NCBI RefSeq assembly: GCF_003014475.1
Contig: NZ_PYGJ01000004.1
Coordinates: 62,001-126,000 of the forward strand
From: Shimia abyssi
Lineage (GTDB): Bacteria > Pseudomonadota > Alphaproteobacteria > Rhodobacterales > Rhodobacteraceae
Direction: 5' to 3'
Length of the DNA: 64,000 bases
Numbering within the stretch: position 1 is the stretch's first letter; every line of letters starts with the position of its first letter. The notes under the pieces were generated by a model that had not been told where the DNA came from, did no database searches, and saw only the letters and a program-made list of their open reading frames with translations. A program made the translations under genes and the position numbers. Shown here in pieces: positions 1-64,000 of the stretch.

Positions 1-269
1 GCACACCATTCTATGCGGGCTGGGGGCTGACCGATGACCGTGGCACGATCCCTCAACGTCGCAACGCGCAACCAGACCTCGCCGGGTTGGTACACGCGAC
101 GCTGATAGACTATCCTCGTTACTTCGATCCCGTCAGCGGTCTTCCCTGCCCGGTCGAAACCGCCATAGAACGCCTCGCTACCGGCGACATTCCCCATCCG
201 GGCGCATTCAATAGATTGCTTTCAAAGCTACAAGGGCGATTTGCCAGCTACCAGTCTCTGTGGCGCTAA
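1..269 (+). CDS. kpsC: KpsC/LipA-type capsule polysaccharide protein, C-terminal end (5' truncated)
   Basis: This is the last 88 codons of a gene that enters from the left edge; the open frame begins at base 3 and stops with TAA at 267-269. The visible part carries TPFYAGWGLTDDRG followed by an RR pair and a PRYFDPVSGLPCPVE block, which I recognise as the C-terminal half of KpsC, the cytoplasmic beta-Kdo transferase that starts the lipid-linked Kdo linker of capsular polysaccharide. It converges on ribD with only 6 bp between the stop codons. The N-terminal domain and start lie outside the window, so completeness cannot be judged. Family call is from motif recognition. Confidence 0.8.
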   Translation, partial: TPFYAGWGLTDDRGTIPQRRNAQPDLAGLVHATLIDYPRYFDPVSGLPCPVETAIERLATGDIPHPGAFNRLLSKLQGRFASYQSLWR

Positions 270-275
270 TTCGCA

Positions 276-1355
276 CTAATGCGGCTCAAGCCGGTGCCAC
301 ACTGTCATAACATCGGCGCCCACAACCCGCTGAGATTGCAGCTCAAATCGCGGTGCTGCGCTCAAACGCTCGACCCCCAACGCACCAATCGCCGGGTGCC
401 CTTCGGCCCCAAGCACCATGCCCGCCGAAAACGTGAGCAACTCGTCCACGAGATCCGCTCCCAAAAGCGACGCCGCCAATGCGCCACCGCCTTCGCAAAA
501 CACCCGCGTGATCCCCTTTTGCCCAAGCGCATTCAACACAGCCACAGGCGACACATGCGCGCCATCCAGGTTACACGGCAAAAGCTCGGCACCGATATCG
601 CGCCACGTGCGCAACAAGGTTGAGTCCGCATCGGGCCCGTGTGCCACCCATACCGGAATATCTTTGGCAGTACGGGCAAGATTGCTCATCAGTGGCATAT
701 CCAGCCTCCGCGATACCACCACGCGCACCGGCTGATGCGCCACACCCAGTCCGCGTACTGTCAAAGACGGATCATCAGCGCGGGCTGTTCCACCTCCGAC
801 CATGACCGCGTCATGGCGCATGCGCATCGCATGCACTTCCCGCCTTGCCTCCGGGCCAGTGATCCACTGGCTTTCCCCCGTTGCCGTTGCAATCCGCCCA
901 TCCAGACTGGACGCCAGTTTGAGCGTCAGAAAAGGCCGCCCTAGATCGGTTTTCAGAAAAAAACCCTGCAAATCGCGCGCCGCTTCATCGGCCAACACGC
1001 CCGTGGTGACGTCGATACCCGCGTCCCGCAACATCGCCAGTCCACGCCCGGACACTCGCGCATCGCTGTCTTCGACGGCAACAACAACCCGCGCAACCTT
1101 GGCCGCAATCAATGCCTCCGCACAGGGTGGCGTTTGCCCGTGATGCGCACAGGGCTCCAGCGTGACATAAGCCGTGGCCCCTGCCGCTGCGGCGCCCGCT
1201 TGCGCCAAGGCAACAGGTTCCGCATGGGGTCGCCCGCCCGGCTGTGTCCAACCGCGGCCAACTATCCGTTCATCCTTGACGATCACACACCCTACCGCCG
1301 GGTTGGGCCAGCAACGCCCCATCCCTCGCCGCCCAAGTTCTAGGGCAAGCGCCAT
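276..1355 (-). CDS. ribD: Bifunctional riboflavin biosynthesis deaminase/reductase RibD
   Basis: RibD deaminates the pyrimidine produced by GTP cyclohydrolase II and then reduces its ribosyl side chain. The N-terminal deaminase domain has the zinc signature HAE (residues 44-46) and PCAHHGQTPPC (68-78). The reductase domain starts near residue 145 with PFLTLKLASSLDGRIAT. At 359 aa the length is normal. It follows nrdR on the same strand with a 21-bp gap and in the same reading frame. The ATG at 1355 gives MALALELGRRG; homologues usually have a few residues before this, and a CTG codon at 1373 would add SDNRY, so the start is uncertain. Confidence 0.93.
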   Translation of the reverse strand: MALALELGRRGMGRCWPNPAVGCVIVKDERIVGRGWTQPGGRPHAEPVALAQAGAAAAGATAYVTLEPCAHHGQTPPCAEALIAAKVARVVVAVEDSDARVSGRGLAMLRDAGIDVTTGVLADEAARDLQGFFLKTDLGRPFLTLKLASSLDGRIATATGESQWITGPEARREVHAMRMRHDAVMVGGGTARADDPSLTVRGLGVAHQPVRVVVSRRLDMPLMSNLARTAKDIPVWVAHGPDADSTLLRTWRDIGAELLPCNLDGAHVSPVAVLNALGQKGITRVFCEGGGALAASLLGADLVDELLTFSAGMVLGAEGHPAIGALGVERLSAAPRFELQSQRVVGADVMTVWHRLEPH

Positions 1356-1376
1356 ATACCGATTGTCAGACAGGGG

Positions 1377-1844
1377 TCAGTCCTCTGAAGGTTGGTCAGG
1401 TCGTAGTTCACTAACGAACTTATCAAAATCATCCGCCGCCTGAAAGTTCTTGTAGACGCTGGCAAATCGCACATAGGCCACGGTATCAATCCGTGCCAAG
1501 GCTTCCATAACGATTTCGCCTATCGTCGGAGACTGAATATCTGTCTCGCCCATGCTTTCCAGGCGTCGCACGATACCAGATATCATCTGGTCGATCCGGT
1601 CCGGTTCGACGGGGCGTTTCTGCATGGAAATCCGGATGGACCGTTCCAGTTTATCCCGGTCAAAGTCCTCGCGCCGTCCATTGGATTTGACAACCACCAG
1701 ATCGCGCAGTTGCACGCGTTCATATGTCGTAAATCTTCCACCGCACGCCGGACAAAACCGCCGCCGTCTGATCGAAACATGATCCTCTGCTGGTCGTGAA
1801 TCCTTGACCTGAGTGTCTATATTTCCGCAAAATGGGCAGCGCAT
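1377..1844 (-). CDS. nrdR: Transcriptional repressor NrdR of ribonucleotide reductase genes
   Basis: NrdR is a 155-aa zinc-ribbon plus ATP-cone repressor that senses ATP/dATP and represses nrd operons. The zinc ribbon cysteines are C3, C6 (MRCPFCG) and C31, C34 (CPACG); the ATP-cone follows from about residue 48 to 138. The ATG at 1844 is chosen because all family members begin MRCP; the frame stays open 45 codons further upstream but that stretch has no family match. A 5-bp G/C hairpin lies in the leader at 1887-1900. Its TGA stop is followed in frame by ribD, suggesting one transcript. Confidence 0.95.
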
Positions 1845-2041
1845 AGGCTTTTCCCCTGTCCGATAATTCGTCTTTTCGCCACGCATGGGGGTTTGCCCCC
1901 ACTTATCTACAGATACTATAGGACAGCATCTACCCTTTGGGTAGAGGGCAAATGCAACCGCAACATAAGCCACAGGCAAAAGGTTTAAATCTGCGCAAAA
2001 TACCCTATATCAAGGTCAAGGGTTCCTCCAGAACCTCCACT

Positions 2042-2461
2042 TCATGCGAGAATATGCGCCGCCACCCGCCGGGTGTGTGGCGCATTTCTATGTTCAAACA
2101 GATAGATACCCTGCCACGTACCCAACTGCATTCGCCCATTGGCAATGGGAATGGACAAAGACACTGGCATCATTGCCGCTTTGATATGGGCAGGCATATC
2201 GTCGGGTCCTTCGTAAGTATGCTGAAGATAGGCCATGGACGGATCCGTCGTAGGCGGTACAAGTCGCTCGAAATACGCTTGCAAGTCGGATTGCACTTCG
2301 GGGTCAGCGTTCTCTTGTATCAACAAGCTGCAAGAAGTGTGCTGCACAAATAGCGTCAGCAAACCGTTTCCGCCAAACTGTGACACCCATTTCGCCACTT
2401 GGCCCGTAAACTCGTATAGTCCCGGGCCATGTGTCTGATGCAAGAATGTCGTCTGTTTCAT
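2042..2461 (-). CDS. YjbQ/UPF0047 family protein
   Basis: A 139-aa member of the YjbQ family, annotated in some genomes as secondary thiamine-phosphate synthase; the physiological role is unclear. Diagnostic features are HTSCSLLIQENADP at residues 41-54 and the C-terminal LGTWQGIYLFEHR block, which carries the conserved tryptophan and glutamate. The length matches the family. It lies between nrdR and the small secreted paralogue cluster, all on the minus strand, with a 12-bp gap to the paralogue stop, so it could be co-transcribed with it. Family call is firm; function is not. Confidence 0.88.
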   Translation of the reverse strand: MKQTTFLHQTHGPGLYEFTGQVAKWVSQFGGNGLLTLFVQHTSCSLLIQENADPEVQSDLQAYFERLVPPTTDPSMAYLQHTYEGPDDMPAHIKAAMMPVSLSIPIANGRMQLGTWQGIYLFEHRNAPHTRRVAAHILA

Positions 2462-2473
2462 AAAGCCCGCTTC

Positions 2474-2884
2474 TTAGAATATCAGCACGCCCAACTTGTC
2501 ACACTCACCCCAGGCATAAGTCAGGCTTCGCCCATAGCCCGGTGTCAGGATGTCGGAAACCACGTTGTTTGTGTAGACCTCAACACCCGATGCCGCCGGA
2601 TCGGTTGTAAACACAACGGCATTTGGCGATGCCTGCGTCACGCCCTGCCCAATGCCGGTTTTGACATAGATCCGCGTTTTCCATGGAGCGTTTCTACGGA
2701 CAAAGAAATCAGCTGCAGCACACCAGAAATCAGGCTTGGTATTGCCGGGGCGTCCAATGACTTCAATTTCAACCGAATTGACCGGATTTACGATTTGGTT
2801 GTTCACCGTCCGAAAGGCCACGGCTTCGCTCGCGATTGCCACACTCAGCGCAGCCACCGTTATTTTTACGACACGTTGTATCAT
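2474..2884 (-). CDS. Small exported protein, divergent member of a four-gene tandem family
   Basis: I do not recognise a named family. The start at 2884 is preferred because AGGGGAG lies just upstream; it gives 136 aa with a signal peptide (MIQRVVKITVAALSVAIA, then SEAVA). The mature part shares a framework with the three genes upstream: FRT near the new N-terminus, VNPVN, PDFWCAAADFFVRR, then IYV, a C-terminal region and one late Cys (ECDK). It is the most divergent copy: FWCGAG is FWCAAA here and the GPxIG motif is lost. The pair of conserved Cys suggests a disulfide in the periplasm, which is inference. Confidence 0.7.
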   Translation of the reverse strand: MIQRVVKITVAALSVAIASEAVAFRTVNNQIVNPVNSVEIEVIGRPGNTKPDFWCAAADFFVRRNAPWKTRIYVKTGIGQGVTQASPNAVVFTTDPAASGVEVYTNNVVSDILTPGYGRSLTYAWGECDKLGVLIF

Positions 2885-2953
2885 GGTGCTCCCCTTGATC
2901 GAATTACGCTTGCCCAACTCTGGGCATTACAATTCTGCGGAAGTTACCCAAAC

Positions 2954-3367
2954 TCACAAGTCACGTTTCTGTTTCGTACGACACTCGTGGATGGCCTCAA
3001 CGACAGAATTGCTTGCACCGATGTTTGGCCCCCAATAGGTGCGATTGCCTAGCGCGCCCTCAGTTTGTTCCGGCGGACTAAGTGAAAACTGTACAGTCGA
3101 GCGACTATCCGCAACAACTCCCGGCCCCGCCTCGCTGACCACGTATACTTTGTCGCGGTCTTCGGCCCCTAACACACGTTTGGCGTAATCCCCTGCGCCA
3201 CACCAAAAGTCTTCTATTTGTGTCTCACCGGGAAGGGCAGCCACCTCAAAAATCTGTTCGTTTACCGGGTAAACGCGCACCCCAGTTCGGGTGTGAAAAT
3301 CACCGCTTGCAGCGCTGCCCACACTCACCAAGACAAAGGGAGTCGCCAATATCGCTACTCGGTTCAT
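2954..3367 (-). CDS. Small exported protein, tandem FWCGAG family (copy 2)
   Basis: A 137-aa protein of unknown function with a Sec signal peptide (MNRVAILATPFVLVSVGSA) and no lipobox. The mature part reads DFHTRTGVRVYPVN, FEV, DFWCGAGDYAKRVLGA, VYVVSEAGPGV, STVQFSLSPPEQTEGALG and WGPNIG, ending with a Cys-containing tail (HECRTK). These blocks are shared almost position by position with the two upstream genes, so this is a tandem duplicate. The two conserved Cys, one in FWCG and one near the C-terminus, could form a disulfide. No enzyme motif is visible. Confidence 0.75.
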   Translation of the reverse strand: MNRVAILATPFVLVSVGSAASGDFHTRTGVRVYPVNEQIFEVAALPGETQIEDFWCGAGDYAKRVLGAEDRDKVYVVSEAGPGVVADSRSTVQFSLSPPEQTEGALGNRTYWGPNIGASNSVVEAIHECRTKQKRDL

Positions 3368-3476
3368 GCGCTTCTCCTAGTATTCTCCACTGACGTCGAA
3401 AATGGCTCATAGGGTCAAGTAAACTCAAAACGAAAATCGTGCATACCATTGTTTTGAATAGTTTAAATTCGTTTTA

Positions 3477-3884
3477 CTAGTCCCGATTCTGCGGGGTTCG
3501 ACAGCTCGACGCAGACCTCACAACGGAGCTACTGGTCCCAATCTTTGGCCCCCAGGAACTTACTCGCCCCAATGCACCTTGCGTTTGCTCTGGTGGACTC
3601 ATCGAAAACTGAACCGTTGAATTACTCTGCGCGACGACACCCGGTCCCGCCTCGCTCACAACATAAACGCGCTCACTATCCTTCGCTCCCAGCATTCGAC
3701 GCGCATAATCGCCCGCCCCGCACCAGAAATCGGCCTCACCAACCCCACTCGGACTTTGTGAGACTTCGAATACCTGAGCGTTCACGGGCGCCACGCGTAC
3801 GCCGTTGCGTGTGTGAAATCCACCGCTACTGGTTTCGCTGCAAGCGACAAATGCGAAACAGGACAAAATCATCAATTTGCGCAT
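3477..3884 (-). CDS. Putative lipoprotein, tandem FWCGAG family (copy 3)
   Basis: A 135-aa paralogue of its neighbours. The N-terminus MRKLMILSCFAFVACSE ends in a lipobox-like FVAC, so it is probably lipid-anchored, unlike copies 1 and 2. The phenylalanine at -3 is less usual than leucine, so this is not certain. The mature domain carries GFHTRNGVRVAPVNAQVFEV, DFWCGAGDYARRMLGA, VYVVSEAGPGVV, STVQFSMSPPEQTQGALG, WGPKIG and a terminal Cys (SSCRT). A gap of about 110 bp separates it from copy 2 and 129 bp from copy 4, long enough for separate promoters. Function unknown. Confidence 0.75.
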   Translation of the reverse strand: MRKLMILSCFAFVACSETSSGGFHTRNGVRVAPVNAQVFEVSQSPSGVGEADFWCGAGDYARRMLGAKDSERVYVVSEAGPGVVAQSNSTVQFSMSPPEQTQGALGRVSSWGPKIGTSSSVVRSASSCRTPQNRD

Positions 3885-4013
3885 AGCTGAGTTCCATTTC
3901 TCAAGAATTTGTCAACTGCGCCCCAATTGCTCGGAACACAGGTTCAATCAGCGCATTTCCAGTTACATTTAACGCGAATTCACGAAGACGCGAAGCCACG
4001 CGATCTCGCCAAA

Positions 4014-4427
4014 TTAAGGCACAAACCGGTCAATGTTAGAGTTACATCTTCGGCTTGCGTCTGCAACGAACCTAGAATCACCAATCTTCGGGCCCCAATT
4101 CCCTCTGTGGCCTTGCGCGCCTTGCGCTTGCCCGGGTGGCAACAGCGAAAATTGAACGGCGGAGTTACTGTTATACGTCACTGCTGGCCCCGCCTCGCTC
4201 ACAACATAAACGCTGTCATTTGAAGCTGCTCCAAGCTCTCTTCGGGCGTATTCGCCTGCACCACACCAGAACTGAGAGGGGTATGATGCGGGCCGCGGGA
4301 TCACTTCAAAAACCGACTGGCTGACCGGGTTCACCAGTTCGCCGGTGAATGTGCGAAAACCACTTGAAGACGAGGTTTCGCTACAGGCCGCTACGGCAAG
4401 AACCAATAGTAAAGGAATGTGCTTCAT
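4014..4427 (-). CDS. Putative lipoprotein, tandem FWCGAG family (copy 4)
   Basis: A 137-aa paralogue at the upstream end of the cluster. The N-terminus MKHIPLLLVLAVAACSE has a good lipobox (VAAC), pointing to a lipoprotein. The mature domain shows GFRTFTGELVNPVS, FEV, QFWCGAGEYARRELGA, VYVVSEAGPAV, SAVQFSLLPPGQAQGAQG and WGPKIG, followed by a late Cys (RRCNSN). It shares the spacing of copies 2 and 3 but has the VNPV form also found in copy 1. Function unknown; the family is probably periplasmic. Confidence 0.75.
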   Translation of the reverse strand: MKHIPLLLVLAVAACSETSSSSGFRTFTGELVNPVSQSVFEVIPRPASYPSQFWCGAGEYARRELGAASNDSVYVVSEAGPAVTYNSNSAVQFSLLPPGQAQGAQGHRGNWGPKIGDSRFVADASRRCNSNIDRFVP

Positions 4428-4556
4428 GACAATCTCTGCATCCTACACCTGCCAAATCCACAGGCATGCCTATCGTAGATGCAGATCCAAAAATGTCAAA
4501 GCGCACCAAAGTCGGAAAGCACCTAACTTAACGTAAACTGGCCGATGCGACCCGTA

Positions 4557-4853
4557 TCAAGCATTTGGTCCGTCAAACAAACGGTCGCCTTGCTCGTCGA
4601 TGACCTGTTTGCTCTTGGTTACACCCGCTTGCATCGCGTCGTCTTTGACGTTGACGGTATCCGCTCGTACCAATCGCTGCGAACGCAGCTCGCCATCTAT
4701 GTTCTTTTCGATCCGCGCTGACACACGAAACACGCCACCTTCTTTGATCGGTTCGGGGTAGATAGCAAAGCCTTTGTAGTCGACCGGTTCAGCAGCTTGC
4801 GCCGATTCACCTCCGCCACCAGTCCCGCCAAAGAGTTTTTTCAAAAAAGACAT
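4557..4853 (-). CDS. HlyU-like family protein
   Basis: A 98-aa protein with the HlyU pattern: MSFLKKLFGG, YKGFAIYPEPIKEGG, FRVSARIEKNIDGE, RADTVN and VIDEQGDRLF. HlyU of Vibrio activates a haemolysin gene, but alphaproteobacterial members of this small family have not, to my knowledge, been shown to regulate haemolysin, and no DNA-binding helix-turn-helix is obvious here. It lies on its own between the secreted paralogues and rpoD, about 95 bp downstream of the rpoD stop. The family assignment is good; the name should not be read as a function. Confidence 0.75.
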   Translation of the reverse strand: MSFLKKLFGGTGGGGESAQAAEPVDYKGFAIYPEPIKEGGVFRVSARIEKNIDGELRSQRLVRADTVNVKDDAMQAGVTKSKQVIDEQGDRLFDGPNA

Positions 4854-4948
4854 TTGCCCCCCTCGCCCTACGCACTCATTATGGGCGTAGCTATCAGATC
4901 GTCCAAGCGGGCAACGCGCGCGCGCCCGCCGGACATCAATGTGTGCGC

Positions 4949-6937
4949 TTACTGGTCCAGGAAAGACCGCAGCTTGCGCGAACGGCTCGGGTGCTTCAGC
5001 TTACGCAGCGCTTTGGCTTCGATCTGACGAATACGTTCGCGTGTTACGCTAAACTGCTGCCCCACTTCTTCCAGCGTGTGATCGGTGTTCATGCCGATGC
5101 CAAATCGCATCCGCAACACACGCTCTTCACGCGGCGTAAGCGAGGCCAGCACCCGTGTCGTGGTTTCCTTGAGGTTTTCCTGAATGGCGCTGTCCAGCGG
5201 CAGCACAGCATTTTTGTCCTCGATGAAATCACCAAGCTGGCTGTCTTCCTCGTCGCCAATTGGCGTTTCGAGCGAGATAGGCTCTTTGGCGATTTTCATC
5301 ACCTTGCGCACTTTCTCAAGCGGCATTTGCAGCTTTTCGGCCAATTCTTCCGGCGTTGGCTCGCGGCCAATTTCGTGCAGCATCTGGCGACCGGTGCGGA
5401 CCAGCTTGTTGATGGTCTCGATCATGTGCACCGGAATACGGATTGTGCGGGCCTGATCCGCGATTGAACGCGTGATCGCCTGACGGATCCACCATGTCGC
5501 ATAAGTCGAGAATTTGTACCCGCGACGATATTCAAACTTGTCCACGGCCTTCATCAGGCCAATGTTACCTTCTTGAATAAGATCAAGGAATTGCAGGCCA
5601 CGGTTGGTGTATTTCTTGGCAATCGAGATCACCAAGCGCAGGTTCGCCTCGACCATTTCTTTCTTGGCTTGACGCGCTTCTTTCTCGCCTTTTTGCACTT
5701 GCTGTACGATACGGCGGAATTCGCTGATATCCAGACCGACATACTGGCCAACTTGCGCCATATCGTTGCGCAGCTCTTCAACCTTGTCGCTCGAGCGCTC
5801 CATAAACATTTGCCAGCCGCGCCCCGGCTTGCCGGACATATCGTCCAGCCAAGTCGGATCCAGTTCGCGCCCACGATAGGCGTCGATGAATTCGCGGCGG
5901 TTGATCCGTGCCTGATCCGCCAGCTTTACCATGGCCGAGTCGATCTGCATTACGCGTCGGTTAATCCCGTAAAGCTGATCGATCAGCGCCTCGATCCGGT
6001 TGTTGTGGAGGTGCAGCTCATTGACCAGCTCCACAATCTCAGAGCGCAGTTTCTGATAAGTCGCTTCTTCGGTCGACGAAAAGCTGTCATCCTCGTTCAA
6101 CGTGGCCGAAATACGGGCGTCCTGCATCTCACTCAACTGCGCAAAATCACGCGCGATGATGTCGAGCGTTTCCAGAACACGCGGCTTTAGCGCGGCTTCC
6201 ATCGCGGCAAGCGACATGTTCGCCTGTTCGTCATCGTCGTCGTCATCGTCTTTAGCAATTGGGTTGCCGTCCGCGTCCAGCTCCTGTTCGGATTCTTTCT
6301 TGGGCGCAGTGGTGACATTGGCCGCTTCTACAACCGGTTCTGCCACCTCTTCCTCGTCATCGTCACCCATCTGGTTGCCAAACGTGGTCTCCAGATCGAT
6401 CACGTCGCGCAACAGGATTTCTTCGGACAAAAGTTCGTCACGCCAGATCGTAATCGCCTGGAATGTCAGTGGGCTTTCACACAGCCCAAGGATCATGGTG
6501 TTGCGGCCGGCCTCGATGCGCTTGGCAATCGCGATCTCGCCTTCACGGCTCAACAGCTCGACCGAACCCATCTCGCGCAGATACATGCGCACCGGATCAT
6601 CCGTGCGGTCCAGCTTTTCACCTGTGCCAGACGCCAGCGCCACACCACGGTTCGCAGACGATGTGTCCACAACCGCGGTCGACTTCAGCTCTTCTTCTTC
6701 GGCCTCTTCGTCTTCGATGATGTTGATGCCCATTTCGCTGAGCATCGACATCACGTCTTCGATCTGTTCCGAACTCACCTGATCGGGCGGCAACACCTGA
6801 TTAAGCTGATCATAAGTGATGTAGCCCTTCTCCCGAGCTTCAGCGATCATTTTCTTGACGGCGGTCTGGCTCATGTCCAGCGAGATTTCGGCGTCCTGAT
6901 CGGCGGGCTTCTGGTCGTCGGTGTCTTTGGCGGCCAT
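4949..6937 (-). CDS. rpoD: Primary sigma factor RpoD (sigma-70)
   Basis: RpoD directs RNA polymerase to housekeeping promoters. The 662-aa protein has region 1.1 at the N-terminus, a long non-conserved acidic segment with runs of Asp and Glu (about residues 195-245) typical of alphaproteobacteria, region 2 with [19 protein letters not shown] and [15 protein letters not shown], and region 4 with [14 protein letters not shown] and [17 protein letters not shown]. The start at 6937 (MAAKDTDD) has GGAG 8 bp upstream; a start five codons earlier lacks this. dnaG lies directly upstream on the same strand, the classical macromolecular-synthesis pair, with a 118-bp gap that holds four GANTC sites. Confidence 0.97.
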
Positions 6938-6967
6938 GCGGTGCTCCTGCAAATTCGGGCTATGGGT

Positions 6968-7029
6968 GATTCGCTAAAAACGAATCAATCGCGAGGTCAG
7001 ATGATTCGCAACCCTGTTTACCCTGATTC
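6968..7029. promoter_or_regulatory. Cluster of four GANTC (CcrM-type) sites and a small palindrome upstream of rpoD
   Basis: GATTC or GAATC occurs at 6968, 6982, 7003 and 7025, four sites in 62 bp in the dnaG-rpoD gap. The first two form a 7-bp inverted repeat, TGATTCG and CGAATCA, around a 7-nt loop (6967-6987). GANTC is the target of the cell-cycle methylase CcrM in alphaproteobacteria, and clustered sites can mark methylation-sensitive promoters. The palindrome has no T-run, so it is not a standard terminator. Regulatory function is inference from density. Confidence 0.4.
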
Positions 7030-7055
7030 CTTTACCTGTTCCTCACCAAAACGTA

Positions 7056-9008
7056 CTAACCGCGTCGCGGTTTGCCTCCACGTGAGAAATCAATGTTATC
7101 TGTCAATGCGTTCAATGCCGCACGTTCATCCTTGTCGATCGGCGCACCGTTGTCGCCAACCTCGTATTCTGCGTTGTCCTCCTGACGGCTGCGAATCGCA
7201 TTGTTGCGCGCCTCCGCCGCTTGTCCCAACCGCCACGTCACCGCTTCGTCTGCCACACCCAAAAGGTCTTCTTCCGCTTCGGCAATCTCGGCACTCAGAC
7301 CGCGTTCGGTCTTCAGCTTTGCCAACTCTTCACTCAGTGTCAGTCTGGCAATATCCACGTCGCCCGGATGGCGCACAGCAGGGGTGATCGCCACATAGGG
7401 ATGACGCAACAGATTTTCAACGGCTTCCAGCCCCAACGCCATCTCGACCTCTGCACGCGGGTCCGGACTGTTGGCATAGCGCAACAGAACGTCCCGGATC
7501 ATCGCGTTTTCCGGGTCCAGACACTCCATGCCCTCAATGGCATATTCAAAACTATCCAGTATCTCCGGTGTCACCAGCGCCACTGCCAGCACCACCGCTT
7601 CGCGCAAACGGTGTTCCACCGCCCCTTCGCTGGCTGCCAGCATGGATACTTTTGTCTTTGTCACAACCACCGGGCGGGCATTCCATTTGCCCTTCCTTTG
7701 CCCGGCACCACCCCCACGCTGCGGGCGGAATAATTGCCAGCGCATATCGTTGATCGCCTGCCCGTAGTGCTTGCGGATCGACGGATCCTTGATCAACAGG
7801 ATCTTTTCCTTGAGCGATTTGTCCAACGCCGCCTTGCGTTCGGGGCTATCAAACACCTTGCCCTCAATCTCACGCTGCCACAGTAGTTGAACCATCGGCA
7901 TCGCCTGATCCAGAACCTTTTGCACCGCCGCACGCCCCTTGGACTTTATCAGGTCGTCCGGGTCCTTCCCATCGGGCATAATCGCAAAGCGCAGCGATTT
8001 CCCCGCCTCCAATTGCGGCAAAGCCAAATCAATCACCCGCATCGCGGCCCGCAACCCGGCTGTGTCGCCATCCAGCGCGATGATTGGCTCATCCGCAATG
8101 CGCCATAGCAATTGAAGCTGGTTTTCCGTAACGGCCGTGCCCAGCGGTGCAACCGACGCGCCAAAGCCCCCTTCGGCCAGCGCGATCACATCCATATACC
8201 CCTCGGCCACAATCAGCGCCTGCCCCTTGCCCGCCGCCTCGCGCGCGGGACCATGGTTATATAGGCTACGCCCCTTATCAAACAGCTCGGTTTCGGGCGA
8301 GTTCAGGTATTTGGCATTGTCATCCGGATCCATCGCCCGCCCGCCAAAGGCAATACACCGCCCCCGCGCATCGCGGATCGGGAACATAATACGGTTGCGA
8401 AACGTGTCATAGGGCTTGCCACCCCGGTTCGAGGGCTTGGCCAACCCGGCGGCGATGATCAGGTCCGGTGCGACTCCGCGCCCGATCAACTGATCCCACA
8501 GTCCCTGCCATCCCTCGGGCGCGAAACCGATGTTCCAACGATCCCAGGCAGTTTCGTCCAAACCGCGCTTGTTTTTCAAATACTCACGCGCAGTGTTTCC
8601 CGCGCCCGATTTTAACATCAGCCGGAAATGTTGCACCGCCATTTCCATGATTTCTGCAAGCTGCGTACGCCGATCAGCCTTTTGCTGCGCCTGCGGATCG
8701 CGCTCTGGTATTTTCATCCCGGCCTCATCGGCCAGAATGCGGATCGCCTCCATGAACTCGACGTTCTCTGTTTCCTTTACAAAGGAAATTGCGTCGCCCT
8801 TAGCGTGGCACCCGAAACAATAGTAATACCCTTTTCGGTCATCCACATGAAAAGACGCGGTTTTCTCGTGGTGAAACGGGCAAGGCGCCCACATGTCGCC
8901 TTTTCCTTGGTTTGATTTGCGCTGATCCCACATCACTTTGCGCCCCACCACCTGTGTCAGGCTGGTGCGGGTGCGCAGTTCATCCAGAAAACCGGGTGGC
9001 AGACTCAT
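7056..9008 (-). CDS. dnaG: DNA primase DnaG
   Basis: DnaG makes RNA primers for replication. The 650-aa protein has the N-terminal CHC2 zinc domain with C43, H46, C64 and C67 (APCPFHHEKTASFHV and YYCFGC), the catalytic core, and a TOPRIM segment around IVAEGYMDVIALAEGG with the acidic pair in IIALDGDTAG. The C-terminal part is divergent, as usual for the helicase-binding domain. The start at 9008 gives MSLPPGFLDELR, the normal N-terminus. It is upstream of rpoD on the same strand, as in most proteobacteria, here without rpsU. Confidence 0.97.
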   Translation of the reverse strand: MSLPPGFLDELRTRTSLTQVVGRKVMWDQRKSNQGKGDMWAPCPFHHEKTASFHVDDRKGYYYCFGCHAKGDAISFVKETENVEFMEAIRILADEAGMKIPERDPQAQQKADRRTQLAEIMEMAVQHFRLMLKSGAGNTAREYLKNKRGLDETAWDRWNIGFAPEGWQGLWDQLIGRGVAPDLIIAAGLAKPSNRGGKPYDTFRNRIMFPIRDARGRCIAFGGRAMDPDDNAKYLNSPETELFDKGRSLYNHGPAREAAGKGQALIVAEGYMDVIALAEGGFGASVAPLGTAVTENQLQLLWRIADEPIIALDGDTAGLRAAMRVIDLALPQLEAGKSLRFAIMPDGKDPDDLIKSKGRAAVQKVLDQAMPMVQLLWQREIEGKVFDSPERKAALDKSLKEKILLIKDPSIRKHYGQAINDMRWQLFRPQRGGGAGQRKGKWNARPVVVTKTKVSMLAASEGAVEHRLREAVVLAVALVTPEILDSFEYAIEGMECLDPENAMIRDVLLRYANSPDPRAEVEMALGLEAVENLLRHPYVAITPAVRHPGDVDIARLTLSEELAKLKTERGLSAEIAEAEEDLLGVADEAVTWRLGQAAEARNNAIRSRQEDNAEYEVGDNGAPIDKDERAALNALTDNIDFSRGGKPRRG

Positions 9009-9081
9009 TGCAGAAATATGGGCGCTTCACGAGACTCTGTCCAGCCTCGCGCCCATCCCAAGCGTTTCAAAAAGTGATGGC

Positions 9082-9405
9082 TTATTGCGCGACGCAGGCG
9101 TCGAAATAGGCTTTTCCGGGATCTTGCTTAAGCTGCTTGCGCTTCAGATCCTCGTAAACCCACTCAACAATCGCCGGAACCGAGGCAAGATATTTCTCCG
9201 CAACCGCCTCATCTTCGCCCGAGGTCATGGTTTCAAGCGCCTTTTTCTTGCTGGTGCGATCCTGGCGCAACTCAGCCGCGCGCGTCACAATGGCCGCCTG
9301 CAATTCGCACTCTGCCTGCTTTTCCGATGCATGTTCATGCGCAAAAACCGGCAAAGCGGGCACAGAGATGGCAACACTCAAGGCAACAGCAGACAGCAGA
9401 CGCAT
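9082..9405 (-). CDS. Small exported protein of unknown function
   Basis: A 107-aa protein with a clear Sec signal peptide (MRLLSAVALSVAISVPALPVFA) and a mature helical, charged region rich in Lys, Glu and Ala with one conserved-looking ECELQAAIVTRAAEL segment and a second Cys at the C-terminus (DACVAQ). I do not recognise a named family. The start at 9405 is chosen because GAGG lies 9 bases upstream; ATG at 9411 or GTG at 9426 are alternatives in the same frame. It lies between soxG and dnaG on the minus strand and is probably independent of the sarcosine oxidase operon. Confidence 0.6.
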   Translation of the reverse strand: MRLLSAVALSVAISVPALPVFAHEHASEKQAECELQAAIVTRAAELRQDRTSKKKALETMTSGEDEAVAEKYLASVPAIVEWVYEDLKRKQLKQDPGKAYFDACVAQ

Positions 9406-9447
9406 TTTCATTTTCCTCGTTCTCACAGCAGATAGGCCAATTAGATG

Positions 9448-9999
9448 TCAGGATGCGTCGCGCGCCGCAACCCCTTTCATGGCCGTTTCGACCTCGTGGA
9501 CCAGCGTCTTGGCCATCGACCGGAATGCCATAATCTGAAAGGCGCTGTCTCCAACACGCGTTATGGAAACGCTCATATGCTGCAACATGGTTCGCACCGT
9601 GTGACCGCGCTTGAACACAGCCGCGCGCAGATCAACGGGCACCAATCGCGCCAGCACATCTTCTGCCCCTTCGCCATATAAGCGCACCACAGCCCAGGCA
9701 TCGCTCTGATCAGTCAGTGCGCCATGCGCCTCCAGCGACGCCGCCGGTTCCGGCCCGATTAACATCACCTGCTCCCGCCCAATCCACACCACGCGTGCAC
9801 CGTCGCGCCCTGTGGCCCGGTTTGGTGCGGGCAATGCCATACCATGCGCCGCCTTCAAGGCCTCCGACAAAGCCGCGGTTTGTCCCTTGAACGGAGAAAT
9901 TGACGTCATCAACGTCATTGGAATCTCGCTCAGATGCACATCTCCGGCCGCAATCGGTAACAGGCCATCACAAGGCGATTTTGCATTCATTTCAGCCAC
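9448..9999 (-). CDS. soxG: Sarcosine oxidase gamma subunit SoxG
   Basis: This is the small gamma subunit of heterotetrameric sarcosine oxidase, a GcvT-like fold that packs against the alpha subunit. Recognisable blocks are EIPMTLMTSISPFKGQ near the N-terminus and DAWAVVRLYGEGAEDVLARL followed by VDLRAAVFKRGHTVRTML. It is last in the order soxB-soxD-soxA-soxG. I place the start at GTG 9999 (giving MAEMNAK), 8 bp after GGAGG and overlapping the soxA stop by 8 bp; ATG at 9990 is the alternative. Length is about 183 aa, normal for the family. Confidence 0.88.
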   Translation of the reverse strand: MAEMNAKSPCDGLLPIAAGDVHLSEIPMTLMTSISPFKGQTAALSEALKAAHGMALPAPNRATGRDGARVVWIGREQVMLIGPEPAASLEAHGALTDQSDAWAVVRLYGEGAEDVLARLVPVDLRAAVFKRGHTVRTMLQHMSVSITRVGDSAFQIMAFRSMAKTLVHEVETAMKGVAARDAS

Positions 10000-12922
10000 G
10001 CACACGCCCTCCTTCGGGATCAAAGAATACAGGATCACACACCACGCAACGCGCTGTCACATCGCGCAAGTGATCGACCATCACAACTTCTTCACCATGT
10101 CGCCCCCGCCCATTTCGCAGGAACGCCAACCCCAGATAACTCTCCATCGTTGGTGAATAGCCAACAGAAGTCGTATAGCCTTGCTCATTCTCGCGCACCG
10201 CTGCGGCCCCGACCTCAAACAAATGCGCCCCGGCCGTCAGTTGTTTAACCGGTCCCACCGGTTTCAACCCAACCAGCTGTTCACGGTCCGCGCCGCTCAA
10301 CCCTGGACGTTCGCTCATGGTTTTGCCTACACAGTCCTTCTTGGCGCTGACCATGCGTTCCATGCCAATATCGAACGCAGTGACACGCCCGTGAATTTCG
10401 GCATGGGTAATAAAGCCCTTCTCGATACGCAGAACATTCAGCGCCTCCATACCGTATAGCCCCCCACCCAGCGCCTCTGCTCGCCGGTTCAACTCTCCAA
10501 ACAGGCTTTCGCCAAACCGCGCCGGCACCGCAATCTCATAAGCGCGCTCACCGCTGAACGAAATCCGAAACAGCCGCCCACCGACACCCAGCACCTTAAT
10601 CGGCCCACAGGCCATGAACGGCCAGTTTTCGTCGGCCAGATCGTCGTCCACCAAATCATTCAAAAGATCACGCGCTTTGGGCCCGGCCACGGCAAATTGG
10701 GCCCACTGCTCGGTCACGGAAATCATCTGCACGTCCATCTGCGGACACAGACACTGATGCACAAATTCCAAATGCCGCAGCACCGGTCCCGCCGCTGCCG
10801 TTGTGGTGGTCATCACATAGCGTTGCTCGCCCAATCGCGCCGTGGTGCCGTCATCCATAACGGTGCCATCCTCGCGCAGCATCAGCCCATAGCGCGTGCG
10901 CCCCACCTTCAGGGTCGAGAACATGTTGGTATAGACAAAATCCAGAAATGCGCCCGCATCCGGCCCCTGAATGTCGATCTTGCCCAATGTGGACACATCA
11001 CACACTCCCACCGCATTGCGCACCATATTGACCTCCCGGTCACAGCTCTGGCGCCACGTCTTTTCCCCCCGCGCCGGGAAAAAGCTGGGACGGTACCATA
11101 GCCCTGCTTCGATCATCGGCGCACCGCGGTCCACGCTAACGTTGTGACTTGTGGTAAAACGCTGAGGTGCAAACCCCGCGCCCTGCGCGCCCGCACCCAG
11201 AGATGCGATCGATACCGGAACGTACGGCGGTCGGAACGTGGTTGTCCCCGTTTCCGGTATCCCGCGCCCCGTCGCATCCGCCAACACCGCCAATGCCGCC
11301 ACGTTGGAGTTCTTACCCTGATCCGGGCTCATGCCTTGGGTGGTATAGCGCTTCATATGCTCCACGCTGGCAAAATTCTCGCTCGCGGCCTGCTTCACAT
11401 CCTTGACCGTCACGTCATTCTGGAAATCCAGCCACGCGCGCCCCTTACCACCCACGGCCCAGAGCGGTGCCACCTCGTATGGTGCATCCTCCGCCTTCGG
11501 AATGTCTGTCACCTTGGCGCTGATCCCCAATGTATCCAACGCCACAATAGCTTGTGCCGCGCCTTCGCTCAGCGCCCCGTGTGTCGAGAACGTACCCTGA
11601 CACGCCCCGGCTGTCGTCATGCCTGGGATCATCCCATCCACCGGAACAAAAGACTGTATGGCTTCGTTCCAAACCGGTCGCCCATTCATATGACAGGTTA
11701 AATGTACACTCGGGTTCCACCCTCCGGATACGGCCAGACAGTCAGTCTCCACCTTGTCCTCGCCGCTCAAGCTGCGAAAGGTCACGCTCTCCAGTCCCTT
11801 ACGGCCAGAGCTGTTACACACTTCCGCCCCGCGATAGACTGGATAGTCATTGCTGTCTGTCGCATCCCGGCGATTGTCGATCACAGCCGCCACATGCACA
11901 CCCGCTGCAATCAGATCACGCGCGGTTTGATGCACGCCATCATTGTTGCCAAACACAGTCACTCGCCGCCCCGGCGCCACGCCATATCGGTTCAGATAGG
12001 TGCGCACAGCGCTGGCCGTCATTATACCCGGCCGGTCGTTGTTCTGAAACGCCACGGGCCGCTCTATCGCACCCGCGCACAGGATCGCGCGCTTGGCCAC
12101 GATCCGCCAGAAACACTCCAGCGGACGCCCGCCGCGATCCCCAAGGTGATGCGCCACGCGTTCCAGCGCACCATATGTGCCCTGATCATAGGCCCCCGTT
12201 ACAGTTGTACGTGTCATCAACCGCACATTCGGCATCGCCTCCAGCTCAGCAACAACGCCAGCCGCCCAATCGGCCCCAGCCATGCCGCCAACCTCTTCGG
12301 TCTCGCCATTCAATCGACCGCCCATCAGCCGGTCTTCCTCAGCCAGGATCACATCCGCCCCCGCGCGCGCCGCTGTCAGTGCCGCCATCAACCCGGCAGG
12401 CCCCGCGCCAATCACCAACAGGTCACAGAACGCAAAAGCCTTTTCATACCTATCCGGATTATGCGCCCCGCTCAGCGCACCCAATCCCGCAGACCGACGG
12501 ATGATCGGCTCGTAGATCTTCTCCCAAAACGCCTTGGGCCACATGAAGGTCTTGTAATAAAATCCCGCCCCCAGAAACGGTGCCGCCAGATCATTGACCG
12601 ACAACATATCCCAGTGCAGACTTGGCCACCGGTTTTGCGACCGCGTCTCCAACCCGTCAAATATCTCCTGCATTGTGGCGCGTACATTTGGATCCTGCGC
12701 AGCGCCGCGTCCAACGGTCAACAGCGCATTCGCTTCTTCGCTGCCCGCACCCATCACACCGCGCGGGCGATGATATTTGAACGATCGCGCCACCAACTTG
12801 ACCTCGTTGGCCATCAAAGCCGACGCCACCGTGTCACCTTCAAACCCCTGAAACACGTTCCCGTCGAACCGGAACGACACCGGCTTGGTGCGGTCGATCA
12901 ATCCCTTGCCCGACAACCTCAT
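9992..12922 (-). CDS. soxA: Sarcosine oxidase alpha subunit SoxA
   Basis: The 976-aa alpha subunit of heterotetrameric sarcosine oxidase, which oxidatively demethylates sarcosine to glycine and passes the methyl group to tetrahydrofolate. It has an N-terminal ferredoxin-like domain without iron-sulfur cysteines (about residues 1-95), a dinucleotide-binding motif IGAGPAGLMA at 171-180, a second nucleotide-binding region (VTVFGNNDGVHQTARDL), and C-terminal GcvT-type folate-binding domains from about residue 600. Its ATG overlaps the soxD stop (12919-12922) and its stop overlaps soxG, so the four genes form one translationally coupled operon. Confidence 0.96.
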   Translation of the reverse strand: MRLSGKGLIDRTKPVSFRFDGNVFQGFEGDTVASALMANEVKLVARSFKYHRPRGVMGAGSEEANALLTVGRGAAQDPNVRATMQEIFDGLETRSQNRWPSLHWDMLSVNDLAAPFLGAGFYYKTFMWPKAFWEKIYEPIIRRSAGLGALSGAHNPDRYEKAFAFCDLLVIGAGPAGLMAALTAARAGADVILAEEDRLMGGRLNGETEEVGGMAGADWAAGVVAELEAMPNVRLMTRTTVTGAYDQGTYGALERVAHHLGDRGGRPLECFWRIVAKRAILCAGAIERPVAFQNNDRPGIMTASAVRTYLNRYGVAPGRRVTVFGNNDGVHQTARDLIAAGVHVAAVIDNRRDATDSNDYPVYRGAEVCNSSGRKGLESVTFRSLSGEDKVETDCLAVSGGWNPSVHLTCHMNGRPVWNEAIQSFVPVDGMIPGMTTAGACQGTFSTHGALSEGAAQAIVALDTLGISAKVTDIPKAEDAPYEVAPLWAVGGKGRAWLDFQNDVTVKDVKQAASENFASVEHMKRYTTQGMSPDQGKNSNVAALAVLADATGRGIPETGTTTFRPPYVPVSIASLGAGAQGAGFAPQRFTTSHNVSVDRGAPMIEAGLWYRPSFFPARGEKTWRQSCDREVNMVRNAVGVCDVSTLGKIDIQGPDAGAFLDFVYTNMFSTLKVGRTRYGLMLREDGTVMDDGTTARLGEQRYVMTTTTAAAGPVLRHLEFVHQCLCPQMDVQMISVTEQWAQFAVAGPKARDLLNDLVDDDLADENWPFMACGPIKVLGVGGRLFRISFSGERAYEIAVPARFGESLFGELNRRAEALGGGLYGMEALNVLRIEKGFITHAEIHGRVTAFDIGMERMVSAKKDCVGKTMSERPGLSGADREQLVGLKPVGPVKQLTAGAHLFEVGAAAVRENEQGYTTSVGYSPTMESYLGLAFLRNGRGRHGEEVVMVDHLRDVTARCVVCDPVFFDPEGGRVRG

Positions 12923-13191
12923 GCCATGGCCTCCTTCGCGTCAGAGGCCAGCTCTGTCTGCAAAACCTCATGGGTCACCGTGTTGCGGGTCACGACCAGC
13001 CACGCACCGCATCCACCCTCATGATACCAAAGGTCTCGTGTCACCCCGGCCGGGTTGTCGCGATTGTGCACATAGTCATCCCACGCAATATCCCCGTCAT
13101 CCGGATCCGGGCGCGACAATGCTACCGCATCCCCCACATAGTAAAACTCGCGCCGGTCGCGCTCTCCGCAAATGGGACAGGTGATCCTCAT
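12919..13191 (-). CDS. soxD: Sarcosine oxidase delta subunit SoxD
   Basis: A 90-aa zinc-binding delta subunit of sarcosine oxidase. The ligands are visible as CPICG (C5, C8) near the N-terminus and the LWYHEGGCGAWL segment further on, which supplies His and Cys. It is placed between soxB and soxA, the standard gene order, and overlaps soxA by 4 bp (ATGA). The length is typical. The subunit has a structural role in the alpha-beta-gamma-delta complex. Confidence 0.95.
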   Translation of the reverse strand: MRITCPICGERDRREFYYVGDAVALSRPDPDDGDIAWDDYVHNRDNPAGVTRDLWYHEGGCGAWLVVTRNTVTHEVLQTELASDAKEAMA

Positions 13192-13252
13192 GATTGCGCC
13201 CTTACTTCTCTATGTTCCCAAATACCCATGACCCAAACCTCTTCCTGCGCGA

Positions 13253-14521
13253 TCAGTGCAGATTATGCTGCGCGCCCGTGCCTTCTTCGTCCATGATCCC
13301 TACGCCGGTGCGGAACCGATCCAACCGGAACTTCTCCGCCACCTCATGTGGTCTGTCCGTGGCCATCAAATGCGCCATGCACCAACCAGATGCAGGCACC
13401 GCTTTGAAACCGCCATAGTTCCAGCCACAATCGATATACAGACCGTCAATCCCGTCAATCCGATCAATGATAGGCGAGCCGTCCGGCGTCATATCCATGA
13501 TCCCTCCCCAGCTGCGCAGCACCTTGGCCTTTCCGATCATCGGCATCAGCGTCATGCCCGCTTCCATCACGTGCTCTTTCATTGGCAGATTGCCGCGCTG
13601 CGCGTATGACGCATAAAAATCCAGATCACCACCAAACACCAATCCACCCTTGTCAGACTGGCTGATATAAAAATGCCCCATGCCAAAGCTGACCACGTGA
13701 TCAATCACCGGCTTCAAACCCTCGGTCACAAACGCCTGCAACACATGGCTCTCAATAGGCAAACGTCGACCGGCCATCGCAGCCACCTGCCCCGAGCGCC
13801 CGGCCACGATGATCCCCACCTTCTTGGCACGGATTGGTCCCCGACTGGTCTGCACGCCTTTGACAACGCCGTCCTCAATGTCGATCCCGGTCACTTCGCA
13901 GTTTTGCACCAGATCAACGCCCCGATCCGAGGCACCGCGCGCATAGCCCCACGCCACCGCATCATGTCGCGCTGTACCGCCGCGCGGATGCATCAACCCG
14001 CCGTAAATCGGAAACCGGGTTTGCTCAAAGTCTAGATAAGGTAGATGTTTGCGCACCCCCTCGCGATCCAGCAAAACCGCGTCATCACCCTGATTGATCA
14101 TCATATTGCCGCGCCGCGCAAAGGCATCACGCTGCCCATCAGAATGGAACAGGTTGATCAATCCGCGCTGCGAATGCATCACGTTGTAATTCAGATCTTC
14201 CTCAAGACCTTCCCACAGTTTCAGCGAATGGGAATAGAACTCCGAGTTGCCCTGCAAAAAGTAGTTTGCGCGCACGATCGTCGTGTTACGCCCAACGTTG
14301 CCGCCACCCAGATAGCCCTTTTCCAAAACCGCAACATTGGTAAGCCCGTGGTTCTTGGCCAGATAATAAGCCGTCGACAATCCGTGACCGCCCCCGCCGA
14401 TAATCACCAGATCATACTCGGGTTTTGGTTGCACTTCTCGCCAGTGCCCTTGCCAACCCTTGTTACCAGTCAGTCCCTCTTTCAGAACGCGCCAACCAGA
14501 AAACTTACCGGAATACCCCAT
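13253..14521 (-). CDS. soxB: Sarcosine oxidase beta subunit SoxB
   Basis: The 422-aa beta subunit carries the flavin site where sarcosine is oxidised. The N-terminal FAD motif IIGGGGHGLST is at residues 40-50, followed by NVGRNTTIVRANY and the HPRGGTARHDAVAWGYARG segment (178-196), a region expected to hold the flavin-linked histidine. Gln, Tyr and Gly blocks near the C-terminus (DCGWNYGGFKAVPASG) match the family. It is the first gene of soxBDAG. The ATG at 14521 has a purine-rich stretch upstream (GAGAGGCCTAGG). No one-carbon genes (glyA, purU) are visible next to it. Confidence 0.96.
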   Translation of the reverse strand: MGYSGKFSGWRVLKEGLTGNKGWQGHWREVQPKPEYDLVIIGGGGHGLSTAYYLAKNHGLTNVAVLEKGYLGGGNVGRNTTIVRANYFLQGNSEFYSHSLKLWEGLEEDLNYNVMHSQRGLINLFHSDGQRDAFARRGNMMINQGDDAVLLDREGVRKHLPYLDFEQTRFPIYGGLMHPRGGTARHDAVAWGYARGASDRGVDLVQNCEVTGIDIEDGVVKGVQTSRGPIRAKKVGIIVAGRSGQVAAMAGRRLPIESHVLQAFVTEGLKPVIDHVVSFGMGHFYISQSDKGGLVFGGDLDFYASYAQRGNLPMKEHVMEAGMTLMPMIGKAKVLRSWGGIMDMTPDGSPIIDRIDGIDGLYIDCGWNYGGFKAVPASGWCMAHLMATDRPHEVAEKFRLDRFRTGVGIMDEEGTGAQHNLH

Positions 14522-14644
14522 CCTAGGCCTCTCTATTCGTCACCACGTAACCTCACGCAATTTGCACAGTTGCTCGCGATTAGTTCACTTTGCAATCACT
14601 TTGTTCAGGCAGTAGTCTCCCAAGAACTAAAGAAGTGGGGAATT

Positions 14645-15532
14645 ATGAACGTCAAGACTTTGCTGACCGTTCTGGGGATCGGTTTATCGGCAAGCTGGGC
14701 AGGCGCGGGGGAGTTCAAGTCACCAGATATTCTGGTCTTGGGCGACAGCCAGGTTTCTTTTGGATCGGGACCAGCCTATGTCAGTTTTTTCGAAAACCTC
14801 AAAGAGAATTGCCAGCCAAACAAACGACAGGCCCGCCAGCTAAAGAAACTTGGCGAGGCCAGCGTTGGTGTGATCGGAGTGCGTTCAACATCTCTACACT
14901 CGTGGAACGCTAAATCGGGCAAAGCCAAAGGCATGATCTGTGACGTTGATCCAAAATGGAAGGTCAACGCAGGCAGCTACGGCATTCTGAACACCACAAA
15001 AAACCCTTACGTTCAGATTGGCCAGGGCGCGAAATACCAGTTCTGTCAAAAGAATACCCCAGCGTTCAAAGCGATGCTGCGCCCCAACTATTACGAACCC
15101 AAACTGCTCATCATGGCGTTTCTGGGCAATTCCACGGGCACTTGGATCGACGAACCAGCCAAAGCCGTGACTGACGTTAAAGTAATGGAAAAAAACCTAC
15201 CACCCGACATGCCTTGCATCTTTATGACCACGGCGCCGGGCTATAGCGAAAAAATCAACGCCCGCCGTCGCGCCGCTCAGGAAAGCATACGTGCGGCTTT
15301 TGCCAAAACTGGCAGCCGATGCAGTTTCATCAGCGGTCTCACCCCCAAAACCGAAGCCTTGAACGAGGGTGTAAAATCCCACTTTCGCCGGAAACAATCT
15401 GGCGCAGTGCGTGATCCTTATCACCCGAACAAAAAGGCTGCCCGCAAGCATTTGGGTGCCTTGCGTGGCGAACTTTGCAACGCGATTTACGATCAGCTCT
15501 CGGACATGGAAACCGCCGCGTTGGTCGAATAA
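14645..15532 (+). CDS. Exported SGNH-like hydrolase of unknown substrate
   Basis: A 295-aa protein with a signal peptide (MNVKTLLTVLGIGLSASWAGA) followed at once by PDILVLGDSQVSFGSG, where GDSQ at residues 33-36 resembles the SGNH/GDSL nucleophile block with Ser35. Near the C-terminus, DPYHPN (Asp257, His260) looks like the D-x-x-H catalytic pair of the same superfamily. Five or more Cys are spread through the mature part, fitting a periplasmic location. The ATG at 14645 is preceded by GTGGGG; the frame is open far upstream but antisense to soxB there. The superfamily call is motif-based and the substrate is unknown. Confidence 0.6.
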   Translation: MNVKTLLTVLGIGLSASWAGAGEFKSPDILVLGDSQVSFGSGPAYVSFFENLKENCQPNKRQARQLKKLGEASVGVIGVRSTSLHSWNAKSGKAKGMICDVDPKWKVNAGSYGILNTTKNPYVQIGQGAKYQFCQKNTPAFKAMLRPNYYEPKLLIMAFLGNSTGTWIDEPAKAVTDVKVMEKNLPPDMPCIFMTTAPGYSEKINARRRAAQESIRAAFAKTGSRCSFISGLTPKTEALNEGVKSHFRRKQSGAVRDPYHPNKKAARKHLGALRGELCNAIYDQLSDMETAALVE

Positions 15533-15539
15533 CGTCTCA

Positions 15540-16439
15540 CTAAAAGATATAGCGAAAACTAAACCCGGCAATTGGCGCGGGATCATAGCTCTGCGAACTG
15601 ACCACGGACCCCGCAGTGTTTTCCAGTTGCAAACGGCCATCAAACTCGGCGCCCGCAAAGGCCGACAGCGTTAGCGCTCGCGACGGTTTGAATTCGACCG
15701 ACATCACAACTGGCACGCTAGAATCTTCCCCAACACCACCCGGTGCCACTCCACTGTTATCCAACAGGAACCGCACCTTTTCGCTACGCGTAATCAGAGA
15801 CACGTTCACCGTGTCGCTGGCTTCGTAGGTCAGAGAAACCCCCGGCCCTTGGGATGCCCCCAGCCCAGCGCCCGTACTCAGGTTCCATCGATCAGCAATG
15901 TCCCAATCCACTAAAAGCGCGGGGAAAATCTCGACCCCATTGGTACCCAGTTCAGAGAACACTCCCATTGCCGGGCCAATCCGCAGGTTTGGGTTAATTT
16001 TCCAACTGACGCCACCAAATACGCCATATGTCATACTGTCCGAAGCGCTCGCGCCGCTCTCGTAGTCCCACCGCACCTGTGGCGACACAAATACTGCGCC
16101 AGTTTCACCAAACGTGAAACGCACCGGAGCAGACACACGAAAATCCGTCACATTGCCCCATGGCGCGGGCCCTGCAAAATCGTAGTCAAGCTGCCCATAA
16201 CTGGCCAATACGCCATAGGACGTACCTTCCAGATCACGATACAACGCACCAGCGCGCAAGAATTGTCGGTTGGCCGAAAAGGTTCCTCCGCCGCTCAAAT
16301 CAGCCTCAAACTGATAAACCGCCAACCCATCCACAACCCAGGACCAGCCTGCACCGCGTTGCTGCGCAGCCACATCGCCGCCTGCGCAAACCATCATTGC
16401 CGCGCCAATTGCGGCCGCCACATGCCCGTATCTGATCAT
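15540..16439 (-). CDS. Outer-membrane beta-barrel protein (DUF6268-like)
   Basis: A 299-aa protein with a signal peptide (MIRYGHVAAAIGAAMMVCAG) and alternating amphipathic strands, with the C-terminal ending GFSFRYIF whose last residue is Phe, the usual outer-membrane insertion signal. Segments such as RQFLRAGALYRDLEGTSYGVLASY and WNLSTGAGLG fit beta strands. It resembles transporter-like barrel proteins often listed as DUF6268. The start at 16439 is chosen because upstream residues in frame do not look like a signal peptide. It converges on the SGNH-like gene with 7 bp between stops. Cargo or function unknown. Confidence 0.6.
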   Translation of the reverse strand: MIRYGHVAAAIGAAMMVCAGGDVAAQQRGAGWSWVVDGLAVYQFEADLSGGGTFSANRQFLRAGALYRDLEGTSYGVLASYGQLDYDFAGPAPWGNVTDFRVSAPVRFTFGETGAVFVSPQVRWDYESGASASDSMTYGVFGGVSWKINPNLRIGPAMGVFSELGTNGVEIFPALLVDWDIADRWNLSTGAGLGASQGPGVSLTYEASDTVNVSLITRSEKVRFLLDNSGVAPGGVGEDSSVPVVMSVEFKPSRALTLSAFAGAEFDGRLQLENTAGSVVSSQSYDPAPIAGFSFRYIF

Positions 16440-16583
16440 TTTGTGCCCTAACACCCAGCTCTCGCCCAACAACACGTCGGATTTCAGAGGTTTACGCAAT
16501 GGGAATTCGAGTGGATTAAATAGATTGGGGTGAACCGCTCCGCAAAAGGCACAGTTTTATGCATCAGCCGGGCAAATTTGCAC

Positions 16584-17183
16584 CTAGTCCGGGGTCGCTG
16601 CCTGTCGTTCTGCAAGCGTCAGAATACGCGGCTCGACCACCGGCTGGCGCGCGTCATCAAAGAACGGCGTGTCGCGGGCCGTGCCCTTTAACACTGCCCC
16701 AAAATGACGCCGCAGCACTTGCAAACCAAGTTTTGCAAATCCACGATCCCTAAGCGTACCCGGACCGGGCTGGGCAAATTTGGTATGTACCACGGTCGTT
16801 ACCGGCCCAATCATCTGCCCTACGTCGTCCCCCTGCATCAATGCGGTCAAAACGCCGACAAACGCCAACTTGGGACTAGGCAGTGTGGTGCAGACCGGCG
16901 TGTCACAGCATGACGCATACCAACGCAATACCCCCTTGGGTGACAACCGCAAACAGGCCAGATGCTCGGCACCGGCCACGATCCGAAACCGGTTGGGTAG
17001 GGTCTGGAAAATGTCCGACCCACCCCGAGGTTTCAAAATTTCATCAGCCCCCAGCGCGTGCGCCCCAGCCTGACAATCCTTGCAATAACAAATCAAATGC
17101 GAACCCGTTTTCGGGCTCGCATCTTGTATTTCCGCGCGAAATGCTCCGCATCTACACGCTATAGCAATATCCCTGCCCGACAC
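16584..17183 (-). CDS. DUF6151-like zinc-type protein related to GFA fold
   Basis: A 199-aa protein with cysteine clusters C10-R-C12 (ACRCG), C32, C34, C37 (ICYCKDCQAG) and later SCCDTPVC, the arrangement of glutathione-dependent formaldehyde-activating (GFA)-like zinc proteins and DUF6151. The role is unknown. It starts 3 bp after the gdhA stop codon on the same strand, so it is almost certainly co-transcribed and perhaps translationally coupled with glutamate dehydrogenase. Length is longer than a classical GFA protein (about 130-190 aa). Confidence 0.65.
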   Translation of the reverse strand: MSGRDIAIACRCGAFRAEIQDASPKTGSHLICYCKDCQAGAHALGADEILKPRGGSDIFQTLPNRFRIVAGAEHLACLRLSPKGVLRWYASCCDTPVCTTLPSPKLAFVGVLTALMQGDDVGQMIGPVTTVVHTKFAQPGPGTLRDRGFAKLGLQVLRRHFGAVLKGTARDTPFFDDARQPVVEPRILTLAERQAATPD

Positions 17184-17186
17184 GGC

Positions 17187-18617
17187 CTAGAGCCCTTTGG
17201 CCCGATAACTCGACGCAACCTTGTCAATCGACACCAGATAGGCCGCCGTGCGCAGATCTTGGACATCCGCCCGGCTATGCCAGACGTCGCGCATCGACTG
17301 ATAGGCGATCCGCATCGTGTCATCCAACCCGGATCGGACAAGCTCCAGCTCATCCGCGCCACGCAAATACTTGTTCTTGAACTCAGGTGTCATCGACCAC
17401 GCATCGCCAAGATACCGGTCCAGACGCTCCAATTCGTCTATCACCAGCTGGTGGCGTGCCTCTTCCTGTCGACGCTGCATTCGGCCAAATCGAATATGGC
17501 TAAGGTTTTTGACCCATTCAAAATAGGACACAGTCACACCACCGGCGTTTGCATACATGTCCGGAATGATCACTGTGCCTTTCTCGCGCAGAATCTCATC
17601 TGCACCCGCTGTCACCGGACCATTCGCGGCCTCGATAATCAACGGCGCCTTGATCCGCGCCGCGTTTGCGAGGTTTATCACCCCTTCCAGTGCCGCCGGG
17701 ATCAGAATGTCGCATTCCTCTTCCATGACGGCTTCGCCTTCTGCGTGGTGCGTGGCATCCGGATACCCTGAGACGCCGCCATGCTTGGTGAGCCATTGAT
17801 GAACCCCATCAACGTCCAGACCGCTTGGATTGAACAGCGCCCCGTCTCGCTCGATTATCCCGATAACCCGCGCACCATCTTCGTCGCTCAAAAACTTGGC
17901 CGCGTGGTAGCCCACGTTGCCAAGCCCTTGCACGATAATCCGCTTACCATCCAGAGATCCGGAAAGCCCGGCCTTCTCAACATCGCGAACATCGCGGAAA
18001 AACTCGCGCAATGCGTATTGCACCCCCCGTCCTGTTGCCTCGACACGGCCTGAAATTCCGCCCGCGTTCAGTGGCTTGCCTGTCACACAGGCTTTTGCGT
18101 TGATATCGGTCGTGTTCATCCGCGCATATTGGTCAGCAATCCACGCCATCTCGCGCTCGCCCGTGCCCATATCAGGCGCAGGCACGTTCTGACTCGGATG
18201 GATCAAATCACGTTTCGCCAATTCGTAAGCAAAGCGACGCGTGATACGCTCCAACTCGTGCTCATCATATTCTCTAGGATCAATACACAACCCACCTTTG
18301 GAGCCTCCAAAAGGGGCCTCAACCAGCGCGCATTTATACGTCATCAGCGCAGCAAGCGCTTCTACCTCATCTTGATTGACTGTCGGGGCGAAACGAATAC
18401 CGCCTTTAACCGGCTCCATATGTTCCGAGTGAACAGACCGATACCCGGTAAAGGTTTGTATTTGTCCGCGCAACCGCACGCCAAAACGCACTGTATACGT
18501 CGCGTTGCATACGCGAATCTTCTCTTCCAACCCAGGTGGCAGGTCCATCAAAGCAACGGCCCGATTGAACATCAGGTCTACACTCTCACGGAAACTCGGT
18601 TCATTTCTTGCGCTCAT
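17187..18617 (-). CDS. Glu/Leu/Phe/Val dehydrogenase family, probably glutamate dehydrogenase
   Basis: A 476-aa oxidoreductase linking 2-oxoglutarate and glutamate. The catalytic signature KCALVEAPFGGSKGGLCIDP contains the active-site lysines; RIIVQGLGNVGYHAAKFLSD is the NAD(P)-binding motif GxGxxG in the second domain. NAGGVTVSYFEWVKN matches the family C-terminal block. The length is a little more than the usual 410-450 aa. Strand and spacing suggest it leads a two-gene unit with the DUF6151 gene. Amino-acid preference (Glu versus Leu/Phe/Val) cannot be read from the sequence with certainty, but this form in marine alphaproteobacteria is normally glutamate dehydrogenase. Confidence 0.88.
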   Translation of the reverse strand: MSARNEPSFRESVDLMFNRAVALMDLPPGLEEKIRVCNATYTVRFGVRLRGQIQTFTGYRSVHSEHMEPVKGGIRFAPTVNQDEVEALAALMTYKCALVEAPFGGSKGGLCIDPREYDEHELERITRRFAYELAKRDLIHPSQNVPAPDMGTGEREMAWIADQYARMNTTDINAKACVTGKPLNAGGISGRVEATGRGVQYALREFFRDVRDVEKAGLSGSLDGKRIIVQGLGNVGYHAAKFLSDEDGARVIGIIERDGALFNPSGLDVDGVHQWLTKHGGVSGYPDATHHAEGEAVMEEECDILIPAALEGVINLANAARIKAPLIIEAANGPVTAGADEILREKGTVIIPDMYANAGGVTVSYFEWVKNLSHIRFGRMQRRQEEARHQLVIDELERLDRYLGDAWSMTPEFKNKYLRGADELELVRSGLDDTMRIAYQSMRDVWHSRADVQDLRTAAYLVSIDKVASSYRAKGL

Positions 18618-18942
18618 CCTACACCTCCCGACAAGCTCGGACTGCGACTCACCGCCGCACTCTCGATATTGGCACTCTAGGCCCGAAACCGGATGATTGA
18701 CGAGAGATGATTAAAACTTTGGCACCAATGTGACAGCTCCGGAAAATTGGAAACAAAAAGCCAAACCCACCCCAGACTGTCGCCAAACACCTGTATATTA
18801 AGGTGTTTTTTTGGATTTTCCGCAAATTTTGACCCATCTTTCGCCGTAATTTCGCCGAACTCATGAACGACACATGTGGGTGGTGCAAAGTGTCGAATGT
18901 TCGACGCCGCATCAATTGCGCGCCGGAACGAGGAACTGTAAA
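18618..18942. other. 325-bp divergent intergenic region between gdhA and tadG-like gene
   Basis: No coding sequence is convincing on either strand. The region must hold the promoter of the glutamate dehydrogenase gene (minus) and that of the Tad genes (plus). It also holds a terminator-like hairpin at 18785-18812 oriented to the plus strand although no plus-strand gene precedes it, which raises the possibility of a small RNA between about 18620 and 18812. A TTGACG at 18697 could be a -35 box but a good -10 is not clear. Confidence 0.4.
18785..18812 (+). terminator. Rho-independent terminator-like hairpin without an upstream gene
   Basis: AAACACCT (18785-18792) and AGGTGTTT (18801-18808) form a perfect 8-bp stem around an 8-nt AT-rich loop, and the stem runs into a T-run (18805-18812). 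The orientation is plus strand. The nearest plus-strand gene starts downstream at 18943, so it either ends a short RNA or acts as a leader attenuator. Confidence 0.6.
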
Positions 18943-20775
18943 ATGCAAGACTACAAGGCAGAAGACCAGCCATTGCCCGCTCGAAAGAGACGAGCTTCTA
19001 AGTCTGAGTGGTTAGCGCAATTCTGGCGTGAAGAAGACGGCGTTGTTGTCGGTTTTGCGATATTTTTGTTCCTGATCATTTTGATGGTTGGTGGCATTGG
19101 CGTTGATGTGATGCATTCCGAAATGAAACGCACACGCCTACAGCACACGCTGGACCGCGCCATTCTGGCGGCAGCAGACCTTGATCAAACGCGTGAACCC
19201 AACGCTGTTGTGCAGGATTACTTCGAAAAAGCTGGTATGACAGACTATCTGAGCGACGTGACAGTCCGCGACGGTCTCAACTTCCGCGAGGTCGAAGCCG
19301 CTGCGTCCTCGCAACATGACACTATGTTCATGAAAATGGTTGGTGTCGAAACCCTGTCCGTTCCGGCCTCGGGCACAGCGGTTGAACGCATCGGCAATCT
19401 TGAAATTTCCTTGGTGCTCGACGTGTCCGGTTCCATGGGTAGCAACTCGCGTCTCACTAACCTTAAAGTTGCCGCCAAGGACTTTGTGCAGGCGATGTCC
19501 GACAACACCGAAGATGGAACGTTGTCTGTTTCGATTATTCCTTACGCAACTCAGGTCGCGGTTCCCAATAACCTATTTGAAACTCTCAACGCCTCGACCA
19601 CAGGTGATGTGGATGTAGATACCGCCCTCGATACCGGTGCCGCAGATGCCGCCTCAAATCAGCACGGATATTCCCGCTGCATTCATTTTGAGAGTAGCGA
19701 CTTCGCTTCAACTGAGTTGAACCCAGGTGATCGCTGGAAACAGGCCGTACATTTCAGCCCTTGGAGTGATTTTGACGGGCGCGACAATGACCCCAAAGAA
19801 TTGGTGTCATCACCGGTCTGCCGCACAGATAGCGGCAGCGAAGTACTGGTTCTGGAAGATGATGTAACTACGCTGAAAAACTACATCGATGGCCTTTGGG
19901 CCAGCGGAAACACGTCCATTGATCTTGGCATGAAGTGGGGTACCGCCCTACTTGATCCTTCCACACAGGACGTGATCGACCACATGATCGACAATGACAA
20001 CGTGTCCAATGACTTCAGCGGCCGTCCCTACGAATACGATGATGCAGAGTCCCTGAAAGTGGTCGTTCTGATGACGGATGGGAAGAATACGTCGCAGTAC
20101 TATGTCCACGACAACTTCCGCGATGGTGATTCTAACATTTGGTGGAACGACGAAGAGGAAAAATATTCTGTCTATATAGGTACCGATCATTACGACGATA
20201 ATGACAACGGCGAATACGACGACGACCTCTATTACTGGCCCTTTGACGACACTTGGTCCGACCACCCCTATGGCAACGGAGAAATCACTTCGTCCGAGTG
20301 GATTGAGCACGTCGAAACTTACTGCAAACGCTACAACTCCAAAAAGGGCGAATGTAAGAAATGGGGCAATCGGACAACCTATGAAGAGGTTATCACCACA
20401 GTCTCCGAAGACGGTGAGGCGGTTCGACTGCAATACCCTGATCTTTGGGCATACACGTCGCTCGAATGGAACGTCGAAGAGCATTACGAGCCTTGGATGA
20501 ACGACAGCCAGGCATGGGATGACTGGTACTACGATGTGCGCAAGTATGTGGGGTCTTCAACCAAGAACACCCGCACAAAGAGCATCTGCGACGCAGCTAA
20601 GGATGAGAACATCATCGTCTTCACCATCGGCTTTGAAGCACCGGACTCCGGTCAGGCCGTACTTCAGGACTGCGCCAGCTCCGACAGCCATTATTTTGAC
20701 GTAGACGGTCTCGAAATTCGTGATGCCTTTGCCGCCATTGCTACTTCGATCCGCCAGCTGAGGTTGACCCAATGA
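18943..20775 (+). CDS. TadG-like vWA-domain pilus assembly protein with Asp/Tyr/Trp-rich insert
   Basis: A 610-aa Tad/Flp-type protein. After a charged cytoplasmic start there is one transmembrane segment (VVVGFAIFLFLIILMVGGIG, near residues 31-50) followed by the TadE-like pseudopilin region, then a von Willebrand A domain with the MIDAS motif DVSGSMG (Asp160 to Gly166) and a second acidic motif VVLMTDGKN. Between about residues 386 and 520 is a long segment with runs such as DHYDDNDNGEYDDDLYYW, rich in Asp, Tyr and Trp, unlike typical TadG. The ATG at 18943 has GAGGA 8 bp upstream. It overlaps the next gene by 4 bp. Confidence 0.8.
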   Translation: MQDYKAEDQPLPARKRRASKSEWLAQFWREEDGVVVGFAIFLFLIILMVGGIGVDVMHSEMKRTRLQHTLDRAILAAADLDQTREPNAVVQDYFEKAGMTDYLSDVTVRDGLNFREVEAAASSQHDTMFMKMVGVETLSVPASGTAVERIGNLEISLVLDVSGSMGSNSRLTNLKVAAKDFVQAMSDNTEDGTLSVSIIPYATQVAVPNNLFETLNASTTGDVDVDTALDTGAADAASNQHGYSRCIHFESSDFASTELNPGDRWKQAVHFSPWSDFDGRDNDPKELVSSPVCRTDSGSEVLVLEDDVTTLKNYIDGLWASGNTSIDLGMKWGTALLDPSTQDVIDHMIDNDNVSNDFSGRPYEYDDAESLKVVVLMTDGKNTSQYYVHDNFRDGDSNIWWNDEEEKYSVYIGTDHYDDNDNGEYDDDLYYWPFDDTWSDHPYGNGEITSSEWIEHVETYCKRYNSKKGECKKWGNRTTYEEVITTVSEDGEAVRLQYPDLWAYTSLEWNVEEHYEPWMNDSQAWDDWYYDVRKYVGSSTKNTRTKSICDAAKDENIIVFTIGFEAPDSGQAVLQDCASSDSHYFDVDGLEIRDAFAAIATSIRQLRLTQ

Positions 20776-21308
20776 TACAACGTTCCAAGACCTTCCTGCG
20801 TCGCTTCCGCAAAACCGAAGACGGCCACGCAACTGTCGAGTTTGCCATTATGGTGCCGCTCCTGCTGGTGATGATGGCATCCGCCGTCGAACTGGGTATG
20901 CTCACATTACGCTATGCATTCCTGGAACGCGCGCTGGACGTTGTCGTACGAGACGTACGCCTTACAACAGGGGCTGCCCCGACACATGACATGCTGCGAG
21001 ATCAAATTTGCGAAGAAGCCAACTTCATCCCTAACTGTTCGTCGTCGCTACGTTTGGAAATGATCCCTCTCAGTCTTCGCGATTGGGATGGCATCCCAAC
21101 AAACACAGTGTGCACAAACCGTGCCGAAGAAATCCAACCGGTGGTTTCTTTCACCAACGGACAGGATAACGAACTGATGGTACTGCGGGTCTGCGCCAAG
21201 ATCGAACCACTGTTCCCCACGACTGGGCTCGCGGCAGCATTCGACAAAGACAGCGCAGGCGATTACCGCCTCGTTTCAACATCAGCTTTCGTGCAGGAAC
21301 CGAGGTAA
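20772..21308 (+). CDS. TadE-family pseudopilin-like protein
   Basis: A 178-aa protein with the TadE pattern: DGHATVEFAIMVPLLLVMMA, a transmembrane helix headed by a conserved Glu, then ELGMLTLRYAFLERALD. The rest is periplasmic with several Cys (ICEEANFIPNCS, NTVCTNR, RVCAKIE). Pseudopilins of this type are processed by the TadV prepilin peptidase and support Flp pilus assembly or other Tad secretion. It overlaps the vWA gene (ATGA) and is followed 6 bp later by a second TadE-like gene, so the three are one operon. Confidence 0.82.
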   Translation: MIQRSKTFLRRFRKTEDGHATVEFAIMVPLLLVMMASAVELGMLTLRYAFLERALDVVVRDVRLTTGAAPTHDMLRDQICEEANFIPNCSSSLRLEMIPLSLRDWDGIPTNTVCTNRAEEIQPVVSFTNGQDNELMVLRVCAKIEPLFPTTGLAAAFDKDSAGDYRLVSTSAFVQEPR

Positions 21309-21314
21309 GCCAAG

Positions 21315-21866
21315 ATGACCGTACAGTTCAAAACCTACCTCCGCCGCTTTCGTGACGACACGAATGGCACCGCCGCTGTCGAAGCCGTCGTAATCATGCC
21401 CGTCCTGTTTTGGGCATTTATGGCCATCGCAGTCTTCTTTGACATGTACCAGTCGCGCTCCAGCACCGAAAAAGCCGCCTTTACGGTTTCTGATATGCTT
21501 TCGCGCGAAACAGCGGCTGTAAATGGTGATTACATCGATAATGCACTCGACTTGTTTGAAACCATGTCCACACTGGACGCGGATCAGACGATGCGCGTGA
21601 GCGTTGTGTCCTGGAGTGACGTTGAAGAGGATTATGTTTTGGATTGGTCCTACGGCACTGGGCTAGTTGAAGCCCTGACAGCTTCAGACCTCAACAATCT
21701 CGAAGACAAGCTCCCGACTCTTGTAAACGGCGAACGTCTGATCCTTGTCCAGACGTACGGAGCATACGCCCCCTCCGTCAATGTTGGGTTTGGCACCATC
21801 GACATGAATACCCTTGTGTTCTCCCGTCCGCGCTTCGCTCCGCAACTGGCTTGGTCTGACACTTAA
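21315..21866 (+). CDS. TadE/TadG-family pseudopilin-like protein
   Basis: A 183-aa protein with N-terminal DTNGTAAVEAVVIMPVLFWA, the TadE/TadG helix with its Glu, then FFDMYQSRSSTEKAAFTVSD and a periplasmic domain. It is third in the unit tadG-tadE-tadE. The main Tad motor and secretin genes (tadA, rcpA, cpaB) are not in the window, so the machine must be encoded elsewhere. It converges on the next minus-strand gene with 2 bp between stops. Confidence 0.78.
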   Translation: MTVQFKTYLRRFRDDTNGTAAVEAVVIMPVLFWAFMAIAVFFDMYQSRSSTEKAAFTVSDMLSRETAAVNGDYIDNALDLFETMSTLDADQTMRVSVVSWSDVEEDYVLDWSYGTGLVEALTASDLNNLEDKLPTLVNGERLILVQTYGAYAPSVNVGFGTIDMNTLVFSRPRFAPQLAWSDT

Positions 21867-21868
21867 TT

Positions 21869-22348
21869 TTAGCTGCCCGAGGATTTCTCGACCAAGAGCG
21901 CCTCAAGCATTTGGGCCATAACCTTTGACTGTGAGCCAGGCGTGACGCCGCCAATGCCTACCTTGCGGCCCATCGCCCACCAAAGCCCCGGTTGCCATCT
22001 GCGCGGCCGGGGCTTTTTCAATCGCACCAGAAATCCGTTTGATGGCTTCATCGCAAAAGTTCCCCGTTCGACATTTGCAATCTCATCCAACGTCGCGATC
22101 ACTTCACCGGAACTGCTGCGCAACCCATCGCTGGTCAGCTCGACCATATACTCCGTCGCCCGCCGCGTCCTATCCGCCAGCCACAACGCCGCCAAGCCAG
22201 TCACGATCAGAAATACCTGCCAAGGCAGTGTCGGGGGCGTCGACATGGCAAAGTAAATCAAGATACCGCCTAATAGCGCCATCACGACGATCCCAAACCA
22301 CCGACGCGGCGCCGACGCGCCAACAACTGCGAGTATTTCTTCTTGCAT
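21869..22348 (-). CDS. Small membrane protein of unknown function
   Basis: A 159-aa protein with two adjacent transmembrane segments near the N-terminus (WFGIVVMALLGGILIYFAM and WQVFLIVTGLAALWLAD) followed by a cytoplasmic domain with VELTSDGLRSSSGEVIATLDEI and RRWQPGLWWAMGRKVGIGGV. It is of the PH-like small membrane protein type widespread in Rhodobacteraceae, but I cannot name a characterised function. The start at 22348 (MQEEILAVVG) has AGG-rich sequence upstream; an in-frame ATG four codons earlier is also possible. Confidence 0.65.
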   Translation of the reverse strand: MQEEILAVVGASAPRRWFGIVVMALLGGILIYFAMSTPPTLPWQVFLIVTGLAALWLADRTRRATEYMVELTSDGLRSSSGEVIATLDEIANVERGTFAMKPSNGFLVRLKKPRPRRWQPGLWWAMGRKVGIGGVTPGSQSKVMAQMLEALLVEKSSGS

Positions 22349-22582
22349 ATCATCCCCCAAAACCTGCCCTTTGGCCTACCCTGTCGCGCCGCGCGCTACA
22401 AGTCCGCGAAACTGGGGAGGAGGGCGCATACCGTAGCCCCATAGCAGGTTAAATTCATCAGATTGACAAGCGAAACCCGTGGCAATGCCCGCAATACAAT
22501 AGCACCGCCCGCGCTTCAGATACGCTTTTCTTTGACGTCGGTTACAGTCAATGCACATGTTTGGAAAACGAGAGAGTTCGGG

Positions 22583-22906
22583 TTGCTAGAGTTATTTGGT
22601 CTCATCGCTACTACGATTGCAACGATTGGCGGCATCGCCGCCTATTTCGACGCAGTCATGGGGGACGATGGCCAAAAACGCATTCTGTCTTACGTTGTCC
22701 CCACTAAGCAAGACAATGAAACTGATGAAAACGGCTCTCAAAACGCCACCTATTCCGAAGCGTTGCAGTCCATACTAAGGGTATATGTCTCCGGCCCGAT
22801 GGGACGATTTGACGTGTTTCGCTCGTTGGTCACGTTGCTGATCATCTTGGTAGGAACCAGTATTTTCAGCTTTTATATGGTGCGCCATTTATCCGGCGAC
22901 AGCCTA
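22583..22906 (+). pseudogene. Left part of an interrupted membrane-protein gene
   Basis: From a TTG at 22583 (GAGAG about 7 bp upstream) the frame gives LLELFGLIATTIATIGGIAAYF, a hydrophobic start, then a soluble stretch (VVPTKQDNETDENGSQN) and a second hydrophobic segment SLVTLLIILVGTSIFSFYM ending ...SGDSL at base 22906. There a mobile segment begins. When 22907-25170 is removed, leaving one TA, the frame continues without shift into the right part at 25171. The combined frame is 443 codons (multiple of three). The frame runs on into the mobile segment and stops at 22951. Family not recognised. Confidence 0.75.
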
Positions 22907-22921
22907 GGCTGTGGACCTATA
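22907..22921 (+). repeat. Left terminal inverted repeat of the IS5-like segment
   Basis: GGCTGTGGACCTATA, preceded by TA. It matches the right end in 12 of 15 positions; the mismatches are internal, so it could be an old or alternative end. Confidence 0.7.
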
Positions 22922-23010
22922 AACAGGTCGCAGCGTCAACGGTTGCTTTGACCCAGAGCAGACACTAGCAGAAAACACGGCTATGACCGGGTTGCGGACA
23001 AACCTGCATT

Positions 23011-24183
23011 TCAGGATTGGGTCGCCAGTTCATTCTGCACTAAGGATACAAAATACGCGCATCCGTACGGAATGGCGTCGTCGTTGAAGTCGTAATCCTG
23101 ATTGTGCAGTGCAGCCGTTTCACCATTGCCCATGAACATGAACGCTCCCGGGCGTTCCTCAAGCATGTAAGCGAAATCCTCCGCACCCATGGAAGGCATG
23201 CGATTACCATTTATAGCACTCGGCTCCACGACCGTGGCCGCTGCACGCAACGCCACCTGTGTCTGCTCTGGGTCGTTGTGGGTCACGGGTACATCGTCCA
23301 TGTAACTCAGATGAACCTCGGCTCCGGTCATCTCCGACACGCCCTTACATATCTCGAACATCCGCTGTTTGCCCGCCAAACGAGCAGTACGCGACAGACT
23401 GCGAACGGTCCCCCTAATTTGCGCAGTTTCAGCGACGATGTTGTCCGCTGTTCCCATATGAATTTGCGTGATTGTGACAACATGCTGCGTGGACGAAGCA
23501 ATGCTTCTTGAAACAATCGTTTGAAAGCCCTGAATTATCTGACCGACCGCAATAGCTGGATCAATACCTTGATGTGGAAATGCCGCGTGGCATCCTTTGC
23601 CGGTGATGTTCACTTCAAACAAATCCGCAGAACCCATCACACCGTTTGGGCAGGTTGCGAAATGTCCGACGGGAAGTTGAGGCGCGTTGTGCAACGCAAA
23701 TACCCTTTGAATGCCAAAACGCTCCATTAACCCATCCTTTACCATGGCAAGCCCGCCGCCATCAGCTTCCTCTGCCGGTTGGAATATGAGAATGACGGTT
23801 CCGTCAAAATCCCTGTTTGCTGCGAGATATTGCGCCGCCCCCAATAGCATGACGGTGTGCCCATCATGACCACAGGCATGCATTTTACCTTCGGTTTTGG
23901 ACGCATGAGGAAGGTTCGTCTGCTCTTGCATTGGAAGTGCATCCATATCTGCGCGGAGCCCAACGACGCGATTGCTTTGGGTGCTATTGCCACGTATTAC
24001 GCCGACAACACCCGTTCGGCCTACACCGGTGACAACATCATCAACACTCATCTGCTTCAGACGTTCGGCAACCAGCCCAGCGGTGCGCTCGACGTCGAAG
24101 GACAGTTCCGGATGCGCGTGGAAATCACGCCTCCACTTAACCAGCTTGGACAATTGAGCATCGAAATCGGCAAGGCTGACCAT
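23011..24183 (-). CDS. M20-family amidohydrolase (hippurate hydrolase type)
   Basis: A 390-aa metallo-amidohydrolase that would cleave N-acyl amino acids. Family motifs: LVKWRRDFHAHPELSFDVER at the N-terminus, LRADMDALPM with metal-ligand Asp, HACGHDGHT with metal His, FQPAEEADGGG with the catalytic Glu pair, GKGCHAAFPHQGIDP in the lid domain, and MGAEDFAYM near the C-terminus. The start at 24183 (MVSLADFD) has AGGA 7 bp upstream; an ATG 18 codons earlier is possible. It lies inside the mobile segment, opposite in direction to the transposase. The frame is intact, so it may be functional. Substrate is inferred from family only. Confidence 0.88.
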   Translation of the reverse strand: MVSLADFDAQLSKLVKWRRDFHAHPELSFDVERTAGLVAERLKQMSVDDVVTGVGRTGVVGVIRGNSTQSNRVVGLRADMDALPMQEQTNLPHASKTEGKMHACGHDGHTVMLLGAAQYLAANRDFDGTVILIFQPAEEADGGGLAMVKDGLMERFGIQRVFALHNAPQLPVGHFATCPNGVMGSADLFEVNITGKGCHAAFPHQGIDPAIAVGQIIQGFQTIVSRSIASSTQHVVTITQIHMGTADNIVAETAQIRGTVRSLSRTARLAGKQRMFEICKGVSEMTGAEVHLSYMDDVPVTHNDPEQTQVALRAAATVVEPSAINGNRMPSMGAEDFAYMLEERPGAFMFMGNGETAALHNQDYDFNDDAIPYGCAYFVSLVQNELATQS

Positions 24184-24287
24184 CGGCAATCCTACGGTAT
24201 AATAACTGGGTACCGTTTGATTGTCGCCGAAAGTCACAGAAAAGTCGTCAATTATCTCGGATTACACGGGTCGCTCTGGGCTCTTCT

Positions 24288-24318
24288 CAGTCATCTGAGC
24301 GTTTCTGTCAGATGACTG
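24288..24318. repeat. Perfect 11-bp inverted repeat
   Basis: CAGTCATCTGA (24288-24298) and TCAGATGACTG (24308-24318) are perfect inverse complements around a 9-nt spacer. It sits between the divergent M20 and transposase genes, close to the weak internal IR-like sequence. No T-run follows on either strand. It may be a regulatory or end-proximal structure of the IS. Confidence 0.6.
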
Positions 24319-24400
24319 CTTTGCCGCGTTGAGCGGCCTTTTCGATGATCGATTCCATTCTTTGCTGCATCGTGATTCAACAGCGACTGGAGGATTGTCC

Positions 24401-25158
24401 ATGTCGCATCTGTTCTGGCTCGACCAAGAGCGTCTCAACCGCATCAAGCACATGTTCCCAAAGCCACGTGGTGTTGCTCGTGCTGACGACCGAAAGGTTC
24501 TCAGTGGCATCATCCATGTCATTCGCAATGGCTTGCACTGGCGAGACGCTCCGTCAGACTATGGGCCACATAAGACGCTTTAAAACCGATGGGCGCGATG
24601 GTCCCAGATGGGCGTCTTTGCACGCATCCTTACCGAATTGGCCGCTCAAGGGGATGCAACAGGCACACTAATCATTGATGCGACCGACCTGAAGACCCAT
24701 AGAACAGCGTCCAGCATGGGGCTTAAAAAAGGGGGCGTGATCGCCTGATTGGCCGCACCAAGGGTGGGCTAAATTCGAAACTCCATGCCGTTACCGATGC
24801 GGTGGGTCGTCCCATCCAACTATTTCTGACTGCGGGGAATGTCAGCGATTACATCGGCGCGCGGGCGCTCTTACCCTCACCGCCTTCTGCCGATTGGATG
24901 CTGGCGGATCGCGGCTATGACGCCGATTGGTTTCGGAAGGGCTTGAAAGAAAAGAGCATCAAACCCTGCTTCCCATCACGGCGGAACCGCAAAGACGCCA
25001 TCCAACATGACACCAAGATTTATCGAAGCCGTCACAAGATTGAGAACATGTTTGGACGGTTGAAAGACGGGCGCAGGGTCGCGACCCGCTACGACAGATG
25101 CCCGATAATCTTCCTGTCTGCCATCGCCCTCGCGGCAGCAGTGTTGTTTTGGCTATGA
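24401..25158 (+). pseudogene. IS5-family transposase, two frames, with an in-frame stop
   Basis: The start ATG 24401 (ACTGGAGG upstream) gives MSHLFWLDQERLNRIKHMFP, then HVIRNGLHWRDAPSDYGPHK, both typical of IS5-type transposases. A TAA at 24581-24583 replaces the expected tyrosine codon (TLYNRW), after which the same frame continues with MGVFARILTEL and LIIDATDLKTHRTASS. At A6G5 (24725-24735) the frame must slip by -1 to reach RLIGRTKGGLNSKLHAV, MLADRGYDADWFRKGLKEK (DDE Asp) and YRSRHKIENMFGRLKD (DDE Glu), ending at 25158. The A-run slip resembles programmed frameshifting; the TAA looks like a true inactivating change. Confidence 0.85.
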
Positions 25159-25168
25159 GTCCAGAGCC
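25154..25168 (-). repeat. Right terminal inverted repeat of the IS5-like segment
   Basis: Read inward on the minus strand the end is GGCTCTGGACTCATA, next to TA at 25169-25170. It overlaps the last two codons of the transposase, as is common in compact IS5 elements. Confidence 0.75.
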
Positions 25169-26175
25169 TAAGCGCGCTTCCAAATGAATACACGGCTCAT
25201 AACTTGGTCATCCCGTATGTCATTACGTTTTTGACGTCTTGGTTTTTGGGGCTATTCTCGATCTACCAGGCAATGATTTTCTTTCGACTGTTCGCTCGGT
25301 CAAGCGCACTGATTGAGCGCGGCCTGCTCATCTATGCTGATTTTGCCTAGTCCTATACCGTTACCTTGTTGATTGCCTTTATTTCGATTTTGGGCTCGGT
25401 CATCTCAATTAACCACACGATGGACTACAGCGTTAAAATTGTGCTCACCAAGGAAACTGATCGCAATGACAACGCTGGCTTGTCTTTGCTTGTGACGGGG
25501 AACAACCAGAATCCCAGCGCGTTTACCCAGATGCTGTCGACAGTAGACGAAGATATGACAATCCATGGGTTTCTGAATTACGTGACGCGCGTTCGACCCG
25601 ATTTCACTTTGTCTCCAACGAACTGCTCAAATTTGAGCCAAGATATTATGTCCAAGAGCACCTTTTCAAAGAACGGCGCCAGTACTCGTAAACAGGTCTG
25701 TTACGACGCTCAAATCCGTCGCTCATTCGGGAACCCGGCCAGCGGCCCCGTGTTAATCACCTCCCTGTATTTGGCAATCAATTTAACAGCGAGCTCCGCG
25801 ATTTCCGGTGTCTTTGATCTTATTGTTGCGGACCCAACAAAGCTCGCCGCTACTTTTGTCGCGCCTCCTACCCCCTCCGAAGAGAGCCGGTTGGACGATT
25901 CATTGCGAGCACTCCTCAACGAATTAGCCTCCGTCGAAAACTCGAACTTTCAAGCTTCCCTGGTTCTCTCGCCCTTCATCATGGCATCAGTGTATTTCAC
26001 GATCATGATATACACTTTGGGGGCCGTGATCTTTGCCGCGCGCAAGGCGTCTCTCCTTGCGCGCGCACGTATCCGAATACCTCTGATGAACCCCAAAAAA
26101 ACCATCCTAAGCTTATCGGTTTACGTAAATGCATTTGCTGTTACGATCGTCTGCATCGTCTTTTTCAACACCTGA
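25169..26175 (+). pseudogene. Right part of the interrupted membrane-protein gene, with an internal TAG
   Basis: In the frame continued from the left part, 25171 onward reads SALPNEYTAHNLVIPYV, hydrophobic segments (VITFLTSWFLGLFSIYQAMI and FRLFARSS), then a TAG at 25348-25350, after which the same frame runs on as SYTVTLLIAFISILGSVISI, a soluble loop with NDNAGLSLLVTGNNQNPSAF, and C-terminal helices (FIMASVYFTIMIYTLGAVIF and LSLSVYVNAFAVTIVCIVFF) to 26175. The gene therefore carries at least two lesions: the insertion and the TAG. It would encode a multi-pass membrane protein with a large extracytoplasmic loop. Family unknown. Confidence 0.7.
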
Positions 26176-26204
26176 TCAGCGTTTCGCTAACTACGATCCG
26201 GCGC

Positions 26205-27248
26205 TTAAAATGGCATCGGATGTGCAATGTGTACCTGATCCAGCTCCGCCATAACCTCATCGCTCAACCGCAATCCATCGACCTTCAGGATATGCTCCAG
26301 CTGCGGCAGCGTTGTTGCGCCAAAGATTGAGCTGCACATAAACGGCCGCTGCAAGGTAAAGGCTAACGCCATATGCACGAGATCCAAGCTGTGGCGCTCG
26401 GCAACGTCCACATAGGCATCCACTGCCGCAAAAGCCCGCAGTGTGGTGCGACCGCCCAAGGTGTCCTGCAACGTCTTGCGCGACCCTGCTGGCACAACAC
26501 CGCCCTGATACTTGCCAGTCAACAAACCAGTGGCCAACGGCGAAAACGCCAATAAACCGACATCTTCGTTGACGCTCATCTCAGCCATATCGGTGTCGTA
26601 AAGACGGCACAGCAGCGAGTATTCGTTCTGCACCGTCGCCACACGCGGGCCGCCCACGTCCTCGGCCACGTCCAGCCATTTTGTTGTGCCCCAGGCACTT
26701 TCGTTGCTTAACCCAAACGCTCGGATGCGCCCCTTTTCAACCTCACGCTGCAACGCACCCAGCGCGTCTTGCATATGCGCAATCGTTGACGCCCGGTCTT
26801 GTGCAGATGGATCATATTTCCAGTTCTGGCGGAACATGTATGACCCGCGATTGGGCCAGTGAAATTGATAGAGATCGATATAGTCGGTTTGCAACCGTTT
26901 CAACGAGCCCTCGACTGCCTCCGGAATACTTTCCGCCGTGATCGGCCCGCCCTCGCGGATATGCTTCAACCCGGTGCCCGAGTGTTTCGTCGCCACCACC
27001 ACGTCACCGCGCCGACCGGATTTGGCAATCCAGCTACCAACATATTCCTCACTGCTGCCCTGCGTTTCGGCGGTGATTGGGTTTACCGGATACATTTCTG
27101 CTGTATCTACAAAGGTAACACCACCATCCAACGCCATATCGATCTGTTTATGCGCATCGGCCTCATTGACCTGAGTACCAAACAGCATCGTGCCCAGGCA
27201 CAGTTCCGTCACTTCGATGCCAGTGCGGCCCAAAGGGTTCATCTTCAT
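26205..27248 (-). CDS. Aldo/keto reductase, Tas-like
   Basis: A 347-aa NADP-dependent aldo/keto reductase resembling E. coli Tas. N-terminal GRTGIEVTELCLGTMLFGTQ, catalytic Asp48 and Tyr53 in FVDTAEMYP, the NPITAETQGSSEEYVGSWIA segment specific to the Tas branch, Lys in VVATKHSG and His in LYQFHWPN are visible. C-terminal CSSIFGATTLPQLEHIL is the cofactor-binding end. It is cytoplasmic. The substrate cannot be told from the sequence. It lies downstream of the ureohydrolase gene on the minus strand with a gap of about 96 bp. Confidence 0.88.
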   Translation of the reverse strand: MKMNPLGRTGIEVTELCLGTMLFGTQVNEADAHKQIDMALDGGVTFVDTAEMYPVNPITAETQGSSEEYVGSWIAKSGRRGDVVVATKHSGTGLKHIREGGPITAESIPEAVEGSLKRLQTDYIDLYQFHWPNRGSYMFRQNWKYDPSAQDRASTIAHMQDALGALQREVEKGRIRAFGLSNESAWGTTKWLDVAEDVGGPRVATVQNEYSLLCRLYDTDMAEMSVNEDVGLLAFSPLATGLLTGKYQGGVVPAGSRKTLQDTLGGRTTLRAFAAVDAYVDVAERHSLDLVHMALAFTLQRPFMCSSIFGATTLPQLEHILKVDGLRLSDEVMAELDQVHIAHPMPF

Positions 27249-27344
27249 GATTTTCGTCCTGTCTCAATCGCGTTTGTCGGCACCGTAAACCTTGCCCTGG
27301 CGCGCGCAAGAGGAACAACCGACTATTCACATCCGCGCGATGGC

Positions 27345-28304
27345 TTACCGAACCCCGCGCGCGTGAAAGATGAACCCCAACAGGTTCAACAAAACCTGCG
27401 CTGCCAAGATCGCGGTTGAACCCGTCTGGTCATAGTCTGGCGCGACTTCGACCAAATCGATGCCAACCACCTCATGCCGCTGCGCAAGTGCCTGCAACAT
27501 TTCCAAAACGTCATAATACAGAAACCCACCATGGCTTGGCGTACCGGTCCCCGGCGCAATGGATGGGCAGAATGCATCAATATCAATCGTTACATATACC
27601 CGCGCGCCGTCTGGAATGCGGTCGATCACACCCGCAGGCCCCAAAGTGCGCGCCTGCCGCACACTTAGAATATCGCTGCCCATATCTCGCGCATCGGCAT
27701 AGCCCTCCTTGGCGGTGGAACTCACATTGCGAATACCGACCTGTGTCAGCCCGGTGACATACCCCTTTTCCGCCGCGCGCCGCATTGGGTTGCCGTGCCC
27801 GTGGCGGACCCCATGGCGCTCGTCCACAAAATCCAGATGCGCATCAATTTGCAGAATATGAATGTCGCCCTGCCCTTCAAACGCGTTCACGCAAGGGATG
27901 TTGATCGAATGGTCCCCTCCAATCACCACCGGCAGCGCTCCGGCGGCTAGCATCGCCCGCACCCCGGCCTCAATATTTGCATGGCTTTTCTCGGTCTGCG
28001 TGTGCACGATATCGGCATCTCCGATATCCACCATCCGCACCGATCCTGGCAAATATGTTGCGTCGTCTTCGTGGTCGTAGGCCCCGGCATGGCCAAAGCT
28101 GAACAGGGTCGACGCCTCTCGCACTGCGCGCGGGCCAAACCGGGCACCGCTGCGCCACTGGGTGCCAAAATCAAACGGCGCGCCCATCACGGCGACATCC
28201 GCGTCAATGGCGCTCCAATCCTCGACATAGGCGCGTTTGCCAAAGGTCGAGATCCCGACGAAAGGCAGGTTCAGCCTGCCGCCCTCATAACCATGCTCGC
28301 TCAT
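27345..28304 (-). CDS. Ureohydrolase (agmatinase family)
   Basis: A 319-aa arginase/agmatinase-family enzyme releasing urea from a guanidino compound. Metal-binding motifs: VIGGDHSIN, QIDAHLDFVDE and VTIDIDAFCPS. The HGVRHGHGNPMRRAAE segment is typical of agmatinase and guanidinobutyrase members. The start at 28304 (MSEHGYEGGR) follows an AGGGGCGAGG sequence; the frame runs 26 codons upstream without homology. It is divergent from the ImuA-like gene, with the SOS-type box between them. Substrate is agmatine, guanidinobutyrate or a related compound; not resolved. Confidence 0.85.
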   Translation of the reverse strand: MSEHGYEGGRLNLPFVGISTFGKRAYVEDWSAIDADVAVMGAPFDFGTQWRSGARFGPRAVREASTLFSFGHAGAYDHEDDATYLPGSVRMVDIGDADIVHTQTEKSHANIEAGVRAMLAAGALPVVIGGDHSINIPCVNAFEGQGDIHILQIDAHLDFVDERHGVRHGHGNPMRRAAEKGYVTGLTQVGIRNVSSTAKEGYADARDMGSDILSVRQARTLGPAGVIDRIPDGARVYVTIDIDAFCPSIAPGTGTPSHGGFLYYDVLEMLQALAQRHEVVGIDLVEVAPDYDQTGSTAILAAQVLLNLLGFIFHARGVR

Positions 28305-28376
28305 TTCGCCTCGCCCCTTTCTGCAATCGCGATACGTTGCCGGAAATTCCGCTGCGGGTAAAGACACCCAGCTTGA

Positions 28377-28391
28377 GAACAAAAAGTGAAC
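28377..28391. promoter_or_regulatory. LexA (SOS) box GAAC-N7-GAAC
   Basis: GAAC at 28377 and GAAC at 28388 with seven bases between is the direct-repeat LexA site of alphaproteobacteria. It ends 17 bp before the ATG of the ImuA-like gene and 73 bp from the ureohydrolase start. The adjacent gene being a mutasome-type protein supports the call. Confidence 0.75.
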
Positions 28392-28408
28392 ATGATAGGT
28401 TTAACCTC

Positions 28409-29074
28409 ATGGCGACTCACCTCTTCAAACGCGCGCCGGAACGACCTCGCCCCACGTTGCAGGTGGCCCCCGGCATCACCCTTGCCCTTGCCCGCCTGCA
28501 CGAGGCGTGTGGCAGTGCCCGATATACCTTTGCCCTGTGGCTGGCACGCCAGACACGCGGCCCCGTTTTCTGGATCGCCACGGATTGGAGCGGTGCGCCC
28601 CTCTACCCCGATGGTATTGCCCGCTTCGTGCATCCGGGCCGTTTCACTTTTATTGCGCCCCGCCGCCCCGAGGATGTGCTCTGGGCGATGGAGGAAACCC
28701 TGCGCGCCGGACTGGTGCCGCTGGTGGTCGCTGATCTGCCCGGCCTCCCCGCCCTGACCCCGGTCCGCCGCCTGCATCTGGCCGCAGAAACAGGCGCGGC
28801 AGAGAGTGGTCAGCCCCCGCTCGGCCTGATCCTGACGCCGGGGGATGGCGGTGCACAAGGGGTCGAAAGCCGCTGGCACATGGCTGCCGCGCATATCGCC
28901 CAAGACGACAGCTGGATCCTCACCCGCCTGCGCGCCCGCACCGACCCGGTCAAGCGTTGGCGGCTCTCCGGCCTGCCCAAAGAGGCAAAGCTGAACCCGG
29001 ACTGCGCTGAAAAAACCGCCGAAAATCAAGACGCCGCAAAGGCTCATCATACCAATGACAAGGTTTCAGCATGA
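28409..29074 (+). CDS. ImuA-like protein (SOS mutasome accessory)
   Basis: A 221-aa RecA/SulA-related protein of the ImuA type, which works with ImuB and DnaE2 in damage-induced mutagenesis. Recognisable features are the PGITLALARLHEACGSARYT region, the hydrophobic FALWLARQTRGPVFWIATDW strand, SGAPLYPDGIARF and DVLWAMEETLRAGLVPLVVA. A LexA box lies just upstream. No imuB or dnaE2 follows: downstream is an 11-codon reading frame overlapping the stop and then an MFS gene. The C-terminal tail is Asp/Lys-rich. The function is inferred from family and SOS box. Confidence 0.72.
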   Translation: MATHLFKRAPERPRPTLQVAPGITLALARLHEACGSARYTFALWLARQTRGPVFWIATDWSGAPLYPDGIARFVHPGRFTFIAPRRPEDVLWAMEETLRAGLVPLVVADLPGLPALTPVRRLHLAAETGAAESGQPPLGLILTPGDGGAQGVESRWHMAAAHIAQDDSWILTRLRARTDPVKRWRLSGLPKEAKLNPDCAEKTAENQDAAKAHHTNDKVSA

Positions 29075-29212
29075 CGAAAGGCCACACAATGAAAAGTCAA
29101 AGGTAGCCATCTCTCCGCGAAACCACTAAACCGAACCAAACACCCAAAAACGACACGCTCAAGTCGAATAACCACAAGCCCATCCCCACCCATCCGCGAT
29201 GCTGGACCTGTT

Positions 29213-30481
29213 ATGCGACTGATGATCTCCTTTTCTGCCCTGTTTCTGTCGGTGGTTCTCCTGCAACTCAGCACAGGTGGCGTCGGCCCGCTCGACGCAA
29301 TCTCCGGCATCGCGCTCGATTTCACCACCTCGCAAATCGGTCTCTTGGGCTCTGCGCATTTCTTTGGCTTCTTCATCGGCTGCTGGTTCGCACCACGACT
29401 GATGGGCAGCATTGGCCATTCACGCGCCTTTGCCGCCTTTACCGCCACCGGTGCCATTGGCCTGTTGGCCCACTTCCTGATCATCGACCCTATCGCATGG
29501 GCCGTGATGCGCGTTGCCTCCGGCCTATGTGTTGCGGGGTGCTACACCGTGGTCGAGGCATGGTTGCAGGCCAAGGTCACCAACGAAAACCGTGGTCGGG
29601 CCATGGGCACCTACCGCGTGGTCGATATGGGCGCATCTCTCGCGGCTCAGCTGGTGATTGGCGTGCTGGAACCCGCCTCTTACGTCTCTTACAACCTGCT
29701 CGCCCTGCTTTGCTGTGCCGCTCTTTTACCGATCACGCTCACCAAAGCTTCACAACCTGCCACCCCCAGCGCACCGCGCCTGCGGCCCATGCTGGCAGTT
29801 TCACGATCGCCTTTGGCCGCCGCCGGGGTGCTCGTCGCCGCGCTCAGCGCCGCCAGCTTCCGCATGGTCGGCCCGGTTTATGGCACCGAGGTCGGGCTGG
29901 CCACTGGGCAAATTGCCTGGTTCCTCGCCGCTTTTGTTCTGGGCGGCGCGCTCGCGCAATACCCAGTCGGCTGGCTGGCTGATAAATTTGACCGCCGTTG
30001 GGTGTTAATCTGGCTTTCTGGTGCTGCCGTTTTCTCTTGTATGACAACCATCCTGATCGGCGGTGGCAACACCACCTTGGTCATGATGAACGCCACATTC
30101 TTTGGCCTGACATCTTTCCCGATCTATTCAGTTGCAGCAGCACACGCCAACGATTTTGCCACGTCCGAAGAAAGGGTCGAGCTATCCGCGGCACTGATGT
30201 TTTTCTTTGCCCTTGGCGCCATTGCAGCGCCCCTCTTTGCTTCGGGGTTGATCCAGCGCTTTGGCCCCTCCGCGCTTTTCATGATGATCGCAACCGGCCA
30301 CGTTGTTCTCATCCTGTTTGGTCTAAACCGGATGCGCGCCCGTCCCACGGTGGAAAATCGCACTCGGTACATCTATGCGCCTCGTACGTCCTTCACCATC
30401 GGTCGCTTGACCCGCCGCCAACGCGAAGCCAAGCCAGATGTCAAATCGGATGAAAATGACACCGACGCGAAACCGACGTAA
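29213..30481 (+). CDS. MFS transporter (YcaD-type)
   Basis: A 422-aa major facilitator protein with about 12 transmembrane segments. The first helix MISFSALFLSVVLLQL begins almost at once, and the loop motif QAKVTNENRGRAMGTYRVVD after helix 5 and AQYPVGWLADKFDRRW in the second half match YcaD-like carriers. The cytoplasmic tail is long and hydrophilic (about 60 aa, many Arg, Asp, Lys). Its last codons overlap an 11-bp-period repeat array. Substrate unknown. It is 138 bp downstream of the ImuA-like gene. Confidence 0.85.
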   Translation: MRLMISFSALFLSVVLLQLSTGGVGPLDAISGIALDFTTSQIGLLGSAHFFGFFIGCWFAPRLMGSIGHSRAFAAFTATGAIGLLAHFLIIDPIAWAVMRVASGLCVAGCYTVVEAWLQAKVTNENRGRAMGTYRVVDMGASLAAQLVIGVLEPASYVSYNLLALLCCAALLPITLTKASQPATPSAPRLRPMLAVSRSPLAAAGVLVAALSAASFRMVGPVYGTEVGLATGQIAWFLAAFVLGGALAQYPVGWLADKFDRRWVLIWLSGAAVFSCMTTILIGGGNTTLVMMNATFFGLTSFPIYSVAAAHANDFATSEERVELSAALMFFFALGAIAAPLFASGLIQRFGPSALFMMIATGHVVLILFGLNRMRARPTVENRTRYIYAPRTSFTIGRLTRRQREAKPDVKSDENDTDAKPT

Positions 30482-30500
30482 TACCGACGCAATACCGACG
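30461..30500 (+). repeat. Array of four ACCGACG heptamers, exact 11-bp period
   Basis: ACCGACG starts at 30461, 30472, 30483 and 30494, each followed by a 4-bp variable spacer (CGAA, TAAT, CAAT, TTGC). The first two copies lie in the last codons of the MFS gene; the other two follow it, about 85 bp before metG. The same arrangement occurs in opposite orientation at 53039-53078. The 11-bp period is close to one DNA turn, so the copies face the same side of the helix. A protein-binding array is an inference. Confidence 0.7.
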
Positions 30501-30584
30501 TTGCATTTTCACCCGATTTAGCCCTCTGGAACTGCACGCCGGATTGGGCTAGACGGGGCCGAACAGCAGTTTAGGAAACCTGAT

Positions 30585-32297
30585 ATGGCGCGCCATCTGA
30601 TCACCTCGGCCCTTCCGTATATCAACGGCATTAAGCACTTGGGAAACCTCGTCGGCAGCCAGCTGCCCGCTGATCTTTTCGCCCGCTACATGCGCGGTCG
30701 CGGCCGCGAGGTTCTGTTCCTATGCGCCACGGATGAACACGGCACCCCCGCCGAACTCGCCGCCACCAAGGCGGGCAAACCAGTCGAGGATTACTGTGCT
30801 GAACTACATGAAGTGCAAGCGCGCATTGCCGACGGTTTTCGCCTCAGCTTTGACCACTACGGCCGCTCATCCTCACCCCAGAATCACGCCCTGACCCAGC
30901 ACTTCGCCGGGCGGTTGGCAGACCTTGGGCTGATCAGTGAAGTCACTGAAAAACAAATGTATTCCAACGCGGATGGCCGCTTTTTGCCGGACCGCTACAT
31001 AGAGGGCACCTGCCCCAATTGCGGCTTTGAAAGCGCACGTGGCGACCAGTGCGACAACTGCACCAAACAGCTTGATCCAACCGACCTGATCAATCCCTAT
31101 TCCACGATTTCCGGCTCTACCGATCTTGAAGAACGTGAGACAAAGCACCTGTTTCTGCGCCAATCCGAAATGCGCGAAAAGCTGCAAAACTGGATCGACA
31201 CCAAGGCCGATTGGCCAATCCTGACCACATCCATCGCCAACAAATGGCTGAACGATGGAGACGGCCTTCAGGATCGCGGCATCACCCGTGATCTGGACTG
31301 GGGCATCCCAGTCAAACGCGGTGCTGAAGACTGGCCCGGCATGGAAGGCAAGGTTTTTTACGTCTGGTTTGACGCACCCATCGAATACATCGCCTGCGCC
31401 CAGGAATGGGTTGATGCCGGCAAAGGATCTGACTGGGAACGCTGGTGGCGCACCGACAAAGGCGCCGACGATGTGACCTATACGCAGTTCATGGGCAAGG
31501 ATAACGTACCGTTCCACACACTGTCCTTCCCGGCCACAATTCTCGGCTCTCAGGAACCGTGGAAAGCTGTGGATTACATAAAATCTTTCAACTACTTGAA
31601 CTATGATGGCGGCCAGTTCTCCACCTCACGTGGGCGCGGCGTCTTCATGGATCAGGCGCTTGAAATCCTGCCTGCCGACTATTGGCGCTGGTGGTTGCTC
31701 AGCCACGCACCGGAAAGCAGCGACAGCGAATTTACGTGGGAAAACTTCCAGCAATCGGTGAACAAAGACCTCGCCGATGTGCTCGGCAACTTCGTCAGCC
31801 GCGTCACAAAATTCTGCCGTTCCAAATTCGGCGAAGAGGTCCCCACCGGAGGCGCATTTGGCGAAACGGAAACCGCGCTCATCACAGAGCTCACCACCCG
31901 CATTCGCGCCTACGAGGACCATATGTCCTCAATGGAAGTGCGCAAATCTGCGCAAGAGCTGCGTGCCATTTGGGTGGCTGGCAATGAATATCTGCAAAAC
32001 GCCGCCCCTTGGTCGGTGTTCAAAACCGATCCGGAACAGGCCGCTGCACAGATCCGTCTGGCGCTGAACCTGATCCGCCTTTATGCTGTGCTATCCGCGC
32101 CGTTCATCCCCGACGCCAGCAAGGCTCTTTTAGCGGCAATGAACACAGACGACACCTCTTGGCCCGATAATGTGCCCGCAGCACTGGAGGTGCTTAAGCC
32201 GGGGCATGCCTTTACCGTGCCCGACGTAACATTCCGCAAGATATCGGATGAAGAAAGAGAAGACTGGCAAACCCGTTTCGCGGGAAAACGTGACTAA
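30585..32297 (+). CDS. metG: Methionyl-tRNA synthetase
   Basis: A 570-aa class I synthetase that charges initiator and elongator tRNA-Met. Signature regions: [17 protein letters not shown] (HIGH-type), a zinc knuckle with [17 protein letters not shown], the ATP site [19 protein letters not shown], and [12 protein letters not shown] (KMSKS-type). No C-terminal dimerisation domain is present, as often in alphaproteobacteria. The start at 30585 is preceded by AGGAAA. Its promoter region overlaps the repeat array at 30461-30500. Confidence 0.96.
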
Positions 32298-32464
32298 GCT
32301 AATAGCAAAAACTTATTTTCGCGACCTCTAACCAACTTGCAGACACGCAGGTCGGCCCCTACGCTTCTATTATAAATGCCCTTGTGGCAATGCGTCAGCG
32401 TTGGAAGAGGAGCCACGCTCACGTCGCCGCCCGAGGCATGCAAAACGCATACTGGGAGGATATC

Positions 32465-33448
32465 ATGAAACTAGTTGGTGCATTAGCTGCCAGCGTGGCC
32501 CTGTTCATCGGGTCCGCTGCATCGGCCAAAGACCTGAGCCTGTCATACTTCATGGGACCAAAACATCCGATGAATGGCGCGGTGTTCACGCCCTTTGCTG
32601 AGAAGCTGGCCGAAGTATCCGGCGGCGAAATGACTGTCACTCAGTTTGCTGGCGGCGCGTTGAATTCAGCCCCTCCCAAGCAATATTCCATCCTGCTTGA
32701 CGGAGTTGCGGACGTGGCCTTTCACTTGCCGGGATACACGGCACAGTTGTTTCCGATTGCCACATCCGTGACCACGCCCAACATGTGCGACACCGCCGTG
32801 GATTGTACCGAAGCCATGTGGCGCGCTTATGACGTGATTGAGAACGAATTTGACGCCAAGATCCTGGCGCTTTGGGCAAACAGCCCGCAGGTTCTGTTCT
32901 CCAAGGATACAGCAATCCGCACGTTGGAAGACCTCGACGGGAAAATCGTGCGCGTAACGTCAGCGCAGGACATCCCGTTTACCGAAGCATTAGGCGCCTC
33001 GGCTGTGTCGCAACCGGTGAGCGTGATCAATCAAAACCTTGCGAATGGTGTGGTCGACGTGGTGTCCATAGACCCATCCGCCGCCCTGTCGTTCAAGTTG
33101 CATGAGCCGACCAACTACATCACTGTTGGCGTCCCGGGTGCAGGGTCTGCCTTTATTTTATTGATGAACAAGGGGGTCTATGGCGGTCTGTCCGATCAGG
33201 AAAAGGCGTGGGTCGACGAAGCGTCAGGCAAATGGCTGTCGATGCAGGGCGCAAAAGCTTATGACGCCATCGCTCAAAAAGCGCTGGATGTGTCTGCCAA
33301 AAATGGTGTGGACATTATCAATCTGTCCGATGAAGAGGCCGCGCGTTGGGATGCAGCTATTCAACCGGCAATGGACGCATGGATGGCATCTGAGGTTGGT
33401 CAGGGGCTTACTGGTGCGGACGTTACAAAGCTGATGCAGGGGAACTGA
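32465..33448 (+). CDS. TRAP transporter solute-binding protein (DctP type)
   Basis: A 327-aa periplasmic binding protein with signal peptide MKLVGALAASVALFIGSAASA. The mature protein shows the DctP fold: LAEVSGGEMTVTQFAGGALN near the N-terminus, SPQVLFSKDTAIRTLEDLDG and GKIVRVTSAQDIPFTEALGA. It begins the DctPQM block. The start at 32465 has GGGAGGA upstream. The ligand is not determined; neighbours (aminotransferase, BKACE, demethylase) suggest an amine or organic acid. Confidence 0.88.
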   Translation: MKLVGALAASVALFIGSAASAKDLSLSYFMGPKHPMNGAVFTPFAEKLAEVSGGEMTVTQFAGGALNSAPPKQYSILLDGVADVAFHLPGYTAQLFPIATSVTTPNMCDTAVDCTEAMWRAYDVIENEFDAKILALWANSPQVLFSKDTAIRTLEDLDGKIVRVTSAQDIPFTEALGASAVSQPVSVINQNLANGVVDVVSIDPSAALSFKLHEPTNYITVGVPGAGSAFILLMNKGVYGGLSDQEKAWVDEASGKWLSMQGAKAYDAIAQKALDVSAKNGVDIINLSDEEAARWDAAIQPAMDAWMASEVGQGLTGADVTKLMQGN

Positions 33449-33459
33449 GCGTTCTCCGT

Positions 33460-33984
33460 ATGACTGCGCACAAACTAAACAAGTTTGAAAACGCACTGGC
33501 CGCAATTGCATCTCTATTTGCGATTGCGGGCGGCTTGGCTTTGGTCGTTCTGGTCGCGATTACCGGCGTGTCGGTGTTTTATCGCTATGTTTTGCGCGCG
33601 CCCATTTTCGGGATCGAAGACCTCTCGACCATGTCTCTCACCGTGATTGTCGCTGCATCGGTTGCGTGGACCGCCATTCACAAAGGTCACGTATCGGTCA
33701 ATATCATCACGATTTTTGCTGGGCGGGCTTTCACCCGGTTTACTGATGCCATCGGACGTTTGCTCGCCTTTGCCATGATGGCGTTCGCGTCTTACGCGCT
33801 TTTTGTTAAGGGCAGCTGCGGAATGCCTTGCGGTGCGATGACGTCAAATCTCGGCATTATTCACACACCTTTCTACTACGTGCTTGGTCTGGCCATGGGC
33901 TTTTTTGCGGCCCTGATCCTGACTCACTTGATCATCGGCTTGCTGCATTGGTCAGGCGATGATCCGAACGAGGTAGCCGACTGA
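33460..33984 (+). CDS. TRAP transporter small permease (DctQ type)
   Basis: A 174-aa membrane protein with four transmembrane helices, beginning with LAAIASLFAIAGGLALVVLV. GVSVFYRYVLRAPIFGIEDL is the typical segment after the first helix. It lies 11 bp after the binding-protein gene and its last base is the first of the large permease start (ATGG overlap 33984). Acts as partner of the DctM-type subunit in the inner membrane. Confidence 0.88.
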   Translation: MTAHKLNKFENALAAIASLFAIAGGLALVVLVAITGVSVFYRYVLRAPIFGIEDLSTMSLTVIVAASVAWTAIHKGHVSVNIITIFAGRAFTRFTDAIGRLLAFAMMAFASYALFVKGSCGMPCGAMTSNLGIIHTPFYYVLGLAMGFFAALILTHLIIGLLHWSGDDPNEVAD

Positions 33985-35288
33985 TGGATAGAGAAACAAT
34001 CGCGGCGACCGGGTTCATCGCGCTGTTCGTCCTGCTATTCATCCGGGTACCTGTGGGCCTTGCCATGATGATCGCAGGAGGTTTGGGGATTTACCTCATC
34101 CGCCCTCCCGCCGCCATGCCGGTCATTGCGGGCGAAATATTTGGCGAGGCGTCGAACTATCCACTTACCATCCTGCCGTTGTTCATCCTGATGGGCAATT
34201 TGGCGGGGGTGTCGGGTATGAGCCGCGATCTCTACGATGCGGCACATAGCTGGTTTGGCCATCTCAAGGGAGGATTGGCCTCGGCCACTATTGTCGGCTG
34301 CGCCGGGTTCTCAGCACTCTCCGGCTCGTCGCTCGCAGCGGCCCTTACCATGGGCCGTGTCAGCCTGCCAGAGATGCAACGCTACAAATATCACGACGGC
34401 CTTGCCACAGGTGCGGTTGCAGCAGGTGGCACATTGGGCATCCTGATCCCGCCGTCAGCCGGGTTCGTAGTTTATGCCATTCTTACTGAAGAGAGCATTG
34501 GCCGTTTGTTCATGGCCGGTGTGTTGCCCGGTCTTCTGCTAACGGCGATGTTCATTATTGCGATCTGGCTCGTTGTAACGGCGACGCCCAGCAAAGCGCC
34601 CAGCGCCGCCGAGCGAGCGCCGCTTGGCATTCGCCTGCGCCAGCTTGGGCGGGCTGGATGGATCATCGGGATCATCCTGATAACAATTGGCGGCATTTAC
34701 GCAGGAGTTTTCTCCGCGATTGAGGCCGCCGGGGTTGGTGCCATTCTGGCCTTTCTGGTCACAATTATGCGTCGCGCGCTGACTTGGACCAATATCAAGG
34801 ATGTCACCTCATCCGCCCTCAAATCCACAGGCACGGTCTTTCTCATCTTGTTCGGCGCATTTGTGTTCAAAACCTTTGTTGGTTTCACCGGATTGCCGAT
34901 CAAAATGACTGGCTGGGTCGAGGCTCAGGGTTTTAGCGGGATGCAGGTCGTGATTGCCATCCTGATCATGTTCATGGTGCTTGGCACTTTCCTCGAAGGA
35001 TTTGCCATACTGGTTCTCGCCGTGCCGTTGGTTCAACCCATATTGGAGTCCCTTGGTGTCGACATGATCTGGTTTGGTGTTCTGATGGTGATCGTTTTGG
35101 AAATGGCTCTGATCTCGCCACCCGTCGGGATCAATGTATTTGTAGTCAAAGGGATTGCGCCAAATGTGCCGCTTGGTACGATTTTCCGCGGCATCTGGCC
35201 GTTCTGGTTTGCCATGGCCGCAGTGGTAATTTTGATCGTACTGTTCCCAAACATCGCACTGTTATTGCCCGACTCGATGTTTGGATAA
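33984..35288 (+). CDS. TRAP transporter large permease (DctM type)
   Basis: A 434-aa polytopic permease of the TRAP family with about 12 transmembrane segments. Typical segments are VPVGLAMMIAGGLGIYL, the GCAGFSALSGSSLAAALTMG loop, and GGTLGILIPPSAGFVVYAI; near the C-terminus LISPPVGINVFVVKG is the second conserved hairpin. It overlaps the small-permease gene. A hairpin (35288-35308) follows the stop, shared with the end of the convergent aminotransferase gene. Confidence 0.92.
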   Translation: MDRETIAATGFIALFVLLFIRVPVGLAMMIAGGLGIYLIRPPAAMPVIAGEIFGEASNYPLTILPLFILMGNLAGVSGMSRDLYDAAHSWFGHLKGGLASATIVGCAGFSALSGSSLAAALTMGRVSLPEMQRYKYHDGLATGAVAAGGTLGILIPPSAGFVVYAILTEESIGRLFMAGVLPGLLLTAMFIIAIWLVVTATPSKAPSAAERAPLGIRLRQLGRAGWIIGIILITIGGIYAGVFSAIEAAGVGAILAFLVTIMRRALTWTNIKDVTSSALKSTGTVFLILFGAFVFKTFVGFTGLPIKMTGWVEAQGFSGMQVVIAILIMFMVLGTFLEGFAILVLAVPLVQPILESLGVDMIWFGVLMVIVLEMALISPPVGINVFVVKGIAPNVPLGTIFRGIWPFWFAMAAVVILIVLFPNIALLLPDSMFG

Positions 35289-35308
35289 GCGCCGCTTTAT
35301 GCGGCGCT
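35288..35308. terminator. GC-rich hairpin between convergent genes
   Basis: AGCGCCGC and GCGGCGCT form a perfect 8-bp stem with a 5-nt TTTAT loop. It covers the last base of the DctM stop and the end of the convergent aminotransferase gene. There is no T-run, so it may act as a bidirectional pause or Rho-assisted end. Confidence 0.4.
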
Positions 35309-36628
35309 GTCCACCACATCGACGATGGCGTGTTCAAGGCTGTCCAAAGCGCCATCCAATTCTGCTTCGCTGGAGATAAAGGGCGGTGCCAGCATTACGT
35401 GATCCCCATGCCGACCATCCCGCGTGCCCGGCATCGGATAGCAGATCAACCCATTCGCAAAGGCGGCCTTTTTCAACCGCCCGGCAATGCCAAGCCCCGG
35501 ATCGAACGGTCTTTTGCTGTCGCGATCCGCGACAAATTCCATGCCCCAGAACAGGCCGCGTCCCCGGATATTGCCGACATGCGGATGCTGGGCAAATCGG
35601 CGCCTGAGCTGAGTTTCCAAATAAACCCCACGCGCGCGCACTTGCGCAACCAGATCATTCTCCAGAATTTCCCGCACGACAGCCAAACCCGCCGCCGCCG
35701 CCACAGGATGGCCAAGATAGGTGTGTCCGTGCTGAAAAAATCCGGTACCATCTGCGATCCGGCCATAAATTTCACCTGTGCACAACATTGCACCAATTGG
35801 CTGGTATCCGGCCCCCAACCCCTTGGCGATGCAAAGTATATCCGGCGCAACGCCCTCAGCATCGCAAGCAAACAAATGCCCAGTGCGCCCCATGCCGCAC
35901 ATCACCTCGTCCAAAATCAAAAGTACGCCGTAGGTGTCGCAGATTTCTCGGATACGTTGATAATACCCCTCAACCGGTGGCACGGCGCCCAACGTGGCCC
36001 CGACCACAGGCTCAGCAATAAACGCCATGACACTGTCCGCACCCAACCGCAGGATTTCATCCTCTAGTTCTTGCGCAGCGCGCTGGCCATAATCAAAAAG
36101 CGTTTCGTCCTCCGCCCGTTCCGCATATTCATAACAGGGTGCAATATGGCTTACTTCGGTCAACAGCGGTGAGAACTGCGCGCGCCGCCACGCATTTCCC
36201 CCCGCCGCTAATGCGCCTAACGTGTTGCCATGATAACTCTGCCGCCGGGCGATCAGGTGCCGCCGCTGTGGCTCGCCATTTTCAAGATGGTATTGACGCG
36301 CCAGTTTGATTGCGCTTTCGACCGCCTCCGAGCCGCCCGAAACAAAATAAACCCGGTCCAGATCGCCCGGTGCGTGCTTGATCAAAAGATCGGCTAGTTC
36401 TTCTGCGGGTTCGGACGTGAAAAACCCAGTATGCGCAAAGGCCAACTGGTCGACCTGTGTCTTGATCGCTTCGGTAACGCGCGTGTTGGAATGCCCCAAA
36501 CACGAAACCGCCGCCCCGCCAGAGCCGTCAAAATAGCGCTTGCCATCAGCATCAATCAGGAAACAACCATCCCCACCAACCGCGACGGGTTGCGTGGAAT
36601 GACAATGGCGTGGAAAGACGTGGCTCAT
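35297..36628 (-). CDS. Class III pyridoxal-phosphate aminotransferase
   Basis: A 443-aa PLP-dependent aminotransferase. YFVSGGSEAVESAIKLARQY binds the cofactor phosphate, LILDEVMCGMGRTGHLF holds the PLP-ring Asp (240), and Lys269 in CIAKGLGAGYQPIGAM forms the Schiff base. This class uses omega-amino acids, beta-amino acids or diamines with pyruvate or oxoglutarate as acceptor. It is last of a three-gene operon; its ATG overlaps the BKACE stop by 4 bp. A substrate is not deducible from the sequence alone. Confidence 0.9.
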   Translation of the reverse strand: MSHVFPRHCHSTQPVAVGGDGCFLIDADGKRYFDGSGGAAVSCLGHSNTRVTEAIKTQVDQLAFAHTGFFTSEPAEELADLLIKHAPGDLDRVYFVSGGSEAVESAIKLARQYHLENGEPQRRHLIARRQSYHGNTLGALAAGGNAWRRAQFSPLLTEVSHIAPCYEYAERAEDETLFDYGQRAAQELEDEILRLGADSVMAFIAEPVVGATLGAVPPVEGYYQRIREICDTYGVLLILDEVMCGMGRTGHLFACDAEGVAPDILCIAKGLGAGYQPIGAMLCTGEIYGRIADGTGFFQHGHTYLGHPVAAAAGLAVVREILENDLVAQVRARGVYLETQLRRRFAQHPHVGNIRGRGLFWGMEFVADRDSKRPFDPGLGIAGRLKKAAFANGLICYPMPGTRDGRHGDHVMLAPPFISSEAELDGALDSLEHAIVDVVDSAA

Positions 36629-37383
36629 CCTTTGTTCCTTTTCAATGTTGTCACCAGCGCCGCGACTGAAGCGGCGTTGTTTGCGTGTTGATACCCGGTT
36701 GCGCTCACAAGGCTATTCTCAAATCCAACCCGCAGATTGCCACCTCTTCCGGCACCATCCACAAGACAGGCATGCTCTTGCGGACCAAAAGCGCATAGCA
36801 TCCAATTTTTTGCGTTCGGCAACGCAACTAAAAACGGGTTCAAATCAGACGGCTTTGAAACCTGTCCCGCACTGTATCGCCCCAGAACAAACAAAACGCT
36901 GTCTTGCTTCGCAGGCACAGTTTCATCCGCCCACCATCGCTGCAACAGATCAATGTCGTCAGAGTCATAAAGGATATGCTGCACCTCACAGCCCATGTCA
37001 GCGCAGGTGGCATAGACCCGTGACGCCAGTTCTGGATCGCGTGCAATCTCACGTACCGAAACAGACGCCCAGTTTGGCGCGACCTCGTTTAAACAAGTCA
37101 ATTGTTGCGCGACCGAATAGATTCCCACGGCTTCGGTCGTGATCTGCAATCGCATATTTGGCACCGCTCGTGCGACTTCTGTCATTGCCTCTCGATACCG
37201 CCCAGAATCGAGTGAATGCGCCCCGTCATCATCGCGCACGTGAAGATGCAACGCGTCCGCCCCCGCCGCAAAACACGCCTTGGCCGTTTCTGCGATCTCG
37301 TCAGGTGTAACAGGTAAGGCCGGATGGTCCGCTTTGCTACGCCGCGCCCCGTTTGGGGCGACCATGATTAGCGGCTTACACAA
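36625..37383 (-). CDS. BKACE-family beta-keto acid cleavage enzyme
   Basis: A 252-aa member of the beta-keto acid cleavage enzyme family (formerly DUF849), which condenses a beta-keto acid with acetyl-CoA and releases acetoacetate and a CoA ester. The N-terminal IMVAPNGARRSKADHPALP and the zinc ligands ALHLHVRDDDG (His46, His48) are visible, as is LQITTEAVG in the barrel. The length is at the short end of the family. It overlaps the demethylase gene by 8 bp and the aminotransferase gene by 4 bp, giving tight coupling. The keto acid used is unknown. Confidence 0.85.
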   Translation of the reverse strand: MCKPLIMVAPNGARRSKADHPALPVTPDEIAETAKACFAAGADALHLHVRDDDGAHSLDSGRYREAMTEVARAVPNMRLQITTEAVGIYSVAQQLTCLNEVAPNWASVSVREIARDPELASRVYATCADMGCEVQHILYDSDDIDLLQRWWADETVPAKQDSVLFVLGRYSAGQVSKPSDLNPFLVALPNAKNWMLCAFGPQEHACLVDGAGRGGNLRVGFENSLVSATGYQHANNAASVAALVTTLKRNKG

Positions 37384-39787
37384 GGCTCATCGCTCCCGTT
37401 TTCATACGGCTTCCATCCGGATCAAACAGCGGACCAACCACGACGGTAGCATCATAAAAAACCCGCGCAATATCGACCTGCACCCGCGCTCCGTGCGCGA
37501 CTGTTCCATGATGATGCGCCAGCGCCACCGGTTTTCCGACACGATAGCCGAATGCGCAGGACGTTGTTTGACCGATGATTTTGCCATCCAGATAGATAGG
37601 CTCATGCCCCAAAGGCACAGCCGCTTCGTCGTCCAGTACCAGCGAAATCACTTGTGATTTCGCACCCTCCTCGCGCCGCTCGGCCAAAGCTTCGGCTCCA
37701 ATAAAGCCACCTTTCTTCCGCGTTGCAAAATCAAGACCAACTTCAATGGGTGAGACGTCACTGTCCAGCTCATGCCCCATAGCGCAGAACCCTTTTTCAA
37801 TCCGCATGGAGCTTTGTGCAAACATCCCCGCGGGCACAGCCCCTGCCGCCGTCAGCGCGGCGTAAATCGCTGCGGCATTCTCGGACTTCATGGTAATTTC
37901 CCACCCGGCCTCGCCAACATAAGACATCCGTGCCGCGCGCACGTGTTTGCCCGCAATATGTGCAGGACCAACCTTGAAATACCCCAGTTCGTTCAATTCC
38001 GGCGCGCCGCAATCCGCAACAATCCGCGCGGCCTCTGGTCCCATCAGACCAAGTACCGCGTAATCCTCTGTGCTATCCGTGAGATTTACATCAAACCCGT
38101 CTGCGTGGCTTTGGAACCATGCCAGATCGCGCTTGATCGCAGCGGTTCCGACAAAAAGGCGATAGTGATCCTGTGCAATGCGTTGAGCGGTAATGTCACT
38201 CTCGAACGTGCCCCGTGCGTTCAAGACCGCTGAGTAAATCACCGAGCCGGGCGCACGCGCCATGTGACCCGCGCAGGTATGCAACAGGAAAGCCTCGGCA
38301 TCTGGTCCATTCACTTCGATCTTGCCAAAAGATGACGCATCAAAAATTGCTGCGGCCTCATGCGCTGCCTTGACTTCGCGCGCGACATTCTCGAACCAGT
38401 CGGGCCTTTCAAACGTCATTTTCGGCTCAGCGGTTTTGCCAAAATAGAGAGGTCGCTCCCATCCGTAAAACTGGCCCATGTGTGCACCTGCGGTCCGGTA
38501 TTCGCAATCGAGTGGCAAAACGCGCAAGTTACGGGCAGTTTTGAGCTGTTTTCCGGGATACGCAATGTCGTAATGCGTCCCCAATATTTCGGGTGCACGT
38601 GCCATAAGGTGGTCGAGCGAATTGAACACAGGCGCGAACCGCTTGGCGTCTGCTTCACCCAAATCATATGCTGTGTGACCGTGCACAATGGCATGGGCCA
38701 AATTCATACCTGCACCGCCGCCCGACGCCAACCCAACCGAATTCATGCCACACCCAAGGAACAGCCCCTTGGTCTCGGCGGTCTCGCCCAACATGAACGT
38801 GCCATCCGGCGTGAAACTCTCCGGGCCGTTCAACAGCATCTTAACCTCTGCCGTCTCCAGCGCGGGCAAACGATGTAATGCCAGCTCCATCATTGGTTCA
38901 AAGTGGTCCCAATCCTCGCCCAACAGGCCAAATTCAAACCCTTTGTCCAGCACACCCGGCTTGATCGGCTTGCCCATCGGCTCGAAACACCCCACCAGCA
39001 AGCCGCCGGAATCATCGCGAATATAAAGATGGCTGTCATGATCGCTCAGTGTTGGCGTATTGCCAACTATGCCATCAATCGGTTTGGTCAACAGATAGAA
39101 ATGTTCACACGCCAGCGCGGGCACTTCGGCCCCGGCCATCGCCCCTGCCTCTCGCGACCACAAACCGGTGCACAAGGCTATGGCATCGCACATGACCGTA
39201 CCTTGGGTGGTTTCAACGCCCGTTATTCGACCGTTTTCTGACAAAATCCCGGTAACACCTGTTCGCTCAAAAATCTTCGCGCCCAGCCCTTTGGCCCCTT
39301 TAACAAGCGCAGCACAAACATCCGAAGGTGACACACGCCCATCGTCTGGCGACCAGACCGCCCCCAAAACGTCATTGGCATTCATCAACGGCCAACGTTC
39401 CTTGGCCTCCCCTGCCGAAATCGACGCCACCTCGATACCATAAGCATGCGCCAACGCCTCCTGGCGCTTCACATGGGTCAACCGATCTGGAGTTGTTGCA
39501 ATCGATAGGCTGCCTTTCTGGATCCATCCAACCGATTGCCCGGTCTCGGCTTCTAGCTGAGCATAAAGGTCAACCGAATACTGGATCATCCGCGTCAGGT
39601 TACGCGAGTGACGCAATGCGCGCACCTGCGCGGCTGAATGCCAGGTTGTTCCCGACGTTAGCGCATTTCGCTCCAGCAAAATGGCGTCGCTCACTCCCAT
39701 TTTTGCCAAATGATAGAGCGTCGAACATCCCATGATACCGCCGCCGATGACGACAACAGATGCGTGAGAGGGCAGAGTGTTAGGCAT
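37376..39787 (-). CDS. FAD-dependent demethylase with GcvT-type C-terminus (dimethylglycine dehydrogenase-like)
   Basis: An 803-aa flavoprotein. The N-terminal VVVIGGGIMGCSTLYHLAKM binds FAD; TSGTTWHSAAQVRALRHS contains the His used for covalent flavin in dimethylglycine/sarcosine dehydrogenases. The C-terminal half, from about residue 430, has the folate-binding GcvT-type domains with YRLFVGTAAIKRDLAWFQSH and RMSYVGEAGWEI. Such enzymes oxidise N-methyl groups and pass formaldehyde-level carbon to tetrahydrofolate. It is the first gene in the operon with BKACE and aminotransferase, and divergent from an RpiR regulator. Confidence 0.88.
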   Translation of the reverse strand: MPNTLPSHASVVVIGGGIMGCSTLYHLAKMGVSDAILLERNALTSGTTWHSAAQVRALRHSRNLTRMIQYSVDLYAQLEAETGQSVGWIQKGSLSIATTPDRLTHVKRQEALAHAYGIEVASISAGEAKERWPLMNANDVLGAVWSPDDGRVSPSDVCAALVKGAKGLGAKIFERTGVTGILSENGRITGVETTQGTVMCDAIALCTGLWSREAGAMAGAEVPALACEHFYLLTKPIDGIVGNTPTLSDHDSHLYIRDDSGGLLVGCFEPMGKPIKPGVLDKGFEFGLLGEDWDHFEPMMELALHRLPALETAEVKMLLNGPESFTPDGTFMLGETAETKGLFLGCGMNSVGLASGGGAGMNLAHAIVHGHTAYDLGEADAKRFAPVFNSLDHLMARAPEILGTHYDIAYPGKQLKTARNLRVLPLDCEYRTAGAHMGQFYGWERPLYFGKTAEPKMTFERPDWFENVAREVKAAHEAAAIFDASSFGKIEVNGPDAEAFLLHTCAGHMARAPGSVIYSAVLNARGTFESDITAQRIAQDHYRLFVGTAAIKRDLAWFQSHADGFDVNLTDSTEDYAVLGLMGPEAARIVADCGAPELNELGYFKVGPAHIAGKHVRAARMSYVGEAGWEITMKSENAAAIYAALTAAGAVPAGMFAQSSMRIEKGFCAMGHELDSDVSPIEVGLDFATRKKGGFIGAEALAERREEGAKSQVISLVLDDEAAVPLGHEPIYLDGKIIGQTTSCAFGYRVGKPVALAHHHGTVAHGARVQVDIARVFYDATVVVGPLFDPDGSRMKTGAMSLV

Positions 39788-39877
39788 GGCTTTTTCCTGA
39801 GTGGGCCTTGATGACCAGGGCCGCTGACTGAGTTTTAGATCATGTCGGAATTACAAAATCAGTCAACGGTACGGAAA

Positions 39878-39901
39878 AATAACGTATGTTATTTAGATAA
39901 C
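39878..39901. promoter_or_regulatory. Overlapping palindromes in the divergent promoter region
   Basis: AATAACGTATGTTATT (39878-39893) has 6-bp arms around a 4-bp centre, and GTTATTTAGATAAC (39888-39901) has 5-bp arms around TTAG. Both sit between the demethylase gene and the preferred RpiR start (39926). RpiR-type proteins often bind such AT-rich palindromes; operator function is inference. Confidence 0.4.
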
Positions 39902-39925
39902 ACGCCGGAAACAGGACGATTCGCC

Positions 39926-40813
39926 ATGGACCCCACGTTGAAAACCAAAACGATTTCAACGCTCAAGACCATCTTGCCGGACTTGTCACCTCGTTTGAGG
40001 ACAGTTGCCAAGTACATCGTCGACCACCCGTCAGACTTTGGGCTGGACCCAATCCGCGAGACAGCCCGCAAGTGCGGGGTCAGCACTTATACCCTTGTGC
40101 GCATGGCAGAGCGCATCGGTTTCGAAAGCTACGATGAGATGCGCGAACCCTTTCGCCACGCCTTGGTTTCGGCCACAGCGTTGGTCGAACAGCCCGAATG
40201 GATCGAGAACCTTCAGCAAAAGGGCGATATGGGCAATGTGCTGGCCGAAGCCGGTATGAACACCATGGCCATCGTGCAGCGATCGTTGGAACGACAGACA
40301 CCCGAACAGATGGAGCGTGTCGCCGAAATGTTACTGGGAGCGAATACGGTATTCTTGACCGCAGTGCGCGCCAGCTATGCGATGGCCTATTACTTTCATT
40401 ACGTAGGGCGTATGGCCTTGCCATCGTTGCAGTTAATTCCTCGCCACATGAATAGCGCAATCGATGAGCTAAATTATGCAAGCGAGCACGACGTCATGAT
40501 CGCCATCAGCTTTACGCCCTATTCCCGAGAGACTATCGAGGCCTGCAAGTTCGCGCTTGAGAAAGGTGTGAAACTGATCATGATTTCTGACAGCGATGTG
40601 ATTTCTCCGGATTTTACTGCCGACGAAACGCTGATTGCCTCGGTAATTTCGTCACATCATTTTGGCTGTTACGCAGGGGCAATGTCGGTGATCGAAAATT
40701 TGCTGGCATTGCTCGTCAAGCTGGGCGGAACGGAGGCAAAGGATCGAATCACGTCTTACGAGAACCTTCGAAAGGACAACAACGCTTACTGGATCGCTCA
40801 AAAAAAACATTAG
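39926..40813 (+). CDS. MurR/RpiR family transcriptional regulator
   Basis: A 295-aa regulator: N-terminal helix-turn-helix with LRTVAKYIVDHPSDFGLDPI and ETARKCGVSTYTLVRMAERI, followed by a SIS domain (ANTVFLTAVRASYAMAYYF, VMIAISFTPYSRETIEACKF and VKLIMISDSD). The SIS domain usually senses a phosphosugar or another small ligand. The start at 39926 has AGGA about 10 bp upstream; an earlier ATG at 39842 would include the palindromes in the coding region and lacks a ribosome site. It is divergent from the demethylase operon and 91 bp before the TAXI transporter gene, so it may control either. Confidence 0.85.
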   Translation: MDPTLKTKTISTLKTILPDLSPRLRTVAKYIVDHPSDFGLDPIRETARKCGVSTYTLVRMAERIGFESYDEMREPFRHALVSATALVEQPEWIENLQQKGDMGNVLAEAGMNTMAIVQRSLERQTPEQMERVAEMLLGANTVFLTAVRASYAMAYYFHYVGRMALPSLQLIPRHMNSAIDELNYASEHDVMIAISFTPYSRETIEACKFALEKGVKLIMISDSDVISPDFTADETLIASVISSHHFGCYAGAMSVIENLLALLVKLGGTEAKDRITSYENLRKDNNAYWIAQKKH

Positions 40814-40904
40814 TTTTAAGGTGACAGGAGAAAAAACTTTCGCAACCTTACTACACGGAATAAAGAGCGCGCTCGGCGTCGACGATTCTATTTGGGAGAA
40901 TAAA

Positions 40905-41876
40905 ATGAACATGAAAACAACAATCTATGGCTTTACAGCTGCGGTTACGATGGGGCTTTCGGGCGCCGCGATGGCGGCTGATCAGCAATTTGTAACCATC
41001 GGCACCGGTGGTGTAACCGGTGTGTATTACCCAACAGGCGGCGCGATCTGCCGTCTGGTGAACAAAGGTCGCAAAGAGCACGGCATTCGCTGTTCGGTCG
41101 AATCCACAGGTGGTTCGGTCTACAACACACGCACCATTCGTCAGGGCGAACTGGACTTTGGCGTGGTCCAATCTGATGTGCAATCTGCAGCCGTTTCCGG
41201 GTCAGGCAAGTTTGCCGATGACGGGGCATTTCCCGAATTGCGCGCACTCTTCTCGGTCCACCCCGAGCCGATGCACCTGATGGCACGCGCCGACAGCGGC
41301 ATCGCGTCCACCGCAGACCTCAAGGGCAAGCGCGTGAACATCGCGAACCCCGGCTCGGGCACACGCGTATTGGCGGAAACTCTGATGCAGTATGAAGGCC
41401 TGACAGCGGATGATTTCGCGCTTGCGGCAGAGCTTAAATCCTCAGAACAATCCGCCGCACTTTGCGATGGCAAGATTGACGCCACCATCTGGGCCGCAGG
41501 CCTGCCGAACGGCTCCAGCCAAGAGGCGACATCGTCCTGCGACGTCAAACTGATCCCACTGGCCGGTGCTGGTATCGACAAACTGCTCTCGGACAACAGC
41601 GCTTATGCAGCCGCCACCATCCCCGGTGGCATGTATCCGGGCAACGCTGACGACATCCCTTCATGGGGTCCCAAAGCAACCTTTGTGACTTCGGCAGACG
41701 TATCTGACGAAGTTGTCTACGCGGTTGTGTCGGCTGTGTTCGAGAACTTTGATGACTTCAAGAAGCTGCACCCAGCTTTTGGTCGTCTGGTCGAAAGCGA
41801 AATGATTGTTGACGGTCTGACCGCAGAACTGCACCCCGGCGCCCTGAAGTATTATCAGGAACGCGGCTGGAAATAA
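40905..41876 (+). CDS. TAXI-family TRAP transporter solute-binding protein
   Basis: A 323-aa periplasmic binding protein of the TAXI type with signal peptide MNMKTTIYGFTAAVTMGLSG. Typical features are FVTIGTGGVTGVYYPTGGAI near the N-terminus, RQGELDFGVVQSDVQ, LKGKRVNIANPGSGTRVLAE and KYYQERGW at the end. The ATG at 40905 is chosen over an upstream in-frame ATG because it fits the signal peptide and GGGAG is just upstream. A strong hairpin separates it from the permease gene. Confidence 0.92.
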   Translation: MNMKTTIYGFTAAVTMGLSGAAMAADQQFVTIGTGGVTGVYYPTGGAICRLVNKGRKEHGIRCSVESTGGSVYNTRTIRQGELDFGVVQSDVQSAAVSGSGKFADDGAFPELRALFSVHPEPMHLMARADSGIASTADLKGKRVNIANPGSGTRVLAETLMQYEGLTADDFALAAELKSSEQSAALCDGKIDATIWAAGLPNGSSQEATSSCDVKLIPLAGAGIDKLLSDNSAYAAATIPGGMYPGNADDIPSWGPKATFVTSADVSDEVVYAVVSAVFENFDDFKKLHPAFGRLVESEMIVDGLTAELHPGALKYYQERGWK

Positions 41877-41900
41877 TCGCATGTGCGATTGAAATGATGT

Positions 41901-41930
41901 CCCCCCGGCGTTGCAAGCAGCGCCGGGGGG
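41901..41930 (+). terminator. Strong GC hairpin between TAXI binding protein and permease
   Basis: CCCCCCGGCG and CGCCGGGGGG form a perfect 10-bp stem around a 10-nt loop in the 89-bp gap. A short T-rich tract (CGCTTGTTTA) follows. It is likely a partial terminator or RNA-stabilising element that raises the level of the binding protein over the permease. Confidence 0.65.
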
Positions 41931-41965
41931 CGCTTGTTTAAAAACAATAAGATTACGGGGACACC

Positions 41966-44566
41966 ATGGCACAAGTTCAGGAAAATGACGCGCCAGACAG
42001 CAGCTTGGAAGATTTTGTAGCTGACAGCGACACGGGCGGACGCCAGCCCAAAGACGCTTTTGGCCGTGCCGCTCTTTGGTATATTCCGCTGGTCTGGTCG
42101 CTCTATCAGCTCTGGATCGCCTCTCCCCTGCCCTTTATCCTTCGGGTTGGTGTGTGGAACGACACCCAAACCCGCGCCATTCACCTCGGTTTCGCCGTCC
42201 TGCTCGCTTTCATCGCTTTCCCTGGGCTGAAGGGCAGCCCGCGCCACAAAATTCCAATTGGCACTTGGGCGCTGGCGATTGTCGGTGCGTTGGCATCATC
42301 CTATCTGTTCTATGCCTATGACGGCGTCGCAAATCGCTCAGGCGCGCCCAACACGACCGACGTTGTGGTGGCACTGGTCGGTATAATCCTCCTCATGGAG
42401 GCCGCGCGCCGCTCGCTTGGTTTCCCGCTTATGGGCGTTGCCCTGTTCTTCCTCGCCTATGTATTCTTTGGCTCATGGTCCGGTCTGCCCGAAGTCGTGC
42501 AGTGGAAAGGCGCGTCGCTGAACAAGGCGATGAGCCATATGTGGCTGACCACAGAGGGTGTGTTCGGTGTCGCCCTTGGCGTCTCGTCCGGCTTTGTATT
42601 CCTATTTGTTTTGTTCGGCGCGTTGCTCAATCAGGCGGGCGCAGGGAACTACTTCCTGAAACTTGCATTTGCTGCCCTCGGTCATTTGCGTGGCGGCCCA
42701 GCCAAAGCGGCCGTAATTGCCTCAGCTGCGACCGGCCTGATATCCGGCTCCTCGATTGCCAATGTGGTTACCACCGGTACTTTTACTATTCCATTGATGA
42801 AGCGGGTAGGATTCCCGGCGACCAAAGCAGGCGCGGTTGAGGTTTCCTCGTCAATCAACGGTGTTCTCACGCCACCGGTCATGGGGGCCGTGGCCTTTCT
42901 CATGACCGAATATGTTGGCATTTCTTACGTTGAGGTTGTGAAAACCGCGATCGTTCCCGCTGCGATTTCTTATGTCGCCTTGGTCTATATCGTGCACCTC
43001 GAAGCGCTTAAGATGAACATGCCCGGCACCAGCCGCATGCACCCGGTCAAGTTCATGCTTGGCGCGATCTTCATCATCGCAATCTCGATTGTGATCGCCG
43101 GAGGAACGCTGTTCCTCTGTGGCTTTATTGTAGACACATTGCAATCGGCTGTTGGTGGGGCGTCTACCTGGATTATCGTGTTGGTCATGGCGATTGCCTA
43201 TATCGCCGCCGTGCGATTTGCCGCCAAAGGCCCAGACCTTGAAATGAGCCTCGAGAGCATGGAGCACCTGCCTCCGACGCGTGAGATTTTCAAGACTGGC
43301 ATTCACTATCTGATGCCGATCCTGCTGTTGATGTACCTGCTGATGATTGAACGCAAATCGCCAGGTCTCTCGGCATTCTGGTCGACCATGGCTATGCTGG
43401 TGATCCTTGCCACACAAAATCCACTGAAGGCGTTTTTTCGCGGTCAGTCCGACGTAATGGAACAGCTCAAAGCCGGTTTTGCCGACATTGCCGAAGGCCT
43501 GATTGTCGGCGCGCGCAACATGATTGGCCTTGCGGCTGCAATGGGTGTAGCTGGGATCATCGTGGGCGCGGTTACGCTGACCGGCATTGGTCAGGTGATG
43601 GCTGAGTTTGTCGAGTTCCTCTCAGGCGGCAATCTCTTGGCAATGCTGTTCTTTGTCGCTCTGATCTCGATCATCCTTGGTATGGGTTTGCCGACCACGG
43701 CCAACTATATCGTTGTCAGCTCGCTGATGGCAGGTGTGGTCGTTGAATTGGGGGCGCAGAACGGCCTGATCGTGCCGCTCGTAGCAGTACACATGTTTGT
43801 TTTCTACTTCGGGATCATGGCGGACGTAACGCCACCCGTTGGCCTCGCCAGTTTCGCCGCCGCCGCGATCTCCAAAGGCGACCCACTGCGAACGGGTTTT
43901 CAGGCGTTCTTCTACTCGATCCGGACCGCGCTTTTGCCGTTCCTGTTCATCTTCAACACAGACCTGCTGTTGATCGATGTCGGCCCCTACCGTGCGGTCT
44001 TTATCTTCATCGTCGCACTGATTGCCATGCTGCTCTTTGCGGCCGGAACGATGAACTATTTTATGGTCAAGTCGAAGATATGGGAGAGCATCATCCTGCT
44101 CCTTGTTGCGTTCACCTTGTTCCAGCCCGGTTTCTTCCTTGATCGCTTGCAGCCAGAGTTTGAAACGGTTGCCGGGGCCGAGATTTTTGATCGCGCCCAG
44201 GCTGCGCCAGACAATGCATCCTTGCGTGTCCGACTGGTCGGAGAGAACCTCAATGGCGACATGGTTGACGCTCGGTACTTGCTACCGCTAGGCGAGAGTG
44301 GCGCGGATGGCACTGGACGCCTTTTTGATGGTGCAGGCATCGAATTCCGCGAGGAAGACGGCAAACTATTTGTCGACAACCTCAACTTCGGCGGCCCGTC
44401 GGAACAGCTTGGAATCGATTTCGACTGGGAACTGGTCGAACTGGAAATCCCTGCAGACCGGATGCCCAAAGAAATCTTCTACATTCCGGCTCTCCTGCTC
44501 TTGGGATTTGTCTATCTGCTGCAAATGGGCCGCAAGCGCAAACAAACAGAAGGAGCGCCCGCATGA
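41966..44566 (+). CDS. TRAP transporter fused permease (DctQM, TAXI type) with C-terminal DUF3394-like domain
   Basis: An 866-aa fused 4TM/12TM permease. After a hydrophilic start the first part has DctQ-like helices, then the large subunit with GLISGSSIANVVTTGTFTIP, VSSSINGVLTPPVMGAVAFL and ADVTPPVGLASFAAAAISKG. The last 190 residues (from about 680) form a soluble or partly membrane domain like DUF3394, with a final helix IFYIPALLLLGFVYLLQMG. It is followed by an overlapping UspA gene. It works with the upstream binding protein. Confidence 0.92.
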   Translation: MAQVQENDAPDSSLEDFVADSDTGGRQPKDAFGRAALWYIPLVWSLYQLWIASPLPFILRVGVWNDTQTRAIHLGFAVLLAFIAFPGLKGSPRHKIPIGTWALAIVGALASSYLFYAYDGVANRSGAPNTTDVVVALVGIILLMEAARRSLGFPLMGVALFFLAYVFFGSWSGLPEVVQWKGASLNKAMSHMWLTTEGVFGVALGVSSGFVFLFVLFGALLNQAGAGNYFLKLAFAALGHLRGGPAKAAVIASAATGLISGSSIANVVTTGTFTIPLMKRVGFPATKAGAVEVSSSINGVLTPPVMGAVAFLMTEYVGISYVEVVKTAIVPAAISYVALVYIVHLEALKMNMPGTSRMHPVKFMLGAIFIIAISIVIAGGTLFLCGFIVDTLQSAVGGASTWIIVLVMAIAYIAAVRFAAKGPDLEMSLESMEHLPPTREIFKTGIHYLMPILLLMYLLMIERKSPGLSAFWSTMAMLVILATQNPLKAFFRGQSDVMEQLKAGFADIAEGLIVGARNMIGLAAAMGVAGIIVGAVTLTGIGQVMAEFVEFLSGGNLLAMLFFVALISIILGMGLPTTANYIVVSSLMAGVVVELGAQNGLIVPLVAVHMFVFYFGIMADVTPPVGLASFAAAAISKGDPLRTGFQAFFYSIRTALLPFLFIFNTDLLLIDVGPYRAVFIFIVALIAMLLFAAGTMNYFMVKSKIWESIILLLVAFTLFQPGFFLDRLQPEFETVAGAEIFDRAQAAPDNASLRVRLVGENLNGDMVDARYLLPLGESGADGTGRLFDGAGIEFREEDGKLFVDNLNFGGPSEQLGIDFDWELVELEIPADRMPKEIFYIPALLLLGFVYLLQMGRKRKQTEGAPA

Positions 44567-44988
44567 CTGACCACGTCCTCTGTGCAGTCGACCTTACGCA
44601 TCTCAAAACCGAAAAAAACTTACTCTTACGAGCCGCAGAACTGGCCACATTTTATAATGCATCGCTTAGCGTGGTCACGGTTGTCCCAGACTATGGGATG
44701 ACCATTGTCGGTTCGTATTTCAAGGAAGGGACGATGAGCTCCGCCGTGGAGGCGGCCAACACACAGCTCCATGATTTTGTCTCGCAAACCTTGCCAGATC
44801 ATGGACCAGTACAACATATTGTAGAAGTCGGAACGGCTTACGAGAAAATCCTCGACGCTATCGAGCGTTCCAAAGCCGACCTCGTCGTACTGGGAGCGCA
44901 CAAACCAAATATTATGGATAAGCTGCAAGGCCCAAACTCTGCTCGAGTCGCGCGTCATGCGCATTGTTCAGTATTGGTTGTCCGCTGA
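44563..44988 (+). CDS. Universal stress protein family (UspA)
   Basis: A 141-aa UspA-like protein with an N-terminal CAVDLTHLKTEKNLLLRAAE block and the C-terminal ATP-type motif LVVLGAHKP..GPNSARVARHAHCSVLVVR. It overlaps the permease stop by 4 bp (ATGA). UspA genes fused or adjacent to TAXI TRAP permeases are known (e.g. TeaD controls TeaABC ectoine transport), so a regulatory role on the transporter is plausible. Confidence 0.85.
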   Translation: MTDHVLCAVDLTHLKTEKNLLLRAAELATFYNASLSVVTVVPDYGMTIVGSYFKEGTMSSAVEAANTQLHDFVSQTLPDHGPVQHIVEVGTAYEKILDAIERSKADLVVLGAHKPNIMDKLQGPNSARVARHAHCSVLVVR

Positions 44989-45030
44989 CAAATTTGGAAA
45001 ACAAGGTTCGCTTGCAAGCAAACAAACACT

Positions 45031-45117
45031 TGGTACCCGCGGCCGGATTCGAACCGGCACGGCCTCATCGGCCTAGGGATTTTAAGTCCCCTGTGTCTAC
45101 CATTCCACCACGCGGGC
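45031..45117 (-). tRNA. tRNA-Leu (anticodon UAA)
   Basis: On the minus strand GCCCGCG (45117-45111) pairs with CGCGGGT near the 3' end, followed by A and an encoded CCA (45033-45031). The anticodon loop is ACTTAAAAT with anticodon TAA, and there is a long variable arm (GGCCGATGAGGCC) and the T-loop GGTTCGAATCC. At 87 nt it is class II. No neighbouring gene overlaps. Confidence 0.95.
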
Positions 45118-45185
45118 ACTCGTTAACGTCACTCAATAAGTGCGCGACTTTATACATTCAAGGTCATGTGTAAAGCGCCGAAATG

Positions 45186-45740
45186 CTACAATTCCTGACC
45201 GGATTTGTGTCGATTTGCGGGGGATTTTACCAAATCCCGTTCCGGCAACCATGGGTTTAGCTCAAGCGCCTGCGCAAGGGCATCTTGCGCCGCCGCATCC
45301 TGCCCTAAACCAATAAGAGTAAGCGCGCGCCCGGAAAGCGCGCCGACGTGCTTTGGCGAAAGCTGTATCGCCTTTTCCAGATCCGGCAAGGCACCCGAGA
45401 AGTTCTGGTTGAGGAAATTTACAAAAGCCCGTTGATTGTACCCCTCAGCATAGTCAGGACAATACGCAACCAAACGATCAAAATCCTCACGAGCCCCCAA
45501 AAGATCCCATGCCGCGCGTTTACTCATGCCACTGTCGAGCATTTCCTGCGCGGTGTCGTCGGGCGCATCAGTCCAATATGACCACATCTTATCTGATAAG
45601 ATTTGCGCTGTCGCCGGATCCGAGGCAACTTGTATCTCTGCGATCAAAGCTTCCAAGGCACCAGAATGGTCCGGTGCTGCTGGGCACGCCAAGGCGCCAA
45701 CAGGCAAAACAAATGCCAACGCTACTCCAAGTGTTTTCAT
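45186..45740 (-). CDS. Exported TPR-repeat protein
   Basis: A 184-aa protein with signal peptide MKTLGVALAFVLPVGALA and a Cys right after it (not a full lipobox). The C-terminal half contains TPR-like helices with AEGYNQRAFVNFLNQNFSGA, LPDLEKAIQLSPKHVGALSG and AQDALAQALELNPWLPER. TPR proteins mediate protein contacts in the periplasm. Function unknown. It sits beside tRNA-Leu, on the minus strand. Confidence 0.72.
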   Translation of the reverse strand: MKTLGVALAFVLPVGALACPAAPDHSGALEALIAEIQVASDPATAQILSDKMWSYWTDAPDDTAQEMLDSGMSKRAAWDLLGAREDFDRLVAYCPDYAEGYNQRAFVNFLNQNFSGALPDLEKAIQLSPKHVGALSGRALTLIGLGQDAAAQDALAQALELNPWLPERDLVKSPANRHKSGQEL

Positions 45741-45776
45741 TCCAATAGCGTGTCACTTTACTACGATAGAACCAAC

Positions 45777-46250
45777 TCACATCTCTGCGAGGCCGGTGTC
45801 CTTGACTGCTTCCATCGCCACATATGTCGAGGTGCTAGCCACGTGCGGCAAGGCGGATATCTTTTCCCCCAAAACCGCTCGATAGGTTGCCATACTGCTG
45901 GTTCGAACCTTCAAGAGATAGTCGAAGTGGCTTGCGATCATGTGGGCCTGCTCGATCTCGGGCACCTTGGACACCGCGACATTAAACGCTCTCAAGGCCG
46001 CTTCTCTGGTGTCGGCTAGTTTGACTTCAACAAATGCCACATGATCCAGCCCTAATCGCACCGGATCAAGCAACGCACGGTATCCGGTGATCACCCCGGC
46101 CGTTTCAAGCCGTCGCAACCGGGCTTGAGTTGGGCTTTTTGATAACCCTACCTGTTTGGCGAGGTCAGTCACAGACACGCGTCCGTCCGTCGCCAGAACT
46201 TCAAGAATCTTACGATCTAAATTGTCGAGAGCGACCTGACCGTTCTGCAC
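45777..46250 (-). CDS. putR: Lrp/AsnC-family regulator, probably PutR
   Basis: A 157-aa Lrp-type regulator with N-terminal HTH (LDRKILEVLATDGRVSVTDL, AKQVGLSKSPTQARLRRLE) and a C-terminal RAM domain (VAFVEVKLADTREAALRAF). It is divergent from putA with a 104-bp gap, the arrangement of PutR, which activates putA in response to proline in alphaproteobacteria. The start is a GTG at 46250, preceded by GGGGGAA; the frame is open for 67 codons upstream only because of overlap with putA sequence. Gene name rests on position and family. Confidence 0.82.
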   Translation of the reverse strand: MQNGQVALDNLDRKILEVLATDGRVSVTDLAKQVGLSKSPTQARLRRLETAGVITGYRALLDPVRLGLDHVAFVEVKLADTREAALRAFNVAVSKVPEIEQAHMIASHFDYLLKVRTSSMATYRAVLGEKISALPHVASTSTYVAMEAVKDTGLAEM

Positions 46251-46354
46251 CGTAGTTCCCCCTTTTTCAGTCTTTTTGACCTCGGATTCAGCCAACTTCA
46301 GGCCAATCGCCTTTGATTCACCCCCTATAATGACTAAAAGCAACGGAGTTCGCC

Positions 46355-49300
46355 ATGTCCATTTCCCAATCGCGTGCGCTGATCGATACATCGACATACT
46401 GTGACGAAGCCACCCTGGTCTCTCGACTTGTCCAGCAAGCCGCGCTGTCATCCGCTGATCGCGTCCGCATCTGCGCGCAGGCAGGCGATCTTGTGCGCGC
46501 CATCAGGGATGAATCTGCGCCCGGAGTGATGGAAGTTTTCCTCGCTGAATATGGCCTGTCCACCGACGAAGGTATTGCTCTGATGTGCCTGGCCGAGGCG
46601 CTGTTACGCGTGCCGGACGCTGAGACGATTGATGCCTTGATCGAAGACAAGATTGCGCCGTCCGATTGGGGCAAACACCTCGGTGCCTCGGCCTCCTCAT
46701 TGGTTAACGCCTCAACTTGGGCGCTGATGCTGACGGGCAAAGTGCTGGACGAACAAGAACCCGGCCTGCTTGGGAGCTTGCGGGGGGCTGTAAAACGGCT
46801 GGGCGAACCGGTGATCCGCACCGCCGTAGGGCGCGCAATGAAGGAGATGGGCCGCCAGTTCGTACTAGGCGAAGACATCAACGCGGCCTTGGACCGCGCA
46901 GCAAATATGGAGGAAAAAGGGTACACCTATTCATACGATATGCTGGGCGAAGCCGCAAAAACAGACGCAGACGCCATGCGTTATCACCTGTCTTACAGCC
47001 GCGCCATTACCGCTATCGCCTCGGCTTGTACGCATGACGACATTCGCGAAAACCCTGGCATCTCGGTCAAGCTGTCCGCACTGCATCCGCGATACGAAGT
47101 CGCACAACGTCACCGCGTGATAGAGCAGCTTGTACCGCGACTGCGATCGTTGGCTCTCTTGGCAAAATCGGCGGGCATGGGTCTGAACATCGACGCCGAA
47201 GAAGCGGATCGTCTCTCGCTGTCCATCGACGTGATTGAAACAGTGATGTCTGAACCCGCACTTGCGGGGTGGAACGGTTTCGGGATCGTCGTTCAGGCCT
47301 ACGGGAAACGCGCCGGCGCGACGTTGGACACCCTTTACGAAATGGCCAACAAATTGGATCGCAAGATCATGGTACGACTGGTCAAAGGCGCCTATTGGGA
47401 CACCGAAATCAAGCGCGCCCAAGTTTTAGGGGTGGACGGGTTTCCAGTGTTCACCACCAAGCCAGCCACCGACATTTCTTACATCGCCAATGCGCGCAAG
47501 CTTTTGGGCATGACAGACCGAATTTACCCTCAATTCGCCACGCACAACGCCCATACTGTGGCCGCTATCCTCGATATGGCACAGGATACTGCCGCATTCG
47601 AATTCCAGCGCCTGCACGGCATGGGCGAGGCGCTGCATGATATTGTTCTCAAATCACAAAACACCCGTTGCCGGATCTATGCGCCGGTCGGTGCACACCG
47701 CGATTTGCTAGCCTACTTGGTGCGGCGGCTTCTTGAAAATGGCGCCAACAGCTCTTTTGTGAACCAGATCGTAGACCAAGATGTGCCCCCTGAGGAGGTA
47801 GCGCGCGACCCGTTTGAAGCGTTCAAAGATCCCGTTGAATCATTGCCCACCGGCCCAGAGCTTTTTGAACCAGAACGCCCAAACTCTGTTGGCTTCGATC
47901 TTACTGATTTACCAACACTAGAACGGCTCGACGCGGCGCGTGCACCGTTTCGTAATGCCCTGTGGCACGCTACCCCGTTGATCGCAGGCAAAGCGCGTCC
48001 GGAAACCGCTCAGCCCGTAGACAATCCATTTCTGCCAAAGGATTCCCCGGGAACCGTCGCCCAAGCCAGCGCTGCCGATATCGAGGCCGCCCTGTCCGCT
48101 GCAACGCCTTGGGAGGCGTCTTCTCAAGACCGTGGCAATGTCCTTGCACGGGCTGCCGATCTTTTTGAAGCCAACTATGGAGAGTTCTTTGCGCTATTGA
48201 CCCGCGAGGCAGGGAAGACACCGTTGGACGCTGTCGCCGAACTGCGCGAAGCCGTTGATTTCTTGCGTTATTACGGCGCGAACGCTCCAAGCATCACACC
48301 GGCGGGTGTATTCACATGCATCAGCCCGTGGAACTTCCCGCTCGCAATCTTTTCCGGTCAGGTTTCCGCGGCACTCGCCGCTGGTAATGCGGTACTTGCC
48401 AAACCTGCTGACCAAACTCCTCTGATCGCGCATCGCGCCGTCGAACTGATGCACGAGGCGGGCGTTCCATTCACTGCTCTTCAACTATTACCCGGAGCCG
48501 GTACGACAGTTGGCGCCGCGCTGACTTCAGATGCGCGGATCAATGGTGTTGCCTTTACAGGCTCGACCGCGACGGCAAAACGCATTCGTACCGCCATGGC
48601 CGATCACCTTGCCCCCGGCGCGCCCCTTATCGCGGAGACAGGCGGGCTAAACGCCATGATCGTTGACTCAACTGCCTTGCCGGAGCAGGCCGTCACAGCC
48701 ATTATCGAAAGCGCGTTTCAATCCGCCGGTCAACGGTGTTCGGCATTGCGCTGTCTTTACGTGCAAGAAGACATCGCTGACGGGCTGCTTGATATGTTGC
48801 AAGGTGCCATGAAAGAGTTAACGCTTGATGACCCGTGGGAGCTAAGCACCGATTGCGGCCCGGTTATTGACCAAAAAGCGCAGTCCGGCATTGCCGGCCA
48901 TATCGCGATCGCACAGGCCGAAGGCCGTGTTTTGTATCAGCTGACAACGCCACAATCTGGCACGTTCATTGCACCCACGCTGATCCGCGTGAAAGGCATT
49001 GCAGATTTGGAGCAAGAAATTTTTGGTCCCGTTCTACATGTCGCCACCTTCAAGGCCAACGAGTTGGACGCGGTGATCGACGCGATCAACGATACTGGAT
49101 ATGGGCTGACCTTTGGCCTCCAGACGCGAATTGATGATCGGGTTCAACATGTCTCGGACCGGGTCCATGCGGGCAATATCTATGTGAACCGCAACCAGAT
49201 TGGCGCCATAGTGGGATGCCAACCTTTCGGTGGCGAAGGTCTTTCCGGTACTGGCCCCAAGGCAGGCGGGCCAAACTATCTTGCACGCTTTAGCGCTACA

Positions 49301-49777
49301 GCGTCTCAAACCAGCAGCGCGTGGAGCGCGAAAATGCCGCTGGATCAACTCAAGAATGCGCTCAGGACCTGCGGGCCGGGTGATCCGATTATCACGACCA
49401 CCCTGCCCGGTCCTACTGGCGAATCCAACCGACTGAGCACCTATGCCCGTCCGCCCATCCTATGCCTCGGGCCCGGCGCAGGCGCGGCACAGGCGCAGGC
49501 CAATGCCGTCACAAAGATGGGAGGCCGCGCGGTGGTTGCTACAGGACATGTGCCGGAAGAATCTCTCACAGATCTGGCTGGCATTGCCGGTGTGATCTGG
49601 TGGGGCGAGGCATCACAAGCTCGGCTGTATGAGCAGGCCCTCGCCAAACGCGTCGGCCCAATTCTACAGCTGATCACGGGGGTGCCAGACGTTGCGCGGG
49701 TGCGCGGTGAACGCCACGTATGCGTCGACACAACCGCTGCCGGAGGTAACGCCGCATTGCTGAGCGGGGCGGCTTGA
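46355..49777 (+). CDS. putA: Bifunctional proline dehydrogenase / P5C dehydrogenase PutA
   Basis: An 1140-aa flavoenzyme that oxidises proline to glutamate. The N-terminal proline dehydrogenase barrel contains NIDAEEADRLSLSIDVIE and WNGFGIVVQAYGKRAG; the aldehyde dehydrogenase domain follows from about residue 560 with FTCISPWNFPLAIFSGQVSA, the Glu in IAETGGLNAM and the nucleophile Cys in SAGQRCSALRCLYV. A short C-terminal domain follows. No N-terminal ribbon-helix-helix is seen, so regulation is by PutR instead. TATAAT at 46326-46331 is a likely -10 box 24 bp before the start. Confidence 0.96.
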   Translation: MSISQSRALIDTSTYCDEATLVSRLVQQAALSSADRVRICAQAGDLVRAIRDESAPGVMEVFLAEYGLSTDEGIALMCLAEALLRVPDAETIDALIEDKIAPSDWGKHLGASASSLVNASTWALMLTGKVLDEQEPGLLGSLRGAVKRLGEPVIRTAVGRAMKEMGRQFVLGEDINAALDRAANMEEKGYTYSYDMLGEAAKTDADAMRYHLSYSRAITAIASACTHDDIRENPGISVKLSALHPRYEVAQRHRVIEQLVPRLRSLALLAKSAGMGLNIDAEEADRLSLSIDVIETVMSEPALAGWNGFGIVVQAYGKRAGATLDTLYEMANKLDRKIMVRLVKGAYWDTEIKRAQVLGVDGFPVFTTKPATDISYIANARKLLGMTDRIYPQFATHNAHTVAAILDMAQDTAAFEFQRLHGMGEALHDIVLKSQNTRCRIYAPVGAHRDLLAYLVRRLLENGANSSFVNQIVDQDVPPEEVARDPFEAFKDPVESLPTGPELFEPERPNSVGFDLTDLPTLERLDAARAPFRNALWHATPLIAGKARPETAQPVDNPFLPKDSPGTVAQASAADIEAALSAATPWEASSQDRGNVLARAADLFEANYGEFFALLTREAGKTPLDAVAELREAVDFLRYYGANAPSITPAGVFTCISPWNFPLAIFSGQVSAALAAGNAVLAKPADQTPLIAHRAVELMHEAGVPFTALQLLPGAGTTVGAALTSDARINGVAFTGSTATAKRIRTAMADHLAPGAPLIAETGGLNAMIVDSTALPEQAVTAIIESAFQSAGQRCSALRCLYVQEDIADGLLDMLQGAMKELTLDDPWELSTDCGPVIDQKAQSGIAGHIAIAQAEGRVLYQLTTPQSGTFIAPTLIRVKGIADLEQEIFGPVLHVATFKANELDAVIDAINDTGYGLTFGLQTRIDDRVQHVSDRVHAGNIYVNRNQIGAIVGCQPFGGEGLSGTGPKAGGPNYLARFSATASQTSSAWSAKMPLDQLKNALRTCGPGDPIITTTLPGPTGESNRLSTYARPPILCLGPGAGAAQAQANAVTKMGGRAVVATGHVPEESLTDLAGIAGVIWWGEASQARLYEQALAKRVGPILQLITGVPDVARVRGERHVCVDTTAAGGNAALLSGAA

Positions 49778-49808
49778 CCTCCGGCTCCATAGCGGCCAGC
49801 TTGGGCGC

Positions 49809-50552
49809 ATGTTTCCGATCCGAGATCACAACCCGTCCGGGCGTACACCGATTGTCGTTTACGCGCTGCTGCTGATAAATGTCGTCATTTTTCTGGCATT
49901 TACGCCTATGAATGACGACCAACAGCTAGCCCATTTCTATCAGAATTGGGCGCTGATACCGGGCGAAGTTTATCACGGCTACAGCCTGCATACCCTGATC
50001 TCATCAATGTTCCTGCATGGCGGCTGGATGCACCTGCTGGGAAACATGTTGTTTCTGTGGATCTTTGGCGACAACATGGAAGACGAAATGGGCCATGTCG
50101 GCTTTCTGATCTTTTACGTGTTGTCAGGCCTCGGCGCGGGCGCAGCTCAGATCGCGGCCGATCCGTATAGCAATATCCCTATGATCGGCGCGTCAGGGGC
50201 GATTGCGGGCGTAATGGGCGGGTATCTTTTGATGTTCCCCAAGGCTCGCGTCGACGTGATCCTGATAATAATCATATTTTTCAAAATCTTCACTGTGCGG
50301 GCGTGGATTGTTTTGGGTATCTGGTTTGCCATCCAACTTTTTGGCAGCGCAGCCATGAACAGTGCCGAAGGCGGGGTCGCCTATTGGGCCCATGCAGGTG
50401 GGTTTGTCGCCGGCGTTGTCTTGGCGCTGCCCCTTTGGCTGCGACAGGGTGGGACGGGATTCTGGCGTGCAAACGAAGGTCATCCGCCCCATCCTGAGAC
50501 CAAATACCGTCTGACACAAAGCTCGATTCCAAAGGTGAGGAGGCGTCGATGA
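49809..50552 (+). CDS. Rhomboid family intramembrane serine protease
   Basis: A 247-aa membrane protease that cuts transmembrane substrates. The active-site motif GASGA has Ser129, the partner His195 lies in AYWAHAGGFVAG, and the loop motif after helix 1 WMHLLGNMLFLWIFGDNMED is intact. About six transmembrane segments are visible, with a cytoplasmic basic tail. It is 31 bp after putA and overlaps the GFA gene by 4 bp. Substrate unknown. Confidence 0.92.
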   Translation: MFPIRDHNPSGRTPIVVYALLLINVVIFLAFTPMNDDQQLAHFYQNWALIPGEVYHGYSLHTLISSMFLHGGWMHLLGNMLFLWIFGDNMEDEMGHVGFLIFYVLSGLGAGAAQIAADPYSNIPMIGASGAIAGVMGGYLLMFPKARVDVILIIIIFFKIFTVRAWIVLGIWFAIQLFGSAAMNSAEGGVAYWAHAGGFVAGVVLALPLWLRQGGTGFWRANEGHPPHPETKYRLTQSSIPKVRRRR

Positions 50553-50917
50553 AGCATAAGCTGACATGTCATTGTGGTGCGGTGGAGCTGCAAGTTAAGC
50601 TGTCCGATCCGCATACCGACGCAAAGCGATGTGATTGTTCATTTTGTCGTCGACGGGCCGCAGCTACGGCTGCGGTTTCGCTGGATGATCTGGAGATTGT
50701 GAAGGGGGCTGACAACCTGACGCAGTACCAATGGAACACCAAAACCGCCAAGCACTTTTTCTGCAAAACCTGCGGGATCTACACACACCACCAGCGCCGC
50801 TCAAACCCCAATGAATATGGCGTGAATATTGGTGCACTCGAAGGTGTGAACCCGCGAGAACTGGAACCAATTGGATGGGTCGACGGTGTAAATCATTCGT
50901 CAGATCAGTCCGTTTGA
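50549..50917 (+). CDS. GFA family zinc protein
   Basis: A 122-aa protein of the glutathione-dependent formaldehyde-activating/centromere V family. The zinc ligands are CHCGAVEL near the N-terminus, CDCSFCRRRA, and CKTCGIYTHHQRR. The family fixes formaldehyde-glutathione or has unknown roles. Overlaps the rhomboid gene (ATGA). Enzyme activity should not be assumed from the fold. Confidence 0.85.
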   Translation: MKHKLTCHCGAVELQVKLSDPHTDAKRCDCSFCRRRAAATAAVSLDDLEIVKGADNLTQYQWNTKTAKHFFCKTCGIYTHHQRRSNPNEYGVNIGALEGVNPRELEPIGWVDGVNHSSDQSV

Positions 50918-50936
50918 TCCAACAAAGAAACCGACT

Positions 50937-51728
50937 TTAGGTGTTACGTATCACCTTGGAAAACTGAGCGAAAATCGGTTCGTTCGCACAGATCACGTCG
51001 CCGTCTTCTGCGACATTGCCAGCGGGGTCGATTGCCTCAACCATGCCGCCTGCTTCTTTGACGATAATGACACCAGCGGCCACGTCCCAGATGTTGACTT
51101 CACGCTCCCAGAAACCTTCGTAGCGGCCAGCGGCGACATAAGCCATGTCGAGTGCAGCAGCGCCCCAACGACGCACACCTGCGGTCGCAGGTGACAGGCG
51201 CGCGAGGTCTTGAAGGATGGCTGGCAGGTCTGGGCGAGTGCCAAATGGCAGGCCGGTTGCAAAGATCGACTCGATCATGCGCGAACGTCCCGAAACCCGA
51301 AGGCGCTGACTGTCATTGAGCCACGCGCCTTCGCCTTTTTCGGCATAGAACATCTCGTCCTTGGCGGCGTCAAAGATCACACCAGCCACAATCTGGCCCT
51401 TGTGTTCCAGCGCGATGGAAATCGCCCAATGTGGCAGGCCATGCAGGAAGTTGGTGGTGCCATCCAGCGGATCGACAATCCAGCGGCGGGTGGGGTCTTT
51501 GCCGTCCTGACCTCCGCCCTCTTCTCCCAGCCAACCATAGGTTGGGCGTGCGCCAAGTAGTTCTGCTTTAAGGATTTCTTCAGCGGCGATGTCAGCACGA
51601 CTGACGAAATCTCCTGCCCCCTTCATCGATACCTGAAGGTTTTCCACTTCGCGGAAATCCTTGACCAGCGACCGCCCTGCCTTGCGGGCAGCTTTCATCA
51701 TGATGTTCAGGTTCGCGCTGGTCGGCAT
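50937..51728 (-). CDS. Inositol monophosphatase family (SuhB-like)
   Basis: A 263-aa Mg2+-dependent phosphatase. The metal ligands are in YGWLGEEGG (Glu) and WIVDPLDGTTNFLHGLPHW (Asp, Asp), with the second Asp in NIWDVAAGVIIVKEAGG. It is homologous to SuhB and inositol monophosphatase. It is divergent from the broken CurA-like gene with a 195-bp gap, and converges on the GFA gene with a 19-bp gap. Substrate may be inositol phosphate or other sugar phosphates. Confidence 0.88.
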   Translation of the reverse strand: MPTSANLNIMMKAARKAGRSLVKDFREVENLQVSMKGAGDFVSRADIAAEEILKAELLGARPTYGWLGEEGGGQDGKDPTRRWIVDPLDGTTNFLHGLPHWAISIALEHKGQIVAGVIFDAAKDEMFYAEKGEGAWLNDSQRLRVSGRSRMIESIFATGLPFGTRPDLPAILQDLARLSPATAGVRRWGAAALDMAYVAAGRYEGFWEREVNIWDVAAGVIIVKEAGGMVEAIDPAGNVAEDGDVICANEPIFAQFSKVIRNT

Positions 51729-51923
51729 GGGAGGGCTCCTTTTAGCTCAAGGCGCGCGTATACGCCGAGTGGCCCTGTTTGCCAAGGGGTATCGTGGGCA
51801 CCCGGTGCAGGTGTCGAGCGTAGCGTCACAGAGCGTGGCGCTCCGTGCCTGACCCTTGTCAGGCCCTTGCCAAAACGGCGCGCACGGCGCAGGCTGAATC
51901 CAACGCCAACGAGGAGTGATTTT

Positions 51924-52971
51924 ATGAGCGAAAAGATGCAGCGGATCGTGTTGGCAAGCCGCCCGGACGGCGCACCGAACGATGAGAACTTTCGACTGGA
52001 AACCGTAGACGTGCCCACGCCAAAGGACGGTGAGGTGCTTGTAAAGACACATTATTTCTCGCTCGATCCATAAATGCGGGGCCGGATGGATGATGCAAAA
52101 TCCTATGCCGCCGCCATCGAAATCGGTGGGTTGATGACAGGTGGTGCCGTGGGTGAAGTGATCGCCTCAAACGCCGATGGTTTTGCTGTCGGAGACTTCG
52201 TTTTGAGCATGACAGGTTGGGCGACACACGGGATCGCCACAGCTGGCGAACTGCGCAAGCTGAACCCGTCGCTGGCGCCGATCTCGACTGCGCTAGGCGT
52301 ATTGGGCATGCCGGGGTTTACTGGGTGGTATGGCTTGGCTGAGTTGGGACGCCCTCAGGAGGGGGAGACGCTGGTGGTTGGGGCGGCCACTGGGGCGGTT
52401 GGTTCGATGGTTGGACAGGTCACCAAAATGCGCGGATTGCGGGTTGTCGGCATTGCCGGAGGAGAGGCAAAATGTGAAATGGCAACAGATACTTACGGTT
52501 TTGACGCCTGCGTTGATCACAAGGCCTTTAAAGATGCGCGCGACCTGCGCAAAGCGCTGAGCGCTGAGCGCACAATGTCCGGACGGGGTGGATATCTACT
52601 TTGAGAACGTTGGTGGCAAAGTGCTGGAAGCGGTGCTGCCTTTGATGAACACAAACGGGCGGATTCCACTGTGCGGCATGATCGCGTGGTACAACGCGGG
52701 CGGCCTTGGATCGGGGGCGGAAATGCAAAGCCTGACCACACCGCGTCTGTGGCAGTCAATTCTAGTTAAGCACCTGTCAGTGAACGGTTTTATCATCTCA
52801 AACCATTTTGACCGTTACCCCGATTCCCTACGCGAAGTTGGCCCCGCTTTGGCCACCGGCCAGGTGCGTCATACCGAAGATATTGTCGAAGGGCTGGAGA
52901 ATGCCCCAGCGGCGTTCAAGGGGCTGTTGCAGGGCGGAAATACGGGCAAATTGCTGGTGAAAATCACCTGA
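51924..52971 (+). pseudogene. CurA-like NADP-dependent oxidoreductase, broken by a stop and a 7-bp duplication
   Basis: The protein would be a medium-chain reductase similar to NADPH-dependent curcumin/enone reductases. Two lesions: TAA at 52071-52073 in place of a tyrosine codon (LDP-stop-MRGRM), and a tandem duplication of CTGAGCG at 52557-52563 and 52564-52570. Removing one copy gives ALSAQCPDGVDIYFENVGGK in frame. The rest is well conserved: GMPGFTGWYGLAELG, VVGAATGAVGSMVGQ, RLWQSILVKHLSVNGFI and LLQGGNTGKLLVKI. The start ATG 51924 has GAGGAG upstream. Both lesions could in principle be assembly errors, but the duplication is a typical replication slip. Confidence 0.85.
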
Positions 52972-53038
52972 TTTGGCGCGTGGGCCGTTAGGCGGGTCGA
53001 ATCGCCGTAATTTGGGGTAGGTTAACGTCCAGAACCCA

Positions 53039-53078
53039 CGTCGGCATAACGTCGGTATTGTGTCGGTATGGCGTCGGT
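53039..53078 (-). repeat. Second array of four CGTCGGT-type heptamers, exact 11-bp period
   Basis: CGTCGGC, CGTCGGT, TGTCGGT and CGTCGGT begin at 53039, 53050, 53061 and 53072 with 4-bp spacers. This is the reverse complement of the ACCGACG array at 30461-30500, with the same period and copy number. It lies 68 bp after the CurA-like pseudogene and 103 bp before the VOC gene. Protein-binding role is inference. Confidence 0.7.
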
Positions 53079-53180
53079 GTGAATTGCCAAAAACCCGAGT
53101 GTTTCACCACCGCGCGGCCCCTGCCCCGAACTCGCAACAGAGCATTTGAACATCAACGCATTTTTCGTAAGAGAGTCATA

Positions 53181-53570
53181 ATGTTACAGGCCATACATCA
53201 TGCAGCGGTGATTTGCTCGGATTACGAGCAATCCAAAAATTTTTATACAGAGATCCTGGGCCTTAAGGTGGTTGCCGAAAACTACCGCGCAGAGCGGCGT
53301 TCATGGAAGCTCGACCTTGCCCTGCCCGACGGCGGCCAGATTGAGCTATTCTCTTTTCCGTACGCACTCGCTCGGGTGTCGCGCCCCGAAGCGCAGGGGC
53401 TGAGGCATCTGGCGTTTGTGGTGGCAGATGTTGACGCAAGCAAGATGGCGCTGGAGGCCAAGGGGGTCGCTGTCGAACCAGTGCGGGTGGATGAGTACAC
53501 CGGACGCAAGTTCACATTCTTTGCCGACCCGGATGGATTGCCGCTTGAGCTCTATCAAGGCGGGAAATGA
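53181..53570 (+). CDS. VOC family protein (glyoxalase-like)
   Basis: A 129-aa vicinal-oxygen-chelate protein: IHHAAVICSDYEQSKNFYTE, LGLKVVAENYR, GGQIELFSFP, GLRHLAFVVADVDAS and FFADPDGLPLELYQGG. Metal ligands are His in the first strand, Glu in IELF, His in RHLAF and Glu in LELY. Cytoplasmic single-domain form that dimerises. The ATG at 53181 is chosen because the upstream in-frame region is not conserved; a GAGAG lies upstream. Substrate unknown. Confidence 0.85.
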   Translation: MLQAIHHAAVICSDYEQSKNFYTEILGLKVVAENYRAERRSWKLDLALPDGGQIELFSFPYALARVSRPEAQGLRHLAFVVADVDASKMALEAKGVAVEPVRVDEYTGRKFTFFADPDGLPLELYQGGK

Positions 53571-54069
53571 TCTTTGAGGTCGGCGGGCGTTTCTCCGCTC
53601 GATTGGTGGGGCTAGCTTCACTAGGGCGGCTATTCGAGAGGTGGTTGGATCAGCTTTGCGGACAAAGCGCCATTTCGCTGCAAACGCACATTCCTTGCTG
53701 CATTTGCGAGGGGTCCAAAAGTCGAGAGAAATGCAGCAACCCGCAGCATTGCAAACGGTTGGCGGAAATGGGGGGCAAAGCGATTGTTCCCGAAACTTGT
53801 ATACCTACGCTGCTTGGGTAGTTCCGGTCGTAAGAGGACAATGGCGCGCCTTTGCTTCGTCTTGCGACTATTCGGGTTCGCGCAGGTGCAAAAACTCGGC
53901 AGCCTGCCACAAAATTCAGAGCTGTGTAGATTCGAGATCGGCGTTGTCAAAGGGATATCGATTGGCGCTCTGCTGGAACGATTGATTTGTATCATAGTGA
54001 ACGCATCTTGGTTGTGGGAGAAATTGCTCAGGATCCGGCAGCAAATTTATTCGACCACGGAATTGGGCT
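53571..54069. other. About 500 bp without a recognisable gene
   Basis: Short frames exist on both strands (the longest about 116 codons) but none matches a known family or has a credible ribosome site. I see no terminator hairpin with a T-run. It may contain the promoter of the AraC gene or be decayed sequence. Confidence 0.4.
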
Positions 54070-55095
54070 TTGACGAGAGAAAACATTCCTACGACAAGAG
54101 CGGCGCATCTTCTGCTTTATTGCGATATCCTTAGTGATATTGGAACGCCGGTTGAACGCGAAATCGAGCGGGCGGGCCTCCCGCCAAACCTGTCGGAAAT
54201 GCCAGACGCCTTGGTCAACAACATCCTCGCAACCCAGTTTGTTGGTTTCTGTGAAAGGCTTGAAGGTGTAGAGGATCTGGGGTGGCTCGGCGCAAGCCAT
54301 TTTGCGCTGCCCAGTTTTTCCAACGAAGTGACTGATGGTTTGAGGTCGCGTTCAAGCCTTTCTGGCAAAATGGAGTTGTTCAGGGCCTTGTCGGCGCTGG
54401 AAGACTCGCACCTTGATGTCAGGGTCGTTGAATATGGTAAACGCGCCGATTTGGTATGTGATATGCTGCTGCCAACCGAACTCGTTGGAATGAGTTGTAG
54501 CGAATGGGTGCAACTGGCAGTCCTGATTGAAATCGTGCGCTCGGTTATTGGTCCGACTTGGACACCACATGCTCTGAATTTCAGAACGGCGTTCAAACCA
54601 GCTCGGGAGGCGCAGGCTGCTTTCCCCGACTCTCGATTTCGATTTGGACAGGCCAGAACGTCGATTACCATAGATTCGGACCTATTGGAGTGTTGCAGCT
54701 TTGAGATCGCAGGCGACAAAAACGGGCTGAGTGCACCCGAGAATTTTTGCCAGATAGAAACCCTAAAGCAGCTTATCCGCCCTTACCTTTTGACGGCACC
54801 CCCTCCAATCGACTTATTGGCCGATATGGTCGACTCCAGTGCCCGGTCGTTTCAACGGTGGTTGTTAGCCAATGGCACGTCTTACCGGAAGCTGGTCAAT
54901 GAAACGCGGGGAGAAATGGCGAAAGAGATGCTCGCTGATGAAGACATGAGTCTCATCCAGGTGGCGATGTATCTGGGCTATGAGAACCAATCGAATTTTG
55001 GGCGCAGTTTTAAAAAAACGACAGGCGTATCGCCAGCGATGTACCGAAAAGGAATAAATAAAACAAAAACTTATCAGGGCTTAATGCCAGCCTGA
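54070..55095 (+). CDS. AraC family transcriptional regulator
   Basis: A 341-aa regulator with an N-terminal ligand-type domain of the OruR/ArgR type (HLLLYCDILSDIGTPVEREI) and a C-terminal HTH domain: DMVDSSARSFQRWLLANGTS, YRKLVNETRGEMAKEMLADE, SLIQVAMYLGYENQSNFGRS and TTGVSPAMYRK. The start is a TTG at 54070; no better ATG in frame is present, so the real start may differ. It is upstream of the AraC fragment and the sulfatase, which it might regulate. Confidence 0.8.
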   Translation: MTRENIPTTRAAHLLLYCDILSDIGTPVEREIERAGLPPNLSEMPDALVNNILATQFVGFCERLEGVEDLGWLGASHFALPSFSNEVTDGLRSRSSLSGKMELFRALSALEDSHLDVRVVEYGKRADLVCDMLLPTELVGMSCSEWVQLAVLIEIVRSVIGPTWTPHALNFRTAFKPAREAQAAFPDSRFRFGQARTSITIDSDLLECCSFEIAGDKNGLSAPENFCQIETLKQLIRPYLLTAPPPIDLLADMVDSSARSFQRWLLANGTSYRKLVNETRGEMAKEMLADEDMSLIQVAMYLGYENQSNFGRSFKKTTGVSPAMYRKGINKTKTYQGLMPA

Positions 55096-55141
55096 CATAT
55101 GGTGTTCCTGTGCTTTGCTATGCGCATATCTTCGTGATCCG

Positions 55142-55298
55142 CTATTGGTGCGGTGACATTCCGGCCCACTGTGTGAAAGCCCGGCAAAATTGCTGGGATC
55201 GTGATACCCAAGTTCCTTGGCAACGTCTGAGATCGACTGACCGAATACCCTCGAAAAACACTTCGCCCGCGTGCCCTTCAAAACCTCGATGAACTCTG
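55142..55298 (-). pseudogene. Remnant of an AraC-type HTH domain
   Basis: On the minus strand FIEVLKGTRAKCFSRVFGQS, SISDVAKELGYHDPSNFA is the second HTH of an AraC regulator. After NFA one base is missing; the next frame gives RAFTQWAGMSPHQ followed by TAG where Tyr (HQYR) is expected. The N-terminal domain is absent. It overlaps no other gene and lies next to the intact AraC gene, but is not a copy of it. Confidence 0.75.
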
Positions 55299-55696
55299 AA
55301 TAGCTGCCCCCCTATCGGGCAAGTTTGCATTGCAGGGAGCTTGGGCTTGTGCAGAGACGGTTTGCCACCATTTCCAAGTCTGCGCATGCCGCGGGGCCTA
55401 TCTGGCGCGATGTGACCAAAACCCTTGGGTCGAAATTGCAAAATCGGATGCGGAAAGGGCAATTGTTTCCGACGCTCTAGCCACAACCCAAATGGGCAGT
55501 GGCAGTGGCGTTCGATGGCCGGTTTCTCATGCCTGTCCGGCGGTTGACCGAGAAGGCAACAGGACCGGTGCGGGCGAAGTCTGGAGCGAATTCAGAGGCA
55601 TCAAAAGCCCGCGGAGCCGTTGTTTCGGAGGGCGTGGCGTCCGGATGAATTCAAATTGGTCGCGTTTTCGGAGGAACCCAAGGTGAGAAACCCAAA
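55299..55696. other. About 400 bp without a clear gene, upstream of the sulfatase
   Basis: No frame here shows family similarity. It presumably holds the sulfatase promoter and may include decayed sequence from the AraC remnant. No hairpin with T-run was noticed. Confidence 0.4.
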
Positions 55697-57163
55697 ATGA
55701 AACAGAAACAATGTATCGTTACAGCCGCCGTCTTTGGATCGGCCCTTCTGGTTGGAGGAGCCGGTTTTGCAAACGACAAACCGAATGTCGTGATCATGCT
55801 GGCCGACAATGTTGGCTGGGGGGACATCAGCGCCTATAGCGGCGGGCCGAAGGTTCGCGGTATGCCAACAACCAACATTGATGCGTTGGCCGCAGAGGGC
55901 ATGCAACTGACCCAGTTTTTTGTTGAACCCGGATGCACACCATCCCGTGCGGCCTTGATGACCGGGCGCTATTCGAACCGGTCTGGCCTGGGGACCATCA
56001 TCATTGGCGGCACCCCGAACACCCTCAAAGACGAAGAGATCACGCTGGCCGAGGTCATGCAGGATGCGGGCTACAAGACCGCTATGTATGGCAAATGGCA
56101 CCTTGGTTCAGAGGAGCAAAGCTGGCCGACGCGTCAGGGCTTTGATTACTACGGTGTTGGTGTGATCGAGACCTCTGACGGGACGCTGTATCGCCAGTCG
56201 ATGGAGCGGCATGGGATTTCCGAAGACGTCATCGCCGCCCGCGCGCCTAAGATCATGGAGTCAGACTCGGACGGGACATTACACGTCGTCCGGGAATATG
56301 ATCTGGCCTATCGAGCGCAGGTCGAAGGCGATATCGCCAAAGGTGCGGTTGAGTACATTCAGGAAAACGCAGACTCAGAAGACCCGTTCTTCCTCTATAT
56401 CGGGTGGACAAATACTCACTATCCTAACTCGGTGGCGCCTGAGTTTTCAGGAATAACAGGATATCCCTATGGTGATGCGATCACCGAATTGGATGCGCGC
56501 ACTGGCGAGGTTCTGGATGCCATTGATGACGCTGGTATCGCTGACAACACCATCGTGATGTGGCTGTCTGACAACGGCGCAACGCCTTCGGCGGCTCCGT
56601 ATCAGCACAAGGGCGGCAGCAACGGCCCGTTCCGTGGCGAGCTGGGCGACGCGCTCGAGGGTAGTTTGCGGGTGCCAGCCATGGTGCGCTGGCCGGGGCA
56701 TATCGCGCCATCTGTCAGCAACGAGATGGTCTCAGTCCACGATATCATGCCAACGATTGCCGCACTCACGGGTGCAGCGATGCCGACGGATCGGTATTAC
56801 GATGGTTTTGATCAAAGCGCACTTCTGAAAGGGGATCAGCAAAACTCTAATCGGGAAGCGCTGATTACTTGGGTGAACAACGAAATCGGGTCCATTCGCT
56901 GGCGCAACTACCGCGTCTATCCCAAGGCCTTTGCGACATCGTTCTACAACAATCCCTCGCAAGGTGGTGGCAACGGAATCCAACTCAAGAAAAACGAGCT
57001 TCCGGATATCTACGACATCGAAATGGACCCGCGCGAAGAGATCAACATCACGGCGGATCATGCCTGGGTGCTGGGATACACCTCGCAAGTTCTGGCCGAG
57101 TATTACGCGACGCTGAAAGACGACCCCAATCCGCCGGGCGTTTCGCTGACGATACTGGACTAA
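55697..57163 (+). CDS. Exported sulfatase (arylsulfatase family)
   Basis: A 488-aa sulfatase with a signal peptide (MKQKQCIVTAAVFGSALLVG). The formylglycine site is C80-T-P-S-R in EPGCTPSRAALMTGRYSNRS; metal ligands include D37 and N38 (MLADNVGWGD) and D-N in WLSDNGATPS. MYGKWHLGSEEQ is the family lysine-histidine block. It needs the FGE or anSME maturation system, not in the window. It likely removes sulfate from a sulfated organic compound in the periplasm. Confidence 0.9.
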   Translation: MKQKQCIVTAAVFGSALLVGGAGFANDKPNVVIMLADNVGWGDISAYSGGPKVRGMPTTNIDALAAEGMQLTQFFVEPGCTPSRAALMTGRYSNRSGLGTIIIGGTPNTLKDEEITLAEVMQDAGYKTAMYGKWHLGSEEQSWPTRQGFDYYGVGVIETSDGTLYRQSMERHGISEDVIAARAPKIMESDSDGTLHVVREYDLAYRAQVEGDIAKGAVEYIQENADSEDPFFLYIGWTNTHYPNSVAPEFSGITGYPYGDAITELDARTGEVLDAIDDAGIADNTIVMWLSDNGATPSAAPYQHKGGSNGPFRGELGDALEGSLRVPAMVRWPGHIAPSVSNEMVSVHDIMPTIAALTGAAMPTDRYYDGFDQSALLKGDQQNSNREALITWVNNEIGSIRWRNYRVYPKAFATSFYNNPSQGGGNGIQLKKNELPDIYDIEMDPREEINITADHAWVLGYTSQVLAEYYATLKDDPNPPGVSLTILD

Positions 57164-57500
57164 GAGTGTCCCGGCTTTGACCTTATTCCCTGGCGTTAAG
57201 GCTAGCATACTCCACTTGCAGAACGGTTCCGCGGCGCTCTTTGATGTGTGCTGCGGGCGTCTTTCAAGCTGGCCGCCGTCGCGGTCCTGTTTGCCGCAAT
57301 CGCTTGCGCTGATGTTGGCGTGATCTAACCAAAAATACCGCGCCAAATTTCCTAATATTCATTCGCCCAAGGCGCTGAATGCAATGAGCACAGATTTGCA
57401 AAAACGGGGCCTCCGAACTTGCATCTCAAAAGGCGCAGATCGCCCGAAAAGCGGATGCTGCTCAGTAGCAGTCCGGTCCTAAACAAAAGGAACAATTCCA
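57164..57500. other. 337-bp intergenic region, with a short lipoprotein-like frame
   Basis: Between the sulfatase and the DUF1254 gene. Apart from a 26-codon GTG-start frame (57248-57328) no gene is seen. No terminator with a T-run is apparent. A ribosome site AAAGGAAC precedes the DUF1254 start. Confidence 0.4.
57248..57328 (+). CDS. Very small lipoprotein-like reading frame
   Basis: GTG at 57248 opens a 26-codon frame MLRASFKLAAVAVLFAAIAC then ADVGVI and stop. It looks like a short signal peptide with a lipobox (AIAC). There is no clear ribosome site and it may be a remnant, so it is a low-confidence candidate. Confidence 0.25.
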   Translation: MLRASFKLAAVAVLFAAIACADVGVI

Positions 57501-59026
57501 ATGAAAAACCGTCTCTTTGCGACAACTTTTTCGACATTGATTTTGTCAGCCATCTCGGCGACGGCTGGAGGGCTTTCTACCTCGTTGTTCAACAATCCAA
57601 ACGGCGCACAGACAAGTTCGGATTTTGCTTCCGCCCCTGAGCAACTGGATACGCGGTTTGGTAGGCTTGAGTTTTCTGGAGGAGGCTTTCCAACACCAGA
57701 AACAACCGAGAAGCTCTATTACGAGATGGATCTGCAACGCGCCACGCAGGCTTTCATGGATTTCTTCCCGCATCTGTCGCTCTACACTATCGTGCGTTCT
57801 CAGGCGCGAGACCTTGGGTTCTCTTCTGCGTCTGATATTGGTGTCACTGCCGATTTCATGAATGCCAACCAGCCATATCTGACCGGAAACAATTCAACCA
57901 TTTATGCCTTCGCCTCAATTGATCTTAAGGAAGACGGTCCTACCGTGGTGGACATTCCACCCGGAATGTATGGCACAGCCAATGACGCCGCCTTCAGATA
58001 CCTGACTGATTTTGGGACCACGGGTCCGGACAAGGGTGAAGGCGGCAAGTTCCTGTTCACGCCGCCTGGATATGAAGGAGAGATACCCGAGGGGTACTAT
58101 GTGCAGCCTTCAAACGGGTATTGGATCTGGGCAATGATGCGCGGTTTTGGCGAGGTTGGCACAGTCGATCAGGCACTGGATTGGTTTAAGGAACGGCTCA
58201 AAGTTTATCCGTTGAACAATCCGGACAGGATTGGAAAATTCGTGAATGCTAGCGCGATGGGGATGAACCCGCTGCCACCTGAAGACGCGTCCGCCTTTGC
58301 GATGATAGATCAGATTGTCCAACACGAGCCAGCGTCGCTGTTTGATGCCGAGCAACTCGGAAAACTGGCGACACTTGGAATCGAAAAAGGTAAGCCGTTT
58401 TCCCCTGACGCGCATGCAGGCAGGAAATCTTTGAAAAAGCGGCCGCGCAAGGCACTGCTATGTCGCGAGCTATCTTATATGCCTCGCGCGAGGACGATAT
58501 CGCCTATTGGCGCGACCGCCAATGGGAAAAGATGTTCATCCGCAACACCGAATTCATCCGTAACAGTGGGGCAAATGACGTCGACGCACGTACACTTTGG
58601 CACTATCAGGCCATCGTGGTCTCACCCAAACCTCTCAGCACGACGCCGGGTGTAAGAACATCTTATTTAACCGCGTTCCGCGATGCAGATGGGAACGTGC
58701 TAAATGGTACAAACTCCTACAGACTGAACGTTCCGGCCAACCCTCCTGTAAAACGCTTCTGGGCTGTCACAGCTTATGATCCGGCGACGCGTGGCTTGCT
58801 CGCATCGAAGGGCGCTATCACCGTGGGTAGTGACACAGACCCGGTCAAAAACGCCGATGGCTCAGTTGATTTGTATTTTGGGGCCAGCGCGCCGGATGGC
58901 TTTGAGGCCAACCACATCACTACCGACCGGGACAAAGGGTTTTTTGTGGTGTTCCGCTTCTATGGGCCGACTGAGGGCTATATTGAAAAGACCTGGGTTC
59001 TGAACGACTTCGAAATGCTCGATTGA
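57501..59026 (+). pseudogene. Exported DUF1254/DUF1214 protein with one frameshift
   Basis: A periplasmic protein of the DUF1254-DUF1214 type, about 500 aa. The signal peptide (MKNRLFATTFSTLILSAISA) and the N-terminal part are in one frame to about 58410 (PFSPDA); the rest (RQEIFEKAAAQGTAMSRAIL ... WVLNDFEMLD) is in another frame. An in-frame TGA at 58406 limits the site of the shift to 58409-58436, where GCAGGCAG is present. Conserved blocks ERLKVYPLNNPD, RLNVPANPPVKRFWAVTAYD and FFVVFRFYGPTEGYIEKTW remain. It may be a real mutation or an assembly error. Confidence 0.8.
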
Positions 59027-59081
59027 TCCGACCTTACGCGGTTCCGGTGAGTGCTTTGGCCGGAACCGGCTGTCTTAAGTT

Positions 59082-59729
59082 TTACTCGATTTTTTTCGTA
59101 GGTTTCTGGCGATAGGTGCCGACGATGCTTCCGATCATGATTGCCATATAGAGCACACCACCCACTGCTTCTAACCCAGCCGTAATGCGTGCAAGAGGTG
59201 ACAGCGGAAGAATATCTCCATAGCCTAGGGACGTCAGTGTCACGAGGCTGAAATAGATGGATGAGGTCCACAGATCCGCACTATCACCAAACCCAATCGA
59301 TCCGGGATGCCACCGTTCGATCTGGACATAGAACATGGCCCATACAGTGGCCAACAGCACATACCCGAAAATAGCCCCGACCAGCGCATCGTAATCGCCA
59401 GCTTCGCGCTCTAGCAGATTGCGAAAGGTCACAAATAGCGCCCCGATCAGCATCACACCGGATACGGCAGCAACCACCCCATGCGCATCGTCGGTCAACA
59501 GGGCCAGAATGGTGGTGCCAAACCATGCCACCACAACAAACAGGCCCACCCCCCTGTCCCGCGTCTTGTTCAGGCTCTTGATAATCGCGGCAACAACCAC
59601 AATTTCGACCAGCGCCAAACCAAGCAGGTTCACCCATGTCGCATTGCCAAATATCGGCTCGATGATGAACGCAGCCAGCAACAGGATCAACAGAGTTTCC
59701 CACCGAAGCGGCCAAGATTTTTCGGTCAT
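59082..59729 (-). CDS. Two-pore-domain-type potassium channel protein
   Basis: A 215-aa membrane protein with about six hydrophobic segments; the pore loop has the K+ selectivity filter TSLGYGD (166-172) preceded by ADLWTSSIYFSLVTL. The final helix VGGVLYMAIMIGSIVG follows. No cytoplasmic RCK/TrkA domain is attached. It is last in a minus-strand unit after a CPA1 antiporter (41-bp gap), so K+/H+ homeostasis is a likely theme. Confidence 0.85.
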   Translation of the reverse strand: MTEKSWPLRWETLLILLLAAFIIEPIFGNATWVNLLGLALVEIVVVAAIIKSLNKTRDRGVGLFVVVAWFGTTILALLTDDAHGVVAAVSGVMLIGALFVTFRNLLEREAGDYDALVGAIFGYVLLATVWAMFYVQIERWHPGSIGFGDSADLWTSSIYFSLVTLTSLGYGDILPLSPLARITAGLEAVGGVLYMAIMIGSIVGTYRQKPTKKIE

Positions 59730-59770
59730 CTTCCAAATCCTTTCTTGTCAAGAAGCGGCCGTTTCTTGTG

Positions 59771-60976
59771 CTAATCGTCAGATGCACCTTTGTTGAAACG
59801 GAAGATTTCCGGCGCGTACTTGGCAGTGAGCCCGTGTACAAAGGCCGAAATCAGAACCGCCGTAATGGCGATTACCAAAATGCCGTCGATATTCTCGACC
59901 CCCTCGAACTCCATCACCACCAACACTGCAAACAGAGCGGTCGCCAACCCACGCGGTCCAAACCAGCCGTAGAACAGTCGTTCATTAGTCGATGTGTCGG
60001 TTCCGATCAGCGACAAGCAGATGGCAATCGGGCGCACGACAACCAGCGAAATTGCAACCACCAAGAGCACGGTTGGCGTCACATAAAACAAGGCCTCTGG
60101 CACGAACAGCGCGCCGATGAAGAAGAAGCTGAGCATCGCCAGAAACTGACCATCGCCCTCAAGGAAATGCCGCGCGTGGTGCACAGAACCTTTGGAAGCG
60201 TTGGCAAAGGCGATGCCAGCCACGAATACCGCGACAAAAGAATTGCCCCCTGCATGTTCGGCAGCGAAGAAGATGAACCCAACCAGGATCAGGGTCGCAA
60301 CTTGTCCCAGACCTTTGTCCATCAGTTCATTCTCAAGGACAAAATTGCGCAATTTTCCGATCGCGAAACCGCCGACTATGCCAACAATCGCACCAATGCC
60401 GATCTGTGACGCAATGAGCGACATCAGGCCGTCGCCGCCATGTTCACCCCCTAATCCGCCAATGGCGAGGCCCGCAAAAAAGATCACGAATGGCAGCGCC
60501 AGCCCGTCATTCAGGCCGCTCTCTGCATTCATGGCATCCCTGAAAGTCTGGGGAATTCGGTCATTGGACTGGATTGATTGACCAAGTGCGGCGTCGGTTG
60601 GCGCCAACAGCGCGGCCAGCAGGCACACTTCCCACAATGGCCAGTCAGGCAGCAATACCATATTAACCACTGCCCCAAGCGCAATTGCGAGCGGCAGGCC
60701 AAGCGCTAGCATTCGGAATGTACGCTGCCCAATTTTCTCAAGCGCCTGTTTGCGCAGGGTGGTCGCATCCGCGAATAACAGCAACGCTAACGTGACTTCG
60801 GCAAGGTCATGAAACACCCCTGCCGTTTCCAACGTCAGCGCCGGTCCGCCAAATCCAATAACCACCCCGAGCGCCAGAAAGACCATGGGCATCGTAACAC
60901 CCCAAGACCCGATCTTTGCCGAGAACAAGCAGTACAGCAGCATCAGCAAGGCAATGTAGACGAGATAATGTTCCAT
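59771..60976 (-). CDS. Cation:proton antiporter (CPA1/NhaP type)
   Basis: A 401-aa protein with about 12 transmembrane helices. The CPA1 core shows APTDAALGQSI and NAESGLNDGLALPFVIFFAG (ND motif region), with FYGWFGPRGLATALFAVLVV near the C-terminus. The start at 60976 (MEHYLVYIALLML) has GGAG upstream; a longer in-frame start would add 42 unlikely residues. It exchanges Na+ or K+ for H+. It is third in the unit. Confidence 0.9.
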   Translation of the reverse strand: MEHYLVYIALLMLLYCLFSAKIGSWGVTMPMVFLALGVVIGFGGPALTLETAGVFHDLAEVTLALLLFADATTLRKQALEKIGQRTFRMLALGLPLAIALGAVVNMVLLPDWPLWEVCLLAALLAPTDAALGQSIQSNDRIPQTFRDAMNAESGLNDGLALPFVIFFAGLAIGGLGGEHGGDGLMSLIASQIGIGAIVGIVGGFAIGKLRNFVLENELMDKGLGQVATLILVGFIFFAAEHAGGNSFVAVFVAGIAFANASKGSVHHARHFLEGDGQFLAMLSFFFIGALFVPEALFYVTPTVLLVVAISLVVVRPIAICLSLIGTDTSTNERLFYGWFGPRGLATALFAVLVVMEFEGVENIDGILVIAITAVLISAFVHGLTAKYAPEIFRFNKGASDD

Positions 60977-61022
60977 CGGGTATCTCCGGTTCTTTCCAGT
61001 TTGTGGCGCAGTATCACACCTA

Positions 61023-62108
61023 TCAGGCGGCCTGCCGTGTTTCATCATCAGGTGACGGAGTCGATTCCGGCGGGCGTTTTCTTTCAGGCAGCAAGTGGTC
61101 AACGGTTACAAAAGACAACAGCACCCATGCCAAGGCGCCACCCAATTGGAGCAAGCGATCCAGCATCTTAATGTCTACATCGTCTCCAAACGGCGCCATC
61201 GTCCCGCCAAGCAGGATGAGGCTCGCACTGAGGACCGTCGCGGCAAGCGGTGCGGATGGCTTGCCTGAAATGAACCAGTTGGACAGAATAAAACACAGCA
61301 AAAGAACGATGGTTGCCATGAACACAAACTGCGTGTTGATCACAATCAACTGATACGCCACCCAAGCAACCAACCCGCCAATCAGATTGGCCAATAAAAG
61401 GGCCTTGGCCACTTTGGGTCCCTCGGAAGTGCTCGCGGCAAGTTGAAACGACAAGATGCCGACAAACACCAAGGTAATTACAGCGCCGCCATCCAACATG
61501 AAGAACAAAATTACAAATGGCGCTGTCACAAACGTCATCCGCAGCAGGCGACGCGTCGGATCAAAATTTGCGGCTGGCTTGGTCAGGACTGCGCTCTGCG
61601 GCGCGGCACCACGCGGCGGAAACAGCCCAAAGGCGGCCCATGTGGCCAACAGCGCTGTTGCCATGTTGAACGGCAGCGCAAAGGCAAAAATCAGTCCTAT
61701 ATCAAGCGAGAGATGCACAAGGAATGGCATCATTACCGCTTCCATCAGGGCCAGAATGACCAATAACGGCGATTTCCCGGAAACCGACAGCGAAAAGGCC
61801 CACATCACCATCAAAACTTGCGCAATCATGAATGTGGGCCGATACGGCAGCAGCACTGAAAACAGCCCATATCCAAACAACAGCATAAAAAACGCAGTAA
61901 GTACCAGCTTCAGACCTGCACCGAGGCTCGGCGCAGTGGGGCCTTGCAAAAACATCGAGGCGAACACAGCCCCGAGAAAGGCAAATGGCCACTGAAACAG
62001 CATGCCCAGAATGAACACTCCCGCCACTCCAATGGCCAGACGCGCGCCTTTGCGTTCGTCTCTTACAAAGGCGGACGTGTCTTTGTCTTTGGCCGCGTCA
62101 GTAGGCAT
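61023..62108 (-). CDS. DUF2955 membrane protein (FUSC/aromatic-acid exporter type)
   Basis: A 361-aa membrane protein with about ten helices and Pro/Gly-rich loops, e.g. QWPFAFLGAVFASMFLQGPT and PSLGAGLKLVLTAFFMLLFG. It resembles DUF2955 proteins that pair with HlyD-type proteins as AaeB-like exporters. It overlaps the hlyD-like gene by 11 bp, so the two are coupled. Substrate unknown. Confidence 0.75.
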   Translation of the reverse strand: MPTDAAKDKDTSAFVRDERKGARLAIGVAGVFILGMLFQWPFAFLGAVFASMFLQGPTAPSLGAGLKLVLTAFFMLLFGYGLFSVLLPYRPTFMIAQVLMVMWAFSLSVSGKSPLLVILALMEAVMMPFLVHLSLDIGLIFAFALPFNMATALLATWAAFGLFPPRGAAPQSAVLTKPAANFDPTRRLLRMTFVTAPFVILFFMLDGGAVITLVFVGILSFQLAASTSEGPKVAKALLLANLIGGLVAWVAYQLIVINTQFVFMATIVLLLCFILSNWFISGKPSAPLAATVLSASLILLGGTMAPFGDDVDIKMLDRLLQLGGALAWVLLSFVTVDHLLPERKRPPESTPSPDDETRQAA

Positions 62109-63162
62109 ATGACAGAAACGCCATCAGGCGAATATACCAAGACCCCAACGCGTTCAGAACGCTGTTTTCCCCGGTATAGACGATCACATCAGCCTGACCG
62201 TTGAACTGGAAATAGACATCATCAGCAGCATTCCGCCCGCTCTCATAACCTGGCAAAATGATGCGCACCGGAAACCGCTGTGGATCGCGCATCCAACCTA
62301 CGGTTCTGGGTGGTATCGCCAGCCCATCCGGTGATCCGCGTCCAAGCGACGCGGCCGCCGAAAAGCTGTCGACTCTGCCCTCCAAAATGCGTCCTGGGTG
62401 AATGTCCAGAACCACTTCTACCGGGGCGCCGATGGCGACCTTGCTCAGATTGTTTTCGGTCATATAGGCTTCGATCCACACATTCTCTGCATCAAGAAAG
62501 GTCATCAATGGCCTGCCTGCCGCTGCAAACGCCCCGGGGGCAATATCAAGATTGCTGACCCCGCCACTGGCGGGCGCTGTGATCTCGGTCCACGAAAGCT
62601 TCAGCTCTGCATCTGCCAGCGCCGCAAGGGCCTTTTTTACCGCCGGGTTATCCTCGCCTTGTGGTCCAAGCTGTTGCTTGGCCCTTTCAAGACCTGCCTT
62701 GGCGCTGGCCAATGCACTCTCAGCGGCGGCCAGTTGCGCGCGCGCATCGTCACCGCGCGCTGCGGCTACGAGCCCCTTTTTTTCCATTTCAAACACACGG
62801 GCCGTTTGAAGTTGAATATTCTTCAAAGTCGAGGTTGCCCGCGCCAATGAAGCCTGCGCGGCTTCTACCTGCGCCGAACCGGCTCCAACATTCAACAAGG
62901 CCGCCTGCAAGTTCGCCTGCGCCGTATCCCGTGCGATTTCGTAAGACCTGGAATCGATCCGCGCAAGAACGGTTCCGGCGTCAACACGCTCGCCGTTAGA
63001 CACGTTCAGCTCGACAACGTCCCCTGCAACTTTTGGCACTATCGGGGTCAATACGGCCTTGACCCGGGCATTGCTTGTAAAGGGTGTGTTGCGATCCGCA
63101 GCAAGGTACCAAGCCATCAGCGCCAATGCGATAAGTGCCAGAATTCGAATTGTCGTTTTCAT
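62098..63162 (-). CDS. HlyD/AaeA-type membrane fusion protein
   Basis: A 354-aa periplasmic adaptor with one N-terminal helix (IRILALIALALMAWYLA), a biotinyl/lipoyl half motif (VAGDVVELNVSNGERVDAGT), a long coiled-coil hairpin (residues about 70-170, e.g. ARAQLAAAESALASAKAGLE), the second lipoyl half (SWTEITAPASGGVSNLDIAP) and a beta domain. It forms an exporter with the DUF2955 gene that overlaps it. First gene of the unit. Confidence 0.9.
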   Translation of the reverse strand: MKTTIRILALIALALMAWYLAADRNTPFTSNARVKAVLTPIVPKVAGDVVELNVSNGERVDAGTVLARIDSRSYEIARDTAQANLQAALLNVGAGSAQVEAAQASLARATSTLKNIQLQTARVFEMEKKGLVAAARGDDARAQLAAAESALASAKAGLERAKQQLGPQGEDNPAVKKALAALADAELKLSWTEITAPASGGVSNLDIAPGAFAAAGRPLMTFLDAENVWIEAYMTENNLSKVAIGAPVEVVLDIHPGRILEGRVDSFSAAASLGRGSPDGLAIPPRTVGWMRDPQRFPVRIILPGYESGRNAADDVYFQFNGQADVIVYTGENSVLNALGSWYIRLMAFLSYAY

Positions 63163-63726
63163 TCATTCCTCTAATGGCAGATAGCTTTATCTGCACATTC
63201 TACGGGCGGGGAAACTCCATTTTGGTCATTTCACGCCAAACCGAGGGTGTGGATTTTTGCCATTGTCAAAGTTGGTATCAGCTTTGAATTGTTCACTGCT
63301 CTAACAGAGCAAGCACACTGGAGCGCCGGGCGAGAGCCCATGCAGCTTAGTTCTTTTGTCTGGCAAGAGCATAGGAACAGTCCGCAATGCCCAGTTGACA
63401 GAGCGCCGCGATTTTATCGTGTGCCTTCGAACTTCGGTCTTGGGCCACTTTACTTGCGTGATTTCGCTTTGACCGCAAACTGCTGTGGCCGCTCGCTCTG
63501 CAATTTGGGCACCTAGCGGACATTATCTGTTTTGCGAACAATTAGACCCGAACGTACAACGAGTCAGATCAAACACGGCAGCTTGGCCGATTTTCGCGCG
63601 TTGGCGAGCACCATTAGCCCGGTTACGTCCACGTCATTTGCGCGAAATGCGGCAATATGGCACGGTATTTTGGACGCAAGCAGAACAATATTTTAATGCG
63701 TCAGTATTTTTTGGGAGGAAATACCG
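63163..63726. other. 564-bp divergent intergenic region upstream of mtoX
   Basis: It lies between the hlyD-like gene (minus) and mtoX (plus). Small frames (up to 89 codons) have no family match. It should hold the promoters of both. No riboswitch or strong hairpin was recognised. Confidence 0.4.
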
Positions 63727-64000
63727 ATGAACCTCAGACCTGATCCGACTTTTCATGCGACACCGAAACTGGCGATGGAAGCGCCGGCGGAAACGCTTGC
63801 CTTTACTTTGATGCTTAGTCCGGACGGGTCACAACCTGATGGCTTGGCCGTGGTGGATGTGGATCCCAAATCAGACAGTTACGGCGAGATTGTTCATCAG
63901 CTGATCATGCCCAACAAGGGCGACGAGTTTCATCATTTTGGCTGGAACGCCTGTTCCTCTTCCTTGTCGCCCCTGTCGGGACACGCGTTTCTGGAACGGC
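63727..64000 (+). CDS. mtoX: Methanethiol oxidase / selenium-binding protein SBP56 family (start only)
   Basis: The first 91 codons of a gene that leaves the window. MNLRPDPTFHATPKLAMEAP, VVDVDPKSDSYGEIVHQLIM and DEFHHFGWNACSSSLSP are the N-terminal signature of the SELENBP1/MtoX family, which oxidises methanethiol to formaldehyde, H2S and H2O2 in sulfur-cycling marine bacteria. The start has GGGAGG 8 bp upstream. The call depends on the visible N-terminus only. Confidence 0.85.
   Translation, partial: MNLRPDPTFHATPKLAMEAPAETLAFTLMLSPDGSQPDGLAVVDVDPKSDSYGEIVHQLIMPNKGDEFHHFGWNACSSSLSPLSGHAFLER

Follow-up and report, generated by a model that had tools for sequence, protein, structure and literature searches.

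The IS427 group of the IS5 family includes, for example, IS1248 and ISPaes1, and the accessible part of its description (PMC3281130) describes elements of 832-865 bp without passengers, with a transposase split over two frames that share a frameshift motif, imperfect ends 13-21 bp long and a 2-bp target duplication. Another described class is the tIS, defined in the accessible part of PMC7986276 as one IS whose ends enclose one or more passenger genes. The window analyzed here, a whole stretch of 64,000 nucleotides from Shimia abyssi, contains at positions 22907-25168 a 2,262-bp element that lies, as judged by sequence inspection, inside a membrane-protein gene and has imperfect inverted ends. 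As far as PMC3281130 describes the IS427 group, the element shares with it the transposase family, the two frames with a frameshift motif, the imperfect ends and the 2-bp TA duplication, yet it differs in its greater length and in the gene placed between left end and transposase. Its left end sits 1.3 kb further out than in an ordinary IS427 copy (about 0.85 kb), with an M20 amidohydrolase gene in between. Like a tIS, it holds a non-transposition gene (M20) between the ends A and R of one IS; unlike the tIS as defined in that part of PMC7986276, close transposase relatives here carry varied passengers at one fixed place, flanked by repeat halves.

Other comparisons can be drawn within the accessible part of PMC3281130. 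TMo of Paracoccus is similar in that adjacent DNA is mobilized by one IS copy, as would be the case here, whereas its distal end is a chance sequence and ours is a homologous 95-bp module. Segments of the A...B type that lack a transposase, together with a 407-bp unit (L061), resemble the derivatives known as MIC and MITEs. By the definition in that source the window unit itself is not a mobile insertion cassette, as it keeps orfA and orfB, albeit with a broken orfA. Nor is it a composite transposon, as there is only one transposase copy and its counterpart on the left is an end module of 95-105 bp. Among the listed titles and abstract openings of the openly accessible literature, no such cargo-swapping group is described. 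We consider it very probable that 22907-25168 represents a single transposable unit, belonging to the IS427 group within the IS5 family, that entered a membrane gene at a TA and holds a passenger between its A end and its transposase, and that such passengers are exchanged.

Organization and boundaries of the element

The features of the locus are as follows (strand in brackets).

22583..22906 (+): 5' part of the membrane-protein frame, 108 codons; the open frame runs from TTG 22463 (ORF and codon usage)
22903..22998 (+): A module, made up of the left end and A' (3' half of a dispersed repeat; copies in own and family genomes)
22905..22906 (no strand): TA, putative target duplication (sequence and TA flanks of other units)
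22907..22939 (+): left inverted end, IRL-like, about 33 bp (sequence; compare the IRL of simple relatives)
23011..24183 (-): cargo gene, M20-type amidohydrolase, intact, ATG at 24183, 390 codons (PF01546, 155 bits; TIGR01891, 340 bits, cut-off 154)
24273..24336 (+): B module, with its initial GGGCTC at 24278; corresponds to the dispersed repeat's 5' half (sequence comparison)
24288..24318 (+): hairpin in B with an 11-bp stem (folding z = -4.67; 0/200 shuffles fold as well)
24401..24583 (+): transposase orfA, shortened by an in-frame TAA at 24581-24583 (ORF, profile and alignment)
24725..24735 (+): A6G5 run, where programmed frameshifting from orfA into orfB may occur (sequence; two-ORF layout of L058)
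24802..25158 (+): transposase orfB (PF13586, PF01609; NF033580, IS5 family transposase, 112.2 bits, cut-off 110)
25111..25168 (+): R, the right inverted end, overlapping the end of orfB (sequence and comparison with other units)
25169..25170 (no strand): TA at the right end (sequence)
25171..26175 (+): remaining 3' portion of the membrane-protein frame, which contains a TAG in frame (25348-25350; joined frame and codon usage)

At the left boundary, TA at 22905-22906 is followed by GGCTGTGGACCTATAAAC from 22907; at the right boundary, GTCCAGAGCC stops at 25168 and is followed by TA at 25169-25170. The two inverted ends are identical at 13 of 18 bp when compared by eye, and the original prediction of related inverted repeats at 22907 and 25168, each adjoining TA, was confirmed in the sequence. 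A 17-base end pattern allowing up to three mismatches occurs at just two sites in the window, both of them the element ends (0.22 expected from shuffles), and since the pattern was derived from these two ends it demonstrates their uniqueness and is no independent test of them.

Support for the boundaries that is independent of the window comes from other elements in which the same end pair occurs at TA. Both ends were located in seven units, and in six of these each end adjoins TA. L101 (2.8 kb, Thalassobium sp. R2A62) and L126 (3.4 kb) have A and R ends adjoining TA and other contents, L061 has the same ends at TA and no gene, and L244 (2.1 kb) is a further such unit. In L058 (2.4 kb), which comes from the window's own genome, the left end repeats the unit's R end exactly over 43 bp. 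Five exact right-end matches were found downstream of A ends, that of L114 having no TA after it. These units uphold the earlier claims that both ends are fixed, with a probable 2-bp TA duplication, and that 22907-25168 is a mobile segment; the insert appears as one of a family of cargo-bearing elements that the first reading had not noticed. Empty-site comparisons for L058 (within its own genus) and L101 (within its genome) gave flanks that align too imprecisely to reveal one.

The interrupted membrane-protein gene

Joining 22906 to 25171 gives 442 residues in a single frame with one TAG at 25348-25350, as had been predicted of the joined flanks. Codon-usage scores in this frame are +0.126 (22583-22906), +0.110 (25171-25347) and +0.101 (25366-26172), and the remaining five frames score negative in all three pieces, so that each half looks coding, and more than open, when read in the joined frame. 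The 5' part (22583-22906) had no Pfam or NCBIfam match above cut-off, and the C-terminal piece had a homologue in 0/99 other relatives and 0/393 other family genomes. Among 384 other class genomes, the joined protein gave just two marginal matches of 17 bits or less; by eye, one corresponded to a reading frame of an ABC permease, while the second did not look convincingly like a membrane protein. It matched nothing in plasmids, viral contigs or a scan of genome contigs, and no empty site or junction-crossing orthologue was found in relatives, family, class, plasmids, viral contigs or genome contigs. The two neighbor genes that lie about 3.85 kb apart in the window are separated by 80-147 bp in five genomes of the genus, which implies that the membrane gene itself is missing from them. 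The interrupted membrane-protein gene, of no assigned family, has probably decayed, given its in-frame TAG.

Transposase and classification

With orfB alone, the 112.2 bits of NF033580 were obtained, PF13340 gave 46.4 bits (cut-off 34.3) for the window transposase, and plasmid matches include IS1248A at 68.5-68.7% DNA identity, all in agreement with an IS5/IS427 transposase. The 25 plasmid matches listed of 435 start at query base 180 or later and 0/435 cover 80% of the query, which indicates that the B block is missing from the plasmid matches. The two frames and frameshift motif of the IS427 group are seen in L058, with orfA (117 aa) and orfB (118 aa) in different frames, and in the A6G5 run; the window copy has in addition the in-frame TAA, past which similarity to orfA extends to about 24745. 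On account of this TAA the window copy is probably no longer able to move itself. The TA on both sides and the ends identical at 13/18 bp also agree with the group. The length of 2,262 bp does not, and the window, like 9/9 B-bearing loci, lacks an end at a distance of 55-75 bp ahead of orfA; for these two reasons we class the unit as a derivative of the IS427 group and not as a typical member.

Recurrence of the modules and diversity of the cargo

In the recurring units, the left end (A) is followed by the gene(s), then by the hairpin module (B), the transposase and the right end (R), with B about 60 bp upstream of the IS5/IS427-type transposase. Rfam gave no match in 22000-26500. The A module has four copies in its own genome (C6, C31, C36 and C28) and is present in 16/248 family genomes; A' without the inverted end occurs elsewhere, and two loci with A' and no clear end (L110, L130) were excluded from the unit count. 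Among 34 A ends with the inverted end, a same-strand B lies within 5 kb downstream in 12 and upstream in none, an opposite-strand B lies downstream in two and upstream in one, and 22 lack a same-strand B within 5 kb downstream, in a non-random sample of regions chosen around A or B matches. Of 42 transposase loci scanned, 25 lack B and have their left end 55-74 bp ahead of orfA, nine have B and no left end near orfA, none has both and eight have neither. Four of the B-bearing transposases (L164, L165, L183, L194) have no recognizable left end within about 5.9 kb, L166 has none within the 3.3 kb covered, and none was found at L059. L053 has the order A-gene-B, lacks both a right end and any remnant of a transposase, and has CA and not TA beside its left end.

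Cargo was read for seven of the 12 same-strand A-B pairs, L061 being gene-free; L102, L111, L123 and L133, where A and B are 2.6-4.2 kb apart without a transposase remnant, were left out of this annotation. By Pfam, the gene set differs in each of the eight units whose cargo was identified (8/8), that of the window being the M20 amidohydrolase. Its passenger frame is intact, while orfA (TAA) and the target gene (TAG) are broken. The genome of L101 has a 68%-identical set of TetR, NmrA and anthrone-oxygenase genes elsewhere as well, outside any unit; at this second set neither A nor R is matched, and B is matched only weakly (E 0.009).

Repeat halves and the proposed exchange of passengers

The inner part of A, called A', and B are the two halves of a dispersed intergenic repeat. 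Where A' occurs without the end (n=13), B lies 22-42 bp upstream in seven cases. The repeat reads B-A', and the unit order A'-gene-B is its circular permutation. Compared with its relative C8a, the window differs at 33/126 positions in the block of B plus leader and at 37/754 in the transposase part (p = 3.6e-12), a contrast that marks the window B block as recombinant relative to its own transposase; for C8a and L161 the figures are 4/126 vs 22/754 (p = 0.78). In the genome G205, two copies identical over 1,052 bp diverge exactly at the outer edge of B, a sharpness that counts against plain homologous recombination inside B.

B was also considered as the left end of an 890-bp IS and rejected: TA is missing beside most copies, and a target duplication marking an end at that point was seen in none. 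The idea is kept alive by the sharp edge found in G205.

The order of events could have been different, with the IS inserted first and the M20 segment and repeat halves recombined in later at the same locus. The recombinant 5' block of the window shows that exchange happened on some copy, be it before or after the insertion; however, no simple member (no B, end near) is found among the close transposase relatives, and in the orfA tree, where rows L101 and L163 are one and the same element, 12/13 B-bearing rows form one clade, with L118 outside. We regard this order as unlikely. Less probable still is an integron-like, site-specific entry in which a circle of gene and whole repeat opens between B and A'. 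The circular permutation, the array-like B-A' junctions of L166, L102 and L103 and the sharp outer B edge in G205 would suit it, but no recombinase is known to act at the repeat halves, and homologous recombination at dispersed repeats accounts for most features. The cassette site of integrons is a short core, whereas B and A' are long halves, and by eye the dispersed repeat does not match integron core sites as generally known. Least probable is a patchwork in which an IS end fragment, the M20 gene and a complete second IS were juxtaposed by separate events, the ends matching as members of one family: in the own genome the left 96 bp match end fragments elsewhere and 24278-25171 a separate 894-bp segment, and many A ends are solitary, but units in other genomes are delimited at TA by the same A and R ends, an A with inverted end never has a same-strand upstream B (0/34), and 9/9 B-bearing transposase loci lack a left end of their own nearby, by which 24278-25171 is no complete IS.

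Returning to a single IS427-type unit, its history would include insertion at TA inside the membrane-protein gene. From the TA on both sides and the recurrent ends we infer that A...R transposes as a single unit: a transposase, its own or that of a relative acting in trans, would move everything between the A and R ends as one piece, and new insertions of the A...R segment would have ends at GGCTCTGGAC and a TA duplication. With less certainty, A' and B flanking the passenger may act as recombination handles, and the cargo is probably swapped by recombination at these repeat halves.

Implications

Passenger-bearing IS are already known, and what is added here is a suggested swap mechanism at a fixed place; to our knowledge, how an IS acquires new passengers is mostly unexplained. 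The transposases of the window, C8a and L161 share 95-97% DNA identity, and the passengers that accompany them at one fixed position differ. These passengers are flanked by halves of a repeat found intact elsewhere in such genomes. This combination provides a concrete, testable capture mechanism, and it suggests a way for IS elements to pick up and swap genes. For annotation, enzymes like the M20 amidohydrolase may be mobile even if the nearest transposase resembles that of a plain IS, since one has to look past the gene to find the true left end. More tentatively, and at somewhat less than even confidence, this IS427-type clade could be a gene-swapping platform. Its transposase would move any DNA enclosed by a left end joined to A' and a transposase leader joined to B, and recombination with the many copies of the whole repeat in the genome would load, exchange and stack passengers, mobilizing ordinary genes of the chromosome. 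If so, chromosomal genes adjoining a whole repeat would become mobile.

Insertion in a membrane-protein gene

The element begins after a TA on its left (TA/GGCTGTGGACCTATAAAC, at 22905) and ends before a TA on its right (GGCTATGAGTCCAGAGCC/TA, at 25151-25170). Two coding features lie inside it:

23011-24183, minus strand, M20-type amidohydrolase gene, intact
inside the element, plus strand, IS5-type transposase, in two frames

The first transposase frame of this copy carries an in-frame TAA at 24581. A membrane-protein frame lies in two pieces, one on each flank of the element, and when all frames were scored, the coding score of each piece was positive solely in the frame that becomes continuous on joining. 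The original prediction of an insertion inside a membrane-protein gene was right: the ends lie at TA, and the flanking pieces are coding-like in the joined frame. Since the joined frame has a second lesion, an in-frame TAG at 25348, the interrupted gene is dead twice over, or nearly so.

This gene is apparently an orphan. The only match was the host itself both among 100 genomes near the host and among 394 genomes of the family, three of 385 genomes of the class matched (the host and two marginal matches), and plasmids, viral contigs and the genome_contigs scan contained no relatives. Five genomes of the genus (G002, G023, G004, G014 and G015) have 80 to 147 bp between the two neighboring genes versus about 3.85 kb in the window, and the membrane gene therefore arrived on its own. 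The search for an empty site was negative for the window element, for the unit L058 of the same genome and for the unit L101 of Thalassobium sp. R2A62. The block missing from the five genomes corresponds to 22360-26200 of the window and is flanked by Tad-like genes and an aldo-keto reductase gene.

Modular organization

The first 96 bp of the element are repeated in its own genome on contigs C6, C31, C36 and C28, and positions 24278-25171 are repeated at two places of contig C8. The first impression of two unrelated fragments was countered by the locus on C28 (L014/L053), which shows the same order with a different gene: A end, SnoaL-like gene and B hairpin. The left module, A, combines a stretch of about 33 bp, similar to the left ends of simple relatives, with an inner part, A', that also exists without the end; B is the hairpin before the transposase and R the right inverted end. 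The A model matched in 16 of 248 family genomes and the B model in 5 of 25 genus genomes; the regions around these matches were then read, so the sample was chosen for A or B. On C36 (L055, 729-1319 and 1493-1587), an A end lies just 3' of a short frame that by eye is NAD-epimerase-like, and next to an HxlR regulator; this may be a further interrupted gene.

Five A ends (window, L061, L101, L126 and L114) have an exact match to the right end on their 3' side, followed by TA in all but L114. The left end of L058 is a copy of R, not A: the passenger of this unit is bracketed by two R sequences, both next to TA, and the 43-bp end is an exact copy. L244 shows a left and a right end at TA with a degenerate middle. 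Overall, TA was present at both ends in six of the seven located end pairs. In L126 (G308, about 5972) the left end is at most a few bases from the stop codon of a trmD-like gene (by eye), beside which there is a rimM-like gene.

A search with the first transposase frame retrieved 42 loci from genome_contigs, a redundant set with five loci from one Rhizobiales genome. In 25 the transposase is preceded at 55-74 bp by a left end at TA, and B is missing; in nine B lies about 60 bp ahead of the transposase, and the usual place holds no left end; eight have neither or are truncated, and none combines B with a left end at the usual place. Named genomes with B are Tateyamaria, Ruegeria (two), Thalassobium sp. 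R2A62, an uncultured Roseobacter, Marimonas, a Notoacmeibacter MAG, a Rhodobacteraceae MAG and a MAG labelled Betaproteobacteria. In all, B precedes this transposase or its remnant at 18 places (remnants of L110, L127 and L114 recognized by eye):

window, L058, L059, L101, L118, L126, L110, L127, L114
L161, L162, L164, L165, L166, L183, L194, two in genome G205

No left end was found within about 5.9 kb for L164, L165, L183 and L194, or within 3.3 kb for L166. Such B-transposase loci may represent units of greater length, products of recombination or wrecks.

Repeat halves and cargo

A' without the end occurs 13 times in the regions examined, with B 22-42 bp upstream in seven. The whole B-A' repeat, of about 165 bp, can be aligned over eight loci of several genomes; no Rfam match was obtained with its window halves. 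It is intergenic and dispersed in several genomes of the family (L102, L103, L111, L120, L121, L125, L129 and L131). The genomes of L164 and L166 contain 14 A-model matches each, mostly the inner part alone. Among the 34 A modules with an end, B was never found upstream on the same strand and lies downstream within 5 kb in 12, the other 22 having no same-strand B within that distance. The passenger thus lies between A' and B, the opposite order to that of the free repeat. L166 reads B-A'-cargo-B-transposase, its cargo being placed between a free repeat and the IS.

Cargo of the units, as read by Pfam
Window: M20
L058: DUF900 hydrolase
L101: TetR, NmrA-like and anthrone-oxygenase-like
L126: EamA, LysR and an alpha/beta hydrolase
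L127: P5C-reductase-like protein
L114: alpha/beta hydrolase and MarR
L118 (1977-5863, G055): AraC regulator and two overlapping beta-lactamase-family frames
L053: SnoaL

The cargo sets are all different, an alpha/beta hydrolase being common to L126 and L114, and cargo orientation varies between units. L053 contains no transposase remnant. Across 1,236 plasmid records, the best match of the window M20 protein in every record was below 60% identity. The TetR-NmrA-anthrone oxygenase-like set occurs twice in the Thalassobium genome (G187), inside the unit at L101 and outside a unit at L149, with 68% identity.

Recombination and proposed mechanism

Between the window copy and the transposase copy C8a on C8, 37 of 754 positions differ in the transposase part versus 33 of 126 in the block formed by B and the leader (p = 3.6e-12). 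This block is not simply fast, because C8a and L161 show no such contrast (4/126 versus 22/754, p = 0.78); in both p-values sites were treated as independent, and nine pairs were tried without correction. The window leader is nearest to that of L165 (92%), whose transposase part is merely 80% like that of the window. The contrast shows directly that the window copy itself has had its 5' block exchanged.

The ends and the family suggest that everything from A to R would transpose at TA. The mosaic, the fixed place of the cargo and the free repeats point to cargo exchange by recombination at the repeat halves. A site-specific step in this exchange is possible: two copies in G205 share 1,052 identical bp that start with the first bases of B, span R and run into a split tRNA gene, whereas the sequences beyond B are unrelated, a boundary sharper than plain homologous recombination predicts. 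However, they lie near the ends of an apparent genomic island, so that their history may be a different one. These B-transposase-R copies (L242 and L243, about 2253988 and 2312298 of contig C1, 100% identical, about 58 kb apart, unrelated left of B) end in tRNA genes (Asn-like by eye), one intact and one split, and resemble the two termini of an island integrated at a tRNA gene.

The window element derives from the IS427 group and carries a passenger. Several observations count against the reading given here: the 22 A ends that lack a same-strand B, the B-transposase loci for which no left end was located, the negative searches for empty sites, and the choice of regions by A or B. Among the titles and opening lines of abstracts searched in the open literature, none describes such a passenger-carrying group derived from IS427, which is weak evidence. 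The chief interest lies in this group of elements as a whole and in the repeat halves around its cargo.
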